Positions 1-64,000 of a DNA stretch of 64,000 bases are shown here, piece after piece. Within the stretch, counting starts at the first letter, position 1. The number at the start of each line of letters is the position of its first letter. Position numbers and translations under genes: made by a program. The notes beneath the pieces are model-generated. The model searched no databases. It was not told where the DNA came from and saw nothing but the letters and a program-made list of their open reading frames with translations. This DNA comes from Psychroflexus torquis ATCC 700755 (lineage in GTDB: Bacteria > Bacteroidota > Bacteroidia > Flavobacteriales > Flavobacteriaceae), in contig NC_018721.1 of assembly GCF_000153485.2 (NCBI RefSeq), forward strand, positions 2,356,001-2,420,000, written 5' to 3'.

Positions 1-459
1 GATAGAACCCAGCATTTAGCCAAAAATGGTATTTGGTTTAGTTCAGAATCTTCTCTTAACCTTTTGGCTTTAGAAGATGTAAAAAGGGGATTTGAAGCTA
101 ATAAGACCCTTCGTGTTAGAACCATGCAAATAACAGAAGAAGGTGAAAAGGAAATTTTAACTAGAGAAGAATCTTTACTGAAATTAAATACTTCTGGTGT
201 AGGTGTTATAGAAGGAGCTAATCTTAGCCAAAACGAGTATGGAGCACCCCTATTTGGTGGTTTTTTCTTTTTCATTACAGGCTTCCACGGCTTCCATGTC
301 TTGTCTGGGGTGCTTATTCTTATTATCGTTTTCTTTAATGTTTTGGTTGGCACTTACGAGAAAAGAGGAAGTTACGAAATGGTGGAAAAGGTTGGTCTTT
401 ACTGGCACTTTGTAGATTTAGTTTGGGTATTTGTATTCACATTTTTCTACTTGGTTTAA
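1..459 (+). CDS. Cytochrome c oxidase subunit III, 3' part
   Basis: This is the C-terminal 152 residues of a heme-copper oxidase subunit III, an inner-membrane subunit of the terminal respiratory oxidase. The reading frame is open from base 1, so the gene starts outside the window; the internal TTG near 64 is not a real start. Two hydrophobic helices are visible (FFFFITGFHGFHVLSG and the C-terminal VDLVWVFVFTFFYLV). The motif GFHGFHV and the terminal YWHFVDLVW are the conserved subunit III signatures. Subunit IV follows 27 bp downstream in the same operon. Family assignment is firm; caa3 or aa3 type cannot be told from this fragment. Confidence 0.93.
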   Translation, partial: DRTQHLAKNGIWFSSESSLNLLALEDVKRGFEANKTLRVRTMQITEEGEKEILTREESLLKLNTSGVGVIEGANLSQNEYGAPLFGGFFFFITGFHGFHVLSGVLILIIVFFNVLVGTYEKRGSYEMVEKVGLYWHFVDLVWVFVFTFFYLV

Positions 460-486
460 TTAATAATACATTGAATTTATAATAAA

Positions 487-852
487 ATGGCACACGATAC
501 AACACACGGAGTACATGCAGGAGCAAAAAAACGCATATGGCAAGTTTTTATCATTTTATCTATACTAACCATAGTAGAGGTAGTTTTAGGAATTATAAAA
601 CCAGATTTTCTTGTTCATAATGATTTAGTTTCCTTATCCTTTCTCAACTGGATTTTTATTGTGCTTACGATTGTAAAAGCCTATTATATAGTTTGGGCAT
701 TTATGCACATGGAGCATGAATCGGGAAGTTTGAGAAGAGTTGTCGTCTGGACTGGTGTCTTTTTAATTAGTTATTTGATAGCTATACTATTGATAGAAGG
801 GTCATATATTCAAGAAATATACTCTGATGGATACATTACTTGGGATTTCTAA
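487..852 (+). CDS. Cytochrome c oxidase subunit IV (prokaryotic)
   Basis: A 121-residue inner-membrane protein with three predicted helices (about residues 18-38, 52-75 and 85-105). The second helix carries FIVLTIVKAYYIVWAFMHMEHE, close to the conserved core of bacterial oxidase subunit IV. It is a small accessory subunit that stabilises the terminal oxidase. The N-terminus is His-rich (MAHDTTHGVHAG), as is common in Bacteroidota versions. It lies 27 bp after subunit III, and a terminator-like hairpin follows. Assignment rests on the helix pattern, the motif and the operon. Confidence 0.88.
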   Translation: MAHDTTHGVHAGAKKRIWQVFIILSILTIVEVVLGIIKPDFLVHNDLVSLSFLNWIFIVLTIVKAYYIVWAFMHMEHESGSLRRVVVWTGVFLISYLIAILLIEGSYIQEIYSDGYITWDF

Positions 853-875
853 GAAAAGAAGGTTAAATATAATTC

Positions 876-907
876 AAAAGGCGGTTCACTAAAATCGTCT
901 TTTTTAT
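876..907 (+). terminator. Probable terminator after the oxidase genes
   Basis: An 8-bp stem (AAAAGGCG pairing with CGTCTTTT, one wobble) encloses a 12-nt loop and runs into a T-rich tract. It sits 23 bp after subunit IV and just before the next gene, so it may only attenuate transcription into the SCO genes. Confidence 0.5.
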
Positions 908-928
908 TTTTGTATATAATTTTATCAT

Positions 929-1570
929 ATGAAAAAATACGCTGTTCTTATTGTTTTGTTTGTTCTTCCTTTGGTAGCGTATTTATTTTTCTCTAGCGGG
1001 ATCAATAGTTTTGGAAGACTCCCAGTACTTAAAGAAAATCTTTCCTTGTTGAACGAATTTGAAACTGACGACATCGCCTTCGTCAATAAAATCACAATCC
1101 TGACTTTCTTTGGGAACGACTTCAAAGTGAAAAAGGTACATGCTTTCAATATGAAAGAGAAAATCTATGATCGTTATCACAAGTTTGATGATTTTCAAGT
1201 CGTTACATTGGTGGCACCAAATTTAGAAGATGAAATCGAAGAATTTAAAAGTGAAATCAATAAAACTTCAGATGCTGCAGATTGGTTTTTTCTTGAACTA
1301 CCAGACGATCAAATTAAAAAGGTGTTTGAAAGTTTGGAATCTGATTTAAAACTCGATGGTAAGTTTTCTTCAACCTTCGCTTTTGTTATTGATAAAAAAA
1401 TGAGTTTGAGAGGGAGGAGTGACGACGAAGACGAAGGCACAAAATACGCCTACGATTTAAGCAATATAAAAGAGGTAAGCGATAAAATGAATGATGACAT
1501 TAAAATCATTCTTGCAGAATATCGATTTGCCTTAAAAAAGAATAATGCGCAAAGAGAAAAAAGACCATGA
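929..1570 (+). CDS. Membrane-anchored SCO-like protein without cysteines
   Basis: 213 residues with one N-terminal membrane anchor (about residues 4-21) and a predicted periplasmic domain. The body looks like a divergent thioredoxin fold: a TILTFF strand near residue 57, a VVTLVAP strand, and a FAFVIDKKMSLRGR segment that resembles the late strands of SCO proteins. No cysteine is visible, so it could neither bind copper through CxxxC nor act as a thiol reductase. It overlaps the true SCO1 gene downstream by 4 bp, which implies translational coupling and a role in oxidase assembly. The SCO-like fold is an inference from pattern and context; conserved hypothetical protein is the safe name. Confidence 0.65.
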   Translation: MKKYAVLIVLFVLPLVAYLFFSSGINSFGRLPVLKENLSLLNEFETDDIAFVNKITILTFFGNDFKVKKVHAFNMKEKIYDRYHKFDDFQVVTLVAPNLEDEIEEFKSEINKTSDAADWFFLELPDDQIKKVFESLESDLKLDGKFSSTFAFVIDKKMSLRGRSDDEDEGTKYAYDLSNIKEVSDKMNDDIKIILAEYRFALKKNNAQREKRP

Positions 1571-2241
1571 AAAAATACTCTTACGTAGGAATATCACTTG
1601 TCATTTTAGTGTTTGGAATTTGGGTGGTTAGTGAATATCTAGCCCGTAATTCCAAGGAAAGTTTATCCTATATAGAAATAGAAGGCGAACGTAAAAAAGT
1701 TCCTGAATTTGATTTTAGAAATCAGAATAATAAAACGATTACCAATAAGGATTATCTTGGGAAAGTCTATGTTGTCGAGTTCTTTTTTGCTACTTGTCCA
1801 ACTATTTGCCCTATTATGAATGAAAATTTATTGGAGGTACAAGATCAGTTTTATGGTAACATGAATTTTGGAATAGCTTCATTCACTATTAATCCTGAGC
1901 ATGACACTCCTGAAGTTTTGAAAAAACATGCAGAAGAGCTCGGTGTTAAGCATCCTCATTGGAATTTTTTGACTGGAGATAAAGATAAAATTTATGAGCT
2001 TGCCAATAAAGGCTTTAATATTTATGCCCGTGAAGATGAGAAAGCAGAGGGTGGGTTTGAGCACTCTGGGTTCTTTGCTTTGATTGACCAAGAAGGATAC
2101 ATCCGAAGTAGGAAAGATGAAGCAGGGAACTCTATTATTTTTTACCAAGGTTCGGTTCCTATCGATAATAATAGTGGTGAAGGGCATGAAACCCAGCAAA
2201 TTGATATTTTAATGGAGGACATTCAAATTCTTTTGAAATGA
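1567..2241 (+). CDS. SCO1/SenC family copper chaperone
   Basis: 224 residues: an N-terminal membrane anchor (about 7-25) and a periplasmic thioredoxin-fold domain. The copper site CPTICP (CxxxC, near residue 78) is intact, and the distal histidine is present in GFEHSGFFALID. SCO proteins deliver copper to the CuA centre of cytochrome c oxidase, which fits the upstream oxidase subunits. The start overlaps the preceding gene by 4 bp and the stop overlaps the following DUF420 gene by 4 bp, so the three are one translationally coupled unit. Confidence 0.93.
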   Translation: MKKYSYVGISLVILVFGIWVVSEYLARNSKESLSYIEIEGERKKVPEFDFRNQNNKTITNKDYLGKVYVVEFFFATCPTICPIMNENLLEVQDQFYGNMNFGIASFTINPEHDTPEVLKKHAEELGVKHPHWNFLTGDKDKIYELANKGFNIYAREDEKAEGGFEHSGFFALIDQEGYIRSRKDEAGNSIIFYQGSVPIDNNSGEGHETQQIDILMEDIQILLK

Positions 2242-2777
2242 AAGCTAGTTTAATCAAATCCGATAAAACGATGGTTCCAATTATTATTGTACTCTCCATC
2301 GTCATTCCAATAGTGGTCATTGTACTTATGAACCTGCCAACTCGTTATAACCTTCTTGGTCTGGATGTTGGGACATTTCCCTTTTTTCATGCAGTTATCA
2401 ATGGACTTACAGCAATACTGCTATTTCTAGGATATCGATTTATAAAACAAAAGAAAAAAGTTGAGCATAAAACTGTCATGATTACAGCTTTTGGCTTGTC
2501 GGCCCTTTTTTTAGTAAGCTACGTCATTTCTAAACTTAGTATCGATCCAGTTCCTTATGGAGGAGAAGGTTTCATAAGATACCTTTATTTCTTTATTCTT
2601 ATTACACATATCGCCTTATCGGGAATAATTATTCCTTTAGTTCTTTTTACAATCTATAGGGGATTGACGGGTGAATATGATAAGCATAAAAAAATTGCGA
2701 GATGGACTTTTCCTATTTGGATGTATGTAGCTGTCACAGGGGTTTTAGTCTATTTATTTATGTTACCTTATTATTAA
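2238..2777 (+). CDS. DUF420 membrane protein
   Basis: A 179-residue inner-membrane protein with about five helices. It matches the DUF420 family, which is found in cytochrome oxidase assembly operons (the Bacillus relative is CtaM). Conserved features visible are a histidine in PFFHAVINGLTA, HIALSGIIIPLVL near residue 123, and the C-terminal KIARWTFPIWMYVAVTGV. Its position directly after SCO1 with a 4-bp overlap supports a role in oxidase maturation. The biochemical role is not known from the sequence. Confidence 0.88.
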   Translation: MKASLIKSDKTMVPIIIVLSIVIPIVVIVLMNLPTRYNLLGLDVGTFPFFHAVINGLTAILLFLGYRFIKQKKKVEHKTVMITAFGLSALFLVSYVISKLSIDPVPYGGEGFIRYLYFFILITHIALSGIIIPLVLFTIYRGLTGEYDKHKKIARWTFPIWMYVAVTGVLVYLFMLPYY

Positions 2778-2790
2778 AATAATGATCACG

Positions 2791-3027
2791 ATGAAAGCAA
2801 AAAAAGTTTTAATCACAGTAGCACTGGTTCTGTTCTTTGTCTTTGAGGCCAGTTCCCAATGTTCTATGTGTAGAGCCGTATTGGAGTCTGAAGCAGATCA
2901 AGGCGCTGCAAAAGCTATAAACGATGGTATAGTTTATCTTATGGCTTTTCCTTATATTTTGGTAGGCGGTGTACTCTACGTCGTCTACAGAACTTTTAAA
3001 AATAAAAAATCTCAACAAAACTCATAA
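2791..3027 (+). CDS. Small exported protein with a CSMCRA motif
   Basis: About 78 residues: a signal peptide or first helix (residues 1-22), a short segment with CSMCRA directly after the presumed cleavage site, and a second helix (about 47-68) with a basic tail. An upstream in-frame ATG at 2782 is possible, but the one at 2791 gives a cleaner signal peptide. The two-cysteine motif and the position beside SCO1 and DUF420 suggest a redox or metal-related role on the outer face of the inner membrane. This short family recurs in Bacteroidota oxidase operons; its function is unknown. Confidence 0.7.
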   Translation: MKAKKVLITVALVLFFVFEASSQCSMCRAVLESEADQGAAKAINDGIVYLMAFPYILVGGVLYVVYRTFKNKKSQQNS

Positions 3028-3028
3028 A

Positions 3029-3382
3029 ATGAAAAAAGTATTCTATCTATCCACTTGTGATACCTGCAAAAATATTTTAGGTAAGTTGTCTTTGCCTGAA
3101 GATATAAAGCTACAGGACCTTAAGAAAGATCATATTTCTGAAGAGGACTTGGAATACCTTTTTAAATATACAAGATCTTACGAACTCTTACTTAATAAGA
3201 GAGCTCAAAGATATAAAGAAGAGGGGTTAAAAGATGAGAACCTGTCTGAGGAAGAAATAAAAACGTGTATTCTATCTCATTACACCTTTTTAAAGCGACC
3301 TATATTTATTTATGATGAAAAGATATTCATAGGAAATGATAAGCATACCGTAGATGCTTTGAAGTCTTTGTTTCATGAGTAA
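3029..3382 (+). CDS. ArsC/Spx-family thioredoxin-fold protein
   Basis: 117 residues, starting at the ATG that follows the previous stop. The N-terminus FYLSTCDTCKNIL carries a CxxC pair, as in the ArsC/Spx/YffB family, and RPIFIYDEKIFIGND matches the conserved Arg-Pro region near the C-terminus. Members reduce arsenate or other thiol substrates, or act as Spx-like regulators. There is no arsenic gene next to it (the arsenic cassette is 4.5 kb away), so arsenate reductase activity should not be assumed. The stop overlaps the EamA gene start by 8 bp. Confidence 0.82.
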   Translation: MKKVFYLSTCDTCKNILGKLSLPEDIKLQDLKKDHISEEDLEYLFKYTRSYELLLNKRAQRYKEEGLKDENLSEEEIKTCILSHYTFLKRPIFIYDEKIFIGNDKHTVDALKSLFHE

Positions 3383-4277
3383 ACGAGTTCAAGCGTTAAT
3401 TGCTGCTTTATTTGCAACCTCTGTGTTTGGCGTCACCCATACTCTGGCTAAAGGCTTAATGCCAGATTATATTCAACCTTTAGGTTTTATTTTGATAAGA
3501 GTGTTAGGTGCGGGTATTCTATTTTGGATTGTGAGTTTTTTCATTAAAAATGAAAAAATTAAAAAAGAACATTGGCCAAGACTATTATTATGCGCTCTAC
3601 TTGGGATGGCTCTCAATATGCTTTTTTTCTTTAAGGGCTTGAGTTTAACCACTCCAATTAATAGCTCTGTAATAGTGACCATAACTCCCATTTTGGTATT
3701 TGTATTATCTGCACTCTTGATCCGAGAAAAAGTAACTTGGCTCAAGTGTTTGGGAGCTATAATCGGTTTATTTGGAGGGCTTGCCTTAATTATATTTGGC
3801 GTACAACAACAAGTTGACGCTCCTAATATTCCGCTTGGTAATGCAATGATTTTTGTCAATGCAACGTCCTATGGTTTGTTTTTAATTGTTGCCAAGCCTT
3901 TAACCAAAATCTATCACCCTGTTACGCTTATGCGTTGGCTATTTTTAACCTCTATCATTATAAACCTACCCATTGGTTGGACAGAGTTTGTAAGTGTAGA
4001 ATGGCAAACTTTGCCTTTTGCTATTATTTGGCGAATAGGGTTTGTAATTATAGGAACTACTTTTTTAACTTACCTGTTGAATATTTTTGCCCTCAAATAT
4101 TTATCTGCTTCTACTATTGGAGTATTTGTATACTTACAACCTGTCATAGCAATAGCTTTTGCTATTATTTCTGGAGCAGATGAACTCAATGGGTTAAAGA
4201 TTATTTCTGCTATACTCGTTTTCTTAGGGGTTTTTATGGTAACTAAAAATCCATCTAGGAAAAGAGCTAAAGCTTAA
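3375..4277 (+). CDS. EamA/DMT-superfamily exporter
   Basis: A 300-residue inner-membrane protein with ten predicted helices arranged as two EamA repeats (about residues 8-140 and 150-288). Typical motifs are the first-repeat TPINSSVIVTITPILV and the second-repeat STIGVFVYLQPVIA. Such proteins export metabolites or amino acids; the substrate cannot be told. It ends the operon that begins with the oxidase genes. Confidence 0.9.
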   Translation: MSKRVQALIAALFATSVFGVTHTLAKGLMPDYIQPLGFILIRVLGAGILFWIVSFFIKNEKIKKEHWPRLLLCALLGMALNMLFFFKGLSLTTPINSSVIVTITPILVFVLSALLIREKVTWLKCLGAIIGLFGGLALIIFGVQQQVDAPNIPLGNAMIFVNATSYGLFLIVAKPLTKIYHPVTLMRWLFLTSIIINLPIGWTEFVSVEWQTLPFAIIWRIGFVIIGTTFLTYLLNIFALKYLSASTIGVFVYLQPVIAIAFAIISGADELNGLKIISAILVFLGVFMVTKNPSRKRAKA

Positions 4278-4573
4278 TATATTTTTTCTGGTGTTTGTAA
4301 CAGTTGCTTTTCTGAAGAAATCAATTACTAGCTATGTAATAAATACTTTTTTAAATGCTTGAAAAGGTCTTTAGGTAGTATCTATTTTTAAAATGGAACA
4401 ACTTTTTTGTATAAAAACTCAGTGATTTCATCATTGAAGTCTAGGTTTAAATTGTCCAAAACTTGCCTAGTGAATGTATGTTTTTATTTTTTTTGGACAT
4501 CGATTTAAAGACATAACGGTATCAGAAAAATAGTAGGATTTAAAATGCTCACTAACAACATAAAGGATAAAAA
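4278..4573. other. Gap between EamA and fasciclin genes
   Basis: About 300 bp of AT-rich DNA between converging genes. No conserved reading frame, RNA gene or repeat was recognised apart from the terminator at its right edge. Confidence 0.6.
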
Positions 4574-4599
4574 AAAGACCACCTGAGAAGGTGGTCTTT
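4574..4599 (-). terminator. Terminator of the fasciclin gene
   Basis: A perfect 11-bp stem (AAAGACCACCT with AGGTGGTCTTT) closes a GAGA tetraloop, and a run of A on the plus strand gives a U tract on the minus-strand transcript. It lies 18 bp beyond the fasciclin stop codon. It could also stop transcripts coming from the EamA side. Confidence 0.9.
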
Positions 4600-4617
4600 A
4601 AACTAAACTAAGTTTTT

Positions 4618-5085
4618 TTACTTTGGCATTACAACACTATCAATGGCATGAATCACTCCGTTAGAAGCAGCAACATCTGCAATAACGACGGTTGACTTTC
4701 CACCATTTGCATCAGTTAAAATTACTTTTCCATCTTCAAGGCTTAAGTCAATCTTTCCACCTTGAACAGTGTCTACTGTAAATTTACCATCATTCTCAGT
4801 AATTGCACTTATCAATGCAGCAGATTCAAACTTTCCAGAAACAACATGGTAGGTAAGTACACTTGCTAATTTCTCTTTGCTTTCTGGCTTCAATAAAGTG
4901 TCTACAGTGCCTTCAGGTAATTTGTTAAAGGCATCATTGGTTGGTGCTAATACTGTAAATGGTCCTTCACCACTTAAGGTATCAACCAATTCTGCTGCCT
5001 TTACTGCTGCAACTAATGTTGTAAAAGAATCATTTCCAGCTGCGACGCCCACTATATTCGGGATGTCATTTTTTGAATTTTCCAT
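4618..5085 (-). CDS. Single fasciclin (FAS1) domain protein
   Basis: 155 residues forming one FAS1 domain over nearly the whole length. Both conserved boxes are visible: GPFTVLAPTNDAFNKLP (H1, near residue 40) and the second box ADVAASNGVIHAIDSVVMP at the end; the YHVVSGK motif lies between them. FAS1 proteins normally mediate adhesion outside the cell. Here the protein begins MENSKNDIPNIVG with no signal peptide or lipobox, so it appears cytoplasmic or uses another export route. It has its own promoter-like box and terminator, so it is monocistronic. Confidence 0.93.
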   Translation of the reverse strand: MENSKNDIPNIVGVAAGNDSFTTLVAAVKAAELVDTLSGEGPFTVLAPTNDAFNKLPEGTVDTLLKPESKEKLASVLTYHVVSGKFESAALISAITENDGKFTVDTVQGGKIDLSLEDGKVILTDANGGKSTVVIADVAASNGVIHAIDSVVMPK

Positions 5086-5109
5086 ATTTTTATTTTATTA
5101 ATTTGAATA

Positions 5110-5117
5110 CAAACTTA
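5110..5117 (-). promoter_or_regulatory. -7 promoter box for the fasciclin gene
   Basis: On the minus strand the sequence TAAGTTTG matches the Bacteroidota -7 consensus TAnnTTTG, 25 bp before the start codon. No clear -33 TTG sits at the usual distance. Confidence 0.5.
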
Positions 5118-5297
5118 ATTTATTCAAATACTAGTTTTAGTTAACAAATATCACAATGAGCAAATTATTATCATTGGCTTTAGCTTATGGTTTGTAGGCT
5201 ATAGCTGTGTTTAGCTTTAGTATTTGTAAGTGGCGTAGATGTTAGTTTTTTTGAAAAACTTGAAATTTGTCCGCTTCAGCTCTTAGGTAAATCATCT

Positions 5298-7724
5298 CTA
5301 TTTTGATGTAAAAAAAGATTTCAAAGTGTTAACGTCTAGGAAATATTGCAATCGGATAGAGAAGATATGTTGTATATCCTGTTGAAATAAATTAGCAAAC
5401 GTAGTTTCAAAATTATTTTCAGCTTCAGAAGTAGTGCTGAACAATTGATTTCTATAGAGAGCGGTTAAAAAGCTTCCAGGTGCAAATTGCCAAGAATAAT
5501 TTAAATCCAAATTCCAAGTGCTGAAATTAATATCAGGATTGGAATCCAAGCTGGTCTTAGGTAAATTTTTATTTTCAGAAAGCCTTCCGTTTGGATTGAG
5601 ACCATACATAAACTCGTCATATTTCACCATATCCCAATAATGCCTCAGTTGCAGGTTGAAACCATGGAAGGGGTTAAAATTATAATTTGCAGAGATACTG
5701 TTGATTAAAATTGTCCTTTCCCGTTCTCCAAAAATAGGTTCTTGATTCAAAAAGTTAGCAAAGCCTCTGTCATTTATTCGTTTATCGAATGTGAAGTTAT
5801 ACACCATAAAGAAGTAGTCGTTGAATCTTACACGAGGTTCTAGGTTTAGTCTGTAAGCGTAAGAATCCCTCCCTTCTTCAAAAAACGTATTTGTATTTGC
5901 TCTTATGTCAATGGCGAAAGTGCGATTGTAGTTAGTTGAAAGAAATCCACCAAAACTTGTGAAATTTTCATAGATAAAAAATCGATCGTCGACGCGAGGT
6001 TCAAAATAATCAAACTGTCGTCCTGGTTCCATACCAATATTAAAACCATAAGTATCTAGTTTAGGAGATGTGGCAAAAAAACTAGTAGACAACTCCAAGC
6101 CAGTATAGGTGTTAGGGGAAGCCAACTGTTTATAGAGAGAGGCGAAGGTGAGTCTATAAGTTTGAAAGTTGGAGGTTGGCTCAAAAATACGATAAGAAGC
6201 TTCAGCTCTAATATTATTAAAATTATTCCTGAGTAAAAGCCCAAGGTCATTAATGTCATATTTTTTATCTGCGTAATCATATCTTAGAGACAATTGGTAC
6301 TGATCACTGATTTTGGCAATCTCTAAAGCAGAGCTAAAACCTGTCTTGTCATCGGTTTGTAGGTTGAGATGACTCATTTTGAATTCACCCGCAACTTTAT
6401 AGGTGTTTTTGTTATTGATAAGGTCAAACAATGCTCCTGTGACGTTTGCATTTCTAAAATCTCCAGAACGGGTTACATTGGTGTTGATTAAGCTTACCGA
6501 AGAATTTTTATTGAATTGCTGGTCAACCACCAAAATACTATAGTTTGTTAATGGCTCTATAACTTGCTCTCTAGTTTGGTTTTGAAGAGTGTCTATTGCA
6601 ATAGCCCTAGTTGACTCTGTAATGGCATTAAAAACCCCTATACCAAGACCATTTTTAAGGCGACCAGACATTTTAATAGCGTTAAGCAGGTCTATCTCAT
6701 CTGGTTCGTTTCCTGCGACTTCATTTCTTCCTAGATTTAAAGTTCCTGTAGGTTCATTTCCTACTCGTCTAGAAAAAAACAAATCTCCTTTCGTGAATAA
6801 ATCAATGCCTTCGGTAAAAAATTGACGTTGTTCTGCAAACGTTTGCTCAAATGGGCCTATATTGAGGACAACATCATCAAATCTAGCTTGACTAAAATCT
6901 GGAATAAGGGTAGCATCCAAAGTAAGATTATCGGTGATGCCATATTTTAAATCTAGGCCAAGTTTAAAATCTGTGGAAGTTTGACCTCCAATCGTATTCA
7001 CAATTCCTGTTGTAAACGGATATAAATTTAAACGCAATGGGGGTTGAAGATTTTTTATTCCAACGAGTTGTCCGTGGTACAAACCCTCATAGCCTATGGT
7101 TCTGTCTATAGGATTCCAAGCATATTCTGCTCGCTCTCTTCTAAAATATCTTCGGAATTGCACCCCCCAGCTTTGGACATCCGTTTTTGGAAATCTTAGT
7201 GTTCTATAAGGGATCTCCATTTCCAATTGCCATCCAAAATCGGTAAGCTTAACGGCGCTTTCCCAAACAGCATTCCAACCAAAATCCTGTCCTATGCTTG
7301 GTGAAGATAATGCATCGGCTTGGCTACCAGAACTGAAGACGATAAATTGAGTGTCATTTTGAGCATCGTTATTCGGGTTAAGAACCAGAGTAAAATAATC
7401 AGTTTGCCCAAACTCATCCCTAATGGTATTTTGACTCATGATTTTACTAGGATCATCAAAAAGTTTTACTGAAATAAATATAGCTTGGTCGTTATAAAAT
7501 AATTTGACTTCTGTTCTTCGATCTGGTGTTGCAGGAAGGTTTATGTTAGGTGTAAATTGAACGAAGTCACTAGCGACTTTTATAGACTGCCAAACCTCAT
7601 CCGACAAATTACCATCTATAACAGGAGCATTGTCCTGTCTTGTGATTTGGTATTGCTTCTTTGCTTGTGAAAAAGTTAAATTAACCACGCACAAAAAAAA
7701 TAAACACACCCAACGAGTAATCAT
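5298..7724 (-). CDS. DUF5916 outer-membrane protein with CBM9-like N-terminus
   Basis: About 808 residues when begun at the ATG that gives a signal peptide (MITRWVCLFFLCVVNLTFSQA); a TTG three codons upstream is less likely. Residues about 30-220 form a CBM9-like beta-sandwich (APVIDGNLSDEVWQ, then a region ending in the RRERAEYAWNP motif). The rest is a DUF5916 beta-barrel-like domain rich in alternating aromatic strands, as expected for an outer-membrane protein. The family often sits beside peptidases or carbohydrate systems, but no such partner is seen here. The final short strands, ending FLDVNTLKSFFTSK, look complete. Confidence 0.88.
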   Translation of the reverse strand: MITRWVCLFFLCVVNLTFSQAKKQYQITRQDNAPVIDGNLSDEVWQSIKVASDFVQFTPNINLPATPDRRTEVKLFYNDQAIFISVKLFDDPSKIMSQNTIRDEFGQTDYFTLVLNPNNDAQNDTQFIVFSSGSQADALSSPSIGQDFGWNAVWESAVKLTDFGWQLEMEIPYRTLRFPKTDVQSWGVQFRRYFRRERAEYAWNPIDRTIGYEGLYHGQLVGIKNLQPPLRLNLYPFTTGIVNTIGGQTSTDFKLGLDLKYGITDNLTLDATLIPDFSQARFDDVVLNIGPFEQTFAEQRQFFTEGIDLFTKGDLFFSRRVGNEPTGTLNLGRNEVAGNEPDEIDLLNAIKMSGRLKNGLGIGVFNAITESTRAIAIDTLQNQTREQVIEPLTNYSILVVDQQFNKNSSVSLINTNVTRSGDFRNANVTGALFDLINNKNTYKVAGEFKMSHLNLQTDDKTGFSSALEIAKISDQYQLSLRYDYADKKYDINDLGLLLRNNFNNIRAEASYRIFEPTSNFQTYRLTFASLYKQLASPNTYTGLELSTSFFATSPKLDTYGFNIGMEPGRQFDYFEPRVDDRFFIYENFTSFGGFLSTNYNRTFAIDIRANTNTFFEEGRDSYAYRLNLEPRVRFNDYFFMVYNFTFDKRINDRGFANFLNQEPIFGERERTILINSISANYNFNPFHGFNLQLRHYWDMVKYDEFMYGLNPNGRLSENKNLPKTSLDSNPDINFSTWNLDLNYSWQFAPGSFLTALYRNQLFSTTSEAENNFETTFANLFQQDIQHIFSIRLQYFLDVNTLKSFFTSK

Positions 7725-7801
7725 AAAATTCAAACTTATAGGCTTTTGACTTCATTTGATAAAATAAGTAAAAAGACTTTTAAAGTTTATTATTAATCGT
7801 A

Positions 7802-7813
7802 ATATTGCAATAT
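7802..7813. promoter_or_regulatory. Possible ArsR operator
   Basis: A perfect 12-bp palindrome, ATATTGCAATAT, sits 14 bp before the arsR start. ArsR/SmtB repressors bind short dyads overlapping their own promoters, so autoregulation is plausible. No experimental support is visible in the sequence. Confidence 0.4.
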
Positions 7814-7826
7814 ATAGATATAAGAA

Positions 7827-8156
7827 ATGGGAATTACACGCACAGAATTATTTACAAACAAACAAAATGAATTTGCGCAGATTGCAAAAGTATTTGGTCA
7901 CCCAGCACGCTTGGCAATTCTAGAAGTCTTACTCAAAAGCAGTACTTGTATTTGTGGCGATCTGGTTGAGGAATTAGGCTTGGCTCAATCCACTATCAGC
8001 CAACATTTAAAAGAGCTTAAAAATGCTGATATTATTAAAGGAAATATTGAAGGGAATTCAGTTTGCTATTGTATTAATGAAAAAAAGTGGTTTGAATTGA
8101 AAGTGACTTTCAATGAACTTTTTGACAGGTATCCCAATCCAAAAGAGTGTTGTTAA
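7827..8156 (+). CDS. arsR: ArsR/SmtB-family metalloregulator
   Basis: A 109-residue winged-helix protein. Residues about 18-95 hold the ArsR fold, with FGHPARLAILEVLL in the first helices and LGLAQSTISQHLKELKNADI as the recognition helix. STCICGDLVEELG carries a CxC in helix 3, the position of the arsenite site in ArsR (ELCVCDL type), and a CC pair ends the protein. It would repress until arsenite binds. It stands first in a cluster with DUF6428, Acr3 and a phosphatase-type reductase, which makes arsenite the likely inducer. Confidence 0.9.
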   Translation: MGITRTELFTNKQNEFAQIAKVFGHPARLAILEVLLKSSTCICGDLVEELGLAQSTISQHLKELKNADIIKGNIEGNSVCYCINEKKWFELKVTFNELFDRYPNPKECC

Positions 8157-8345
8157 GGATAAATTTATTCTTTCTATTGATTTATGTTGATAATATGTAT
8201 TGAGAGCTACAAAATATTTCACACGAAAAATAAAAAGAAAGAGTAGTCATTAAAAATAATTACAGAGAAAGAAAATGATACACGACTATTTTATAAACCT
8301 CTTAGAAAAGAATTGAGCAAATGCTTAGTTTGAATATCAAATATA

Positions 8346-8501
8346 ATGATGACAGAAAAGGAACTCTTTCTTAAGGTAACAGGAATCGCTTTAGGTTTAT
8401 ATAAAAGGCTTAGGCCCGGATTGTTTGAGTCTACATAGTAATGTGCCTTAAATTATGATTTGCGAACTAGTTGGCACCCTTTACCTGAAATAAAAGATTG
8501 A
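8346..8501 (+). pseudogene. Remnant of a GxxExxY-family gene
   Basis: An in-frame relic of about 51 codons begins MMTEKELFLKVTGIALGLYK and continues RLRPGLFEST, then two adjacent stop codons (TAG TAA at 8436-8441), then CALNYDLRTSWHPLPEIKD. It matches the N-terminal half of GxxExxY proteins (I..A..VHK.LGPGLLESVYE.CLAYEL), with the stops at the YE positions of the motif. The rest of the gene is gone. It lies in the 369-bp gap between arsR and the DUF6428 gene; no other feature was seen in that gap. Confidence 0.65.
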
Positions 8502-8525
8502 ATTAAATAATAAAAGCACTATAAA

Positions 8526-8978
8526 ATGACACTTAAACAAGTAAAAAAACATTTGGCTAAAGTCGAGGTTTTAAAGTTTCAATTACCAGACGGAAGTATA
8601 GTTCCAGCTCATTTTCATGTTACAGAAGTTGGACAAGTTACCAAAGACTTTATGGACTGTGGAGGAACATTACGACATGAAAAAGTGGTTAATTTTCAGC
8701 TGTGGAATGCAGATGACATTGACCACAGATTACAACCAAAAAAGCTGAAAAACATTATTCAGCTTTCAGAAACCAAACTTTTTATAGACGATAGATTGGA
8801 AGTTGAAGTGGAGTACCAAGGCGATACCATAGGAAAATACTATTTAGGTTTTAATGATGGAAAATTTCAATTGGTGAACACGCTTACAGATTGCCTAGCT
8901 AAGGATAAATGTGGAATTCCGGAACCTGAGTCCGCAGAGCAAAATTCAGTTTGTTCTCCAGAATCTGGGTGTTGCTGA
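8526..8978 (+). CDS. DUF6428 family protein of the arsenic cluster
   Basis: A 150-residue soluble protein. The N-terminal half has LPDGSIVPAHFHVTEVG, typical of DUF6428, followed by DFMDCGGT. The C-terminus is cysteine-rich (DCLAKDKC, then CSPESGCC), which suggests binding of a thiophilic metal or metalloid. DUF6428 genes are found in Bacteroidota arsenic clusters between arsR and acr3, as here. Its exact role is unknown; arsenite handling is an inference from context and the cysteines. Confidence 0.82.
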   Translation: MTLKQVKKHLAKVEVLKFQLPDGSIVPAHFHVTEVGQVTKDFMDCGGTLRHEKVVNFQLWNADDIDHRLQPKKLKNIIQLSETKLFIDDRLEVEVEYQGDTIGKYYLGFNDGKFQLVNTLTDCLAKDKCGIPEPESAEQNSVCSPESGCC

Positions 8979-9012
8979 TGAATTATTTAGATAAACCACT
9001 GATTCTAATTTG

Positions 9013-10023
9013 ATGGGAAAGTTTGAAAAATACTTAAGCCTATGGGTAGCTTTAGCTATAATCCTAGGTATTTTTGTAGGTCGTTTTTTTGGAGATTCCA
9101 TAGAGTTTCTTAGTGAACTTGAAATAGCAAAAGTCAATATTCCTGTAGCTATTTTGGTCTGGATGATGATTTACCCTATTATGGTTCAAATTGACTTTTC
9201 ATCTTTAAAAAACGTTACCAAAAACAGTAAAGGGATTGGATTAACTTTGGTCATTAACTGGTTGGTGAAACCCTTTACAATGGCCTTTTTTGCTTGGTTA
9301 TTCCTCGATCAGATTTTTCAGGCCTATTTATCTCCAGAAGACGCACAGCAATATATCGCTGGAGCGATTATCCTTGGGGCTGCCCCATGTACAGCTATGG
9401 TATTTGTCTGGTCTTATTTAACCAAGGGAGATGCTAATTATACACTGGTGCAAGTTTCACTCAATGACATAATATTGCTTATCCTTTTTATACCTATCGT
9501 AAAGCTTCTCTTAGGAGTGACCAATATTGAAATCCCTTACGATACCTTGATTTATTCAGTACTTATTTTTGTTGTGATTCCTCTTACTGCGGGCTATCTA
9601 TCCAATAGATACTTGATAAAGAAAAAGGGTTTGGAGTGGTTTAATTCGGTTTTTTTAGCAAAGCTGAAGCCAGTCTCTATGATTGCACTCATAACTACTT
9701 TAGTCCTTTTATTCGCCTTTCAAGGGGATAAAATTGTCAATAATCCTTTTGATATTTTGTTGATTGCAGTCCCTCTTACCATTCAGACTTATTTCATTTT
9801 TTTTATAACATGGTTCTTAGGGAAATATTTAAAATTGAAGCATAATGTGTGTGCACCATCGGCAATGATAGGCGCTAGTAATTTCTTTGAACTTGCTGTC
9901 GCTGTTGCCATTTCACTATTTGGCCTTAATTCTGGGGCTTCACTAGCTACGGTTGTAGGTGTACTTATAGAAGTGCCAATTATGCTGTCTTTAGTCGCTT
10001 TAGCTAATAAGTGGAAGTATTAA
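9013..10023 (+). CDS. acr3: Acr3-type arsenite efflux permease
   Basis: 336 residues and ten predicted helices, with ATG at 9013 chosen over the TTG one codon earlier. The conserved helix-4 segment [19 protein letters not shown] contains the essential cysteine of Acr3, and [18 protein letters not shown] matches the conserved helix-9 region. It pumps arsenite out of the cell through the inner membrane using the proton motive force. It lies between DUF6428 and the arsenate reductase, giving a complete reduce-and-export cassette. Confidence 0.95.
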
Positions 10024-10058
10024 ACTCTAGATATATCCTTAACTAAATACCATTTCTG

Positions 10059-10691
10059 ATGTTTCCAAAAATTGAAAGCTTGTGTCGAAAACTTGAAAGT
10101 GAACGTGATTCAATTTCAGAAGAAAGAAAATTAATACTCAAAAGTATCGCAAAAGCTTTGGATATTGAACTTAAAAATAAAGGAAAAGCGGACCTCATTT
10201 ATATCTGTACTCACAACTCAAGGAGAAGCCATTTTGGTCAAATTTGGGCAAGTGTTACATCAGAATTTTACGGAGTCTCGTCATGCATAAATGCCTTTTC
10301 TGGCGGAAGCGAAGTCACTGCCCTTCATCCCCATTCTATTAAAGCTGTGGAAAGCTTAGGGTTTGAAGTTTTTTCCAAGTCAAAAGGTGAAAATCTTCAC
10401 TATGAAGTAAAATTCAGCGATGAATCATCAACTTTTTGCTATTCTAAACTTTACGATGATAAAAGAAATCCTCAAAAAAACTTTATAGCTATAATGACCT
10501 GCTCTCAAGCCGACGAGAATTGTCCCTTTATTCCTGGTGCTGCTTTTAGAACGTCAACTCCATATGGAGATCCAAAGATTTATGATAACACCAAACTTGA
10601 AAAAGAAAAATATCTCGAACGTGCTTTGGAAATTGGTAGAGAAGTATGTTTTATGATGTTTTGGTTAGCATCAAAAAAAGACAATGCTTAA
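10059..10691 (+). CDS. LMW-phosphatase-type arsenate reductase
   Basis: 210 residues of the low-molecular-weight tyrosine phosphatase fold. The P-loop CTHNSRRS (CX5R, near residue 50) holds the catalytic cysteine and arginine. FSGGSEVTALHPHSIKAVESLG is the adjacent conserved segment, and CSQADENCPFIPGA near residue 150 supplies further cysteines. It probably reduces arsenate to arsenite for export by the Acr3 encoded 35 bp upstream. Bacteroidota versions are longer than the roughly 140-residue classical ArsC, as here. Its 3' end overlaps the convergent DUF3667 gene by 21 bp. Confidence 0.85.
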   Translation: MFPKIESLCRKLESERDSISEERKLILKSIAKALDIELKNKGKADLIYICTHNSRRSHFGQIWASVTSEFYGVSSCINAFSGGSEVTALHPHSIKAVESLGFEVFSKSKGENLHYEVKFSDESSTFCYSKLYDDKRNPQKNFIAIMTCSQADENCPFIPGAAFRTSTPYGDPKIYDNTKLEKEKYLERALEIGREVCFMMFWLASKKDNA

Positions 10692-11624
10692 AATGGATAA
10701 ACTACTTAGCACAAAAAGAGCACTTATCCAGTAGAAGTTGATTATAATAAATTGTTTGGACATTGTCTTAATTCTACTCTGATTGTAGAATTTTCGCATA
10801 GACTTATACAGGTAGAATACATACAGAAGCAGAAACCATAGACTTGCAAAGCTGAGTATGATGGCCAAAAAAAGCAAAATCAGGAAAACAGTTTGTTGAT
10901 TGTAATTGAATATGAGGTGGTGCGTGTAGGGGATTTTCCTCCGTATATAAAACAATGAGCTAAAAATAGTAAAAATAGGGACAAAGAAAAACAGAAAAAA
11001 GGGCAGCTTTGGAAGTAGAAAATTCAAGAAGCCTATTGGGTTTTCTTTCAGCCTAGTATAACCAAATAAAAAATTGAATTTTAATTGGTTCATAATAGTT
11101 TCTTCTATTCCTAAAGAGTCAATCGCTTCAGTATAGTTAGTTCTAGGATTAGCCCTAATAAAATCGGCAATTTTAAAAGCAGTTGAGTTTTTCTCAAAGT
11201 CAAATTCATAATTGAAGTTTTCATTATTTTCAATTCGTTCATCTTCTAAAGTGCTCTTTAATTCTTTTAAGTCATCTCTGTTGATCCAGCTTATGGCTAA
11301 AAAGAAAATAATAGCAGTGCTTATAAAAAATCTAAATGGATTGACATACTTTATTCGTTTTCCTTGAATATATTCTTTACTGAGTTTTCCAGGACGGAAC
11401 ACTAAAGCACTTATAGTTTTTCTAAAACGGGAGTCATAAGAAATTAAACCAGAGAAAAACTCCACTAAGAGCTCTTTTAAATTTAAAGGTTTTGATGAAT
11501 TTTTTTGACCACAATACGAGCAGAACCCGTCGGATATATCCAGATGGTGTTCGCAGTTTAAACAAGATTCTGTCCTGTGTAAAAACCGCCTAGGTCTAGA
11601 TTTAAATTTTATTCTGAGTTTCAT
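10671..11624 (-). CDS. DUF3667 membrane protein with zinc ribbon
   Basis: 317 residues. The N-terminus is a CxxC...CxxC zinc ribbon (CLNCEHHLDISDGFCSYCGQ, about residues 21-40). The conserved DUF3667 region follows (FRKTISALVFRPGKLSKEYI and GKRIKYVNPFRFF), and the C-terminal half holds four or five hydrophobic helices. The function is unknown. The family is frequent in Flavobacteriia. Its 3' end overlaps the arsenate reductase gene on the other strand. Confidence 0.87.
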   Translation of the reverse strand: MKLRIKFKSRPRRFLHRTESCLNCEHHLDISDGFCSYCGQKNSSKPLNLKELLVEFFSGLISYDSRFRKTISALVFRPGKLSKEYIQGKRIKYVNPFRFFISTAIIFFLAISWINRDDLKELKSTLEDERIENNENFNYEFDFEKNSTAFKIADFIRANPRTNYTEAIDSLGIEETIMNQLKFNFLFGYTRLKENPIGFLNFLLPKLPFFLFFFVPIFTIFSSLFYIRRKIPYTHHLIFNYNQQTVFLILLFLAIILSFASLWFLLLYVFYLYKSMRKFYNQSRIKTMSKQFIIINFYWISALFVLSSLSILSIVFF

Positions 11625-11776
11625 TTATAAGTAAAAACTACCGCAAATTACATTATTTATTCTTTCGCTGTTTACAGAGGCCTAATTTTATTTAACATTT
11701 CGTTAGTATCAAAAATTCAATTCCTATGACCATGTTGATAGTTTTACTATTAGATTTGCGATCTGAATTAATAGTT

Positions 11777-12451
11777 ATGCATAAATTACTATCCAACTTA
11801 AAAATTGACATTAACTCTAGTCTTTATTTAAAAGACCCAGAAAGTTCTCCTTTAGGTAGAAATATTGTTAAGAAAAGTATAGATTTAATTGATATTCATG
11901 GAATTGAGGAGTTTAATTTTAAAAAATTGGCTCTTGAAATTGACTCTACAGAAAGTTCAATCTATAGATATTTTGAAAATAAACACAAGCTTTTGCTTTA
12001 TTTGTCGACGTTGTACTGGGGAATTTTAGAAATTGAGTTTGTATTGCAAACCACGAATATGAAACCTGGAATAGATAAACTAATGAAAGCTGTAGACGTT
12101 TTGTTTAGCATTCCAGAATCTCAACACAGCTCTTACAAGCTAGATGGAAAAAAGTTGAGGCATATTTTAAATTCAGAATTTGTAAAAGTCTATCATAATA
12201 AACAAGTCGACGAGCAGAATAAAGCGGGGTATTTCAGTATTTATGAGCGCTTAGCCTCTAGGATTTCAGCTATTATTTTAGAAGTAAACCCAGATTATCT
12301 TTATCGGAATAGTTTATCTTCTCTAGTGATGGAGGGGTCATTAAATCATTATTTTTTGTCTGAGCATTTTGAAAATTTAACCGATTGTCATTCTAAGGCA
12401 AATTTGTATTTATTCTATAAGGATTTATTGACAAATACCCTAAAAGGCTAA
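11777..12451 (+). CDS. TetR-family regulator of the adjacent export locus
   Basis: About 224 residues if begun at the ATG at 11777, which avoids an odd hydrophobic leader; an in-frame ATG at 11726 would add 17 residues. Residues about 25-75 form a TetR-type helix-turn-helix (LALEIDSTESSIYRYFENKHKLLLYL). The C-terminal ligand domain is not recognisable. It lies 4 bp before the ABC gene in the same direction and probably controls, or is co-transcribed with, the three export genes. Confidence 0.85.
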   Translation: MHKLLSNLKIDINSSLYLKDPESSPLGRNIVKKSIDLIDIHGIEEFNFKKLALEIDSTESSIYRYFENKHKLLLYLSTLYWGILEIEFVLQTTNMKPGIDKLMKAVDVLFSIPESQHSSYKLDGKKLRHILNSEFVKVYHNKQVDEQNKAGYFSIYERLASRISAIILEVNPDYLYRNSLSSLVMEGSLNHYFLSEHFENLTDCHSKANLYLFYKDLLTNTLKG

Positions 12452-12455
12452 ACCT

Positions 12456-14117
12456 ATGACAGAAGAAACTAAATTACCTTGGATAAGGCTTTTGCGTTTA
12501 TTAAAACTGGAACGCAGTCCTGTGTTAAAAATATTTTTCTACGCCATTTTTGCTGGACTTGTAGAGTTAGGACTTCCTCTAGGAATACAGGCAATCGTTA
12601 ATATTATTATAGGTGGTGAATTTAATGCCTCCGTTATAGTCCTTACACTTGTAGTTTTGTTTACCGTTGCTTTTGCAGGAGTGTTGAGGTATATGCAGCT
12701 AAGGATCGGTGAAGATTTACAGCAGCGTATATTTGCACGCTCTTCTTTTGAGCTTATTTATCGTTTTCCGAAAATGAAATATTCAGAATTACAAAACCAA
12801 TATCCCCCAGAACTTGCCAATCGCTTTTTTGATGTGATGAACATCCAAAAGGCTTTACCAAAGCTAGTTATCGATTTCTCTGGAGGAATAATACAGATTT
12901 TATTTGGTTTGATTCTGCTCTCCTTTTATCATCCATTTTTTATTCTTTTTGGTTTTTTGATTTTACTTCTCTTTTATATTGTTTTTAAACTGTCTTTAAA
13001 TGAAGGTGTAAAAGAAGCCCTTATAGAATCCAAATACAAGTATCAGGTTGCTCATTGGATTCAAGAAGTTTCAAGAAGTTTGGAGGGCTTTAAAGTGTCG
13101 GAGAGTTTTTCTTACTCTTCTTCGCGAAATGATGAAACCAGTTATAAGTATCTTCAAGCTAGAGAGCGTCATTTTAGAGTACTCAGATTCCAGTTCTTCA
13201 AAATGATTGTGTTTAAAATTATTGTAGCAGCAGCGCTTTTAATTGTTGGAGGTTTACTTGTTATAAACCAACAGATGAATATTGGTCAATTTGTTGCTGC
13301 GGAGATTATTATTCTCTTGATGATTAATTCTGTAGAAAAGCTTATTCTTGGATTAGAAAGTGTTTACGATTTATTGGCTGGATTAGAGAAATTTGGTAGA
13401 ATAACAGATATACCTTTAGAAAGGCAGGACGGTGAAAAACCACTTAGGAAAGATCAAGATATGATTTTCGAATATAAAGACGTTAACCTTTATTTACTAG
13501 GGAAGCATATCCTTAAGGATATAAATGTGGAAATACGACCAAAGGACCTTATCTTGGTTCAAGGAACGCCTGGCTCTGGTAAGACAACCCTTCTTAGAAC
13601 TTTAGTAGGACTAATTGAAGAAATAGAGGGAAGTGTTTTTGTGAATGACATCAATTTAAAGAACATAGAAATAACACATTTCAGAGATTTCGCTGGGCAC
13701 TTTTTCCCAAACAATAGAACATTTCAGGGTACAATTCTTGAAAACATAACCCTTAATAATCCAGAGATTTCTATGGAATTTGTCAACCTTTTAATAGAAA
13801 GACTTCAGCTTAAAGATTTTGTAAAAGCACAAGACAAAGGACTGCAAACGGTCATATATTCTGAGGGAAGACAATTGCCATACACTGTTAGTAAAAAGAT
13901 TATGATAGCTAGGGCTTTGGCCTCTAAACCAAAATTATTAGTGCTAAAGGATCCAACTGAAGATTTTCTGGATGAAGAAGAAAGTAAAGTCATAGATTTT
14001 ATTACAGACCCCAACATGCCATGGGCTGTAGTTATAGTGAGTCGAAGTGACAAATGGAAGAGCAAATGCAATCGCTTCTTCTTTATGGATAATGGCGTAA
14101 TGTCTATAAAAGAATAG
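12456..14117 (+). CDS. ABC exporter subunit with degenerate ATPase motifs
   Basis: 553 residues: a type-1 exporter membrane domain (about 20-310, five or six helices) fused to a nucleotide-binding domain (about 330-553). Walker A is intact (GTPGSGKTT, near 370). The other catalytic motifs are altered: the Q-loop glutamine appears to be Pro (FFPNNRTFQGTI), the LSGGQ signature reads LPYTV, Walker B reads LLVLKDP in place of LLLLDEP, and the switch histidine reads VIVSRS. ATP may bind but normal hydrolysis looks impaired. HlyD and TolC partners follow at 2 bp and with overlap, so a tripartite export or envelope-tethering role is likely. Confidence 0.88.
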   Translation: MTEETKLPWIRLLRLLKLERSPVLKIFFYAIFAGLVELGLPLGIQAIVNIIIGGEFNASVIVLTLVVLFTVAFAGVLRYMQLRIGEDLQQRIFARSSFELIYRFPKMKYSELQNQYPPELANRFFDVMNIQKALPKLVIDFSGGIIQILFGLILLSFYHPFFILFGFLILLLFYIVFKLSLNEGVKEALIESKYKYQVAHWIQEVSRSLEGFKVSESFSYSSSRNDETSYKYLQARERHFRVLRFQFFKMIVFKIIVAAALLIVGGLLVINQQMNIGQFVAAEIIILLMINSVEKLILGLESVYDLLAGLEKFGRITDIPLERQDGEKPLRKDQDMIFEYKDVNLYLLGKHILKDINVEIRPKDLILVQGTPGSGKTTLLRTLVGLIEEIEGSVFVNDINLKNIEITHFRDFAGHFFPNNRTFQGTILENITLNNPEISMEFVNLLIERLQLKDFVKAQDKGLQTVIYSEGRQLPYTVSKKIMIARALASKPKLLVLKDPTEDFLDEEESKVIDFITDPNMPWAVVIVSRSDKWKSKCNRFFFMDNGVMSIKE

Positions 14118-14119
14118 TT

Positions 14120-15487
14120 ATGCTAGATGTATCAAAAGAAAAACTGAATGAAAAAGTAGATTTATCTCACTATAAATCTATGCTTTTCACATTCAATAAA
14201 GATAGGTTTCTAACCTTCAACAAGATTATGTCTATTTTTGGAATCGTATTTCTAGTTGTTTTGTTTTTGCCTTGGACACAAAACGTACAGGGTAATGGGT
14301 TTGTAACCACGTTAGAGCCCAATCAAAGACCACAATCTATAGAGTCTGCTATATCTGGTAGAGTTGAAGAGTGGTATGTGAGCGAGGGTCAAATTGTTAA
14401 TAAGGGCGATACAATTTTGCATATTTCTGAAGTCACTGATAAGTTTTTTGACCCTAACTTATTGATGAGAACAGAGTCACAAATAACGGCAAAGAACTTT
14501 TCTTTGGAGTCCTATACTAGTAAAGTGAACGCTTTAAATTTCCAAATTGAAGCGCTTAAAGAAGAACGAAAGCTTAAGTTAGAACAATCTTTAAATACCC
14601 TCGAGCAAGCTCGGCTTCAAGTCCAAACTGATAGTATAGACTTGGAAGCTGTAAAAATACAGCTCAGCATTGCAGGACGTCAATTTGAACGTACTGAAAC
14701 GCTTGAGAATGAAGGCTTAAAAGCTATTACCGATGTTGAATCCAAGAAACTTCAGCTCCAAAATAGCCAAGCCAAAGTCATTTCACAAAAGAATAAATTG
14801 CTTTCCAGTAAAAACCAAGAGATAAATTCTAAAATAGAAATATCTAGTATTAAGGCCAATTATCAAGAGAAAATCTCTAAGGCTGAAAGTGATAAATTTA
14901 CAGCTTTGTCTGGTCAATATGATACAGAAGCACAAATGACTAAGTTGAAAAATGAATTCACTAACTATAAAGTCCGCTCTGGTATGCTTTTTATCACCGC
15001 TCCTCAAGATGGGTTTATCAATAGGGCTATACAGAAGGGAATTGGAGAAACCTTTAGTGCAGGAACGAAAATTATAAGTATCATGCCCATCAATATTGAA
15101 ATGGCTGTCGAGACCTTCGTTAGACCTATAGACTTACCTTTATTGCATCCTGGTGAGAATGTGAGAATCATTTTTGATGGGTGGCCTGCTATTTTCTTTT
15201 CAGGTTGGCCCAATCTTTCTTACGGAACTTATGGAGGGGAGGTTGTAGCTGTAGAACGAACCATCAGCGACAATGGTAAATTTCGAGTGCTCATAAAACC
15301 AAACCCAGATGAACAGGAATGGCCGGAGGTTATAAGAGCAGGTTCTGGAGCAAGAACCATTGCCCTTCTCAACAACGTCTCTATTTGGTATGAAATGTGG
15401 AGACAAATAAATGGATTCCCACCAGATTACTATCAACCTCAAGAGTCTAATAAAAATAGCAACAAGAATCAAAATGCCGGAAAATGA
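14120..15487 (+). CDS. HlyD-family periplasmic adaptor
   Basis: 455 residues. One membrane anchor (about 36-54) is followed by a biotinyl-lipoyl-like half-motif (SGRVEEWYVSEGQIVNKGD), a long coiled coil (about 130-285, rich in Glu, Lys and Gln) and the second half of the lipoyl domain (ITAPQDGFINRAIQKGIGE), then a beta-barrel domain. It would bridge the inner-membrane ABC protein and the TolC channel. It starts 2 bp after the ABC stop, and its stop overlaps the TolC start, so the three are coupled. Confidence 0.93.
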   Translation: MLDVSKEKLNEKVDLSHYKSMLFTFNKDRFLTFNKIMSIFGIVFLVVLFLPWTQNVQGNGFVTTLEPNQRPQSIESAISGRVEEWYVSEGQIVNKGDTILHISEVTDKFFDPNLLMRTESQITAKNFSLESYTSKVNALNFQIEALKEERKLKLEQSLNTLEQARLQVQTDSIDLEAVKIQLSIAGRQFERTETLENEGLKAITDVESKKLQLQNSQAKVISQKNKLLSSKNQEINSKIEISSIKANYQEKISKAESDKFTALSGQYDTEAQMTKLKNEFTNYKVRSGMLFITAPQDGFINRAIQKGIGETFSAGTKIISIMPINIEMAVETFVRPIDLPLLHPGENVRIIFDGWPAIFFSGWPNLSYGTYGGEVVAVERTISDNGKFRVLIKPNPDEQEWPEVIRAGSGARTIALLNNVSIWYEMWRQINGFPPDYYQPQESNKNSNKNQNAGK

Positions 15488-16896
15488 TGCGCTTTTATTC
15501 TATCTTATTCTTGTTTTTATTCCATAATGTTTTTGCTCAAGAAGAAAACCTAACCAACACGTTGAGCCTTAATGAATTTTTGGCCTACGTAAAAGAGTAC
15601 CACCCCCTCTCCAAGCTCGCTAATTTTGAAATTTCAGCGGCACAAGCTGAGTTGCTTAAATCTCGAGGTGCTTTCGATCCTAAGGTTGAGATCGACTGGC
15701 AGAATAAAGAATTTAAAGGGAGTGAATATTATGACATTCTAAACTCAACCTTCAAGATTCCAACTTGGTATGGAGTAGAACTAAAGGCTGGTTTTGAACA
15801 AAATGAAGGACAATTTCTCAATCCTCAAAACAATGTACCACAAGACGGTCTTTACAGTGCAGGTGTTTCAGTACCCTTAGGTCAAGGCTTATTTATCAAC
15901 CAGCGGATGGCAGATCTAAGACAGTCTAAAATTTTGCAGGATTTGAGTCAAGCTCAACGGGATATACTTCTCAACAGGTTGCTTTATGATGCTGTATTAT
16001 CTTATTTAGACTGGTATTTAGCGAATAGAGAAGTTCGCCTTTTTATTGATTTTGTTGAACGTGCTGAGGTGAGGTTTGAAGGTATTAAGCAAAGTGCATT
16101 AGAGGGTGACATTCCAACAATAGATACTCTGGAAGCTGGAATTATTGTTCAAAATAGAAAGTTGAGCTTGGAACAAGCTAATCTAAAATTGATCAAGAGT
16201 CGATTGACGTTATCGAACTTTCTTTGGTTCGAAAACAATGTGCCTTTGGAACTTAATCCTCTTGTGGATTCAGAAGATTTGACTGCTGGAAGTATAGATC
16301 CTGTTTTAGGGACAAATTTGCTTCAGCTGGAAGATTTTGTGCTGGAAAATCACCCTAAAATAAGGGCATTGGATTTTAAAATTGATCAGCTTCGGGTGAA
16401 TCAAAACCTGAAAGCAGATATGCTAAAGCCACAATTGGACCTAGAGTATAATTTCATCAACGAACGAGTTAATCAAGTTGATAATCTAAATTTTAATGCT
16501 AGCGAATACAAGGCGGGGGTATATTTTAGATTGCCTTTGTTTTTGAGGAAAGAACGAGGAGATTTGAAACTTGCCAAAATTAAAGTCAATGAAGCGGAAT
16601 TAGATCTTGATTTTGAGACCTTGCAACTTCAAAACAAAATACAAGCTTCAAGGAATGAAATCCTTTCTTATATTAAACAGTTAACAATTTTCAAATCTAT
16701 TGTTCAAGACAATTCAGATTTATTAAGAGCGGAAGAAAGAAAGTTTTCGTTTGGCGAAAGCTCAGTTTTCCTTATCAATTCTAGAGAAGTAGGTCTCATC
16801 AATGCAAAAGTAAAGGAGATTAAAGCCTTTGAATTACTTCTTAAGTCAAAGGCCGACCTCTTCAATGTGCTAATCAATGATGCTAATCTCAACTAA
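15484..16896 (+). CDS. TolC-family outer-membrane channel
   Basis: 470 residues with a signal peptide (MMRFYSILFLFLFHNVFAQ) and the two OEP repeats typical of TolC proteins, mostly long amphipathic helices (about 165-250 and 370-465). GVSVPLGQGLFINQRMADLRQ is the conserved early segment. It forms the outer-membrane exit duct for the HlyD/ABC pair upstream. Either of two adjacent ATGs could be used. The 3' end overlaps the convergent ribE gene by 4 bp. Confidence 0.92.
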   Translation: MMRFYSILFLFLFHNVFAQEENLTNTLSLNEFLAYVKEYHPLSKLANFEISAAQAELLKSRGAFDPKVEIDWQNKEFKGSEYYDILNSTFKIPTWYGVELKAGFEQNEGQFLNPQNNVPQDGLYSAGVSVPLGQGLFINQRMADLRQSKILQDLSQAQRDILLNRLLYDAVLSYLDWYLANREVRLFIDFVERAEVRFEGIKQSALEGDIPTIDTLEAGIIVQNRKLSLEQANLKLIKSRLTLSNFLWFENNVPLELNPLVDSEDLTAGSIDPVLGTNLLQLEDFVLENHPKIRALDFKIDQLRVNQNLKADMLKPQLDLEYNFINERVNQVDNLNFNASEYKAGVYFRLPLFLRKERGDLKLAKIKVNEAELDLDFETLQLQNKIQASRNEILSYIKQLTIFKSIVQDNSDLLRAEERKFSFGESSVFLINSREVGLINAKVKEIKAFELLLKSKADLFNVLINDANLN

Positions 16897-17486
16897 TTGT
16901 TTTGAAGTTCTAGCAAGCGTTTTACATATTTTCCTATCACATCAAATTCTAAGTTAACGACATCGCCTTCGGTTAAATTTTTGAAATTGGTGTGCTCATA
17001 AGTGAAGGGGATAATAGCCACACTGAATTCGTTTAATTTTGAATTGACGACAGTCAAACTCACTCCATTAATAGTAATAGACCCTTTTTCAATGGTTACG
17101 TTCATCAATTTTGGATCGTAGGAAAACGTATATTCCCAACTTCCATTTTTAGTTTCAGCACGTTGGCAAACGGCTGTTTGGTCCACATGGCCCTGAACAA
17201 TATGCCCGTCTAGATGAGCATTCATTTTCATGCCTCTTTCTAGATTGATATAATGCCCAATTTCAAGATGGTTTAAGTTACTTTTATTGAGTGTCTCCTC
17301 TATAGCAGTGACTTTGTATTTGCCGTCTTCAATATCAACCACGGTAAGACATACGCCGTTATGCGCCACGCTTTGGTCAATTTTAAGCTCTTTGGCAAAG
17401 TTTGCTTGTATGGTATAATCTATATTCCCTTTAGAAACCTCTATTTTAGAGATTTTACCTACTTCCTCTATTATTCCTGTAAACAT
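16893..17486 (-). CDS. ribE: Riboflavin synthase, alpha chain
   Basis: 197 residues, the usual length, made of two lumazine-binding repeats. The start MFTGIIEEVGKI and the first-repeat SVAHNGVCLTVVDI are diagnostic, and the second repeat has GSITINGVSLTVV. The enzyme dismutates two 6,7-dimethyl-8-ribityllumazine molecules to riboflavin in the cytoplasm. It is transcribed divergently from pdxA across a 51-bp gap. No FMN riboswitch is visible upstream. Confidence 0.96.
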   Translation of the reverse strand: MFTGIIEEVGKISKIEVSKGNIDYTIQANFAKELKIDQSVAHNGVCLTVVDIEDGKYKVTAIEETLNKSNLNHLEIGHYINLERGMKMNAHLDGHIVQGHVDQTAVCQRAETKNGSWEYTFSYDPKLMNVTIEKGSITINGVSLTVVNSKLNEFSVAIIPFTYEHTNFKNLTEGDVVNLEFDVIGKYVKRLLELQNN

Positions 17487-17504
17487 TTTTGTAGATTATT
17501 TCGT

Positions 17505-17512
17505 TACCTTTG
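17505..17512 (+). promoter_or_regulatory. -7 promoter box for pdxA
   Basis: TACCTTTG matches the Bacteroidota TAnnTTTG box and lies 25 bp before the pdxA ATG in the ribE-pdxA gap. Confidence 0.45.
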
Positions 17513-17537
17513 TTGGGTACAAAAATAGTTGAATTTT

Positions 17538-18587
17538 ATGAGAACTAAGTCAAATGTCAGGGTAGGAATTAGCATAGGAGACATGAATGGCATTGGGCCA
17601 GAGATAATATTAAAATCTCTAGAAGATCCAAGAGTTTTAGAGCTTTTTACACCTATTATTTTTGCCAACTCAAAGATGATGTCCTTTTTTGGTAATCAAT
17701 TTAACATCAAGCTACAATTTAATGGTATTACCGATGCTAGTGAAGCTATTGAAGGAAAGATAAATGTAGTGAATGTTTGGAAAGAAAATGTAAAAATAAG
17801 CTTTGGAGAAGAAAATAAAATAATTGGGGGCTATGCTATTCAATCTCTAAAGGCTGCAACTCAAGCTTTGATAAAAGAGGATATTGATACGCTGGTAACG
17901 GCACCAATTCATAAAAAAAGCATTCAATCTAACGAATTTAATTTTCCAGGACATACAGATTATTTAGCTCAAGAATTGAAAGGCGACAGCTTAATGTTTA
18001 TGGTGTCAGATACTATTAAGGTAGGACTGCTTACCGATCATGTTCCTGTTAAAGACGTCTCTAGTAAAATAACTGAAGAACTTATTAAAAAAAAGGTGAA
18101 TGCTATTCACGATTCTTTGAAAAAAGATTTCAATATTCGGGAGCCTAAAATTGCTGTGCTTGGTATCAATCCCCATTCTGGTGACGGAGGAGTGATTGGC
18201 GAAGAGGATGATGAGGTCTTAAAACCAGCCATCAAAAAATTTATAGAAGAGGGTAAGTTTGTGTTTGGCCCATATTCGGCTGATAGCTTTTTTGGAAGTA
18301 AAAATAATGCTAATTTTGATGCCGTTATTGCAGCCTACCATGACCAAGGTTTAATTCCTTTTAAAACTCTGTCTTTTGGCAATGGTGTTAACTTTACTGC
18401 AGGGCTTAACAGAATAAGAACATCTCCAGATCACGGGACAGCTTTCGATATTGCAGGGAAAGGTATAGCCGAGGGGAGTTCTTTTACACAAGCTATTTTT
18501 ATGTCTATTTCTATCTTTAAAAACAGATTAGAATATTTAAAACTAAACAAAAATCCTTTACAAAAACAAACTCAGAAATCATTTTAG
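17538..18587 (+). CDS. pdxA: 4-hydroxythreonine-4-phosphate dehydrogenase
   Basis: 349 residues when begun at the ATG at 17538 (MRTKSNVRVGISIGDMNGIG). Family signatures include GDMNGIGPEIILK, PIHKKS, FPGHTDYLA (metal-site histidine) and YHDQGLIPFKT, and the late histidine in RTSPDHGTAFDIAGKG. The enzyme oxidises 4-phosphohydroxy-threonine in the vitamin B6 pathway, using NAD and a divalent metal. It is followed by the DUF177-rpmF pair, which has its own promoter box. Confidence 0.96.
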   Translation: MRTKSNVRVGISIGDMNGIGPEIILKSLEDPRVLELFTPIIFANSKMMSFFGNQFNIKLQFNGITDASEAIEGKINVVNVWKENVKISFGEENKIIGGYAIQSLKAATQALIKEDIDTLVTAPIHKKSIQSNEFNFPGHTDYLAQELKGDSLMFMVSDTIKVGLLTDHVPVKDVSSKITEELIKKKVNAIHDSLKKDFNIREPKIAVLGINPHSGDGGVIGEEDDEVLKPAIKKFIEEGKFVFGPYSADSFFGSKNNANFDAVIAAYHDQGLIPFKTLSFGNGVNFTAGLNRIRTSPDHGTAFDIAGKGIAEGSSFTQAIFMSISIFKNRLEYLKLNKNPLQKQTQKSF

Positions 18588-18616
18588 TTATTTCTAGAGA
18601 GTATTATTAATTTTAA

Positions 18617-18624
18617 TATATTTG
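18617..18624 (+). promoter_or_regulatory. -7 promoter box for DUF177-rpmF
   Basis: TATATTTG followed by C matches TAnnTTTG(Y) exactly, 22 bp before the DUF177 start codon. Confidence 0.55.
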
Positions 18625-18645
18625 CAAACTGAAAACTGATGTTGT

Positions 18646-19173
18646 ATGAGAAAGTTTAAGGCTTACGCCATACCTTTTGTAGGATTGAAAGTTGAACAGC
18701 ATAGATTTGATTATAAAATTGATAATTCGTTCTTTGAGCTTTTTGATTTTAATGAATTTAATAATGCAGACGTTAGTGTTGATTTAGAACTCACCAAAAA
18801 AGCAAACATGCTTGAACTTGAGTTCGAATTTACAGGACACGTTAACGTAAATTGCGATCTTACTTTAGAGCCTTACAATCAACAGATAAGTAATCACTTA
18901 TCACTAGTTGTGAAGTTTGGAGACGATTACAATAATGATAATGAAGAGTTGTTAATCTTACCTCATAGCGATTACGAAGTAGAAATCCAACAGTATATTT
19001 ATGAAGGAATTATACTTGGTCTTCCTGCGAAAAGAGTGCATCCTGGGGTAGAAGACGGTAGTATTAAGTCGGAAATCCTTGAAAAGTTAAATGAATTACA
19101 GCCAGAACAGAATACTAAGGAAGAGGATACAGATCCTCGATGGGATAAATTAAAAGAATTACTAAACGAATAA
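18646..19173 (+). CDS. DUF177 (YceD-like) protein
   Basis: 175 residues of the DUF177 family, the near-universal partner encoded directly upstream of rpmF. The central VNVNCDLTLEPYNQQI segment matches the conserved core, and the acidic C-terminus ends DPRWDKLKELLNE, a typical DUF177 tail. Plant and bacterial relatives are implicated in 23S rRNA or large-subunit maturation. It lies 12 bp before rpmF, so the two are co-transcribed. Confidence 0.92.
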   Translation: MRKFKAYAIPFVGLKVEQHRFDYKIDNSFFELFDFNEFNNADVSVDLELTKKANMLELEFEFTGHVNVNCDLTLEPYNQQISNHLSLVVKFGDDYNNDNEELLILPHSDYEVEIQQYIYEGIILGLPAKRVHPGVEDGSIKSEILEKLNELQPEQNTKEEDTDPRWDKLKELLNE

Positions 19174-19185
19174 TACATTTGAGCA

Positions 19186-19389
19186 ATGGCACATCCAAAG
19201 AGAAAAATCTCGAAAACAAGAAGAGATAAGAGAAGAACACATATCAAGGCTAAGATGCCACAAATCGCTACAGACACCACCACTGGTGAGGCGCATTTGT
19301 TTCATAGAGCACATTGGCATGAAGGTAAAATGTACTACAGAGGTCAAGTTTTGATCGACAATACTGAAGATGCAGAAGTTGTAGAGTAG
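19186..19389 (+). CDS. rpmF: 50S ribosomal protein L32
   Basis: 67 residues. The basic start [19 protein letters not shown] is diagnostic of L32. The cysteine pairs seen in some L32 proteins are absent, so this is the zinc-independent form. It sits with DUF177 as in most bacteria and is followed by a strong terminator. Confidence 0.97.
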
Positions 19390-19416
19390 CATATCTTATT
19401 TTACATTTTAAAATTT

Positions 19417-19446
19417 ACTCCTTTATTAATCTAAAGGAGTTTTTTG
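19417..19446 (+). terminator. Terminator after rpmF
   Basis: A perfect 9-bp stem, ACTCCTTTA with TAAAGGAGT, closes a 6-nt loop and is followed by six T. It lies 28 bp after the rpmF stop. Confidence 0.9.
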
Positions 19447-19491
19447 GTTTGTATAGTAAATTTAACTAACTTTAAATCAAACCTTTATATT

Positions 19492-20430
19492 ATGAAACAA
19501 CTCTCCACTCTTATTATTTTATTTTTTCTAAGTACCCATCTCTCACTTGCTCAGGTTACCTCCGTACCTGATGAAAATTTTGAACAAGCCTTGATCGATC
19601 TAGGTATCGATACTGATGGAGTTATCAATGGGCAGGTTTTGACTGCTGATATTGAGAATATTATTGAACTTGACATTAGTTTTAGAGAAATTGATGATAT
19701 TTCAGGTATAGAAGATTTTACAGCTCTTGAAATTTTAGATGCTTCAGATAATCAACTTGTTCCAACCTATGACAATCCGAATGCTTTCAATGATATTTTT
19801 GTTAATAACACTAATTTGAAAGAAATTTACATTAATAATGTTTCTGGTGTTGATGTTGTATTTATTTATTTTGTCAACATTGATTTGACTTTATTCCCTA
19901 ATTTAGAAATCGCAGAATTTAGAACTGTTGATGCTCTAGAAATAATCAAATTAGATAGTGATCAAACTGATTACGCAAACTTAATCCTAGACATTAGACA
20001 TGAAGGTTACCCAAGGCCAGGAGCAGATAAGTCAGCAAGTAATATAGTTGTACCAACTGATGTTTGCGTCAAAGTTTTAAATGTAGATGATGCCATTAAT
20101 AATAATCCACCTTACGACACTTGGAACATTATAACGGACAATAGATCTTACAACTTCTCATCAACGTGTAACTTAAATATAGATGATTTTGAAAGTTTAA
20201 ATTCAATTTCTGTTTATCCTAATCCAGTAAGTAACACTCTCAATTTTAATAATCCCAATCAAATTGAACTTGATCAAGCCCTAGTGTATACTATGGAAGG
20301 CAGGTTGGTTAAGTCTTTTAATGATGTAAAAGAAAACATCGATCTAGAGGATCTAGTTTCGGGTGTATATTTTGTAACTATAAAAAACAAACAACAAGAG
20401 GCTTTGACTTTTAAAGTTATAAAGCAGTAA
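19492..20430 (+). CDS. Secreted LRR-like protein with T9SS sorting tail
   Basis: 312 residues from the ATG that begins a good signal peptide (MKQLSTLIILFFLSTHLSLAQ). After it comes PDENFEQALIDLGIDTDG, a segment common at the N-terminus of Bacteroidota LRR-like surface proteins, and LEILDASDNQL resembles one leucine-rich repeat. The last 70 or so residues (ISVYPNPVSNTLNF ... SGVYFVTIKNK) are a type A T9SS C-terminal sorting domain, so the protein is exported through the type IX system. The function of the middle part is unknown. Confidence 0.85.
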   Translation: MKQLSTLIILFFLSTHLSLAQVTSVPDENFEQALIDLGIDTDGVINGQVLTADIENIIELDISFREIDDISGIEDFTALEILDASDNQLVPTYDNPNAFNDIFVNNTNLKEIYINNVSGVDVVFIYFVNIDLTLFPNLEIAEFRTVDALEIIKLDSDQTDYANLILDIRHEGYPRPGADKSASNIVVPTDVCVKVLNVDDAINNNPPYDTWNIITDNRSYNFSSTCNLNIDDFESLNSISVYPNPVSNTLNFNNPNQIELDQALVYTMEGRLVKSFNDVKENIDLEDLVSGVYFVTIKNKQQEALTFKVIKQ

Positions 20431-20492
20431 AAGTTGCTTGGCAACAAATTAAATTTATTACGAAACATTAAATTCGGTATAAATATCTTCAC

Positions 20493-20524
20493 AAAAAAAA
20501 CGCCACTCGAAAGAGTGGCGTTTT
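20493..20524. terminator. Bidirectional terminator between T9SS protein and csp
   Basis: An 8-bp GC-rich stem (CGCCACTC with GAGTGGCG) and GAAA loop, flanked by A on one side and T on the other, so it can act in both directions between the converging genes. Confidence 0.9.
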
Positions 20525-20552
20525 AAGATTTTGAAAAAAAAATGTTATATGA

Positions 20553-20744
20553 TTAGATCAAACGTACATCTGAAGCGTTCATCCCTTTTCTTCCTTCTTC
20601 TTCATTGTACTCAACTTCGTCTCCTTCGTTAAGAGATTCACCATTAAGTCCTGTGACGTGTACAAAAATATCTTCTCCTGTTTCGTCGTTTGTAATGAAT
20701 CCATAACCTTTAGATTCATTGAAAAATTTCACTTTACCTTGCAT
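20553..20744 (-). CDS. Cold-shock domain protein
   Basis: 63 residues forming one cold-shock domain. The RNP1 motif KGYGFITND and RNP2-like IFVHVTGL are present, and the protein starts MQGKVKFFNESKG. It binds single-stranded RNA or DNA as a chaperone in the cytoplasm. The 5' leader before a TAnnTTTG box is only about 20 nt, so the long regulatory leader known from E. coli cspA is absent. Confidence 0.95.
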   Translation of the reverse strand: MQGKVKFFNESKGYGFITNDETGEDIFVHVTGLNGESLNEGDEVEYNEEEGRKGMNASDVRLI

Positions 20745-20771
20745 AATAATAAATAATAATTAATAATGATA

Positions 20772-20779
20772 CAAAAGTA
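20772..20779 (-). promoter_or_regulatory. -7 promoter box for the cold-shock gene
   Basis: TACTTTTG on the minus strand matches TAnnTTTG, 28 bp before the start codon. Confidence 0.5.
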
Positions 20780-20860
20780 AATAAAATTTATCTTTCATGT
20801 GTTTTAAATTGAATTATATTTTGCTTTAATTAAGTCATTTTCAACAAATTAAAGGTCTAT

Positions 20861-21136
20861 TTACTCACTGGATTTATCCTTCCTATTATCTTCCTTAGAT
20901 TTATCTGAAAGTTTATTTATTCTATCTATGTTTTCCTTAGTTAATGTGTAATCTTGTAGGCGTTTCCCCTTCCACCTGTGGGCTAGGAAGAGGGGCATCA
21001 ATATAAAAGCGCTAGCTAGTACACTTATTCCTATAATTCGTTCACCTATAATATCACTTTCATAAAGTTTGAAGTAGGACCCAAGTAAGAATCCAGCTAG
21101 GATTAAAAGAAAAACCAATTTGATAAGTGCTCTCAT
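20861..21136 (-). CDS. Small two-helix membrane protein
   Basis: 91 residues with two hydrophobic segments (about 4-22 and 33-53) and a charged, Lys/Asp-rich tail. No family was recognised. It begins 9 bp after the ClC channel gene on the same strand, so the two are probably co-transcribed, but no functional link can be shown. Confidence 0.7.
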   Translation of the reverse strand: MRALIKLVFLLILAGFLLGSYFKLYESDIIGERIIGISVLASAFILMPLFLAHRWKGKRLQDYTLTKENIDRINKLSDKSKEDNRKDKSSE

Positions 21137-21145
21137 AGTGATGTT

Positions 21146-22939
21146 TTAAACAGTAACTTCTATTAATTTTTGACGGTAGGCCGTTAGCAATTTAGATTTT
21201 GAGATAAATCCAACATATTTCTTATCCCTCACCACAGGGAGATTCCATGCTCCTGTATCTTGAAATTTCTGCATGATATCTTTCATTTTGCATTCATTTA
21301 AATCTATGATATCTGGAGCGTTTTGCATAAGGTCACTTACTCTCATTTCTTCGTAAAGGGTTTTATCAAACATGATTGTTCGTATATCATCCAAAAGGAT
21401 GATCCCTTGAAATAAGTAATCCTTATCCACCACAGGAAAGATATTTCGCTTGGACTTTACGACACCTTCACTTACTATTTGCCCAAGATTCATCTCATTG
21501 CCTAAGACTTCAAAATTATCCTCTACAACGTGTTGAATATCCATTAAAGTTAGCACATTTTTATCCTTATCATGTGTTAGAAGTTCGCCGCGTTTAGCCA
21601 ATTCCATTGTATAAACAGAGTGGGGTTGAAATGATTGTGTGATTAAATATGAAATCAAAGCAGTGATCATTAAAGGCACAAAAAGTTGATATCCACCGGT
21701 GAGTTCGGCAATAAGAAAGATGGCTGTTAAAGGCGCGTGCAGTACACCCGCCATCATACCTGCCATGCCAACCATTGTAAAACTACCCGTTGAAATGGGT
21801 TTGTTTAAAAAGTCTAAGTGATTGACTATTAAAGCGAAACAATGCCCTAAAGCGCTTCCCATAAAAAGAACAGGAGCAAAGATACCACCTACCCCACCAG
21901 CAACAAATGTTAATGATGTAGCTACTATTTTGAAGATAACTAAGCCTGCTAAAAGTAAGATCACAACCCAAATATTATCAAGAAACTCATTGAAAAAGTT
22001 CGTTTGTAAGGCTTCTTGATAGTTTTCTGAAAGCAAATGATTGATGACACCATAACCTTCACCATAGAGTGGAGGTATAAAATAAAGCAGTACTCCTAGG
22101 CTAGTTCCCGCTAGAAGAATCCGTAGAAAAGTGTTTTTAATCGAAGAAAAAATCTTGTGTATCCTAAAATAAATATTTGTAAAATATATAGATCCAAAAG
22201 CACATATACAACCTAATACTATGTAAAAAGGAACCTCAGAAATTGTAAAATTATTTTGAAGTACAAAAGGAATAATTGTGCTGGATCCAAAGAAAAAATA
22301 GGAGGTTAAAATGGCAGAAATAGAAGCCATCAAAAGAGGTAACATACTTACCAAAGTTAAATCTAGGCTAAAAACTTCAATAGCAAATATAATCGCCGCG
22401 ATTGGTGCTTTAAAAATGGAGGACATAGCACCAGCGGCAGCACAACCGATAAGGAGGGTTCGCATATTTTGATTCATGCGAAATAGCCTTGAAATATTAG
22501 AGCCTAAAGAAGCTCCTGTTGCAATTGTAGGACCTTCTAATCCTACAGAACCTCCAAAACCAACAGTAATAGGGGCTGTGATTAATGAAGCGTACATCTG
22601 AAAACGCTTCATAATCCCTTTTTTCTTAGAAATAGCATACAAGGTAGAGGGTATGCCGTGCCCAATTGGCCTACGTATAATTTTTTTAATGATAAAATAG
22701 ACCAAAGCAAACCCTATAACTGGAAAGACGAAATAAAAGGCATGATGATAATTTACGATGAACTCTTTTTCTAGTAAACTCTGAATAAAATGCGTGAGAT
22801 TTTTAATAACAACAGCCCCAAGACCCGCAGTAAAACCTATCAAAGCACTCAAAATAAGTGTAAATTGATGATCTGTCAAATGCTTGGTTTTCCAAACCAA
22901 AAAACGTTGTAAAGAAGGGAGTTGTTTAAAAGGCCTCAT
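21146..22939 (-). CDS. ClC-type chloride channel/transporter with CBS pair
   Basis: 597 residues. The membrane part (about 1-440) carries the ClC anion-pathway motifs GHGIP, GSVGLEGP (with the gating glutamate) and GGIFAPVLFMG. The C-terminal 140 residues hold two CBS repeats, ending with YVGFISKSKLLTAYR. The gating glutamate suggests possible proton-coupled exchange, but the distal proton-glutamate was not located with certainty. It is followed by a small membrane protein gene 9 bp away. Confidence 0.93.
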   Translation of the reverse strand: MRPFKQLPSLQRFLVWKTKHLTDHQFTLILSALIGFTAGLGAVVIKNLTHFIQSLLEKEFIVNYHHAFYFVFPVIGFALVYFIIKKIIRRPIGHGIPSTLYAISKKKGIMKRFQMYASLITAPITVGFGGSVGLEGPTIATGASLGSNISRLFRMNQNMRTLLIGCAAAGAMSSIFKAPIAAIIFAIEVFSLDLTLVSMLPLLMASISAILTSYFFFGSSTIIPFVLQNNFTISEVPFYIVLGCICAFGSIYFTNIYFRIHKIFSSIKNTFLRILLAGTSLGVLLYFIPPLYGEGYGVINHLLSENYQEALQTNFFNEFLDNIWVVILLLAGLVIFKIVATSLTFVAGGVGGIFAPVLFMGSALGHCFALIVNHLDFLNKPISTGSFTMVGMAGMMAGVLHAPLTAIFLIAELTGGYQLFVPLMITALISYLITQSFQPHSVYTMELAKRGELLTHDKDKNVLTLMDIQHVVEDNFEVLGNEMNLGQIVSEGVVKSKRNIFPVVDKDYLFQGIILLDDIRTIMFDKTLYEEMRVSDLMQNAPDIIDLNECKMKDIMQKFQDTGAWNLPVVRDKKYVGFISKSKLLTAYRQKLIEVTV

Positions 22940-22999
22940 TTTAAAAGCACTGTTTTAAATTAGTGTTATATTATTTAATCACCTATAAAGACATCAGCG

Positions 23000-24748
23000 T
23001 CAGGAGAGCTTTTTAATGTGAAGCTCTTTCAATTGATCAGCACTTAGCTCTGCTGGTGCATCAATCATAATATCCCTTCCAGAATTATTTTTCGGAAAAG
23101 CGATATAGTCTCTAATGCTTTCCTGTCCACCGAGAATCGCTACAAGTCGATCCAAGCCAAAGGCAATACCACCGTGAGGGGGTGCGCCGTAAGTAAAGGC
23201 TTTCATCAAAAACCCAAATTGAGCTTCTGCTTCTTCTTTAGTAAACCCAAGATAATCAAACATCATGGATTGTGTTTTTTGATCGTGAATTCTTATGGAC
23301 CCTCCGCCAATCTCATTTCCATTTAAAACCAGATCATAAGCATTAGCCTTTACTGCTCCAGGATCTGTGGCTAGCAATTCAAGTTGTCCTTCTTTTGGTG
23401 AAGTAAATGGGTGGTGCATAGCATGGAAGCGCTGTGTAGCTTCGTCCCATTCTAATAAAGGAAAATCGACAACCCATAGTGGCGCAAATTCTTTAGGTTT
23501 TCTCAAGCCCAATCTATTACCCATTTCCATTCGTAAAGCGCTTAGTTGTCCACGGGTAGCGTTAGCTTTACCAGAAAGAATACAAATAAGGTCGCCAGGT
23601 TGAGCTCCAGTTTTTTCTACCCACGCTTTTAAATCAGATTCATCATAAAATTTATCGACAGATGATTTTAAACTTCCATCCTCATTGCATTTTACGTAAA
23701 CCATTCCTTTTGCACCAACTTGTGGGCGCTTCATCCACTCGATGAGCTTGTCGATGTCTTTTCTAGAATAGCTTGCAGCTCCTGGAATAGCAATACCCAC
23801 GACGAGTTCAGCTTCATTAAAAACCTTGAAGTCTTTATGCTGAGCAATAGCGTTAAGCTCGCCAAACTTCATCCCAAACCTAATGTCTGGCTTATCGTTC
23901 CCGTAAGTTTGCATAGCTTCATCATAAGTTATACGAGGAAAATCCTTGACCTCTACACCGTTTATTTCCTTAAGTAAATACTTAGTTAGGCCTTCAAAGG
24001 TATTGAGAATATCTTCCTGCTCAACAAAAGTCATTTCGCAGTCGATTTGTGTGAATTCCGGTTGTCGGTCTGCGCGTAAATCCTCATCTCTAAAACACTT
24101 AACAATTTGAAAATACTTATCTAATCCTCCAACCATAAGGAGTTGTTTAAACGTTTGTGGAGATTGTGGTAAGGCATAAAATTGACCAGCATTCATACGG
24201 CTAGGGACCACAAAATCTCTAGCGCCTTCGGGGGTCGATTTGATGAGGTATGGAGTTTCAACTTCTATAAACTCTTTTTGTGTCAAGTAATTTCTAACAG
24301 CCATGGAGACTTTACTTCTGAAGATAAGCTTATTCTTAACAGGGTTTCTTCGGATATCTAGATACCGATATCTCATCCTTAAATCCTCTCCACCATCAGT
24401 TTCATCCTCAATTGTAAAGGGAGGGGTTTCAGAAATATTGAGAATGGTAAGTTTTTCGACCAACACTTCAATATCTCCAGTAGTGATGGATTTATTTTTA
24501 GATATTCTTTCTATAACCGTTCCTTCTGCCTGTATAACGAACTCGCGGCCTAAACTTTTAGCTTTTTCCATGATATCCTTAGGCGTACGATCAGAATCAA
24601 AAACCAACTGAGTAAGGCCATATCGGTCTCGTAAATCTACCCAGATGATGAATCCTTTGTCTCTTATCTTTTGTACCCAGCCAGATAAAGTAACTTTTTT
24701 ATTTAAAGACTCTATGTTTAACTCGCTGTTATTGTGATCTCTATACAT
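23000..24748 (-). CDS. aspS: Aspartyl-tRNA synthetase
   Basis: 582 residues, the usual bacterial AspRS size. An N-terminal OB fold ([24 protein letters not shown]) precedes a class II catalytic core: motif 2 in [18 protein letters not shown] and motif 3 in [15 protein letters not shown]. The bacterial GAD insertion domain lies around residues 290-410. It charges tRNA-Asp in the cytoplasm. It is monocistronic with its own promoter-like box. Confidence 0.97.
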
Positions 24749-24773
24749 GTTTTGTGGTTTATTGCAGGATTTG

Positions 24774-24781
24774 CAAAAATA
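24774..24781 (-). promoter_or_regulatory. -7 promoter box for aspS
   Basis: TATTTTTG followed by C on the minus strand fits TAnnTTTG(Y), 26 bp before the aspS start. Confidence 0.45.
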
Positions 24782-24945
24782 ACAAGTTAACGGTCTTAAT
24801 AAAGAGGATGTCGAGGAAATTTTTAGACATACTTAAACACTGTATGCTTGTTTTATTTTAAAAGTGAATCGCCCTATGCACGGGATATTTAAGAGGCTTT
24901 GTAAAACTAATGTTAACCAAATGTGTTTTAAATGTAAATTATATG

Positions 24946-24953
24946 TATATTTG
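24946..24953 (+). promoter_or_regulatory. -7 promoter box for the MORN-like gene
   Basis: TATATTTG matches TAnnTTTG, 19 bp before the ATG at 24972. Confidence 0.45.
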
Positions 24954-24971
24954 AATCTAAATAAAAGAGAT

Positions 24972-25331
24972 ATGAAAGCATTTAGCACCTTTGTAATGGT
25001 TTTTTTAATGAGTTTTACACTTTTTGCTCAAATTGATAAAGACCTAGTGAAGACAGAAAAAGTTGGAGATTTACAGAAAGTAACTATGTTCTATGAAAGT
25101 GGAGAATTGCATCAAATGGGATATATCAAAAATGATAAACTTCATGGTGAGTGGGAATCTTTTGATAGAGAAGGAAATAATCTTGCCAAAGCAAATTATA
25201 AAAACGGTAAAAAAGTTGGACAATGGATGTTTTGGAATAATGGTAAACTTTCAATCGTAGATTACGATGAAAATAAAATCGTCCAAGTGAAAACCTTCGT
25301 TGAAGAAGGAACTCAAGTGGTAAGTAACTAG
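24972..25331 (+). CDS. Secreted MORN-repeat (YwqK-like) protein
   Basis: 119 residues from the ATG that opens a signal peptide (MKAFSTFVMVFLMSFTLFAQ). The body has three MORN-type units: YESGELHQMGYIKNDKLHGE, FDREGNNLAKANYKNGKKVG and WNNGKLSIVDYDEN. This resembles the YwqK family, common in Flavobacteriia as small exported proteins of unknown role. The YwqK antitoxin label used in databases does not imply a toxin partner here, and none is seen. Confidence 0.82.
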   Translation: MKAFSTFVMVFLMSFTLFAQIDKDLVKTEKVGDLQKVTMFYESGELHQMGYIKNDKLHGEWESFDREGNNLAKANYKNGKKVGQWMFWNNGKLSIVDYDENKIVQVKTFVEEGTQVVSN

Positions 25332-25352
25332 AAGAATTAATTTTAATTATAT

Positions 25353-25384
25353 AAAGTGTCTAATGCAAATTAGACACTTTTTTT
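25353..25384. terminator. Bidirectional terminator between MORN-like gene and tag
   Basis: A perfect 12-bp stem, AAAGTGTCTAAT with ATTAGACACTTT, closes a GCAA tetraloop and continues into T. It overlaps the 3' end of the convergent tag gene. Confidence 0.9.
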
Positions 25385-25936
25385 ATGCTTAAAACAATAG
25401 GTTAAGTGATCGTTAACCATTCCAGAAGCCTGCATAAAAGCATAAATCGTCGTAGGCCCTAAAAATTTAAATCCTCGTTTCCTTAAGTCTTCCGAGATGT
25501 TTTGACTCAATTCAGTTTGTGAAGGAACTTGGTTTAATTTTGAAAATGAATTTAATATAGGCTCTTTATTCACATACTTCCATATGTATTTAGAAAACGA
25601 GTCGTATTCGTCTTGAATCTTTATAAAGCCTTTCGCATTGGTAATACTAGCTTCAATTTTACCTCTATGTCTTATAATCTTTTCGTTGTTGAGTAATCTG
25701 GAAACGTCTTCATTGGTGTACTTAGAGATTTTTTGATAATCAAATTGATCAAAAGCCTCCCTGAACTGCTCTCTCTTCTTTAGAATAGTCAACCAATTTA
25801 AACCAGCTTGAAAGCTTTCCAATAAGAGCAACTCATATAGGTGTTGATCTTCGTAAACGGGCTCTCCCCACTCTTCATCATGATACTTTTCATAAATTTC
25901 TTGACCAATACACCACTCACACCTTACCTTTGCCAT
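25370..25936 (-). CDS. tag: DNA-3-methyladenine glycosylase I
   Basis: 188 residues from the ATG that gives MAKVRCEWCIGQEIYEKYHD, the classical Tag start. The zinc-binding Cys/His set is visible (CEWC near the start, HLTYCFKH at the end), as are the helix-hairpin-helix region and the LLLLESFQAGLNW segment. The enzyme excises 3-methyladenine from alkylated DNA. It is divergent from the thioredoxin-like gene with a 43-bp gap. Confidence 0.93.
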   Translation of the reverse strand: MAKVRCEWCIGQEIYEKYHDEEWGEPVYEDQHLYELLLLESFQAGLNWLTILKKREQFREAFDQFDYQKISKYTNEDVSRLLNNEKIIRHRGKIEASITNAKGFIKIQDEYDSFSKYIWKYVNKEPILNSFSKLNQVPSQTELSQNISEDLRKRGFKFLGPTTIYAFMQASGMVNDHLTYCFKHKKSV

Positions 25937-25979
25937 TGTAATAATTTTAATATATTTCGACTGTTTAAAAAAAACACAC

Positions 25980-26597
25980 ATGAACGAACAAACACAACTT
26001 GAAAGTATAAAAAAACACTTAGATAAAGCACTTACTTATTCAGAATATAAACAACTTGTAGGTGATTTGTTGAAAGAAGATAAATCGACAGGATTTACTC
26101 AAAATGAGTCGTATCTCAATTACTCTAAACTAGGCTTTAGCCGAATGAATCGTTGGGAAAAAACTTCAGAATTAACAGCAGAACAAATTGAAGCTATCCA
26201 AAAGGTAACTAAAAAGCAAACTTGGCTTGTCATTACAGAAGGCTGGTGCGGTGATGCCGCTCCTGTCATACCAATCATGAATAAAATAGCAGATATAAAT
26301 CCGCTCATCACCTTCAAACTGATTTTAAGAGACGAGAATGATGAACTTATGAGCCAATTTTTAACTAATGGCGGCAAGTCTATACCTAAGCTGGTTTCTT
26401 TTAATGCTGAAGAAAATGATCTTTTATTTATTTGGGGACCAAGACCAAAGGAGGCTGCCGATTTGGTTGCTAAAGAAAAAGCCGAATATGGAAAACTGAG
26501 AGATGAATTTAAAATCACTCTTCAGAAATGGTACAACCAAGATAAGGGGAAAAATATCGCAGAGGATCTTGTGAATTGCTTAAAGGCAACTGACTAA
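25980..26597 (+). CDS. Thioredoxin-family protein (single-cysteine type)
   Basis: 205 residues with a thioredoxin-like core around residues 80-160. The active-site loop reads TEGWCGDAAPVIPIMNKIA: one cysteine replaces the CxxC pair, and the cis-Pro segment GGKSIPKLVSF is kept. This family is frequent in Bacteroidota and of unknown function; the lost second cysteine argues against simple disulfide reductase activity. No signal peptide, so it is cytoplasmic. It overlaps the convergent truB gene by 4 bp. Confidence 0.82.
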   Translation: MNEQTQLESIKKHLDKALTYSEYKQLVGDLLKEDKSTGFTQNESYLNYSKLGFSRMNRWEKTSELTAEQIEAIQKVTKKQTWLVITEGWCGDAAPVIPIMNKIADINPLITFKLILRDENDELMSQFLTNGGKSIPKLVSFNAEENDLLFIWGPRPKEAADLVAKEKAEYGKLRDEFKITLQKWYNQDKGKNIAEDLVNCLKATD

Positions 26598-27292
26598 TCC
26601 TCTATAAGCTTCTCAAAATCTTCAATGCTAAGGGCTTTCTTAACATTATAATCTCCAATTTGAGTTCGACGTAATTCAGAGAGGTAAGCCCCAGAATTTA
26701 AGGCTTCACCAAAGTCATAGGCCAAACTACGAATATAAGTGCCTTTGCTACATTGGATTTTAAAGTTGAGTTTAGGGAAGTTGTTTTGGATAATATCAAA
26801 ACTGTCAATATTTACTTGACGTTTAGGAATATCAACGCTTTCTCCTTTTCTGGCATATTCATATAAACGCTTTCCCTCTTTTTTTAAGGCTGAAAAAATC
26901 GGGGGGCGTTGCATGATTTCTCCTCTAAATTGAGGCAAGGTATTTTGGATAAGCTCAGTAGTAATATGAGAGGTTTCAAAAGTCTTATCCACTTCTGTCT
27001 CCATATCGTAGGAAGGAGTCGTAGCGCCAACTGTAAATTCGCCAGTGTAAATTTTGGTTTGTCCCATCAAAGATTCGATGGTTTTTGTAGCCTTGCCCGT
27101 ACATAAAATAACTAAACCGGTTGCCAATGGATCTAAGGTCCCTGCATGTCCTACCTTGAGTTTCTTAAGGTCAAATTTTTGTTTGATAAGCCATCTCACC
27201 TTATTCACCACTTGGAAAGAGGTCCAATGCAAAGGTTTATCAAAAAGCAAAATCTGCCCTTCTTTTATTCCGTCTAAAGTTAAATTATCCAT
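26594..27292 (-). CDS. truB: tRNA pseudouridine-55 synthase
   Basis: 232 residues, the short form without a C-terminal PUA domain. The catalytic motif GHAGTLDPLATG (Asp nucleophile) is intact, and KPLHWTSFQVVNKVR and KGTYIRSLAYD are the other conserved segments. It converts U55 of tRNAs to pseudouridine. It overlaps the uppP stop by 8 bp and is the last gene of the ftsX-DUF3098-uppP-truB operon, an order conserved in Flavobacteriia. Confidence 0.96.
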   Translation of the reverse strand: MDNLTLDGIKEGQILLFDKPLHWTSFQVVNKVRWLIKQKFDLKKLKVGHAGTLDPLATGLVILCTGKATKTIESLMGQTKIYTGEFTVGATTPSYDMETEVDKTFETSHITTELIQNTLPQFRGEIMQRPPIFSALKKEGKRLYEYARKGESVDIPKRQVNIDSFDIIQNNFPKLNFKIQCSKGTYIRSLAYDFGEALNSGAYLSELRRTQIGDYNVKKALSIEDFEKLIED

Positions 27293-28082
27293 TCAGTTGA
27301 GTAAAAATAATTGAGCCAACACCAACTACAAAACAGTAGATAGCAAAGTATCTCAATTTACTGCGTTTCACAATCGAAATCATCCAGGTGCAAGCTAACA
27401 ATCCAGAAATAAAAGCAGCTACAAATCCTACTCCATAGCTCACCATATTAGCTTCGTCTATAGAAATATCACCACTGGTAACATCCTTCAAAATTTTTCC
27501 AAAAATAAGAGGAATCACCATTAAAAAAGAAAATCTTGCGGCCTTGGACTTTTCATTACCAAGAAGCACAGAAGTAGCAATAGTCGCCCCACTTCTCGAG
27601 ATTCCTGGTAAGATAGCAATAGCTTGTGCCACACCAATCACAAAGGAATTCGTATAGGAAACTGGTTTTAAAATAGCCTTGGATTTATCGGTTAACCAAA
27701 GTAGCAATGAAGTCACGATAAGCATAAATCCTACCAAAATTAGGTTTCCACCAAAGAGCATTTCCATTTGAGATTCAAAAAAAAACCCAACAAGGGCCGC
27801 GGGAATCATCGAGATGATAATCTTTAAAGAAAAGCGAGTTTCCTCATTCCATCGGAACGAAAATAAACCTTTGAAGATCTCAACAATATCTTTTCTGAAT
27901 ATGACGATAGTGCTCAGTGCCGTTGCAAAATGAAGAATCACGGTAAGCAATAAAGATTCTTTTGGAAGACTATTGTTCCCTAAAATCGCTTTGCCTATCT
28001 CTAAATGACCACTAGACGATACTGGTAAAAATTCTGTTAGTCCTTGGATAATTCCAAGGATACTCGCATCCCATACATCCAT
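27285..28082 (-). CDS. uppP: Undecaprenyl-diphosphatase (BacA type)
   Basis: A 265-residue inner-membrane protein with about eight helices. Signatures are GIIQGLTEFLPVSSSGHLEIG (near residue 10, with the catalytic Glu-rich motif) and LPGISRSGATIATSVLLG (the PGxSRSG motif). It recycles the undecaprenyl carrier for cell-wall synthesis and gives bacitracin tolerance. It touches DUF3098 by 1 bp upstream and overlaps truB by 8 bp downstream. Confidence 0.96.
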   Translation of the reverse strand: MDVWDASILGIIQGLTEFLPVSSSGHLEIGKAILGNNSLPKESLLLTVILHFATALSTIVIFRKDIVEIFKGLFSFRWNEETRFSLKIIISMIPAALVGFFFESQMEMLFGGNLILVGFMLIVTSLLLWLTDKSKAILKPVSYTNSFVIGVAQAIAILPGISRSGATIATSVLLGNEKSKAARFSFLMVIPLIFGKILKDVTSGDISIDEANMVSYGVGFVAAFISGLLACTWMISIVKRSKLRYFAIYCFVVGVGSIIFTQLNG

Positions 28083-28345
28083 TATTTAGCAGACTTTGGC
28101 TTGAGTAGAATGGCATACACTTCTATAGCAAAGCCAATTAAAATCACAGTAGGGGCGAGGCGAATTCGTCTCCAGCTAAAGATGTCTGGATTAAACACAT
28201 TGGGGTCATCACTACCGCCGCCAGCCATCAGAATAAATCCAACAGCAATCACCGCTAATCCAATGATCATAAATTTATAATTCTCTTTTTCGAAAATTAA
28301 CTTTTCGCTTTCTTTAGCTTCTTTTTTACGTTTGCTTTCTCCCAT
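28082..28345 (-). CDS. DUF3098 small membrane protein
   Basis: 87 residues with a charged N-terminus (MGESKRKKEAKESEK) and two hydrophobic helices (about 25-40 and 64-80). The segment between them, DDPNVFNPDIFSWRRI, is the DUF3098 signature. It lies between ftsX and uppP, as in other Flavobacteriia. The function is unknown; context suggests a link to division or envelope synthesis. Confidence 0.88.
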   Translation of the reverse strand: MGESKRKKEAKESEKLIFEKENYKFMIIGLAVIAVGFILMAGGGSDDPNVFNPDIFSWRRIRLAPTVILIGFAIEVYAILLKPKSAK

Positions 28346-28346
28346 A

Positions 28347-29225
28347 TTAATAATACAATTCGTCAGTTTTTAAATTTAAAAATCGCTGAGTAGCAAAAAA
28401 GGTACTTAACCAAGAAATTAAGATCCCCATGATTAAAACACCAACAAAAATAGCAGCCAGTAGAATTTCATCACTAATTAGGTTTAACTCAGGAAAACTT
28501 TTATTCAGATAATACAACACAACTCCCATTCCTATTAACGAAATAGTAGAGCCTATTAAACCTAGTTTTATACTTTTCAAGATAAACGGCCGTCGAATAA
28601 AGTGCTTGGTAGCTCCCACCATTTGCATGGTTTTAATAGTAAATCGCTTAGCATAAACCGATAAACGAATAGAGCTGTTGATCAATAGAACAGCAATAAA
28701 TGTGAGTAAACCACTCACTATTAAAATCCAAAAACTCAATCGCTTAATGTTATCATTCAACAGGGCAATGAGCGGCTTATCATAAACGATTTCGTCTACA
28801 AATTCCTTATCCCCTAGATCTCTAGAAATTTCTGCAATCTGCGTTTCCGAGACATAATCGGCATTAAAATAAACATCGATAGAATTTTGTAAAGGATTAT
28901 ACCCCAGAAATTCCATGAAATCTTCTCCAATCTCCTCACTGTAAGCCTTTGCAGCTTCTTCTTTGGAGACAAATACTATGGTTTTAGAGTATTCTGCTAA
29001 GGCCAAAGACTTCTGCATTTGGTCTATTTCAACCTCCTTGGCGGTGTCTTTTAAGTAGACCGTTAAGGCGATTTGCTCTTTGAGATTATCTGCTACTTTT
29101 TTGGTATTCAAGACCAAAAGCGCTAGCAAACCCACCAAAAATAAAACCAAAGCAATACTGATCACCACCGAAAAGTAGGAGGTAATCAATCGTCGTTTTT
29201 GGTATTTTTCAAAGGAAGAGGCCAC
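28347..29225 (-). CDS. ftsX: FtsX-like division ABC permease
   Basis: 292 residues: an N-terminal helix (about 22-43), a periplasmic domain, then three helices with the FtsX fold. The conserved ALVGATKHFIRRPF-like segment reads MVGATKHFIRRPFILKS here. It pairs with the ATPase FtsE to control peptidoglycan hydrolases at the septum; ftsE is not in this operon. It is the first gene of the four-gene operon running to truB. Confidence 0.9.
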   Translation of the reverse strand: MASSFEKYQKRRLITSYFSVVISIALVLFLVGLLALLVLNTKKVADNLKEQIALTVYLKDTAKEVEIDQMQKSLALAEYSKTIVFVSKEEAAKAYSEEIGEDFMEFLGYNPLQNSIDVYFNADYVSETQIAEISRDLGDKEFVDEIVYDKPLIALLNDNIKRLSFWILIVSGLLTFIAVLLINSSIRLSVYAKRFTIKTMQMVGATKHFIRRPFILKSIKLGLIGSTISLIGMGVVLYYLNKSFPELNLISDEILLAAIFVGVLIMGILISWLSTFFATQRFLNLKTDELYY

Positions 29226-29265
29226 TTGATAATTTTTGGTAAAAATATAAAACTATAAGATGATA

Positions 29266-29445
29266 ACGGCTATCCCTCAGATTAATTTTATGGGCGCTTT
29301 ATCCCGCTATTCGTTTTAACTCCGCAGGCTTTGCTTTTAGGTCTTGAGCGTATAGCGGCTTTTCCTTTGGTCAAGCGCTATACACTCGACCTATAGCGCC
29401 CAGCCTTTGCGGGGTTTCCTCTGCTATCGGGAGCGCAAATAAGCT
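29266..29445. repeat. GC-rich fold-back element
   Basis: About 180 bp, clearly GC-richer than its surroundings, made of nested inverted repeats: GAGCGTATAGCG (29346) pairs with CGCTATACACTC (29376) with one mismatch, and GGGCGCT (29292) pairs with AGCGCCC (29395). The whole can fold into one long hairpin. It resembles the palindromic interspersed elements of Flavobacteriaceae. No second copy lies in this window, so the repeat status is inferred. Confidence 0.5.
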
Positions 29446-29511
29446 TAATATCAAGAAGTACTGAATGCGAATTCCAACTATTTCAGCAACAACTAACTGA
29501 CTTGAATACTG

Positions 29512-30065
29512 ATGAAATCTGTCTAGCACTAGTGCTATTTCTTATATTTTCTTTTTCGCAAAACATGGAGACTCCCCAAAAGCAGAGTTTATTACCAAAA
29601 ACAATTATGAAAAAATCCATAAACTTAGACTGGGGACTATCAAGCGTCTTGCTGCTGGATTTTTAGATGCGAGCTAGGAATATATCAATTTCCAGACTTT
29701 TGGTTATGGAGTTTCCCTTCTTGCAAATTTTGATAATTCTATTGATTATGAAAAATTTGGCATTCATCTATACTACTGTTTTTACTTTGGCAAAATTCAG
29801 AATTCAAAGGCCATGGCTTTTTCGTTGAAGTATTTACATATTCACACATTGGAGAGGTAGACGTCTTTTATGTCAATCAACAAGGAAATAGAGTTGAAGA
29901 ACACCATACATTTTTGATGTAGCTGTTGGATTTGCTGTTGGTTCTAAATAGATAAACTCAAGTGGATTTACATTTCAACTCAAATTGGTGTAGGAAGAAA
30001 TCTTAGGAAATAATCCAAATGAATTCCTAGCTCCAAGCGACTTCAATATCGGCTATAAATTTTAG
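29512..30065 (+). pseudogene. Decayed outer-membrane beta-barrel protein
   Basis: Reading across frames gives a continuous small barrel protein: a MKS start with stops, then LDWGLSSVLLLDF, FGYGVSLL-like strands, SEFKGHGFFVEVFTY, EVDVFYVNQQGNRVEE, FDVAVGFAVGSK, SSGFTFQLKL and a terminal NEFLAPSDFNIGYKF ending in phenylalanine. Several frameshifts and at least four stop codons break it. It resembles the short Bacteroidota outer-membrane proteins of the DUF3575 type. It fills most of the 950-bp gap between ftsX and leuS. Confidence 0.7.
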
Positions 30066-30173
30066 CACTTTCCAAATCAACTCATGCTTTAACTTTTGAG
30101 TTTTAATTCCAATCTCGGTGAGGAGTTAAAGCCATATATATTAGTTTTGCCATTTCGAAATAAGTAACTTATT

Positions 30174-33100
30174 ATGGCATACGATTTTAAAGCAATAGAA
30201 ACCAAATGGCAGAAGCGTTGGGCGAAAGACCAAACCTTTAGAGCGAAACAACCTCAGGAGTTTGAAGGAGACCCTAAACCTCCATTTTATGTGTTGGATA
30301 TGTTTCCTTATCCGTCTGGAGCAGGACTTCATGTTGGCCACCCGCTAGGGTATATTGCCAGCGACATCTATGCCCGCTACAAAAGACATAAAGGGTTTAA
30401 TGTGCTGCACCCACAAGGTTATGATTCTTTTGGGCTTCCTGCAGAGCAGTATGCTATTCAAACTGGTCAACATCCATCATCAACAACTGAAATTAATATT
30501 GAAGGGTGTTTAGATAACAAAGGGAAAATATTAGACAAATATGTAAAAGATAATGGCAAGATTAAGAATTCAGCTCTTATCGATAAATCTAAGGAAACGA
30601 GTGTTGATGAAGAGAATTATCAAAGGAATATAATTAAAGGGTATCGTAAACAACTCGATAAAATCGGATTTTCTTTCGATTGGAGTCGGGAAGTCCGTAC
30701 CAGTAATCCAGATTATTATAAATGGACCCAGTGGATATTTATTCAACTCTTTGAAAGCTGGTATGATGCCAAAGCTCAAAAATCCAAGTCTATACCAGAA
30801 TTAGTCAATATTTTCGAAAAAGAGGGAAATACGAATGTGGACGCAGTGGCAGATGATAACACAACTTCATTTTCCGCATTAGAATGGTCAGCTTTTACCG
30901 ATGACCAAAAAGAAGAACTGCTACTCAATTACCGCTTAACTTATCTTGCTGAAACTGAAGTCAATTGGTGTCCAGCCCTAGGTACGGTCTTGGCCAATGA
31001 TGAAATTGTGAAGGGGGTTTCAGAACGAGGAGGACATCCTGTGTCCAGAAAAAAGATGAAGCAGTGGAGCATGCGTATTTCTGCGTTTGCAGATCGTCTA
31101 CTTAGTGGACTTGAAGATTTAGACTGGAGCGAAAGCCTAAAAGAAACCCAACGCAACTGGATTGGAAAATCGGTGGGAGCGCAACTTGAATTCCCCATCC
31201 TGTCCTTCCCCAAAGGGGAAGAGAACACTAAGCCAGGCTACATGACAGGTGGAAATAATGCTCACACCCTTATTGAAAAGGCAAAAGAAAATAGAAATCA
31301 ACCAACTGAGGCTGAAAAAACACTTTGGATACAACTTCGAGCTAAAAAGTTATCGGGATATAAGTTTCGACAGCAACATTTAATCGGAGATTATATTACA
31401 GACTTTGTCTGTTTATCAAAATCTTTGGTCGTTGAAGTCGATGGAGAATATCATAATGAAACCAAAGCCTATGACGAAGAACGAACACAATTTTTAAATA
31501 AAAAAGGCTTTGAAGTTATTCGATTTAAAAACGAAGAAGTCATTGGAAATATAGATGAAGTTCTCGATCAAATCAAAACCAAACTTGATCAATTACCTTC
31601 CTATGATAAGATGGCGAAGCCATCTGAAGAGAGTAAAGTTAAACCCCTTTCCTTGGGAGAGGGGCAGGGGGAGAGGATTGAGACCTTCACCACCCGACCT
31701 GATACTATTTATGGTGTTTCTTTCATCACCTTAGCTCCTGAGCATGATTTGGTATCTAAAATAACAACTCCTGAGCAAAAAGAAGAAGTAGAGGCTTATG
31801 TAAAAGCTTCCGCAAAGCGAAGCGAGAGAGAACGTATGGCAGATGTTAAAACCATTTCTGGTGTTTTTACCGGGGCTTATGCCGAGCATCCTCTTACTAA
31901 AGAACCCCTTCAAATTTGGATTGGAGATTATGTCCTAGCAGGTTATGGCACAGGAGCTGTTATGGCTGTCCCTTGTGGTGACCAACGGGATCATGATTTT
32001 GCTCAACATTTCGGAATTCCTATTCCCAACGTGTTTGAAGGCATTGATGTTTCTAAAGAAGCCTACACAGATAAATCTAATGCGACAAAAATCGCTAATT
32101 CTGACTTTCTGAATGGTCTGGGCGTTTTGGAAGCGATCCCCAAAGCGATTGAAGCTCTGGCCAACATGGGCCAAGGGGCTGAAAAGATAAATTATAGACT
32201 AAGAGACGCCGTCTTTTCTAGACAGCGGTATTGGGGAGAGCCTTTTCCTGTCTATTACATCAATGGCTTACCAAAAATGATAGAGAGCAAATACTTGCCT
32301 TTAGAATTGCCTGAGGTCGAAAAATACCTTCCTACAGAAGATGGAGCTCCACCTTTGGGAAGAGCACAAGACTGGGCTTGGGATACTGAGCAGAATCAAG
32401 TGGTCTCAAACGCCAAGATAGATCATAAAACAGTATTTCCATTGGAATTGAACACCATGCCTGGATGGGCAGGAAGTTCTTGGTACTTGTTTCACTATAT
32501 GGAAACCGAAAACCGCGATCAACACATCGCTTCCAAAGAGAACTTAGACTATTGGAACAATGTTGACTTGTATATTGGAGGGAGCGAGCACGCCACTGGG
32601 CATTTGTTATATTCTAGATTCTGGACCAAATTCCTAAACGACAAAGGAGTACTTCCAGTAGACGAGCCTTTTAAAAAATTGATTAATCAAGGAATGATCT
32701 TAGGGGAGAGTGCTTTTGTTTATAGAGTCAATTATGAACCAGATTTCTCTTGGCATTCAAAAGATAATTCGACTTCAACAAAAAAATCCTTTGCAATAAA
32801 ACCCGTATTCTTATCAAGTGATCTAAAAAAATCTCTTAGTGATTTAGAGATTGAAGAATTAGTAAAGAAAGAACTATTACAATATTATATAGATTTAATT
32901 GGAAGTAATGAATTTTATATTTCATCATTAAACCTTACAACTATTACACCAATCCACGTTGACGTCTCATTAGTCAACTCGTCTAATGAATTAGATATTG
33001 AAGGTTTAAAAAATTGGCGTTCAGAATTTAGTGAAGCTGAATTCATTTTAAAAAACGGAGAGCTTTACGACCCAATCTCCTCCCCTTCGGGGAGGTCGGG

Positions 33101-33836
33101 AGGGGATTCATTTATTGTAGCTCGAGAAGTCGAAAAAATGTCAAAATCCAAATTCAATGTGGTCAATCCAGATGATATCTGTGAAGACTTTGGAGCCGAC
33201 AGTTTGAGACTCTACGAAATGTTTTTAGGACCACTTGAACAAGCAAAGCCCTGGAGTACTGCTGGACTGTCTGGGGTGCATAATTTCTTAAAAAAACTTT
33301 GGAAATTGTATTTTACCTCTAATTCACTCCAAGAGGGAAAACAGGATTTCGTCGTTTCTGATGAACCTGCTTCGAAGGAATCTTTAAAAATTCTGCATAA
33401 GACCATTAAGAAAGTCACTCAAGATATCGAAGAGTTTAGCTTCAACACGTCAGTCTCTACGTTTATGATTTGCGTGAATGAGTTGACTCAGCAAAATTGT
33501 AAGTCTCGAGAGGTCTTAGAACCTCTAGCAGTATTGATTTCACCATATGCTCCTCATATCGCTGAAGAGTTATGGGAACTTTTAGGCAACACCACTAGTA
33601 TTTCTGAAGTGGATTATCCTGTTTTTGAAGAACACTACTTGAAAGAAGATTCTAAAACGTATCCTATTTCTTTTAATGGAAAGATGAGGTTTACACTAGA
33701 ATTGTCTTTGGACTTAAGCAAAGATGAGATCGAAAAAATAGTAATGGCCGATGAGCGCACACAGAAACAACTGGACGGGCGCACTCCTAAAAAAGTGATT
33801 ATCGTGCCCGGTAAGATCGTTAATATTGTGGGGTAG
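30174..33836 (+). CDS. leuS: Leucyl-tRNA synthetase with nested DUF559 nuclease domain
   Basis: 1220 residues, about 250 more than usual for the group. The LeuRS core is intact: HVGH (53-56), the editing-domain TFTTRPDTIYG (505-515) and GTGAVMAVPCGDQRDHDFA, and KMSKS (988-992). Extra material sits in at least three places. Residues about 110-155 interrupt the usual TTE.NI.RYR.QLDKIGF segment. Residues about 344-500 hold a DUF559 (VSR-like endonuclease) domain with D410, E421, D423 and H427 in its active-site pattern. Residues about 855-924 are a lengthened loop, and 969-974 encode a perfect DNA palindrome. The frame is open throughout, so the protein is probably still made and essential. Confidence 0.93.
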   Translation: MAYDFKAIETKWQKRWAKDQTFRAKQPQEFEGDPKPPFYVLDMFPYPSGAGLHVGHPLGYIASDIYARYKRHKGFNVLHPQGYDSFGLPAEQYAIQTGQHPSSTTEINIEGCLDNKGKILDKYVKDNGKIKNSALIDKSKETSVDEENYQRNIIKGYRKQLDKIGFSFDWSREVRTSNPDYYKWTQWIFIQLFESWYDAKAQKSKSIPELVNIFEKEGNTNVDAVADDNTTSFSALEWSAFTDDQKEELLLNYRLTYLAETEVNWCPALGTVLANDEIVKGVSERGGHPVSRKKMKQWSMRISAFADRLLSGLEDLDWSESLKETQRNWIGKSVGAQLEFPILSFPKGEENTKPGYMTGGNNAHTLIEKAKENRNQPTEAEKTLWIQLRAKKLSGYKFRQQHLIGDYITDFVCLSKSLVVEVDGEYHNETKAYDEERTQFLNKKGFEVIRFKNEEVIGNIDEVLDQIKTKLDQLPSYDKMAKPSEESKVKPLSLGEGQGERIETFTTRPDTIYGVSFITLAPEHDLVSKITTPEQKEEVEAYVKASAKRSERERMADVKTISGVFTGAYAEHPLTKEPLQIWIGDYVLAGYGTGAVMAVPCGDQRDHDFAQHFGIPIPNVFEGIDVSKEAYTDKSNATKIANSDFLNGLGVLEAIPKAIEALANMGQGAEKINYRLRDAVFSRQRYWGEPFPVYYINGLPKMIESKYLPLELPEVEKYLPTEDGAPPLGRAQDWAWDTEQNQVVSNAKIDHKTVFPLELNTMPGWAGSSWYLFHYMETENRDQHIASKENLDYWNNVDLYIGGSEHATGHLLYSRFWTKFLNDKGVLPVDEPFKKLINQGMILGESAFVYRVNYEPDFSWHSKDNSTSTKKSFAIKPVFLSSDLKKSLSDLEIEELVKKELLQYYIDLIGSNEFYISSLNLTTITPIHVDVSLVNSSNELDIEGLKNWRSEFSEAEFILKNGELYDPISSPSGRSGGDSFIVAREVEKMSKSKFNVVNPDDICEDFGADSLRLYEMFLGPLEQAKPWSTAGLSGVHNFLKKLWKLYFTSNSLQEGKQDFVVSDEPASKESLKILHKTIKKVTQDIEEFSFNTSVSTFMICVNELTQQNCKSREVLEPLAVLISPYAPHIAEELWELLGNTTSISEVDYPVFEEHYLKEDSKTYPISFNGKMRFTLELSLDLSKDEIEKIVMADERTQKQLDGRTPKKVIIVPGKIVNIVG
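31205..31221. repeat. Perfect palindrome inside leuS, left of the DUF559 insert
   Basis: CTTCCCC and GGGGAAG separated by AAA, translated in frame as part of LSFPKGEE. It marks the left border of the nuclease-domain insertion. An imperfect counterpart (CCCCTTTCC ... AGAGGGG, 31644-31664) marks the right border. Confidence 0.7.
33079..33095. repeat. Perfect palindrome inside leuS, before KMSKS
   Basis: CCTCCCC and GGGGAGG around a TTC loop, translated in frame as part of SSPSGRSGG just upstream of the VAREVEKMSKS motif. It belongs to the same GC-rich palindrome type as that at 31205. Confidence 0.7.
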
Positions 33837-33877
33837 GCATTGCCCTAAAATCTATATATTTTATCATTCTGGACAAG

Positions 33878-33900
33878 TCCGACTTTTATAACAAGTCGGA
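33878..33900. other. Hairpin after leuS
   Basis: A perfect 8-bp stem, TCCGACTT with AAGTCGGA, 42 bp after the leuS stop. It lacks a T tract, so it may be a weak terminator or an mRNA 3'-end stabiliser. Confidence 0.4.
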
Positions 33901-33996
33901 TGGTTTCAGAATCTAATTTATACCTATCTAAAATTCAATCAAGAATCTGAAACGAGTTCAGGTTGACAAAATATGATCAATTAAGATAGAATTCAG

Positions 33997-34024
33997 ATAC
34001 CCCGATGGCTAGGCCTCGTGGTAT
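33997..34024. terminator. Hairpin between leuS and polA
   Basis: An imperfect dyad (ATACCCCGA with TCGTGGTAT, plus inner pairs) followed on the plus strand by TTTATTTT. It would serve leuS, and possibly polA on the other strand since it lies 6 bp beyond the polA stop. Confidence 0.5.
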
Positions 34025-34030
34025 TTTATT

Positions 34031-36859
34031 TTAATGAGCTTCCAGCCAGTTTTGTCCTGTACCCATCTCCACATCTAGGGGGACATCCAGTTTAAAGGCA
34101 TTTTCCATCTTGTCTTTAACCAGTGCTGTTAAGGCATCGATTTCGTCTTTGTGAGCATCAAAAATCAATTCATCATGGACTTGCAGGAGCATTTTGGATT
34201 TAAAATTCTGTTCTTCTAAAGCGTCATAAATGTTTATCATCGCAACCTTTATAATGTCTGCAGCGCTTCCTTGGATAGGGGCGTTCACCGCGTTGCGTTC
34301 TGCGGCACTTCGCACTATATGGTTTTTAGCATTGATGTCTTTGAGGTAACGCCGCCTACCCATGACTGTTTTGACGTAACCATGCTCCTTTGCGAATTCC
34401 ACTTGCTCATCCATATAGTCTCTCAACTTAGGATAGGTTTTATAGTAAGTCTCTATCAGCTCCTTAGATTCGTTTCTAGTCAAGTCAGTTTGATTGCTCA
34501 ATCCAAAAGCAGACACTCCATATATAATTCCAAAGTTGACAGTTTTAGCATTGCTTCTCTGCGCTCTGGTCACTTCCTCTATATCCACACCAAATACTCT
34601 TGCCGCAGTTGAGGCGTGAATATCTTCTCCATTTTTAAAAGCATTCATCATCGTTTTTTCCTGACTCAAGGCTGCTATAATTCTAAGTTCTATTTGGGAA
34701 TAATCGGCAGCGAGCAACACATAATTCTCATCTCTAGGGACAAATGCTTTTCTTACTTCACGTCCACGTTCTGTGCGAATGGGGATATTTTGAAGATTAG
34801 GGTTATTGGAGCTCAAACGACCAGTTGCTGCTACGGTTTGCATAAACTCGGTATGGACGCGCTTGGTTCTTGGGTGAATTTGTTTTGGTAAAGCGTCTAC
34901 ATAGGTGCTTTTGAGTTTAGAGAGTTGCCTCCATTCTAAAACCTCGCGTACTATTTTATGATCTTTTGCATAATTAGACAAGACCTCTTCTCCAGTGGAG
35001 TATTGACCAGATTTAGTTTTTTTAGGTTTTTTTGCAATTTCCAATTTGCCAAATAGGATCTCGCCCAATTGTTTTGGGGATCCTATATTAAATTCTCCTT
35101 CCGCTTCCACATATACTGACTTCTCCAGGCGTTCAATGTCCTCATCTAGCTTTTCTGAAATGTTTTCTAAAGCTGATTTATCGAGGTTGATACCTTCAAT
35201 TTCCATAGCTGCCAAGACCCGTAATAAGGGAATCTCCATATCTTTAAACAAAGGCTCGTTGGAGGCTTCTTTTAATTCTTTTTCAAAGTAAGTTTTGAGT
35301 TGAAAGGTAATGTCGGCATCTTCTACAGCATATTGGGTTTGGTCTTCCAAACTTACTGTTCGCATAGTCTTTTGTCTTTTACCTTTTTTACCGATGAGGT
35401 CTTCAATAGGTTGTGGAGAATAGTTGAGGTAAGTTTCTGCCAAGATATTCATATTGTGCCGCATATCTGGGTTGATGATGTAATGCGCAAGCATCGTATC
35501 AAACAACGGTCCTTTTACTTTAAGTTTATAATTGGCCAATACTTTAATGTCATACTTTAAGTTTTGACCTACTTTTTCGATCTCTGTAGATTCAAAAAAT
35601 GGTCTCAACTTTTCTACTAATTCTTGTGCTTCGTTTTGATCCTCCGGAAAGGCCACATAAAAGCCTTTATGGCTCTCCCAAGAAAAAGCAATTCCCACTA
35701 ATTCGGCATCTAGAGTTTTTAAACTGGTAGTTTCTGTATCGAAACACACCGAGTTTTGCTTCATTAGTATTTCTATAAAGAGCTTTAGGGAGAGACCTCC
35801 TTTTACATACTGATAATGGTGGTCTGTGCTTTTTAAGGTTTTGTATCCATCAAAATGACTAGGTTCAATATTGGAAACATCGGTATCGTTTCCAAAAAGA
35901 GAAAATTGTCCAGCTCCAGCAGTTTGGGGAGAGCTTGATGTGTTTTGAGAGGGCTTTTCTACGATAGCTTCTCCTTTGTTGTACATTTTTACAAACTGCT
36001 CTGTCAATCTTCTAAATTCTAACTCTTTAAAGATGTCTAAGACTTTCTCAACATTTGGTGGAGAAACTTCATACTTCACCTCGTCGAAAGTGACGTCACA
36101 GTCAGTAATGATCGTAGCTAGTCTTTTAGATAAGCGTCCTAATTCTGCATTTTTTTCTATTTTCTCTTTCATCTTTCCCTTCAGCTGATCTGTGTTTTCC
36201 AAGAGTACTTCCATGGAACCAAATTGCTGTAGAAATTTCTTAGCGGTCTTTTCACCTACTCCAGGTAAGCCTGGGATATTATCCGCAGCATCTCCCATCA
36301 TACCCAAGAAATCGATGACTTGTTCTGGACGTTCTACTCCAAACTTTTTCTGGACTTCTGGTATGCCCCATTTTTCTACTCCGTTCCCCATTCTTGCAGG
36401 GCGTTGCATAAATATATTCTCAGTAACCAGTTGAGCGAAATCCTTGTCTGGAGTAACCATATGGACTTCATAGTTTTGCTTTTCCGCTTGTATAGCTAGT
36501 GTCCCAATAATATCATCGGCTTCCATACCCGAGATTTCTACGACAGGAATTTCCATAGCGTGGAGAATATCCTGTATAATAGGGATGGAGTCTTTGATAA
36601 CGGTTGGGGTTGCATCTCTATTGGCTTTGTACTCTACATACATTTCTTTTCGATCTTTGCTTCCGTCTTTATCAAAGCAAACTGCCAAATGATCGGGATT
36701 TTCTCGCTTTATGACGTCAAAAAGGGAATTCATAAATCCCATAATGGCAGAAGTATCCTGTCCTTTGGAGTTGATTCTTGGGTTTTTGATGAGGGCATAA
36801 TACCCGCGGAAAATCATCGCATATGCATCAACAAGGAAAAGTCGTTTTTTGGAAGCCAT
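34031..36859 (-). CDS. polA: DNA polymerase I
   Basis: 942 residues with all three domains. The N-terminal 5'-3' exonuclease starts MASKKRLFLVDAYAMIFRGY and contains GMMGDAADNIPGLPGVGEKT. The 3'-5' exonuclease keeps its DxE motif (CFDTETTSL, near 375), so proofreading looks active. The polymerase domain has motif A (LLAADYSQIELRI), motif B (RSNAKTVNFGIIYG) and motif C (QVHDELIFD). It fills gaps in repair and replaces Okazaki primers. Confidence 0.97.
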   Translation of the reverse strand: MASKKRLFLVDAYAMIFRGYYALIKNPRINSKGQDTSAIMGFMNSLFDVIKRENPDHLAVCFDKDGSKDRKEMYVEYKANRDATPTVIKDSIPIIQDILHAMEIPVVEISGMEADDIIGTLAIQAEKQNYEVHMVTPDKDFAQLVTENIFMQRPARMGNGVEKWGIPEVQKKFGVERPEQVIDFLGMMGDAADNIPGLPGVGEKTAKKFLQQFGSMEVLLENTDQLKGKMKEKIEKNAELGRLSKRLATIITDCDVTFDEVKYEVSPPNVEKVLDIFKELEFRRLTEQFVKMYNKGEAIVEKPSQNTSSSPQTAGAGQFSLFGNDTDVSNIEPSHFDGYKTLKSTDHHYQYVKGGLSLKLFIEILMKQNSVCFDTETTSLKTLDAELVGIAFSWESHKGFYVAFPEDQNEAQELVEKLRPFFESTEIEKVGQNLKYDIKVLANYKLKVKGPLFDTMLAHYIINPDMRHNMNILAETYLNYSPQPIEDLIGKKGKRQKTMRTVSLEDQTQYAVEDADITFQLKTYFEKELKEASNEPLFKDMEIPLLRVLAAMEIEGINLDKSALENISEKLDEDIERLEKSVYVEAEGEFNIGSPKQLGEILFGKLEIAKKPKKTKSGQYSTGEEVLSNYAKDHKIVREVLEWRQLSKLKSTYVDALPKQIHPRTKRVHTEFMQTVAATGRLSSNNPNLQNIPIRTERGREVRKAFVPRDENYVLLAADYSQIELRIIAALSQEKTMMNAFKNGEDIHASTAARVFGVDIEEVTRAQRSNAKTVNFGIIYGVSAFGLSNQTDLTRNESKELIETYYKTYPKLRDYMDEQVEFAKEHGYVKTVMGRRRYLKDINAKNHIVRSAAERNAVNAPIQGSAADIIKVAMINIYDALEEQNFKSKMLLQVHDELIFDAHKDEIDALTALVKDKMENAFKLDVPLDVEMGTGQNWLEAH

Positions 36860-37149
36860 AAAGTCAATTTTTATTGAATGTAAATTTAGTTGAAATTATG
36901 GCTTTTCCAAAATTGAACTAGGTGATTGTTCTAACCTTATTTCTATTTAGCTTTCAAGGGCTCTGCCCCCTCTATAAATGAAGGGCTTTTGTCTTTGTTA
37001 CTAAGATTTGCTGGCTCTGATCTTATATTTTTCAATTGCATTTAGAAGCATTAGTTAATGATGCTTTTTCTGAAAAGCGTTTGTATAATTTGGGGCTTTG
37101 GTTTTGATATTTTCGGGACTTAAATTAATATCACGACTGAGCATTCTTG
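36860..37149. other. AT-rich gap upstream of polA
   Basis: About 290 bp holding the presumed polA promoter region. No gene, RNA or repeat was recognised; the repeat array starts at its right edge. Confidence 0.5.
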
Positions 37150-37412
37150 TTTTTTGTTGAAGGCTTTTGAATTTATGTTTAAATTTGTTTCTCGATACTT
37201 TTTTCTTTCCTATTCAGTCAAGTAAAAAACTCGAACTGACAATAATTAGATACTTCTAGTTCTAATGTATCGAGAGGTTTTTGTTATTTGAAGCGTTCTC
37301 GATACAATTTCAATGATTTTTTAAGCAAAAATTCATTGAAACCACTCGAACTGACATTTTTGATATGCTATTATCGTCAAATTTTAATGCTTTGAAAAAG
37401 CTGATATTAAGT
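37150..37412. repeat. Palindromic interspersed repeat, copy 1
   Basis: About 260 bp starting TTTTTTGTTGAAGGCTTTTG. It contains the dyads CTCGATAC...GTATCGAG and ATTTCAATGA...TCATTGAAA, then CCACTCGAACTGACATTTTT, and ends near AAGCTGATATTAAG. Copy 3 (38731-38990) matches it along nearly its full length. Confidence 0.75.
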
Positions 37413-37465
37413 CGATTTGTCCCATCGAGTATTCCGACGTTTTCGGCAGGATTTATAGAGATGTT

Positions 37466-37582
37466 CTTTTTAACTGAAGCGTTCTCGATACAATTTCAAT
37501 GAATTTTTTAATCAAAAATTCATTGAAACCACTCGAACTGACATTTTTAATAAGTACATATTATCAAGTTTTTAAACTTGCC
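37466..37582. repeat. Palindromic interspersed repeat, partial copy 2
   Basis: Only the right half of the unit: ACTGAAGCGTTCTCGATAC, the TTTCAATGAATTTTT/AAAAATTCATTGAAA hairpin and CCACTCGAACTGACATTTTT. It abuts the left end of the IS30 element. Confidence 0.7.
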
Positions 37583-38704
37583 GGATTCAAGTCATAAATG
37601 CAACTTCTGGGTTAAATAATAATTGATCCATTACAAATATAGGATTTTCATAATTGAACCTTTTTCTAGGTCTTAGATTTAATTTCTCTTGTATCTGTTT
37701 TACTTGGTAATCAGTGATTTTTGTAAAGTCTGTTTTTTTAGGTAAATATTGTCTTATCAGTCCGTTTAGGTTTTCGTTTGAACCCCGTTCCCAGGAGTGA
37801 TAAGGTCTTGCAAAATAATAATCTATATTTAGCTCTTGCGCTACCACAAGGTGGTCTGCAAACTCTTTTCCATTATCCGCTGTAATAGTTTTCAAATAAG
37901 GTTTCCAATCCTCTAATAAATCTATGATTGCTAAGCCTACCCCTTTGGATTCTTTAGAAGGAACTTTTTTCATTTTAAGCATTCCAGAGCTTCTATCATT
38001 AATTGTTAGAATAGCTTGATTGTGATTTTTACCTATTATCAAATCCACTTCAAGATCTCCAAAGCGATCTCTGAGCTCCACTTTACTAGGTCGTTTTTCT
38101 ATACTTACCCTGTCTTTTATAATACCCCTAGAATCCTTTGCTGCGCCTCTTTTACGATAACGCCTGCCTTGATGTCTTAGATGCTTATGTAGGGTTCCTT
38201 TATGTTTTTTATCATTCCAGATATGTTGATAAAGTGTTTCAACACTTACACTAGGTTCTTGGTGTTTCTTTAATATCCCTACTACCTGTTCTGGACTATA
38301 ATCTAACTTTAAAAGCCTTTCTGAAGCTGTTTTTATTTCATTTGTAAAACAAATCTGTTTAGGTTTTGTTTTATGTCTCTCGCGACACTTTTTCACAGCT
38401 AATTCATAGCGATATTCACCGCTTCTTTGATCCTTATTACGCTTTAGCTCTCGACTAATTACTGACTTGTCTTTGTCTATACTTTCTGCAATAGCTCTAT
38501 GGTTATAGCCTTCTTTGCGCATTACAGATATTGTATATCTTTGTTCTTTGGTAAGGTGACTCATTGCAACTTCTTTTTTGGCGATTTGATGCTGTAAAAA
38601 TAACCTTTCCATCAAAACAAGAAAGAGGAATATTTTCCTCTTTCTTGTTTTGAAAAAGTAGCTATAATAATCAAATCTAAAAGTTGCATTTATTAGTTGA
38701 ATTC
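37583..38704. mobile_element. IS30-family insertion sequence
   Basis: About 1.1 kb bounded by inverted repeats. The core pair is ATAAATGCAACTT at 37594 and its complement ending at 38693; the match continues outward with mismatches (GGATTCAAGTC versus GAATTCAACTA), which puts the transposase stop codon inside the element. No clear target duplication could be found because the flanks are themselves repeats. The element looks intact. Confidence 0.75.
37587..38564 (-). CDS. IS30-family transposase
   Basis: About 325 residues from the ATG giving MSHLTKEQRYTISVMRKEGY, the usual IS30 start; an upstream ATG at 38615 adds 17 residues. The N-terminal helix-turn-helix (HRAIAESIDKDKSVISREL) is followed by a DDE core: Asp in FGDLEVDLIIGKNH, Asp in TITADNGKEF, Glu in SWERGSNENLNGLIRQYLP. 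It cuts and joins the IS ends. The last codons run through the inner inverted repeat, and the stop lies in its outer part. Confidence 0.93.
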   Translation of the reverse strand: MSHLTKEQRYTISVMRKEGYNHRAIAESIDKDKSVISRELKRNKDQRSGEYRYELAVKKCRERHKTKPKQICFTNEIKTASERLLKLDYSPEQVVGILKKHQEPSVSVETLYQHIWNDKKHKGTLHKHLRHQGRRYRKRGAAKDSRGIIKDRVSIEKRPSKVELRDRFGDLEVDLIIGKNHNQAILTINDRSSGMLKMKKVPSKESKGVGLAIIDLLEDWKPYLKTITADNGKEFADHLVVAQELNIDYYFARPYHSWERGSNENLNGLIRQYLPKKTDFTKITDYQVKQIQEKLNLRPRKRFNYENPIFVMDQLLFNPEVAFMT

Positions 38705-38730
38705 AAGCTTATAAGAAAGCTGATATTAAG

Positions 38731-38990
38731 TTTTTTGTTGAAGGCTTTTGAATTCATGTTTAAATTTGTTTCTCGATATTTTTTTCTTTCCTATTCAGTC
38801 AAGAAAAAAACTCGAAATGACAATAATTACATGCTTTTTAGCACTAATGTATCGAGAGGTTTCTTTTTATCTGAAGCATTCTCGATATAATTTCAATGAA
38901 TTTTTTTAAGCAAATATTCATTGAAACCAATCTAACAGACATTTTTAATACGCTATTATCATCATGTTTTTGAAGCTTCAAAAAGTCCTT
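38731..38990. repeat. Palindromic interspersed repeat, copy 3
   Basis: Starts TTTTTTGTTGAAGGCTTTTG and follows copy 1 through the CTCGATA and TTTCAATGAA dyads to GACATTTTTAATACGCTATTATC. It has more substitutions than copy 1 (CCAATCTAACAGACA in place of CCACTCGAACTGACA). It occupies most of the gap between the IS30 element and the phosphoesterase gene. Confidence 0.75.
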
Positions 38991-39152
38991 CAGCGGAACA
39001 CGGTACCCGACATCCGCATTAATTTAAGAGAATGTAACAGTGGTCTTTTGAATAGTTAATCTTGCTGGATTAAATTCAGAATAAACGCCTCTAAAACTTT
39101 GTTTAAATAGCGGACTAGAAGAACCGCTAAAACTATATTTGCAAAAAAAAAG

Positions 39153-40379
39153 ATGCGCTGGATTGTCCCTATTATTATCCTTCTTGCTATTGAGGTCTAT
39201 GCCTTTCAAGCCTTTAAAACCCTGTTTAAATTTTGGTGGAGCCTTGGGATTTACACTGGCATCACCGCTGTTGTGGTAGGACTGTTGATTTATTCCTTCT
39301 ATGAGTCAAGTCCAAATGTCTCGCTTACTGGTTTTCGAGCTTATATGGGTGGCATTTTCTTAAGTTTACTTTTACTGAAGTTGAGTGTGGTGTTCTGGAT
39401 GTTTGGTGAAGATATTATTCGTTTATTGGTTTATGCTTACCGTAAACTATTCACTACATCCACAGAAAACTTACCCTCTCGACGAAAATTTATAAGCACT
39501 ATTGCTCTTGGACTTGGAGCTATCCCTTTCCTTTCACTTTTGTATGGGATGTACAAGGGTAAGTATAACTTTAAGGTATTGTCCTATGAGTTGGAATTTG
39601 ATAATCTTCCTGAAGCTTTTGACGGCTATACCATTACCCAACTGAGTGATATCCATAGCGGAAGTTTTGATAATACGGAAAAAATTGAATACGCGATCAA
39701 CTTAGTCAATGAACAGGAGTCTGATGTGATCTTATTTACTGGCGATCTCGTTAATAATTTAGCTGATGAAATGACACCTTGGACCCCTCTTTTTAGTCAA
39801 TTGAAAGCGGAAGATGGTGTTTTTTCTATATTGGGAAATCACGATTACGGCGATTATTATAATTTTGAAAGTCAAACTGATAAGCAACAAAATTTTGAAG
39901 ATCTTGTAAATGTTCATTCCGACTTGGGTTGGGATTTATTAAGAAATGAACGCAGAGAATTGGTAAGAGGGGATAGTAAATTACATTTGATTGGCGTTGA
40001 AAATTGGGGGAAAGGAGGTTTCAAAAAAGCAGGGGATTTTGAAAAAGCTGCTGATGGGGTAGAGGCTGCTGACTTTAAGATTTTGATGAGCCATGATCCT
40101 TCTCATTGGGACGAAGTCATTCAACACCATAAGAAAGATGTTCAACTTACATTGAGTGGCCATACCCATGGAATGCAATTTGGGATTGAAATCCCAGGTT
40201 GGTTCAAGTGGAGTCCTGTTCAATATCGCTATGAGCAATGGGCTGGAATATATGAAAATGCCAAGCGATTCATTAACGTCAATCGGGGGTTTGGCTTCTT
40301 GGCCTACCCAGGTAGAGTTGGTATATGGCCAGAAGTGACCGTTATTAAATTGAAGCGAAAATCAAAGACTGAGGTGTAA
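39153..40379 (+). CDS. Membrane-bound metallophosphoesterase (YaeI-like)
   Basis: 408 residues. Four hydrophobic helices lie in the first 130 residues, the last after a twin-arginine-like SRRKFISTIALGLGAIPFL. The calcineurin-type phosphoesterase domain (about 150-395) has all five motifs: QLSDIHSG, FTGDLVNN, LGNHDYGDY, MSHDPSHWD and SGHTHGMQFG. Such enzymes cleave phosphoesters, for example in lipids or nucleotides, with two metal ions at the membrane surface; the substrate is unknown. It stands alone. Confidence 0.9.
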   Translation: MRWIVPIIILLAIEVYAFQAFKTLFKFWWSLGIYTGITAVVVGLLIYSFYESSPNVSLTGFRAYMGGIFLSLLLLKLSVVFWMFGEDIIRLLVYAYRKLFTTSTENLPSRRKFISTIALGLGAIPFLSLLYGMYKGKYNFKVLSYELEFDNLPEAFDGYTITQLSDIHSGSFDNTEKIEYAINLVNEQESDVILFTGDLVNNLADEMTPWTPLFSQLKAEDGVFSILGNHDYGDYYNFESQTDKQQNFEDLVNVHSDLGWDLLRNERRELVRGDSKLHLIGVENWGKGGFKKAGDFEKAADGVEAADFKILMSHDPSHWDEVIQHHKKDVQLTLSGHTHGMQFGIEIPGWFKWSPVQYRYEQWAGIYENAKRFINVNRGFGFLAYPGRVGIWPEVTVIKLKRKSKTEV

Positions 40380-40579
40380 AAAAAGTGGTTTCAAAATTTA
40401 AGTAGTTACCTTTTCCCGAAACTTTTGGAGTTTTAAGGTCTATTAAATAATTGACTATCCATAATTTAAAATTCTGAAATTAGTCTGGCTGCATGATACA
40501 TTCAGAATGATACTTTAATTAGATTTGAGATTGCTTTGTTTGCTTTTAGAAAACGTTTTTGTTATTTAGAATTTAGCAT

Positions 40580-40745
40580 TCAATGGGTACCATATTGATC
40601 GGAAACGCTACCGTTATTAAATTCATAACTGGTTTTTTGAAAGTCGGTACGGATTTCCCCACTTGGAGAAAGCTTTTCAAATAGTGCTTTCGCCTTTTTG
40701 TCATTTTCCATATCGATACTCATCTGAATGCTGGTTCCATCTATA
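40580..40745 (-). pseudogene. 3' fragment of a VOC-family (PhnB-like) gene
   Basis: On the minus strand the last 55 or so codons read GTSIQMSIDMENDKKAKALF, then EKLSPSGEIRTDFQKTSYEF and SVSDQYGTH before a TGA. This matches the C-terminal half of PhnB/glyoxalase-like proteins. The 5' part is missing: the frame is cut exactly at the left end of the MITE at 40746, and nothing similar resumes beyond it. Confidence 0.65.
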
Positions 40746-40907
40746 ATACCAAATTAGACCTATAATGACGCAATAAATCGTTTCTTTTTCGCCTGCTTTT
40801 CATCAAAAATAATTACCGTAGCTAAGGCTATGCTAGTTATTTTTGATTTCAATCAATCAAAAAATAATTCAATTTATTCATACGGCATTATAAATATAAT
40901 TTGGTAT
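40746..40907. mobile_element. Hairpin MITE, short copy
   Basis: 162 bp with terminal inverted repeats ATACCAAATTA...TAATTTGGTAT, continuing with partial pairing to TATAATG. A central hairpin pairs AAAAATAATTACCGTAGC with its partner ending TTATTTTT. ATAAT flanks both ends if the element begins at ACCAAATT. No coding capacity. The same element recurs, longer, at 58848-59059. Confidence 0.75.
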
Positions 40908-41031
40908 AATAGGAGTGTTTTGAGAGACGTCCTATTCCATAATATAAGAACCACTGTTCTTCAATTCAGCATGTTGTGATTTATTTTATATCTATCCTAA
41001 AATTTAAGTATTGAGAAAATCTCTACCTTAA

Positions 41032-42861
41032 CTATGATTCTTGTTTAGTCACTTCGATCCAAGAGTCCACTTGTCGTTCTAAAAGTTCTAAGGGTAAAGC
41101 CCCACTTCCTAAGATGATATCATGGAATTTGCGGATATCGAATCGATCGCCAAGTTGAGTTTCTGCACGTTGTCTTAACTCTTGAATTTTTAACATGCCA
41201 ATTTTATAGCCTGTAGCTTGCCCTGGCATGACCATATAACGCTGAACTTCTGCTATTATAGCATTTTCTGAGATGGAAGAATTATCTTTAAAATATTGAA
41301 TGGCCTCAGCTTCTTTCCAACCTTTGGAATGCAGTCCTGTATCCACTACCAACCTTATAGCTCTCCAAATTTCATTGACTAGTCGTCCAAAATCGTAATA
41401 CGGGTTTTTATATCCTCCCATCTCTTTAGCAAGTTTTTCAGAATATAAAGCCCAGCCTTCTACGTAAGCATTGTAGCCTAGTTGTGTTCTAAAGTTTGGA
41501 ACGGTTTCTAGCTCTTGCGCTACAGAAATTTGCATATGGTGTCCTGGATTGCCTTCATGATAGGCTACGCCTTCCATAGTGGTTTTAGGCATAGATGTCA
41601 TGTCCGAAAGGTGAACATAATAAGTGCCAGGTCTGGACCCGTCTGGAGTTCCCGCGTTGTAATGTTGTGGAGCACCATCTTGCTCTCTAAAGGCTTCTAC
41701 GCGTTTTACTTGTAAACTAGCTTTTGGTAAAATACCAAAATAGTCTGGTAGTTTTTTGGTGAGTTCATCGATATATTGTTTTGCTTCATCAAGATAGGCT
41801 TGACGACCTTCGTCGGTGTTTGGAAAATAAAACTGCTCATCCTCATTTACAAACTTAAAGAACTCTTGCAAGTCACCTTCAAAACCAACTTCGTTTTTGA
41901 TATTAAGCATTTCTTTTTGGATTCTATCTACTTCCTCTAGGCCGATGTTATGGATTTCATCTGCCGTAAGTGATGTCGTGGTAGATGTTTTAAGTGTATA
42001 GTCATAAAAGGCTTTTCCGTTGGGATGCCGACTCACTCCTGTAGGGGTTTCTAAAGCATTTGGGATTTCATTTTCTGTCCAAGCGATGAGATTGTTATAG
42101 GCAGGTTGAAATACTTTAAGCAGCATTTCTCTTGAAGCTGTTCTTAACTCCTTAGCTTGTTGATCATCTATTTTATTTTGAGTTAAAAGACTATCAGTTT
42201 TTCTCAGCATATCGTCATATAAAGGGGAGTTAACCTCTGTGTCTTGAAAAGGCTGCCCTGTGACAATAGCTTTGCTCTGATTTAAGACAGTTTCTAGAGC
42301 AAATCTAGGCGGAAGAATATTTTTGGAAGCTTGAGATTTTGCTCTATCGACCAGTTGATTGATTGCTCTTGCCGTTCCTTGAATTCTACTAACATAAGCT
42401 TGCATATCTTCTAAGCTATCTACTTTATGAAAGTTGATAAGCATGCTAGGAAGTTGCGTATGTATTCCTGTCATTTGGTCGAAGACATACCCTACATCTT
42501 GATACTCTAGGCCTTCTTGAAGAAGCTCATTTTGGTAAAGCCAGATATCATAGGACATTTGGTCTTGCTTATTAAGAGATTGATACTCGAAATTTTTCTT
42601 GAGTTCGTCAACACTCTCCTGCATCCAATTTGCATCTTCGATTTGAGCGTCAAGACTTAAATCATCAATTTGATCATATTTATCCTTTATTCCTAAAGAC
42701 GTTAGCTTTAAGGGGCTTTTTTGGAGAGATTCTTCGTATTTTTCTTCAAACCAAGCGTTGAGGTCTTCGTTTGGAGTTTTTTCTTTTTCTGGAGCTTTAT
42801 CACAAGAATATCCAATAATGAGGAGCAGGACCAATACATGTTTTACTTTTAAAAATGCCAT
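41032..42861 (-). CDS. DUF885 family lipoprotein peptidase
   Basis: 609 residues with a lipoprotein signal (VLLLIIGYSCDKAPEK, lipobox cysteine near residue 20). The rest is a DUF885 domain, a predicted M2/M32-like metallopeptidase fold: the HEXXH-like motif reads YHEGNPGHHMQ near 460, followed by EGWALYSEKLAKEMG, which supplies the third ligand. It is likely an envelope-anchored carboxypeptidase. No operon partner. Confidence 0.88.
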   Translation of the reverse strand: MAFLKVKHVLVLLLIIGYSCDKAPEKEKTPNEDLNAWFEEKYEESLQKSPLKLTSLGIKDKYDQIDDLSLDAQIEDANWMQESVDELKKNFEYQSLNKQDQMSYDIWLYQNELLQEGLEYQDVGYVFDQMTGIHTQLPSMLINFHKVDSLEDMQAYVSRIQGTARAINQLVDRAKSQASKNILPPRFALETVLNQSKAIVTGQPFQDTEVNSPLYDDMLRKTDSLLTQNKIDDQQAKELRTASREMLLKVFQPAYNNLIAWTENEIPNALETPTGVSRHPNGKAFYDYTLKTSTTTSLTADEIHNIGLEEVDRIQKEMLNIKNEVGFEGDLQEFFKFVNEDEQFYFPNTDEGRQAYLDEAKQYIDELTKKLPDYFGILPKASLQVKRVEAFREQDGAPQHYNAGTPDGSRPGTYYVHLSDMTSMPKTTMEGVAYHEGNPGHHMQISVAQELETVPNFRTQLGYNAYVEGWALYSEKLAKEMGGYKNPYYDFGRLVNEIWRAIRLVVDTGLHSKGWKEAEAIQYFKDNSSISENAIIAEVQRYMVMPGQATGYKIGMLKIQELRQRAETQLGDRFDIRKFHDIILGSGALPLELLERQVDSWIEVTKQES

Positions 42862-43089
42862 AGGAGTAAGGGTTTATGGATGTTGTCTTAGCTTAAATTA
42901 ATAGGTGTTTAAAATAGTGGGTTAATTATAATGTATTTTAATTTTAAACAAGTTTTATAAAATGTTATTAGTGGGGAAGTTAATGTAAAAATTTGGAGTT
43001 AAGCTTTCTGTTGAATTATGGAATTAAATAGAGCTATAGTTTTCTTTTTTATACGTGATGAAGTGCTCTGCATATTTTTCAAACAAAAA

Positions 43090-43509
43090 TCAATTTAATT
43101 TATAACGTATTCCTAAAAATCCTCTCACAAATAAGTTATCGAGATCAAATTCATAAATGGGATTAAACTCGATATTAAAAGATAGATCTTTTAGATTTTC
43201 AAAAGGTTTAATGCCAATACCAATTGGAATAACAACGCCATTAATGTTATTTAAGATGGCACCAGCACCCAAGTAAACATCATAACTTGTCTTAGTCACA
43301 ATATTATGATTGATGACAATCTCAGGGGTTATATTATCAATAGAAGTATCTGAATAAATTCTAAGATCTGTCCAAAACCTCTCATTGATATTATAACCAA
43401 CAGCAAATTTTGAGCCTGAACTATTGGTGTAAAATGAGGCTGTAATTTGCGAATAAGTATCAGTTAAAGTGCAGAAGATTAGAAATAAAGATGGAAGGAT
43501 GAGTTTCAT
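43090..43509 (-). CDS. Small outer-membrane beta-barrel-like protein
   Basis: 139 residues with a signal peptide (MKLILPSLFLIFCTLTDTYSQ). The rest alternates short strands and ends FVRGFLGIRYKLN, like Bacteroidota barrel proteins. No family could be named. It is divergent from the HEIGH peptidase gene. Confidence 0.7.
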   Translation of the reverse strand: MKLILPSLFLIFCTLTDTYSQITASFYTNSSGSKFAVGYNINERFWTDLRIYSDTSIDNITPEIVINHNIVTKTSYDVYLGAGAILNNINGVVIPIGIGIKPFENLKDLSFNIEFNPIYEFDLDNLFVRGFLGIRYKLN

Positions 43510-43658
43510 GAGTTTTTTTTAGATGATTCAAATAAATATATTAATTCTCCCAAATAAATCGCGACTTTAATTAATAGGCGTTTGTTAAATAAAACTAAAA
43601 ATTTTACAATTAATTAACTCATAACAACATTAAAAAGTATTTTAGGGCAATATAAATG

Positions 43659-43676
43659 AATAATTGCGCAATTATT
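43659..43676. promoter_or_regulatory. Perfect 18-bp palindrome upstream of the HEIGH peptidase
   Basis: AATAATTGCGCAATTATT is a perfect dyad 24 bp before the start codon at 43701. Its place and symmetry fit a dimeric repressor site, but no regulator is encoded nearby. Confidence 0.4.
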
Positions 43677-43700
43677 TCTAACTAAATTAAATTAAAAATT

Positions 43701-44597
43701 ATGAAATTACAAAGATTATTTATTGTCCCAGCGGTCTTCGGATTGCTTTTGGGATCATGTGAAGCTGACAAAGTTACAAGCGAAGAGGTTTTGGATACCA
43801 ACCAAATTGATAACTCTGAAAGAATTATTTTAGGAGTCAATACATCAGAGACTCCCTCCAATTTAGATCAACCTACCTTAGACTTAATTTCTAAAAACCA
43901 TTTGAGTGCGTTGGGAGCCCAACGTGAAGAAATGGTTCTTCCTGGTGGTGAGAAGCGCGAGGTGATTCGAATTGAAGGAGATATCGTGATGTCTCTAGAG
44001 GAACTTAGCGGACTAGATTTCCAGGGTTATGAGGATATCCATAATAAACAATATAGTACTAACGCCTTAGTAAGTCCTCAAACTATAACTGTAATTGGTT
44101 ATACGGGTGGAAGTCAAGCCTTAACCTCTAACGAGAGAACAGCTTTGAGTTGGGCTATTGCAAATTATAACCGACTGAATTTGAATATCAATTTCAATCT
44201 TACTTTTGGAACCAACTATCAAAACAAAGATATGGTAGTCTATAATAATACTGTAAACAACCCTAGTGGTGCTGGAGGATCAGCAGGTTTTCCTAGTAAT
44301 GGAAATCCCAACAAATTTGTTCAGATTTTCGGGTTGAGTAACTACAATACCAACGTCATTGAGCACGTGATCACTCATGAAATTGGACATTCTGTAGGTT
44401 TTAGACACACTGATTTTTTTAGTCGCCAGAGTTGTGGACAAAATACCAATGAAGGAACCGCTGGTGTAGGTGCAAACTACATTCCGGGAACTCCACAAGG
44501 ATTTGATCCAACGTCTATCATGTTAGCCTGTTTTAGTAATAACGAAGATGGAGAGTTTAATTCTAACGACGTGACTGCTTTGAATTTCCTATACTAA
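43701..44597 (+). CDS. Dual-action HEIGH metallopeptidase lipoprotein (M57-like)
   Basis: 298 residues with a lipoprotein signal (PAVFGLLLGSCEADK). The zinc site HEIGHSVGFRHTDF (HExxHxxGxxH, near 227) and the following Met-turn-like PTSIMLACF are those of the M57/HEIGH family. The protease is probably displayed on the outer membrane or secreted. It stands alone, ends in a strong terminator and has a palindrome just upstream. Confidence 0.9.
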   Translation: MKLQRLFIVPAVFGLLLGSCEADKVTSEEVLDTNQIDNSERIILGVNTSETPSNLDQPTLDLISKNHLSALGAQREEMVLPGGEKREVIRIEGDIVMSLEELSGLDFQGYEDIHNKQYSTNALVSPQTITVIGYTGGSQALTSNERTALSWAIANYNRLNLNINFNLTFGTNYQNKDMVVYNNTVNNPSGAGGSAGFPSNGNPNKFVQIFGLSNYNTNVIEHVITHEIGHSVGFRHTDFFSRQSCGQNTNEGTAGVGANYIPGTPQGFDPTSIMLACFSNNEDGEFNSNDVTALNFLY

Positions 44598-44635
44598 GAA
44601 AAAGAGTATAGTTATTTTGAATTTAAGCCTTTAAG

Positions 44636-44664
44636 ACCGTCTCCAGAGTGGAGACGGTTTTTTT
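44636..44664 (+). terminator. Terminator after the HEIGH peptidase
   Basis: A perfect 9-bp stem, ACCGTCTCC with GGAGACGGT, around a 5-nt loop, followed by seven T. Confidence 0.92.
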
Positions 44665-44726
44665 ATGGGCAATCATCACGTATAAATTTGGGTATATTCT
44701 ATAGGGTAAATTTTAGTAAGCAGGTA

Positions 44727-45149
44727 TTAGATTTTCTCATAATCTAGACTTGGACCATCACACTGGTTCCACGTACTTGATAAGACATCATTAGAGCTAA
44801 AAAACAGATTTTCTTTTAAATCAGATTGGCAAGAGCCTATGATCTGACTCTCTTCTGCTTAGGTGAGCTCTAAACTTCCTTGGTCATCATTGAAACGGTA
44901 AGTTCCTGTAAGCTCTACAACGCTCTCTTCAGTTTCTCTGGTTTTTAAAAAGTTGCCATCTTCAAAAAAACGATAGGACTCTTGCCACTCCATATCCGAG
45001 CCTGTTGTTTCTGAATCTGGAATGCTTCCCGACATCTGGACGAGCTTCCAATCTCCTTCCAATGTAGCTTGAGTGACATCATCATCATCATCGTTGATAC
45101 ATGAGCATAAAATTGCAACAATAATTAAGGCTGAAAATTTGATTTTCAT
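44727..45149 (-). pseudogene. Lipocalin-like lipoprotein with in-frame stop
   Basis: The first 96 codons (to a TAA at 44859) encode a lipoprotein (FSALIIVAILCSCINDDDDD) with lipocalin-like WKLVQMSG and YRFFEDGNFLKTRETEE. Beyond the stop, the same frame stays open for 43 more codons (AEESQIIGSCQSDLKENLFF ... STWNQCDGPSLDYEKI) and ends at 44727. The extension is what intact relatives carry at their C-terminus, including the paired cysteines. So a single nonsense change has probably truncated the gene recently; a sequencing error is the other explanation. Confidence 0.7.
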
Positions 45150-45222
45150 AACTATTTGGTTTCTAAGAAGACTCTTTATATGTGGATAGGTTGCGTTGAA
45201 TCATTTTTTTATTAATATTTAT

Positions 45223-46308
45223 TTAATGAGCTTCTTGTGAAGAAGGAAGTTTTATTTTATGAAGGCTAAAGGTCATCGATGAGATATCAGCACCCACTTC
45301 ATTAATTCTGGAATTTGTGAAATAAAGATAGCCTTCATAAATACTAAAGGTATCTGCCCAACGGATCTGTTCCCCTTCTGCAAGGTCATGAATATTGCCT
45401 TCGGGTGTTCTATATTGAATTTTATGGTGTTCTAAGTCTGCAAAATAGAGGTTCCCCTCTCTATCGAAAATCATCCCATCGGGGGCGGCTGTTTTAGTTT
45501 CAAAGGTGACCTGATCTTCAATTGGTTCGTCGTCTTCGACTTTTAACGCATCCGTACTTATAGAATACAGGCTATACCCAGTGAGGGCATGATAAAATAG
45601 GCGTTCACTTTCAGTACTTAAAGCAATGCCATCAGAATGTATGGTGTTCTCCCATTTCTTTTCACCAAAAGTTAAATAGGATTGTTCTGCGGTGGTAGAG
45701 CTATGTTCGTTCAGTACTCTTCTGGTTTTTCCAGAATCAATATCTACAATTATCAATCCAGGATGGCCAGAATCTGTTATGTAGATTCTATTATTCTTCT
45801 TATCTACTCTAAGATCGTTGATATAAGAATCCTTATAATAGCTTGCCTCTTCTAATATATAAGTTTTAGACAAAGTATCTGTGGCTAAATCGAAAACGAA
45901 AATACGCGGAGCATCCATTACGTCCTGAAACAATTGACTTCTGGTATCCAAGGCATATAGCTTGTCCTCAAAAGCCAACACAGATTGAACTCCAATAAAT
46001 TTGTTTTCTGTAATAGGCTCGCCAATTTCCCAAGAATTCCAAAGGTCATTGGGATAGCTTTCAGGGTCAGAATTAGGAATTATTTCCACTACAGAATTTT
46101 TGACCCCTTTTCTCCATCTTGGAAAATTCACAAAAAGGCGTCCTTTATCAGTTGTAGTGACTCCAGTGACTTGTTGGCCTTTAAAACTTGCAACTTCTGT
46201 GATAGCATTAGAATTAGCTTTTTCATCCATTTTATTATCCCTTTCCTGCACATCTTTACAAGACAGAAGTAGAATAATAACTGAAAGGCTTAGTGTTTTT
46301 ATTTTCAT
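45223..46308 (-). CDS. Major royal jelly-type propeller lipoprotein
   Basis: About 361 residues from the ATG that opens MKIKTLSLSVIILLLSCKDV, a lipoprotein signal. The body is a six-bladed propeller of the royal-jelly/yellow family: VTGVTTTDKGRLFVNFPRW at the start, NRIYITDSGHPGLIIVD in the middle, SDGIALSTESERLFYHALTG near 235 and NLYFADLEHHKIQYRTPEG. Related proteins are lactonases or bind small amines; the reaction here is unknown. It is divergent from the GLPGLI gene. Confidence 0.87.
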   Translation of the reverse strand: MKIKTLSLSVIILLLSCKDVQERDNKMDEKANSNAITEVASFKGQQVTGVTTTDKGRLFVNFPRWRKGVKNSVVEIIPNSDPESYPNDLWNSWEIGEPITENKFIGVQSVLAFEDKLYALDTRSQLFQDVMDAPRIFVFDLATDTLSKTYILEEASYYKDSYINDLRVDKKNNRIYITDSGHPGLIIVDIDSGKTRRVLNEHSSTTAEQSYLTFGEKKWENTIHSDGIALSTESERLFYHALTGYSLYSISTDALKVEDDEPIEDQVTFETKTAAPDGMIFDREGNLYFADLEHHKIQYRTPEGNIHDLAEGEQIRWADTFSIYEGYLYFTNSRINEVGADISSMTFSLHKIKLPSSQEAH

Positions 46309-46468
46309 CTTTAATATTTTCAATATTTTAAAATATACAGAAGTTTAATTAAACTAAAAAGCTATCAGAACAAAAGCTGCTCCTTACTTTGTTAATATTT
46401 TTACAAAATAGGGTGACGCGTTTTGCATTATTCTACATTCGTTTGACATTTTATTTTAAAAACGCATT

Positions 46469-47314
46469 ATGAAATCAATTTTCTTAAAATTTAGTAGTCT
46501 AGTCTTCATTGCATTATTGTTATTTTCGCCTAATTTAAATGCTCAGGAGTTTCAGGGGCAAGCGATTTATTCTTCTAAAGCCAAGATGGAGTTAGGAAGT
46601 TTTGGAGCTAGAATGAGCGAAGGTCAAAAAAAACAAATTCAAGCCCGTTTAAAGAATAGATTGGAAAAGACGTATACTTTAGATTTCAATAAAGAAGAGT
46701 CTGTGTTTAATGAAGACGAGAAAATAGATGCGATTTCTGGAGCCACAGATTCTTGGGGTGATAATTTTACAAGAGGTGAGCAATACAAAAATGTAAAACA
46801 AAAGGCCCTAGTTCAAAGTCAAGAATTTTATGGCAAGAAATTTCTAGTGAAAGATAAGTTAGCAGCTATTGAATGGAAGCTGGGGGCTGAGTCTAAATCG
46901 ATAGGACAATATATGTGTTTTAAAGCAACGGCTTCAATACCAACCGATGAATTGGAGTGGTACAATTTTTCTTGGGGAGACTTAAGAGAAACGAATACTG
47001 AAGCTAAAACTGATTCAACAGCTGTTGAAACTGAAGAATTAGAGATCAAAACAACTGAGGTAGAAGCTTGGTACACACTTCAAATTCCAGTAAGCCATGG
47101 TCCTGGAGAATACTGGGGACTTCCTGGTCTTATTTTAGAGGTGAGTGCGGGAAATACTGTCATTTTGTGTTCTAAAATAGTCATAAATCCAGAAGAGGTG
47201 ATAGAGATTGAAGCTCCAGATAAAGGTAAAGAGATCACGAAAAATGATTATCAAGCAACGATTCAAGAGAAAATGCTTGAGATGAGAAACAATAGAGGCC
47301 GACCAAGAAGTTGA
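46469..47314 (+). CDS. GLPGLI family protein
   Basis: 281 residues with a signal peptide ending NLNAQ. The family motif appears as YWGLPGLILEVSAG near residue 212, preceded by the typical EAWYTLQIPVSHGPGEY. GLPGLI proteins are exported Bacteroidota proteins encoded next to an outer-membrane TonB-type protein, as here 49 bp downstream. Their function is unknown; a periplasmic or surface partner of that protein is the usual inference. Confidence 0.93.
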   Translation: MKSIFLKFSSLVFIALLLFSPNLNAQEFQGQAIYSSKAKMELGSFGARMSEGQKKQIQARLKNRLEKTYTLDFNKEESVFNEDEKIDAISGATDSWGDNFTRGEQYKNVKQKALVQSQEFYGKKFLVKDKLAAIEWKLGAESKSIGQYMCFKATASIPTDELEWYNFSWGDLRETNTEAKTDSTAVETEELEIKTTEVEAWYTLQIPVSHGPGEYWGLPGLILEVSAGNTVILCSKIVINPEEVIEIEAPDKGKEITKNDYQATIQEKMLEMRNNRGRPRS

Positions 47315-47363
47315 TCCAAATTAAATTGATAGATAAAACTCAACTTACACCTCACACAAATTT

Positions 47364-50078
47364 ATGAATAAAATATTTTGTGTTGCATTACTTCTTGCAA
47401 CCACCTGCACTTTTGCCCAAGTTAAATTACAAGGTGTCGTTAAAGATAGCTTACAAACTCCTTTGGAGTTAGCCAATGTAGTAGCTATAAATCAAGCAAC
47501 AAGTGGTCTGGAGTCTTATGGTATTACGGATGCTAATGGTAATTTTAAATTACAGCTTGGTAAAAATGGCAGCTATAAAATACAAGTGAGTTACATTGGT
47601 ATGAAGACTTTTGAAGAGGTTTTGACCACTGATGAAAATGATATTACAAAAGTGTACACCCTTCAAACAGATAAATCTCTAGATGAAGTGGAGATAAGTT
47701 ACGAAATGCCCGTGACCATTAGAGGAGATACTCTTATTTACAATGCGGATTCTTTTAGCGATGGTACCGAACGAAAGCTGGAAGATATCCTTGAAAATTT
47801 ACCAGGGGTAGAGATTAATGAAAACGGCCAGATCGAAGTAGAAGGGAAAGTGGTGAATAAGCTCATGGTAAACGGCAAAGATTTTTTTGATGGGGACACC
47901 AAATTAGCTATAAAAAACATTCCTTCGAAAGCTGTCGATAAGATCCAAGTCTTGAGAAATTATTCTGAAGTGGGCCAGCTAAGTGGGGTGAGAAATAACC
48001 AAGATAATGTGGCGATGAATATCAAACTGAAAGATGGAAAGGAAAGCTTTTGGTTTGGTAATATAACTGCAGCAGCAGGAACATCTCCAGAGGATGAGTT
48101 GTATTTGGTTCAGCCCAAATTATTCTATTACAGTCCCAAGTACAGCCTTAATTTTATAGGAGACATAAATAATACGGGAGAAGCTGCCCTAACGCGAAGG
48201 GATATTAGAGGTTTTGGTGGAGGTTTTAGGGCCCCAAGTAGTAATAGTGGAACTAGTATAAATCTTGGAGATAACAGTCTTAATTTCTTAACCAATCAAG
48301 ACAATGCCCTTAAAATAGAAAATAAATTGGCCACCGGTAACTTTAGTTATTCTCCAAAGCAGTCTTTAGACTTGAGTGGATTTCTTATTTACAATACCAG
48401 TCGCATTCTATCCAAAGAAAACAGTTTTGTCCAATATACCAATTCAGATCTTGGTATTCCCGATGAACGAACAGAGCAATCTAGTGAAGAACGGTCTAAC
48501 CAAGGCTTATTAAAACTTAGCGCCTCTTACAAACCAAACTTCAATAATCAATTAGACTATGATGTTTTGGCGCGTGTTTCTGAGGATTCTCAAGACCAAA
48601 ACATACTTTCTTCAGTCATAGGAAATACAACCCAAGTGGATGAGGTTAACCCTTACAGTATTAATCAAAATTTAAATTATTACTATACGCTTAATGAAAA
48701 TAATATTTTTGCTTTGGAGGCTCAGCATTTGATAAAAGATGAAGATCCATTTTACAATGCTCGTTTAGGGAATGACCCAAATAGCGAAGACCCCTTCGAT
48801 ACCACAGCAGAAGCCATAGGTCTGGATACCTCACTGCAAACCTACAATTTGACGCAAGACAGGCGTATCAAGTCCAATCAGTTGGATGCTAAATTGGACT
48901 ACTACAATATCCTCAATACGAAAAGCAATATCAATTTTACATTGGGGACTATCTTAAGTCGTCAAGACTTCAATTCTGATATCTTTCAATTTCTTGATGA
49001 TGGGTCTCAATTTGCACCCACACCAACTTTCAATAATGGGCGGGCTACTAACGATGTACAGTATAATTTTAGCGATATTTATTTAGGAGTCCATTATCGG
49101 GTGAAAGTGGGCAAATTCACATTTACTCCCGGCTTTTCTGTTCATGCTTATGGAAACAAGAACACACAATTTGGAGTGACTTACGAGGATAATTTCTTTA
49201 GGTTTTTACCAGATTTTGAAACTCGAATTCAGTTTAAGAAGAGTGAGTCTTTGACTTTGAAATATGATATGCGTAATCAATTTACGGATGTGACAAGATT
49301 GGCTGAAGGTCTAGTATTGAACAGCTTCAATAGTATTCAATTTGGGGAGCCTGAACTCCAAAATGCCTTGTCCAATAACATAAGTTTATTGTACAGCAGT
49401 TTCAACCTTTTCAACTATACCAATGTGTTTGCCAGAGCAGCATATTCCAGTAATATCGATCAAATACGGAGCTTAACAAACTTTGAGAATGTTATCCGAA
49501 CCAGCACTTTCTTCAATTCTAGTTTTGCAGATGAAAACGTGAGTGTCTTTGGGCGTGTTCAGCGAACCTTTGGGAAAGTAAGAGCAACAATCAACACTAG
49601 TTTTAACTATAGTAAAATCAACCAGTTTATCCAAGGTTTGCAATCGCTTAATGAAGGCTTCACCCAAACTTATACCCCTGGGATTCGTACAAACTTTAAA
49701 GTAGCTCCAAATGTGAGTTTTAATTACCGCTACAGCATCACTAATAATGACCAAGGAAGCCGAGAGACCAAGTTTATAACAAACGCTCCTTCCATAGACT
49801 TCGACGCTTATATCTGGAAAAAGGTGACTTTCCGGACCAATTATTCTTATACCAACCAAGACCTCGGTAATGGTGAGTCACAGTCTTTCCAAAACTGGGA
49901 TGCTAGCCTTTCTTACAGAAAAGATAGAGATGCTAAGTGGGAATACGAAATTAAAGCAACTAATCTTTTGGATATCGATTCTCAGGTTAGGAACAGCGCA
50001 AATAATATTTCTGTATTTAGCTCAGAAACCTTTATTCAGCCTAGATTTGTCACGTTTAGGTTTGTGTATACCTTGTAA
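47364..50078 (+). CDS. TonB-dependent receptor-like outer-membrane protein (GLPGLI partner)
   Basis: 904 residues. A signal peptide (MNKIFCVALLLATTCTFAQ) is followed by a CarboxypepD_reg-like domain (VKLQGVVKDSLQTPLELANV, about 20-100), a plug-like domain (LEDILENLPGVEINENGQIEV, about 130-215) and a long beta-barrel ending RFVTFRFVYTL with a terminal aromatic strand region. It matches the outer-membrane family that pairs with GLPGLI proteins. It probably handles a substrate at the outer membrane, but the ligand is unknown. Confidence 0.9.
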   Translation: MNKIFCVALLLATTCTFAQVKLQGVVKDSLQTPLELANVVAINQATSGLESYGITDANGNFKLQLGKNGSYKIQVSYIGMKTFEEVLTTDENDITKVYTLQTDKSLDEVEISYEMPVTIRGDTLIYNADSFSDGTERKLEDILENLPGVEINENGQIEVEGKVVNKLMVNGKDFFDGDTKLAIKNIPSKAVDKIQVLRNYSEVGQLSGVRNNQDNVAMNIKLKDGKESFWFGNITAAAGTSPEDELYLVQPKLFYYSPKYSLNFIGDINNTGEAALTRRDIRGFGGGFRAPSSNSGTSINLGDNSLNFLTNQDNALKIENKLATGNFSYSPKQSLDLSGFLIYNTSRILSKENSFVQYTNSDLGIPDERTEQSSEERSNQGLLKLSASYKPNFNNQLDYDVLARVSEDSQDQNILSSVIGNTTQVDEVNPYSINQNLNYYYTLNENNIFALEAQHLIKDEDPFYNARLGNDPNSEDPFDTTAEAIGLDTSLQTYNLTQDRRIKSNQLDAKLDYYNILNTKSNINFTLGTILSRQDFNSDIFQFLDDGSQFAPTPTFNNGRATNDVQYNFSDIYLGVHYRVKVGKFTFTPGFSVHAYGNKNTQFGVTYEDNFFRFLPDFETRIQFKKSESLTLKYDMRNQFTDVTRLAEGLVLNSFNSIQFGEPELQNALSNNISLLYSSFNLFNYTNVFARAAYSSNIDQIRSLTNFENVIRTSTFFNSSFADENVSVFGRVQRTFGKVRATINTSFNYSKINQFIQGLQSLNEGFTQTYTPGIRTNFKVAPNVSFNYRYSITNNDQGSRETKFITNAPSIDFDAYIWKKVTFRTNYSYTNQDLGNGESQSFQNWDASLSYRKDRDAKWEYEIKATNLLDIDSQVRNSANNISVFSSETFIQPRFVTFRFVYTL

Positions 50079-50118
50079 TATATAGAGTTAGCGGTTAAGA
50101 CTCTGTTTTACCCAAAAA

Positions 50119-50157
50119 AAAGAGCAACTTATCAAGAATATCCTGAAATTGCTCTTT
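50119..50157. terminator. Bidirectional terminator
   Basis: AAAGAGCAA pairs with TTGCTCTTT across a 21-nt loop, flanked by A on the left and T on the right, between two converging genes. Confidence 0.7.
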
Positions 50158-50202
50158 ATTTAATTTGCTAATTAAGACCTCTATAAAACTATTTTTTCCA
50201 CC

Positions 50203-51471
50203 TTAGAATTTATATCCAAGCAAAAATTGAAATCTGGTTGTTGTGCTGCTTAACTCTATATATTTAGAAATTCCAGTTCCTATTTCAGTTCTAACTTCGA
50301 AAGAATATCTCTTGTACGTTAGTCCGGTTCCAAATAGAACCCCTTGCTCATAGTTTCTTGTTAAAGGAAGAGCTCTTCCTTCAACTATGCTCACCCTGGA
50401 ATTAAAAACAATTTCTTCTTTCAGATAATTAGTTTCACTTATTGAGAAGCCATTAGAAACACCCGCATTTACATAGATGAACATATTACCAACAGGGTAT
50501 TTAAGACGTACTAAAGTGTTGAGTTTTATATAGGAATAAGCAAATTCTGTAGTCGTTGTGCTAAAATTATTCTCACCACTTAAAACCTCTTTAAACTGAT
50601 TTTCAACATTATAACTAGAGTAAAATAACTCACTATTTATAGACCATTTGTGTTGATATTTAGGGAAGATCAAGTCTAAAAATATCCCTCCTGCAAAATT
50701 TACAGACTGTGGATAGTCTACACGAGTAAGCTCTGGAAATTCGGAACCACTTAATTTTAAAGAAGTTAAAGAGGCTCCAACGAGGGCACCCACTTCAATA
50801 ATTAATTTCTTTCGTTCTTTCTGGAAAGTTATGTCAACGGATGTACATTCATTATAATATCTAAAGAGCCGGAATAAACTCCCCTCCGTATATGAGGTGT
50901 TCTTAAGCTTAGAGCTTATAGTGGGGCAATCTTTAAGATATAAAGTCAATTGACCTAGATATCTATTGTTTTCGACAATTACATTTTTACCAGTTGTTCC
51001 TTGTTCTTGTATATACTTTTTATGAACTAATAAATCAAACTTTCCATCTCTTTTTATGTAATAATTTTGTCGTGAGTCTTTGTTTTTATAGTAAAATAAT
51101 TCTTTATCACCTCGAATTAAGACTTGCAGAAACGTCGTATCAATTTTAATATTTAGTTGTGTAGAAGTCTTAAGTTCATTGGTGCTTAGTTTTGTCACTT
51201 CTGTTTCTACAATTCCACTGGAATATATTTGATCTTCTACTCCAAATTCAATGATATCCAAAGGTTTATATGCCACTGGATTATTTATGGTATTAGATTT
51301 AAATTTTATTTCATCTGGTGTTTTATCCCAATCTCTAAAATCTATAGTTCCGTTAATGGTGTCTTTATTTTTCTTGATAATGTAGCCAGGAAGATAATTC
51401 TGTTGAGAATAGGATGGCGAAAATACAAGGGTTAATAATAATACCATTGTAAATTTTGTAAGCGTTTTCAT
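50203..51471 (-). CDS. Exported protein with C-terminal barrel-like region
   Basis: 422 residues with a signal peptide (MKTLTKFTMVLLLTLVFSPSYSQ). The N-terminal half (YLPGYIIKKNKDTINGTIDF onward) is a common Bacteroidota domain of unknown function. Two cysteines lie near 180-210 (DCPTIS and NECTSVD). The C-terminal half alternates strands and ends FQFLLGYKF, as in outer-membrane barrels. The function is unknown. Confidence 0.78.
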   Translation of the reverse strand: MKTLTKFTMVLLLTLVFSPSYSQQNYLPGYIIKKNKDTINGTIDFRDWDKTPDEIKFKSNTINNPVAYKPLDIIEFGVEDQIYSSGIVETEVTKLSTNELKTSTQLNIKIDTTFLQVLIRGDKELFYYKNKDSRQNYYIKRDGKFDLLVHKKYIQEQGTTGKNVIVENNRYLGQLTLYLKDCPTISSKLKNTSYTEGSLFRLFRYYNECTSVDITFQKERKKLIIEVGALVGASLTSLKLSGSEFPELTRVDYPQSVNFAGGIFLDLIFPKYQHKWSINSELFYSSYNVENQFKEVLSGENNFSTTTTEFAYSYIKLNTLVRLKYPVGNMFIYVNAGVSNGFSISETNYLKEEIVFNSRVSIVEGRALPLTRNYEQGVLFGTGLTYKRYSFEVRTEIGTGISKYIELSSTTTRFQFLLGYKF

Positions 51472-52034
51472 ACGTTTTTTAAATTATAGATTGTTTTTAG
51501 TTAATGTTGCAAAAGCCAAATTTTAGGTAATATGTAATAGTCATGGTTGAGAGTCCGATAATACAAAATTTGTTCTTTATTAATTTTTTTTGAATCAAAT
51601 AACGTCTTTTACTCCACAGAATCATAGCTGATGATGCAGTTTTAATTCTATTTTTAAATTTAAAAGGCAAGTGTCCTGTGCCTTTTGCTCACCGAATCCT
51701 CGGAAAGTACAAGCCCAAAACTATTATCAATTTATCAACACAAGGTAGCAGATTAGCGAAGGCTTGACATAAACCTATAGTCTTGGCATAAGAACCAATT
51801 TTAAGGTGGCTTCATTTTTTATCGTTTGAAGTGTCTTGTCCTGAAATATGTTAAGATTAAAATCAATCTACGTGGTTAATTCATAGACTTTATTTAGTGT
51901 TAAGAAATTTAAAGAGACCTAGAATCTTATTTTACTGTACTATTTGACCGTTTATTTAATTACAGTAGCAAAAAAAAATTAAGATCCTTTATACAATATT
52001 TAAAAGGCAATCTGGGATGAAGTATTCTTTAGAA
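51472..52034. other. Gap before uvrA-like gene
   Basis: About 560 bp of AT-rich DNA with scattered stop codons in all frames. No gene, RNA, terminator or repeat was recognised. Confidence 0.5.
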
Positions 52035-54572
52035 TTATGGGTGACCGTTTAATGTTTTTGATAAATAAATTGCGGTTTTGCTGAGTTTGTTTTTGGCAAC
52101 TTCGTTTGGAGTGCCTTCTGCTACCACTTTTCCACCTTTTTTTCCTGCTCCAGGACCTATGTCGATAACCCAATCACTTCCAGCAACTACCTGCATATCG
52201 TGTTCTACTACAATTACAGTATTCCCAGCATCCACCAATCTAGCCAATTGGAGTTGTAATTTTTCTACATCTGTTGGGTGTAAGCCCGTAGTGGGTTCAT
52301 CTAAAATATAAAGTGTATTTCCCCGGCTTAGTCGTTGGAGTTCCGTAGCAAGTTTAATTCGCTGTGCTTCTCCGCCGGAAAGCTCAGTTGCTGGCTGGCC
52401 CAAACGTAAATAACCCAAACCTACTTCCTGCAACACCTTGAGGGGACGACTGACTCGGTCTTCTTTTTCAAAAAACACGGCTGCTTTATCTACGGTCATG
52501 TCAAGAACTTGGTTGATATTTTTTTCGTGATACGTAACTTCCAAGGTTTCGGGATTATACCGCGCACCTTCACAAACTGGACAGGGCGCATAGACACTTG
52601 GTAAAAAGAGTAGTTCAACCATCACAAAACCTTCACCATCACAATTGGGACAACGACCTTTACCCACATTAAATGAAAAGCGACCGGCATTATAGTGGCG
52701 TGCTTTTGCTAATTTTGTTGAAGCAAATAATTTCCGTACAACATCAAACAAGCCAGTATAGGTTGCCAGATTAGAGCGCGGTGTTCTCCCAATGGGTTTC
52801 TGATTGACCACCACCATGCGTTTGATACCTTCTGAACCCGCGATGATTTCTCCACCTAGCGTCTCTACGGTATCTTTTTGTAAGACCTCTTCGTCTTCTT
52901 CTTTAAAAAGGCCCTTTCCTAATTTTATGGACATTAATTCAACTAATACTTGACTCACTAAGCTGCTTTTGCCTGAGCCTGAAACTCCAGTGACACTCGT
53001 TAGAACTCCTAAAGGAAATGATACTCCAAGATCTGTTAAATTATTTCTGGTTACTCCACTTAATTTCAACCAGCTACTAGGCTTTCGGGGTGTGGTCTTT
53101 TTAAAAGGCAGATCATTAAAAAGATGTTCTCTGGTTTTGGACCGTTTACTGTCTTTTAAACCGGCCGGTGGTCCACTGTATAAAATTTCACCACCACCTT
53201 CGCCAGCATCCGGACCTACATCTACAATCCAGTCGGCATGACGAATCACATCTAACTCATGTTCAACAACAAATAGTGAATTACCAGAAGCTTTTAATCT
53301 ATCCAGAGTTTTTAGTAAAGCTTCCGTGTCAGCAGGGTGCAATCCTGCAGAAGGCTCGTCTAATACATACACCACACCAAACAAATTACTCCGCACTTGG
53401 GTCGCTAGTCTTAACCGCTGATGTTCCCCTGGGGAAAGAGAAGGTGTGCTGCGCTCCAAGGATAAATAGCCTAAGCCCAATTCCAATAAAACAATGACTC
53501 TCGCCACTAGATCTTCGGCGATTCTTTGAGCTACTATTGCTTTTTCCTGATGCTGTTTGGTTAATTTAAGCAAAGCAGGCGCCTTGCCATCACCATAAGG
53601 AGCAAAAATAGAAAGTAATTTCTCTAGAGGTAATCTCGAAATGTCGGCAATATCATAACCAGCAAAAGTCACAGAAAGCGATTCGCGACGTAAACGTTTA
53701 CCCTTACAGGAATCGCATTCGCTACTGATCATGTACTGCAACACACGTTTTTTCATCAACGTACTTTGCGTATTTGCAAAAGTGTGCAGAACATGTCTTT
53801 TCGCACCCGTATACGTGCCCTTATAACTAGGTTCAGTTTTACTTTTGATGGCAAGTTTTACGTCGTCTCGGCTTAAGTCACGATATACAGGTACCTGTGG
53901 GCGTTCGTTTGTAAATAAGATCCAGTCGCGATCTTTTTTGGGAAGATCTTTCCAAGGGATATCCACATTATAGCCGAGAGTGGTCAAAATGTCGCGAAGG
54001 TTTTTCCCTTGCCAAGCTGGGGGCCATGCCGCTATGGCTTTTTCTCTTATCGTTAAGGAATCATCGGGGACCATGCTTTTTTCAGTGACTTGGTGTATTT
54101 CACCCAATCCATGGCATTTAGGGCAAACTCCTTCTGGTGTGTTGGTTGAAAATGAATCAGCATATAAAAGAGGCTGTCCGTCTGGATAATCACCAGCACG
54201 GGAATATAACATGCGTAACAAGTTAGACAATGTAGTCACGGAGCCAACTGAGGATCGCGTAGTGCCTGAACCTCTTTGCTGCTGTAGAGCAACGGCTGGG
54301 GGAAGACCTTCGATTTTGTCGACTTCTGGGATAGGCATTTGATGGAAAAGTCGGCGGGCGTACGGCGAAACAGACTCAAGATACCTCCGCTCAGCTTCGG
54401 CATACAGAGTGCCAAAAGCAAGCGATGACTTACCTGATCCTGAAACCCCGGTAAATACGACTAATGCATCGCGGGGAATATCTAAAGTTACATTCTTAAG
54501 ATTATGTTGGCGTGCTCCATGTATACCTACAAAGCCCTGTTTTTGTGTCTTATTTTCATTCGGTTGTCCCAT
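52035..54572 (-). CDS. Class II UvrA-like ABC ATPase
   Basis: 845 residues, about 100 fewer than housekeeping UvrA. Two ABC modules: Walker [19 protein letters not shown] (near 43) and [15 protein letters not shown] (near 530), signatures [12 protein letters not shown] and [12 protein letters not shown], and both Walker B/D-loops ([12 protein letters not shown] and [12 protein letters not shown]). Zinc-module CxxC pairs are present ([30 protein letters not shown]). The length fits class II UvrA, which lacks the UvrB-binding domain and is linked to tolerance of DNA-damaging compounds. The gene is visibly GC-richer than its neighbours, which suggests transfer. Confidence 0.9.
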
Positions 54573-54788
54573 GCGCGTCCTAGATCAAAAAATATACCAA
54601 GACCTTACTTATAGCATTCAAGTTTAGAGGTCATTTATTCTAATGATTAAGGGTCTTGTTCTTACGGAGACAAACACTTTATAGGCTAAGCACAGATCCG
54701 AATTTTTAAATTTTCTCAATAATCCAAATTTAAAAATTTGATGATCTTCGTAAACACACCTTAGACTTTAAATATGTTACTTTTCGTC

Positions 54789-55124
54789 TTATTTGTTATA
54801 GCCATTGTTGTGCTTTCGTTCCTGTTCCAGTTGCTTTTTTAGTTTATCAGGATCTTGTCTTGTTCGAAAAGAGTGATGGTTTCAATTTCTTCTTTACCAA
54901 AATTTACTCGGTAGAAAAGGTCGTTTGATTTGTGACATCGCAGTTATAGATTCCTCCAAATTCCATCGATTTTTGACAACCTTCAGGATACTTCGAAATC
55001 TGTTCGATTTTTGTAGTCAATTATTCTAAAAAATCCTTCTAACCTTATAACTCCATTCCTGCAATAAATATTCGATGAGTCTTTTGGTTTTGTGTTCGGC
55101 AAGTTCCCAAATGAAAACCTCCAT
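54789..55124 (-). pseudogene. RelE/ParE-type toxin with three frameshifts
   Basis: Starting at an ATG that overlaps the antitoxin stop by 1 bp, the frames read in turn VFIWELAEHKTKRLIEYLL, TTKIEQISKYPEGCQKSMEF, FYRVNFGKEEIETITLFE and RTRQDPDKLKKQLEQE. Joined, they make a normal ParE/RelE toxin of about 100 residues. Three frameshifts and several stops kill it. The remaining 200 bp toward the UvrA-like gene show nothing else. Confidence 0.8.
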
Positions 55125-55348
55125 CAAGAAATCTTTTTGAGAATCTCCTTATATGAAGTCCTTTTTATATAATCTAACTGCTCAATTCCCTTTTTAATTT
55201 TCGCTTGCTCATATTTAGTCAATTCTTTCCAAAAGTCTGATTTTTCATTATTAATCAAAGCCGTTATTCTTTTGATAAAGTTGTTATTGTCTATATTTAA
55301 TATCAGCTTGACAAGTTCTATTTTGAATGTATTATTGTCCATTTTCAT
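55124..55348 (-). CDS. Antitoxin of a RelE/ParE locus (toxin dead)
   Basis: 74 residues, mostly helical and charged. The pattern (IELVKLILNIDNNNFIKRI, then EKSDFWKELTKYEQAKIKKG and SYKEILKKIS) fits the small antitoxins paired with RelE/ParE toxins in Bacteroidota. It is intact, while the toxin frame that begins at its stop codon is destroyed. It may be a free antitoxin that can still neutralise related toxins; that is inference. Confidence 0.75.
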   Translation of the reverse strand: MKMDNNTFKIELVKLILNIDNNNFIKRITALINNEKSDFWKELTKYEQAKIKKGIEQLDYIKRTSYKEILKKIS

Positions 55349-55468
55349 AACTTTATTTCAAACTCACATTTCTAGAGGAATTTTATGAATGAAGCATAAC
55401 GGTTTTGACCTACACAGCGGTCTAGTTTAAAACTAGTATTTGTTTTTCGAAGATAATAATAGTTTTAT

Positions 55469-56098
55469 TCAGTTTGAACGATAATTCGAAGCGCAGACCT
55501 GCACTGGGTTGTAACGCGTGTTATACTCATAATCGCTTTGTGTTCCATCTAATAATTTCAGTTCGAATATTATTGATATCATTTCTATAAATCTCTTTAA
55601 CCCATTATCTTCATTACTCCTAATCGTCGAAAATGAAAACCGAGTTTTCTTCTTCGATTCTGGGTACTTTAAGACATTGAAAAAATCTTTTGGGGAAGAG
55701 TCATTGTCTTTGAAAAATTGTTGAAAAGGTGAATCTTCACCTATGTATTTAGAGAAAAGAGATATTAATTCATGCGAAATACCATCTTGCATTGAAGCAA
55801 GGTTTTTATAGATACTTTTAATATTATGATCAAGTTTTACATCTTTCGATACTTCAAGGGTTAAACCTTTCATCATTAATTCTAAGCCATGATAAAAGTT
55901 AAAGAGAATAGGTACGCCAACATTCATGTCATTCCATCTGGTATTATTTTCATATTCACTCCACGAATCATCCTTATCCTCTTTTGCGTCAGAAAGTATA
56001 AAATTTCTATTGCCTTGTTTTTCCATTTCGTTGATTGCCTCTTTTGCAAGGTTCAGAAATTGATATGACAGACCTATGTAATCTGGGTTAGAGTTCAT
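55469..56098 (-). CDS. HEPN-like protein of unknown function
   Basis: 209 residues, helical, no signal peptide. The segment VPILFNFYHGLELMMKGLTL (about 80-100) followed by KLDHNIKSIYKNL resembles the HEPN-like pattern FYHGLELLLKG...HNLKKLY. The catalytic Rx4-6H motif of HEPN ribonucleases was not found, so a non-catalytic or antitoxin-like role is as likely. It lies 120 bp upstream of the antitoxin gene on the same strand. Confidence 0.6.
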   Translation of the reverse strand: MNSNPDYIGLSYQFLNLAKEAINEMEKQGNRNFILSDAKEDKDDSWSEYENNTRWNDMNVGVPILFNFYHGLELMMKGLTLEVSKDVKLDHNIKSIYKNLASMQDGISHELISLFSKYIGEDSPFQQFFKDNDSSPKDFFNVLKYPESKKKTRFSFSTIRSNEDNGLKRFIEMISIIFELKLLDGTQSDYEYNTRYNPVQVCASNYRSN

Positions 56099-56406
56099 AT
56101 TTTACGAGGGTTAATTGTCTTTAAGCATAACATTCGAATAAATCCTATTTAAATCTTCAGTATAAAATATATCTATTATAGGGTATTGATTTTGAATGGT
56201 TTAAACGGTATTTATTTTAGAACCTCGTGTTACATTGAATCAAACTAAATTTTCAGATTGAATAATCATTTTTTTAGAGGCATCTATTTTAAAACTAATT
56301 CTACAGGTTTAATTATTACTTCCCTTTTTCAGAGAAGTATCTATAGCTAAAGGCGATAATTGTCTAATTCCAAGTGCTACTATATTTTGATTATAGAGCT
56401 CTTTTT
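56099..56406. other. Gap between HEPN-like and S9 peptidase genes
   Basis: About 310 bp of AT-rich DNA. No coding frame, repeat or terminator was recognised. Confidence 0.5.
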
Positions 56407-58350
56407 TTAAACATCTTCAATTTCGGTAGTTTCGGTCTTATTCTCAGAGGGTGTATTTTCATTTTTAAGGTAGTTATCTAAAAACTTTAGAATTCTACTG
56501 TAGGACTCTATTTGATTTTCCTTTTTAACAAAACCATGACCTTCATCTTCAAATAAAACATATTCCACGGGGACACCATTTTCTCTAACACCAGCAACAA
56601 TCTCATCACTTTCTACTTGTAATACTCTAGGATCCTGAGCGCCTTGTAAAACGATTAATGGTTTAGTGACTTTATCGGTATGAAATAAAGGAGAGATGCG
56701 TTTTAATCTAATAGAGTCTGCTGTAAAAGGGTCTCCTAGTTCTAGGTATAAGGATTCTCTCATAGATTCCCAATAGGGTGGTATACTCTTTAATGTTCTT
56801 ATCCAATTGGTCACCCCAAAAAGATTGACGCCCACATCAAACTCTTCTGGAGTGTAAGTTAATGCTGCCATGGTCATGTATCCACCATAAGAACCTCCAA
56901 TGATACCTATTTTGTCGCCATCAATTTCAGTTTGCGATGCCAACCAATTTTTACCTTCTACACAATCCTGTAAGTCTTTCTCACCGTGGTTGAGGTCATC
57001 CATTTGGTAAAATGTTTTACCGTAACCACTACTCCCACGATTATTAACCGCTAAAACGGCATACCCATGATTGACCATATATTGAATAAGAGAACTAAAC
57101 CCTTGTCGTGATTGTCCGCCAGGACCACCATGAACCCAAACCATAGCGGGCACTTTGTTTTCTACAGATGCTTGATGTGGCAAGTAATAGATAGCCGGAA
57201 TCTCAACACCATCAAAGGATTTGAAACGAATTACTTTTGCGGTTACTAAATCTTCAACATCTATAGCCTCGTTAAGAACATCAGTTAATTTATGTTGCTC
57301 TTTCGTTTCTATGTTATAGGTATATAAATCTGAAGGGGAATTAGACCCACCAGCATACATACGCATCCATTTTTCATCATCGCTAAAACCAACACTTGTG
57401 ATACTTTGATCTTTAAAATCTGGCAAATCAATAGGTTCCATTGTTTTGGAATCTAAAACTTGAATTGCATTTTTACCATCCTCATTCACATAAACAACCA
57501 TGTATTTTCCCTCGGACGTAAAACCACTACCCATGATATCCCAAGATTTTTCCAGAACTTTTTTCTTCTCTTTAGTAGCCAAATCATAAGACATTAAATA
57601 GGAGAATTCTCCACCATCGTCGGTCGTGTAATAGAATTTAGAATTATCATTCGAGAAATCTTGAGACGAGTTCTTACTTTGATTTTCATTGATTTTAATC
57701 ATTTCTTCAGTCTTTACGTCATAAAGAAATAAATCGCTATCATTTGTATTTAAAGATTTGGTGAGTGCAAAATAATTTTCATCACTAGACATTCCTGAAA
57801 AATTGAGTCCACTGTCATCTTGATAAATCAGTTCTGAAGAAAAATCATCAATAGACATTTTATAAACATCAAAATAACTCGGATTTCTCTTATTAGAGCC
57901 AAAATACAGATATTGGTCATCGTCTGACCAGCCATAAAAAGCAGATTTCGCCTCTTTATCTGGGGTGATATCTTTTATATTTCCTTCCAAATCCCTTACA
58001 AATAAATGATCTATTTCGTCCCCATTACCATCGGCACTTAATAGCATTCTATTGTCATTTGGGAAATAAGATTCTGCAAAAATCGAAGTACTATCTGAGG
58101 TTGTAATCGCCCTCATTTCTCCTCCTTCAGAAGGAACAGTGTACACGTTATAAATACCAGAGCGGTTACTGGAAATGAGTAAGCTACTGTTATCCGATGA
58201 AAAACTTCCACCACCTATAGCTTCGTTATTCATAAATTGTTCAATAGTATATTGCTTGATTTCGCGATTGACCATCGCTTCGTCTGTTTTGTCTTCTTTA
58301 CAAGAAAACAGGAGTACTAATAAGCCTAATCCTAGAAATGTTGTTTTCAT
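56407..58350 (-). CDS. S9-family prolyl oligopeptidase-like lipoprotein
   Basis: 647 residues with a lipoprotein signal (LGLLVLLFSCKEDK). Residues about 40-370 form a TolB-like beta-propeller, and 380-625 an alpha/beta hydrolase. The catalytic triad is visible: Ser in GGSYGGYMTMAAL, Asp in GAQDPRV and His in DEGHGFVKKE, with the oxyanion-side WVHGGPGGQSRQGF. It is likely an acylaminoacyl or dipeptidyl peptidase anchored in the envelope. It stands alone. Confidence 0.93.
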   Translation of the reverse strand: MKTTFLGLGLLVLLFSCKEDKTDEAMVNREIKQYTIEQFMNNEAIGGGSFSSDNSSLLISSNRSGIYNVYTVPSEGGEMRAITTSDSTSIFAESYFPNDNRMLLSADGNGDEIDHLFVRDLEGNIKDITPDKEAKSAFYGWSDDDQYLYFGSNKRNPSYFDVYKMSIDDFSSELIYQDDSGLNFSGMSSDENYFALTKSLNTNDSDLFLYDVKTEEMIKINENQSKNSSQDFSNDNSKFYYTTDDGGEFSYLMSYDLATKEKKKVLEKSWDIMGSGFTSEGKYMVVYVNEDGKNAIQVLDSKTMEPIDLPDFKDQSITSVGFSDDEKWMRMYAGGSNSPSDLYTYNIETKEQHKLTDVLNEAIDVEDLVTAKVIRFKSFDGVEIPAIYYLPHQASVENKVPAMVWVHGGPGGQSRQGFSSLIQYMVNHGYAVLAVNNRGSSGYGKTFYQMDDLNHGEKDLQDCVEGKNWLASQTEIDGDKIGIIGGSYGGYMTMAALTYTPEEFDVGVNLFGVTNWIRTLKSIPPYWESMRESLYLELGDPFTADSIRLKRISPLFHTDKVTKPLIVLQGAQDPRVLQVESDEIVAGVRENGVPVEYVLFEDEGHGFVKKENQIESYSRILKFLDNYLKNENTPSENKTETTEIEDV

Positions 58351-58847
58351 ATCAATTATCTTTAAATTACGAAATAAATATACACTATTAAAAATTACTA
58401 TCTGATGTGTTGTTTTTTGTGAAGGTTTTTATCTAATTCTAATACATATTAAAGGAAACCTAAAAACCTTTCAACTGTTGGTGAATACAAGTAGGCTTGA
58501 AGCTAAAGAGGATAGTAAAACTGTCTTTAATAGCGGTCTGTCTTAAGCTGTTGAAATAGGTCTTTTGCAAGTGGGACATTAAGCTCATCCTAAGATGAGA
58601 GATACATATAGACTCTTGGGTGAAAAATAATTTAAGGATAAGCCAGCAAAAATCTGAAAATCTCAATTATAAATCTGTAAACCTAGAGGAATAGGATCAA
58701 AAATTAATAACGAAAAGTGTTGTTTTTCACCTGAGTTCTTTGTTGGCAATGTTTTTATTCTAATCCTAATGCCTGTGATAATTTTTCAATTGCTACTCGC
58801 TATCTTACCGCAACTTTTTAATCCCCTTTTTCCCGCAATCATACTTT
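58351..58847. other. Gap left of the long MITE copy
   Basis: About 500 bp without a convincing gene. A short open frame on the minus strand (58460-58666) has no recognisable similarity and no supporting signal. Confidence 0.5.
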
Positions 58848-59059
58848 ATACCAAATTAGACCTATAATGACGCAATAAATCGTTTTACCGATACAAATTC
58901 GTCACAGGCTTTTTTCGCCTGCTTTTCATCAAAAATAATTACCGTAGCTAAGTCTATGCTACTTATTTTTTCGATTTCAATCAATCAAAAAACCTGTGCT
59001 GAGCTACGTCGTAGTATAATTCAATTTATTCATACGGCATTATAAATATAATTTGGTAT
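58848..59059. mobile_element. Hairpin MITE, long copy
   Basis: 212 bp with the same ATACCAAATTAGACC...AATTTGGTAT ends as 40746-40907. It carries two extra segments (around CGATACAAATTCGTCACAGGC and CCTGTGCTGAGCTACGTCGTAG) that pair with each other through CACAGG/CCTGTG. Flanks TTTAT and ATTAT could be a decayed target duplication. No coding capacity. Confidence 0.75.
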
Positions 59060-59289
59060 TATTCAATGAGCTGTAAAATGAGTAAACATGCAGTCTATAT
59101 TTACAATACCCTCAGAATCCATTTAAGTGTGGATTTAAGAAAGCATATGGAATGAGCATTTAAATCTGAATATCAAATAGAGATCATATCATTTAAAAAA
59201 TTTGTAGAGGTCACAATATAAACCCCGATTTTAATGCTAGTAATTATATTAAATTATGAACATATTAAGAGGGTCAAAATTTTCTAGAA

Positions 59290-59698
59290 TTCGCTGATTG
59301 ATTTAAAACTGATGAAGATTATAAAGGATATAACCATATTGTAGCGATGCCCATCACAGTTATAAAGGGTTTGCTAAAGTTAGCGAAATGGAGTTCCACA
59401 TCGTAAATGCATCAAAAAGAGAAAGAGTAGAAGGAAAATATCACATACTACACGTTAACTCTACTCATAATAGAGTTAAAAATGGATTGAAAATACCTTT
59501 CGGGGAGTATCAACAAAATATCTACAACAATACATGAATTGGTATCAAATAAAGGAAAACATAAAGTCTAGAAGCGATAGAGCCAATGCCTTTGTGGAGA
59601 AAACAATCGCTTTAGTTACATTGAAACGGTATGATCAAATCGAATCTAGATATGAAAACTTAATATCAACGCGCACCTTAACTAGAGCCATTAACTAA
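59290..59698 (+). pseudogene. Decayed IS1595-family transposase
   Basis: Fragments in shifting frames read FKTDEDYKGYNHIVA, HHSYKGFAKVSEMEFHIVNA, HVNSTHNRVKNGLK, GVSTKYLQQYMNWYQIKENI and ANAFVEKTIALVTLKRYDQI. These are the DDE-domain C-terminus of an IS1595-type transposase. Several frameshifts separate them, and the N-terminal zinc-ribbon part was not found. It lies 230 bp right of the long MITE copy. Confidence 0.7.
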
Positions 59699-59793
59699 AA
59701 AAAAGTCTGACTTTTATTAGTCTAATATTTTTGATTCAATCATTTTTTAACGAGCTATATTTTTGTGATAGACTATAAAATGGCTCGACATTT

Positions 59794-60786
59794 TTAATCT
59801 TGAAATTTAGCGGATCTTAAGATGGCTTCAATTTCGAACATTTGATTTCTTTTTGAAGAGGATGGCTTAAATACGAAGCCTTCTAAAATCACATATCTGT
59901 CATTTTTATCATCTCGAATAGCATAAGTTAAAAATGGACCTGCCATAAAAAAACCTTTTACTTCCCAGGTTCCTTTGATTTCATAAGCAAATTTTCCATC
60001 GATTTCGGTTTCAAATAAATAAGGAGCATAGGCCTCTTCGGTAATCATATGTGTATCTTCAGTGGGGCCAGGTATATTTTTCCCAACAGAATCCCTCATC
60101 TTAATCACATTAGCAATAATGTCTCCATTTCTTTCAATTGTAGATTTTGAAACTTCGTAAGCTAATAACTCCATACTGCCATTCTTGATGTCCTTCCGCA
60201 TCCAAAAAAAGTTATCCTCCTGTTTTGCATATCGATAAGCTGATGGGAATAACATGGAAACTCCTAAGGATTTTGTCAAGACGTCCACCTTTTTTGGTGC
60301 TTTGCTCATGCGTCTCCTTTTCTCTTTTAGCTCCGTATCATGTAATTTTCCCAGGAAAGAGTCCTTGTTTTGCTCCAATTCTTCAATTATAGTTTGTTGA
60401 TTTGAGCCAGTTATAGCAATACCAAATTGAGGCTTTGCAAATGAGTCCAACAAAATCTGATGTCCCGTTTCTTTAGATTTTTCAATTTTTAAAAAGGTTC
60501 TGTTTTTTCTTGCAAAACCACTAAAAGCCATTGGAGGGATTTGGCGCAAGGCATATTTTGGTTCTTGTTGAGGGAGGCCATCAACATCTGCTGCAAAAAT
60601 CTCTCTTATCTTTTCTCCAATGGAGTCTTGCCAATCTTCATTGGTAATAATAACCGAAAGTTGATTGAGGTTTCCAGAAGATTCTGCTTTGTAAGCAGAG
60701 GTTTTATTGTCATTACAAGAATAAACGAGTAGAATGGAGAGGGCGAGAAGGCTTGCGCTAATGGTCTTAGGTAATGTATATTGCAT
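59794..60786 (-). CDS. DUF4837 lipoprotein
   Basis: 330 residues from the ATG that opens MQYTLPKTISASLLALSILL, with lipobox cysteine in VYSCNDN. The DUF4837 domain covers the rest: LSVIITNEDWQDSIGEKIRE, QQEPKYALRQIPPMAFSGF and a late GTWEVKGFFMAGPFLTYAI. The family is restricted to Bacteroidota and of unknown function, with an envelope location. An upstream in-frame start at 60840 gives no better signal peptide. Confidence 0.9.
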   Translation of the reverse strand: MQYTLPKTISASLLALSILLVYSCNDNKTSAYKAESSGNLNQLSVIITNEDWQDSIGEKIREIFAADVDGLPQQEPKYALRQIPPMAFSGFARKNRTFLKIEKSKETGHQILLDSFAKPQFGIAITGSNQQTIIEELEQNKDSFLGKLHDTELKEKRRRMSKAPKKVDVLTKSLGVSMLFPSAYRYAKQEDNFFWMRKDIKNGSMELLAYEVSKSTIERNGDIIANVIKMRDSVGKNIPGPTEDTHMITEEAYAPYLFETEIDGKFAYEIKGTWEVKGFFMAGPFLTYAIRDDKNDRYVILEGFVFKPSSSKRNQMFEIEAILRSAKFQD

Positions 60787-60859
60787 TTTGAAGTTTTTTT
60801 GAATTGAAATAAACTTATCGAATATCGTTCCAAAATTCAATTTACACTACTAAACTTTA

Positions 60860-61381
60860 TTAACCAGCAAGATTATTCATTAGTTTGAATCTTTGTTCTT
60901 CAATAAATCTATTTAATCTTTGATTCCAGAATGGGACATCTTTATAAAAGTCAACGCAATCTTCAAGGGTCTTTTGCTTTAATAATTGAGGCATAATGAA
61001 TTTTTCAAAGTCACGTTGTATCAATTCTAAAAACTCCTTAACATTATCGCCGTTTTTGATACAATACCCAATGCTGTTTTTATATTTATGAAATTGAATG
61101 CTCTCTGGCAAATAACAATCTTGAGATACACACACCGCAAGTTCTGTGATTTCAGGTCTTTTTTTAGATTTTTCATGAATTGGTGGAATCATCAAACCTA
61201 AGTTAATTCTGAAATCAATCTTATCATCGGTCGACCACCAATAATTTTGAAGGGTTAAAACCAATGAAAATTCTTCAGTAGATTTCCACCATATATCACC
61301 ATCGTTACTAAAACCTGCTTCTTTTAAAAGAGGAGCCAAGATTTCAGTATTCATTTTTTTTAAAATTTCAATTGCTTTCAT
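60860..61381 (-). CDS. DUF4304-like protein
   Basis: 173 residues, no signal peptide. MNTEILAPLLKEAGFSNDGD followed by IWWKSTEEFSLVLTLQNYWW is the DUF4304 start. The family is found scattered and often near polymorphic toxins as a possible immunity protein, but no toxin is seen here. Two tandem dyads (61432-61471) lie 51 bp upstream of its start. Confidence 0.78.
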   Translation of the reverse strand: MKAIEILKKMNTEILAPLLKEAGFSNDGDIWWKSTEEFSLVLTLQNYWWSTDDKIDFRINLGLMIPPIHEKSKKRPEITELAVCVSQDCYLPESIQFHKYKNSIGYCIKNGDNVKEFLELIQRDFEKFIMPQLLKQKTLEDCVDFYKDVPFWNQRLNRFIEEQRFKLMNNLAG

Positions 61382-61431
61382 AACTAAAAGTATTTAACTA
61401 AGGCAAAAATACAAGAGACTTTTGAATTTGG

Positions 61432-61471
61432 TTTACGGTTTAACCGTAAACATGTTACGGTAAAACCGTAA
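61432..61471. promoter_or_regulatory. Tandem operator-like dyads
   Basis: Two adjacent palindromes, TTTACGGTTTAACCGTAAA (9-bp arms, 1-bp spacer) and TTACGGTAAAACCGTAA (7-bp arms, 3-bp spacer), 4 bp apart. Four half-sites of TTACGGT point to a cooperative DNA-binding protein. The site lies upstream of the DUF4304 gene. The rest of the 470-bp gap to 61851 shows no gene. Confidence 0.5.
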
Positions 61472-61851
61472 ATTTCGGAATGGATGTTTATCATGTGCTT
61501 TTTGAAAATTGGCTTAGATATCGCAATTCTTCATTTTTTTTCACACTTAAAAGGATATTTATGAGAATCTTTTTTGCCTTGCATAAAACATAGGCAAAGA
61601 ACGTGAGGCCTAAATCCTCTTTCTTAGGGAAAGAAAATAATTCCTCTGAGCTAATATTTTAGCCATCGAAAAAATAAAAAACACAGATAAAAACACACTC
61701 ATTAATATCTAATTTATTCTATGTCCAATTAATGTTTATTAGCCGTAATGCTATCAATAACTAGCCTATCGAACATTCTATATCCAAAATATTTACGATT
61801 AAACCGATAAACAAATTCGCTAAGAGATAGGCTTTAACACTTTATCTTATT

Positions 61852-62166
61852 TTATGATAGGTTCTTGTACACTTCGTCTCGAAACAAACCATCTATGGTA
61901 TCGTTGAATATAATCGCATGATCTGGGTGGAGAAACAGGTCATTTCTGGAAAAATAGAATTCGCTTATTTCTACTTTAAAAAGCTTAACCAAACTCTTTT
62001 TTCGCTTTGGTGGTCTGGAAAAGGTCTTGGAATTTAGGTTAAGAATGATCATCCCTATAAAATGATTCCTAGACACTTGTATGTGATCTGTGCCATGCAT
62101 TTTTATAAGATATTCATGCACATGATTTGAAACAGGAAAGTTCTGAGTGATGAAGTAATTTTCCAT
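61852..62166 (-). CDS. Uncharacterised conserved Bacteroidota protein
   Basis: 104 residues when begun at the ATG giving MENYFITQNFPVSNHVHEYL; a GTG at 62181 would add five. Basic middle (SRPPKRKKSLVKLF), no signal peptide, and a C-terminus IFNDTIDGLFRDEVYKNL. Proteins of this type are met in Bacteroidota accessory regions, but no function can be named. It is divergent from the Abi gene. Confidence 0.6.
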   Translation of the reverse strand: MENYFITQNFPVSNHVHEYLIKMHGTDHIQVSRNHFIGMIILNLNSKTFSRPPKRKKSLVKLFKVEISEFYFSRNDLFLHPDHAIIFNDTIDGLFRDEVYKNLS

Positions 62167-62234
62167 AAGCATGAAAGTCACTCAAAGATAATAAATCTAG
62201 CGATAAAAACTGTGTAAGTATATGCTATTAGTTG

Positions 62235-62284
62235 AAAGATGGTGAATTTAAAATATTGAAAATCTATAAAAAAGATGGTGGATT
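62235..62284. repeat. Short direct repeat upstream of the Abi gene
   Basis: AAAGATGGTGAATT at 62235 and AAAGATGGTGGATT at 62271, 36 bp apart with one mismatch. Only two units exist, so this is not a CRISPR array. It may be a regulatory or RNA element in the 260-bp gap. Confidence 0.35.
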
Positions 62285-62444
62285 GCGTAATTTATTAGAT
62301 TATAGTTATTTAACCTTATTTTTACGCATTCGTGCACACTATTTAAGAGTATAACTTGTGGACAACTAGTAAGCTTTTTTGAGCTCGATCGCGGAATTTT
62401 TAATTATTATACATTTAATATTTACAAGATAGCTAATTAAATAA

Positions 62445-63332
62445 ATGGGGAACATAGCAACAAACACAAATATTCAAATTAGAAGCTTAAAAAAAAGAAA
62501 CTTAATTCTTGACTATGAAGAACAACAGGTTAAAGACTTTTTATTAGACATTGGATATTACAGATTGGGGTTTTATTGGCATCACTTTGAAATAGATGCT
62601 GACCATAATTTGGCTCTTGGAACTAAACTATCCGATGTTATAGCTTTATATTACTTAGATGTTGATTTAAGGAATATTTTATTAAAATATTTAAACCGAA
62701 TAGAAATAAATTTTAGAACTAAAGTTGTTTATTATGTTTCGAATAAGTTTAAACATTCTCCATCTTGGTTTGCAGATAAAACCATAGTAAAAGATAGTTT
62801 TATTGAAAGTACACCTTGGAAAAGAAGTATGCTAAGTAGAGTCTACACGAAAGAATTTATACATAATAACAAAACTCTTAAAAAACATCATTTAAATAAT
62901 CCTTTAGATACTTACGCTCCTGCCTGGAAAACATTAGAGTTTTTCACCTTTGGAGTATTATTAAACTTATTTAAAAACATTAGGAATGAAGATATCAAAA
63001 AGAGAGTTACAGAAAGTTTAGGAGTTTTAAATTCAGATAAATTTGAAAACTTAATGAGTACTGTAGTTTTATTAAGAAATATTTGTTCACATGGAGATGT
63101 ACTGTATGATTTTAAAACACCAAGAGGATTGTCTGTTGTCCCAAATATTGACTTTGATGGAAGTGATAGAAGCTCTTTGAATGCAACTATAAAAGTTATT
63201 TCTTACTTTTTAGAACATATTTCTATAAATAGAAAAAATGATTTCCTTAATGAGATTGATGATTTATTTATTAAAAACTTTAAGAATCAAGTAATTAAAA
63301 ACATTATTACAAATAAGATAAGATATAAATAA
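62445..63332 (+). CDS. Abi_2 (AbiD/F-family) HEPN abortive-infection protein
   Basis: 295 residues of the Abi_2 family. DIGYYRLGFYWHHFEID (about 30-50) is the N-terminal signature, and YYLDVDLRNILLKYLNRIEI the next. The HEPN ribonuclease motif is R211-N-I-C-S-H216 (Rx4H) in VLLRNICSHGDVLYD. Such proteins arrest phage-infected cells, presumably by cutting RNA, and relatives are proposed to be controlled by an RNA partner. A likely small RNA gene follows 20 bp downstream. The gene is AT-rich and lies in accessory DNA. Confidence 0.92.
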   Translation: MGNIATNTNIQIRSLKKRNLILDYEEQQVKDFLLDIGYYRLGFYWHHFEIDADHNLALGTKLSDVIALYYLDVDLRNILLKYLNRIEINFRTKVVYYVSNKFKHSPSWFADKTIVKDSFIESTPWKRSMLSRVYTKEFIHNNKTLKKHHLNNPLDTYAPAWKTLEFFTFGVLLNLFKNIRNEDIKKRVTESLGVLNSDKFENLMSTVVLLRNICSHGDVLYDFKTPRGLSVVPNIDFDGSDRSSLNATIKVISYFLEHISINRKNDFLNEIDDLFIKNFKNQVIKNIITNKIRYK

Positions 63333-63338
63333 ATATCG

Positions 63339-63347
63339 TAGTTTTGC
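63339..63347 (+). promoter_or_regulatory. -7 promoter box right after the Abi gene
   Basis: TAGTTTTGC matches the Bacteroidota -7 consensus TAnnTTTGY exactly, 7 bp past the Abi stop. It would start a transcript near 63353. No clear -33 TTG was found. Confidence 0.4.
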
Positions 63348-63352
63348 AACTC

Positions 63353-63438
63353 AGTGCACTGCTATTCAATTATTGCTTTAGTTTCTGCACTTAAAAAGAA
63401 TAAAAAACTAAAACTCAGACTTGCTCTGAGTTTTTTTT
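63353..63438 (+). ncRNA. Candidate Abi-associated small RNA
   Basis: Between the promoter box and a strong terminator lies about 58 nt in which AGTGCA (63353) can pair with TGCACT (63386), enclosing an AT-rich loop with GCTATTCAATTATTGCTTTAG. An A-rich linker then leads to the terminator. An AACTCAG overlapping the 5' end could compete for the terminator stem, giving a switch-like alternative. No open frame of note lies inside. The call rests on signals and position next to a HEPN gene, not on homology. Confidence 0.35.
63411..63438 (+). terminator. Strong terminator after the Abi locus
   Basis: A perfect 9-bp stem, AAACTCAGA with TCTGAGTTT, closes a CTTGC loop and is followed by five more T. 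Confidence 0.92.
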
Positions 63439-63540
63439 GGTTAATTACTTCTGAGATTCCACAGTTTGCTAAAGCATGTTTTTAATGCTGAGACTTTTAA
63501 GGCAATAATAAAATTACTAAGTTTATAGTATTAATAAATT

Positions 63541-63570
63541 ACGGATAACACAACTTATTGTTTTATCCGT
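63541..63570. repeat. Inverted repeat before the last gene
   Basis: ACGGATAA and TTATCCGT are perfect inverted arms around a 14-nt spacer, 26 bp before the start at 63597. It could be an operator or the border of an inserted gene. Confidence 0.4.
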
Positions 63571-63596
63571 ATGTTAGCTGTGATTACTGATAACCA

Positions 63597-64000
63597 ATGA
63601 AAAGAAATTTTTTAAAGAATCTAGGAGTTGAGTATACACACAAAAAAATAAGTATTCTTATCCAGATAATCTCAGTTACAAAAGAAGGCGCTAAATTTTC
63701 TAATGAGCAGATTAAAGCTCTAATAAAATCGGTCTCAACTTATATAAATTCTGTGGGTAAATTAGATAACTCAAAAGAACTCTTTGGAGAAATCAATATT
63801 AATCCAAAAAATGAAAATATTGAAAATTTAACTTTCTATAAGTACATCTCAAAAAGCACTTGCGACAACTTTATTTCAAAAGGTAAATTTCAATTTGGAT
63901 CTTTAAAATATTACAGGGAAATAGAAAGAGATGAAAGCCGTGACGAAAAGGAAGGCTATAGTAATTTGGTTTTTGAAAATTTAGACAGGCAATTTTTCAC
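63597..64000 (+). CDS. Uncharacterised protein, 5' part
   Basis: 134 codons are open from the ATG to the window end, so the gene is cut off. The protein starts MKRNFLKNLGVEYTHKKISI. The later segment TFYKYISKSTCDNFISKGKF followed by QFGSLKYYREIERDE has the look of DUF2971-like proteins (a YKY..., then a short strand-rich box), but this is weak. No signal peptide. Its position after the Abi gene suggests it belongs to the same accessory cluster. Confidence 0.6.
   Translation, partial: MKRNFLKNLGVEYTHKKISILIQIISVTKEGAKFSNEQIKALIKSVSTYINSVGKLDNSKELFGEININPKNENIENLTFYKYISKSTCDNFISKGKFQFGSLKYYREIERDESRDEKEGYSNLVFENLDRQFF

Follow-up and report, generated by a model that had tools for sequence, protein, structure and literature searches.

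The leucyl-tRNA synthetase (LeuRS) gene of Psychroflexus torquis ATCC 700755 carries a DUF559 nuclease within its own reading frame. This insert is probably a mobile, homing-type nuclease element that remains in the host enzyme and is not spliced out, as far as can be judged from its sequence. The nesting, the sporadic presence, the lateral movement of the insert in three pairs and the retention of active-site residues are evident from the comparisons given below; DNA cutting and the mode of movement we infer. The window analyzed here, a stretch of 64,000 nucleotides, comprises bases 2356001-2420000 of the one-contig 4.32-Mb genome (G000 in the genome labels).

A nuclease in the reading frame of leuS

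The product of leuS scores well over the TIGR00396 cut-off (854.9 vs 548.4 bits) and accounts for the one LeuRS editing-domain match in the genome. A sequence-only reading of the window had placed a nuclease insert at 31200-31673, and comparison with empty relatives sets its borders within six bases of that proposal (Table 1). Where the insert stands, empty relatives have an 8-residue loop (KIQNSKFL in L070, in the context GAQLKF-KIQNSKFL-IEAF), and the host frame picks up again at 31677 (IETFTTRPDT). The insert consists, in order, of a GC-rich palindrome, a linker, a complete DUF559 nuclease, a second linker and a second GC-rich palindrome. The nuclease matches PF04480 with an E-value of 2.5e-37 (127.5 bits vs a curated cut-off of 20.6), and a search of the genome for further DUF559 copies, as the sequence-only reading had proposed, returned this one match at E 0.001; related copies lie in other genes of relatives.

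Table 1. Features of leuS and its insert (window positions)
Feature	Position	Strand	Remarks and basis
leuS, leucyl-tRNA synthetase, host gene	30174..33836	+	1220 aa including the insert; single LeuRS found in the genome
Left GC-rich palindromic end unit CCCCATCCTGTCCTTCCCCAAAGGGGAAG	31193..31221	-	sequence
Whole in-frame insert, aa 341-501	31194..31676	+	161 residues; sequence vs empty relatives
N-terminal extension TKPGYMTGGNNAHTLI	31227..31274	+	lineage motif Y-x-T; alignment of 48 copies
DUF559 (PF04480) nuclease domain, aa 368-471	31275..31586	+	putative active site D410/E421/D423; profile match, alignment, model
Right GC-rich palindromic end unit CCCCTTTCCTTGGGAGAGGGGCAGGGGGAGAGG	31644..31676	+	left-unit pattern inverted; match between the two weak in this copy; sequence
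Solo palindromic unit without nuclease, in frame (SPSGRSGG)	33080..33105	+	in the variable stretch before KMSKS of leuS; pattern search

Homing elements are either lodged in a self-splicing intron or intein or free-standing, and the leuS insert is neither. No splicing or intein domain was found among Pfam matches to the LeuRS protein up to E 1, and no Rfam family was found in 31000-31900 up to E 0.1. Together with the continuous LeuRS frame, these results led us to reject an intron or an intein, and the insert apparently stays unspliced in the protein. An internal start of the nuclease was also considered and rejected, since the Met of YMTGG is missing from the aligned IleRS- and MetH-nested copies. 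Elsewhere in the protein, the stretch from MILGESAF to KMSKS (aa 841-992, 32694-33149) varies from 80 to 172 residues among the genus species compared.

Two relatives have a LeuRS frame that is broken after or within the nested nuclease (L357 in G654 and L042 in G112), which is what an assembly or gene-calling artefact might leave behind. For the arrangement as a whole such an artefact is scarcely conceivable, as the frame is continuous in a one-contig genome and the same arrangement recurs in five of 24 genus species and in many named genomes.

Conservation and predicted structure of the nuclease

An alignment of 48 relatives has 14 invariant columns, including D410, E421 and D423 (window numbering), the residues that the sequence-only reading had considered a plausible active site. 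D410 and E421 are kept in all 166 copies of the lineage described below and D423 in 164, a conservation that partly reflects how the set was selected, as most of the 166 copies are profile hits. These three residues are probably catalytic. Both exceptions to D423 (L043 in G113 and L045 in G002) are nested in LeuRS, are without H427, stand together on a long branch and have translated flanks without palindrome peptides. They look like fossils, i.e., apparently dead nucleases still in place, a reading made from single cases.

The closest solved structures by sequence profile are 3hrl and 3r3p (E 2.6e-7 for the latter), of which 3r3p is the catalytic domain of the homing endonuclease I-Bth0305I. 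The modelled insert (mean pLDDT 86) bears out the complete DUF559 fold that had been claimed for it: 3hrl (E 3.7e-8) and 3r3p (E 1.4e-4, TM 0.76 over the target) are its only fold matches under E 0.001, and Vsr (1vsr) follows at E 0.053. Thus, both the common fold, as modelled, and the conserved acidic residues expected of EDxHD/Vsr-like PD-(D/E)XK nucleases are found in the insert. A model of LeuRS aa 262-700 is of moderate quality (mean pLDDT 69.9, pTM 0.52) and has LeuRS structures as its best fold matches; it shows the nuclease as a separate domain, with most blocks at pLDDT 76-93, one at 55 and both linkers below 50, that bridges two strands where the editing domain begins. To judge by Ka/Ks of the whole insert in two LeuRS pairs (~0.25 and ~0.23), the insert is under purifying selection, with its function kept.

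Sporadic presence in LeuRS and IleRS

A search for both DUF559 and LeuRS covered 27 species of the genus, of which 24 gave a LeuRS match. The insert is present in five of these LeuRS (G000, G201, G174, G200 and G219), and 18 have an ordinary, host-like loop without a nuclease, with 16 residues between the anchors in 17 of them and a loop of the same length seen in sequence comparison in the 18th (L088). The LeuRS of G208 (L083) holds a remnant with the left unit and without the nuclease, frame kept. This single case seems to be the scar of a lost nuclease; alternatively, it may be a solo unit that never held one.

On a host DNA tree of 23 of the 24 genus LeuRS, presence of the insert needs four changes, also at the 5% and 95% points of 200 bootstrap trees, and it clusters no more than shuffled labels. 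The five carriers are rejected as a single clade (AU p 6e-70). An insert both ancestral and universal in the clade, which the sequence-only reading had named as the outcome that would tell against it, is therefore not what the genus presents. A wider tree of 121 LeuRS (129 parsed minus eight duplicates, loci with an unparsed motif not being entered) requires 14 changes, of which starred branches force eight; nested LeuRS were over-represented in it on purpose, so that 19/121 is not a frequency. For IleRS in the genus, DUF559 is nested in four species (L457-L460), the loop has 17 residues in 16 and 13 residues in one, and three of 24 were not parsed.

The empty-site comparison, which covers LeuRS and IleRS, indicates that the element takes the place of ~8-12 host loop residues and is no clean addition, and no target duplication was seen at the insertion sites of either enzyme. 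Both features fit recombination better than simple transposition. Conservation beside the insertion sites looks high, with anchor motifs picked by eye, and is only average to the left of LeuRS site 1; we take it as a hint. By length, the LeuRS loop holds 20-55 residues without a nuclease in 28 of the 121 LeuRS (e.g., L168, L224, L239 and L240), and several of these long empty loops contain recurring strings (VIASEAKQS, MLKQVQHD..SELDSES). Thus, the loop that the nuclease element uses may be a general landing place.

One nuclease lineage in many host genes

DUF559 matches occur in 89 of 199 genomes of the family; for the phylum sample the figure is 222 of 395. A tree of 115 DUF559 domains, made without seven duplicate loci and eight fragments or weak hits, sets 52 nested copies apart from 31 standalone copies, which were taken from best hits and are not a random draw, and from 32 other nested or fused ones. 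The hosts of the 52-copy group are LeuRS, IleRS, MetH, RecG, IcmF, HisD and four other frames. Its support is SH-aLRT 98 in a quick tree, and bootstrap 96 and SH-aLRT 79 in a careful tree whose bootstrap had not settled; the trees rest on 108-122 columns and have many open forks.

A lineage profile built from the alignment of 48 rows found, in 395 genomes of the class, 81 matches of at least 137 bits, a line set after the list was seen; for 78 of them the frame measures at least 359 aa. L357, the LeuRS with its frame broken after the insert, is among the three shorter ones. Under 137 bits, the matches listed are mostly short frames that lack the N-terminal extension. Among the best 80 of 569 named relatives, 75 are in frames of at least 260 aa, and every title names an organism that we take to belong to Bacteroidota; relatives beyond these 80 may belong to other phyla.

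The sorted set of 166 copies leaves out ten double loci, chosen by eye, and all matches under 137 bits (e.g., L307, L373 and L376). It comprises 158 copies in frame inside or fused to host proteins, two in long unassigned frames and six in short frames. The 158 fall into 25 gene families with 34 host-site labels: LeuRS 58 (two sites), MetH 30, IleRS 17, RecG 14, acetate-CoA ligase 7, RecB-like helicases 4, three each in RecJ, MetRS and UvrA, two each in IcmF, MutS and a SiaA-like phosphatase, and one each in 13 further families, some of them fusions at one end (e.g., HisD, guanylate kinase, RluA-like). Host identity rests on profile scans of thirty lineage proteins, to which the remainder were assigned by blastp; the RecB-like, SiaA-like, CaiB-like and RluA-like hosts are under curated cut-offs and the M23 label was given by eye. 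On the lineage tree, copies with the same host label group strongly together (49 changes vs a shuffled mean of 121.9), which implies that a lineage holds to one site in different species and seldom passes to another gene.

This range of hosts bears on the possibility that hosts keep the nuclease as a domesticated domain for a useful function in the fused enzyme, such as DNA tethering, repair or phage defence. Such a role would agree with the signs of purifying selection in the insert and with the repair enzymes among the hosts (RecG, RecJ, MutS, UvrA, RecB-like). A DUF559 protein of Caulobacter, VsrA, is described in the part of PMC12907096 available to us as needed for the DNA-damage response in cells that lack a methyltransferase. 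We nevertheless regard domestication as quite improbable, because the hosts share no common pathway (tRNA synthetases, MetH, AcsA, AroC, guanylate kinase and GH31 are among them), presence is sporadic among close species and, in the three pairs treated below, the insert moved without the host gene.

DUF559 domains outside the nested lineage are likewise joined in frame to other proteins. HsdR, HsdM and an Eco57I-type methylase contain one internally, and HemD, HemF, HisF, RNase H and a PLP enzyme bear one N-terminally (loci L154, L120, L119, L005, L143, L133, L146 and L041). A further DUF559-type nuclease lies inside a frame that looks intein-like by eye and ends in VVVHNC (L044:2366-4516, G125).

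Movement of the insert without its host gene

Synonymous differences of insert and host were compared in 299 same-host pairs, and the 22 with the largest insert deficit were examined individually. The insert is far less diverged than its host in the IleRS pair G208/G210 (0.08 vs 0.62, p 3e-16), the LeuRS pair G174/G200 (0.13 vs 0.44, p 1e-6) and the RecG pair G304/G502 (0.03 vs 0.30, p 1e-6); the p values are uncorrected for the 299 pairs and small enough to survive correction. In these three shallow pairs, from three host genes, synonymous divergence of the insert is thus three to ten times lower than that of the host gene, from which we conclude that the insert moved between species without the host gene. 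All three show the insert passing laterally into the same site independently of its host gene, as expected of a homing element. The LeuRS hosts of the near-identical G174/G200 inserts are also rejected as sisters (AU p 0.0006).

In each of the three pairs, a comparison along the gene shows DNA identity going up at the insert. In the IleRS pair the rise clearly takes in part of the flanks as well, ~150 bases of the left one and ~50 of the right one; in the LeuRS pair it is one-sided, with ~100 bases on the left; in the RecG pair it is weak and not clear, the flanks being alike anyway. The window's nearest pair, G000/G201, is shallow too and shows insert and host alike (insert Ks 0.26 vs host 0.22-0.65). 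This pair looks vertical on these values, which speaks against synonymous sites of the insert being inherently slow to change and indicates that not every pair is lateral.

An old vertical insert with many losses and no active movement would account for the same site in many genera, for the equal divergence of insert and host in G000/G201 and for the scar-like remnant L083, which suggests that loss happens. It is very improbable all the same. The synonymous difference of the insert lies far under that of the host in three pairs and three genes, and to explain this by descent would need a codon-level constraint on the insert, of which G000/G201 shows none. Repeated deletions would also not restore the ordinary loops of 18 of the 24 genus LeuRS, 17 of them with the same 16 residues.

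No close carrier of the element was found among viral contigs, plasmids and phages. The best match in viral contigs (80 loci) is 53% identical, and all matches in plasmids (40 records) and phages (3 records) are below 60%.

Palindromic ends and solo units

The GC-rich flanks noted in the sequence-only reading are real: GC content is 0.54 in the left end and 0.68 in the right end, compared with 0.33 in the DUF559 core and 0.35 in the window. Inverted flank scores of at least 30 were obtained for 32 of 75 named nested loci and 14 of 52 in the first set, compared with 4 of 31 standalone copies and with none of 71 and none of 52 control stretches taken 400 bases further out; direct-repeat scores reach 30 in 7/75 and 3/52. 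The two ends of one element match each other better than ends of different elements do (28.7 vs 20.0, permutation sd 0.54, n = 127, base composition uncorrected). The ends of the window's own element match weakly when inverted (score 16 vs a shuffled mean of 14.3). In Bacteroidales, some copies of the nested lineage lie in short frames (L289, L298, L303, L307 and L312), and the strong inverted flanks of four of these five indicate that the cassette can exist outside longer genes.

Similar solo units stand at the same leuS place in the LeuRS of G174 and G211. Across the 27 genus genomes the solo-unit pattern has 38 matches vs 2 for a reversed control, and a separate stretch of G174 (C2:51929-52056) holds four palindromic units in tandem with a 34-base period. 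The window's own genome was scanned with the left-end pattern, allowing up to 3 mismatches, and with the solo-unit pattern, allowing up to 2; each occurs once, the latter inside leuS.

The main rival explanation is drawn from these units. In it, a Y1 (RAYT/IS200-like) transposase moves palindromic units in trans, as with REP sequences, and the DUF559 gene is cargo whose nuclease is idle in movement. Y1_Tnp matches are indeed at hand, with 13 in the window's own genome and presence in 24 of 27 genus genomes, and solo units without a nuclease exist, one of them in frame in the same leuS, as do the four tandem units of G174. Passenger status is unlikely, though, since the two patterns searched in the window's own genome were each found once, in leuS, in place of the many dispersed copies of an amplified REP, and since neither the active site kept in 164 of 166 copies nor the loyalty to one site across genera is explained by it.

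Discussion

The explanation that we prefer is a homing-type element made of a pair of GC-rich palindromic units around a DUF559 (Vsr-like/EDxHD) nuclease with its own N-terminal extension, the nuclease being shown by the host enzyme as an extra domain on two flexible linkers. The nuclease would cut or nick an allele of the same gene that lacks the insert, and repair from an allele that has it would then copy the element with some flank. Rare errors would bring the element to new genes, perhaps aided by the palindromic ends. Once the active site is dead, the domain would erode in place, where it would stay because removal must preserve the frame of a needed enzyme.

In the sequence-only reading the insert had been called a selfish or stray nuclease, protected from loss by its place in an essential enzyme. 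Selfishness agrees with the lateral movement in three pairs and with kin in 24 other gene families; the word stray does not suit a lineage that is mostly nested. Protection is borne out in part by L043 and L045, apparently dead yet in place, and is limited by L083, which seems to have lost the nuclease with the frame kept.

Inteins with homing endonucleases are likewise nested in frame in conserved genes and are found at one site across many species. The leuS insert shares both features with them; it differs in that no splicing domain was matched in LeuRS and the sequence gives no sign that the insert leaves the protein. REPINs are GC-rich palindromic units paired in inverted orientation, and the element is like REP/REPIN and RAYT systems in its inverted pairs of such units. 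Unlike them, it has a nuclease between the units, and the two unit patterns searched are found once each in the window's own genome. Free-standing Vsr and VsrA-type DUF559 proteins belong to the same Pfam family, and Vsr is a weak fold match. Those are separate genes, whereas the nested lineage stands apart in the tree, has the N-terminal extension and lies mostly inside another gene.

DUF559 is named as a homing family of EDxHD type in the accessible portion of PMC9403480. As far as the excerpt of PMC3943268 goes, EDxHD enzymes are homing endonucleases of group I introns, occur mostly in phages and have long DNA-binding regions. The lineage of the leuS insert resembles these enzymes (I-Bth0305I, 3r3p) in a catalytic domain related by profile and fold and in behaving as a site-loyal mobile nuclease gene. 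It is unlike them in that no intron or intein was found for the leuS insert, whose nuclease is in the host-enzyme reading frame, and in that no added DNA-binding module is seen in it. Rickettsia palindromic elements (RPE) are palindromic DNA lodged in frame in unrelated genes and co-translated, by the published description available in part (PMC10969869), and in this they resemble the present element. They are ~150 bp long and no nuclease is mentioned in that part of the description, whereas the leuS element has a nuclease frame of ~360 bp between its units. Solo units such as the one before KMSKS (Table 1) look closer to RPE than the nuclease element does.

In the open-licence literature we found no description of nested DUF559 elements. 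Parts are known already; their combination in a nuclease lineage that is nested unspliced in, or fused to, 25 protein families was not found there. We see evenly balanced grounds for and against a separate class of mobile element in Bacteroidota. Such a class would be an unspliced in-frame homing cassette in tolerated loops beside conserved motifs of housekeeping enzymes, with the host frame replacing its own promoter and start. It would use homing to reach other species, change host genes from time to time and leave solo units and fossils behind, and at least 25 protein families would have gained nuclease domains from it.

The usual view is that a homing nuclease inside a needed gene depends on self-splicing. 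This lineage seems to manage without splicing, lodged as it is in loops where an extra domain is tolerated. If this is true, homing elements would have a further way of lodging, and the DUF559 domains found in unrelated enzymes would be accounted for. The lineage would also provide a natural set of permissive insertion sites, and how selfish DNA turns into a protein domain would become testable. Nesting of this kind appears to be a means of keeping mobile DNA in genes that are hard for the host to lose.
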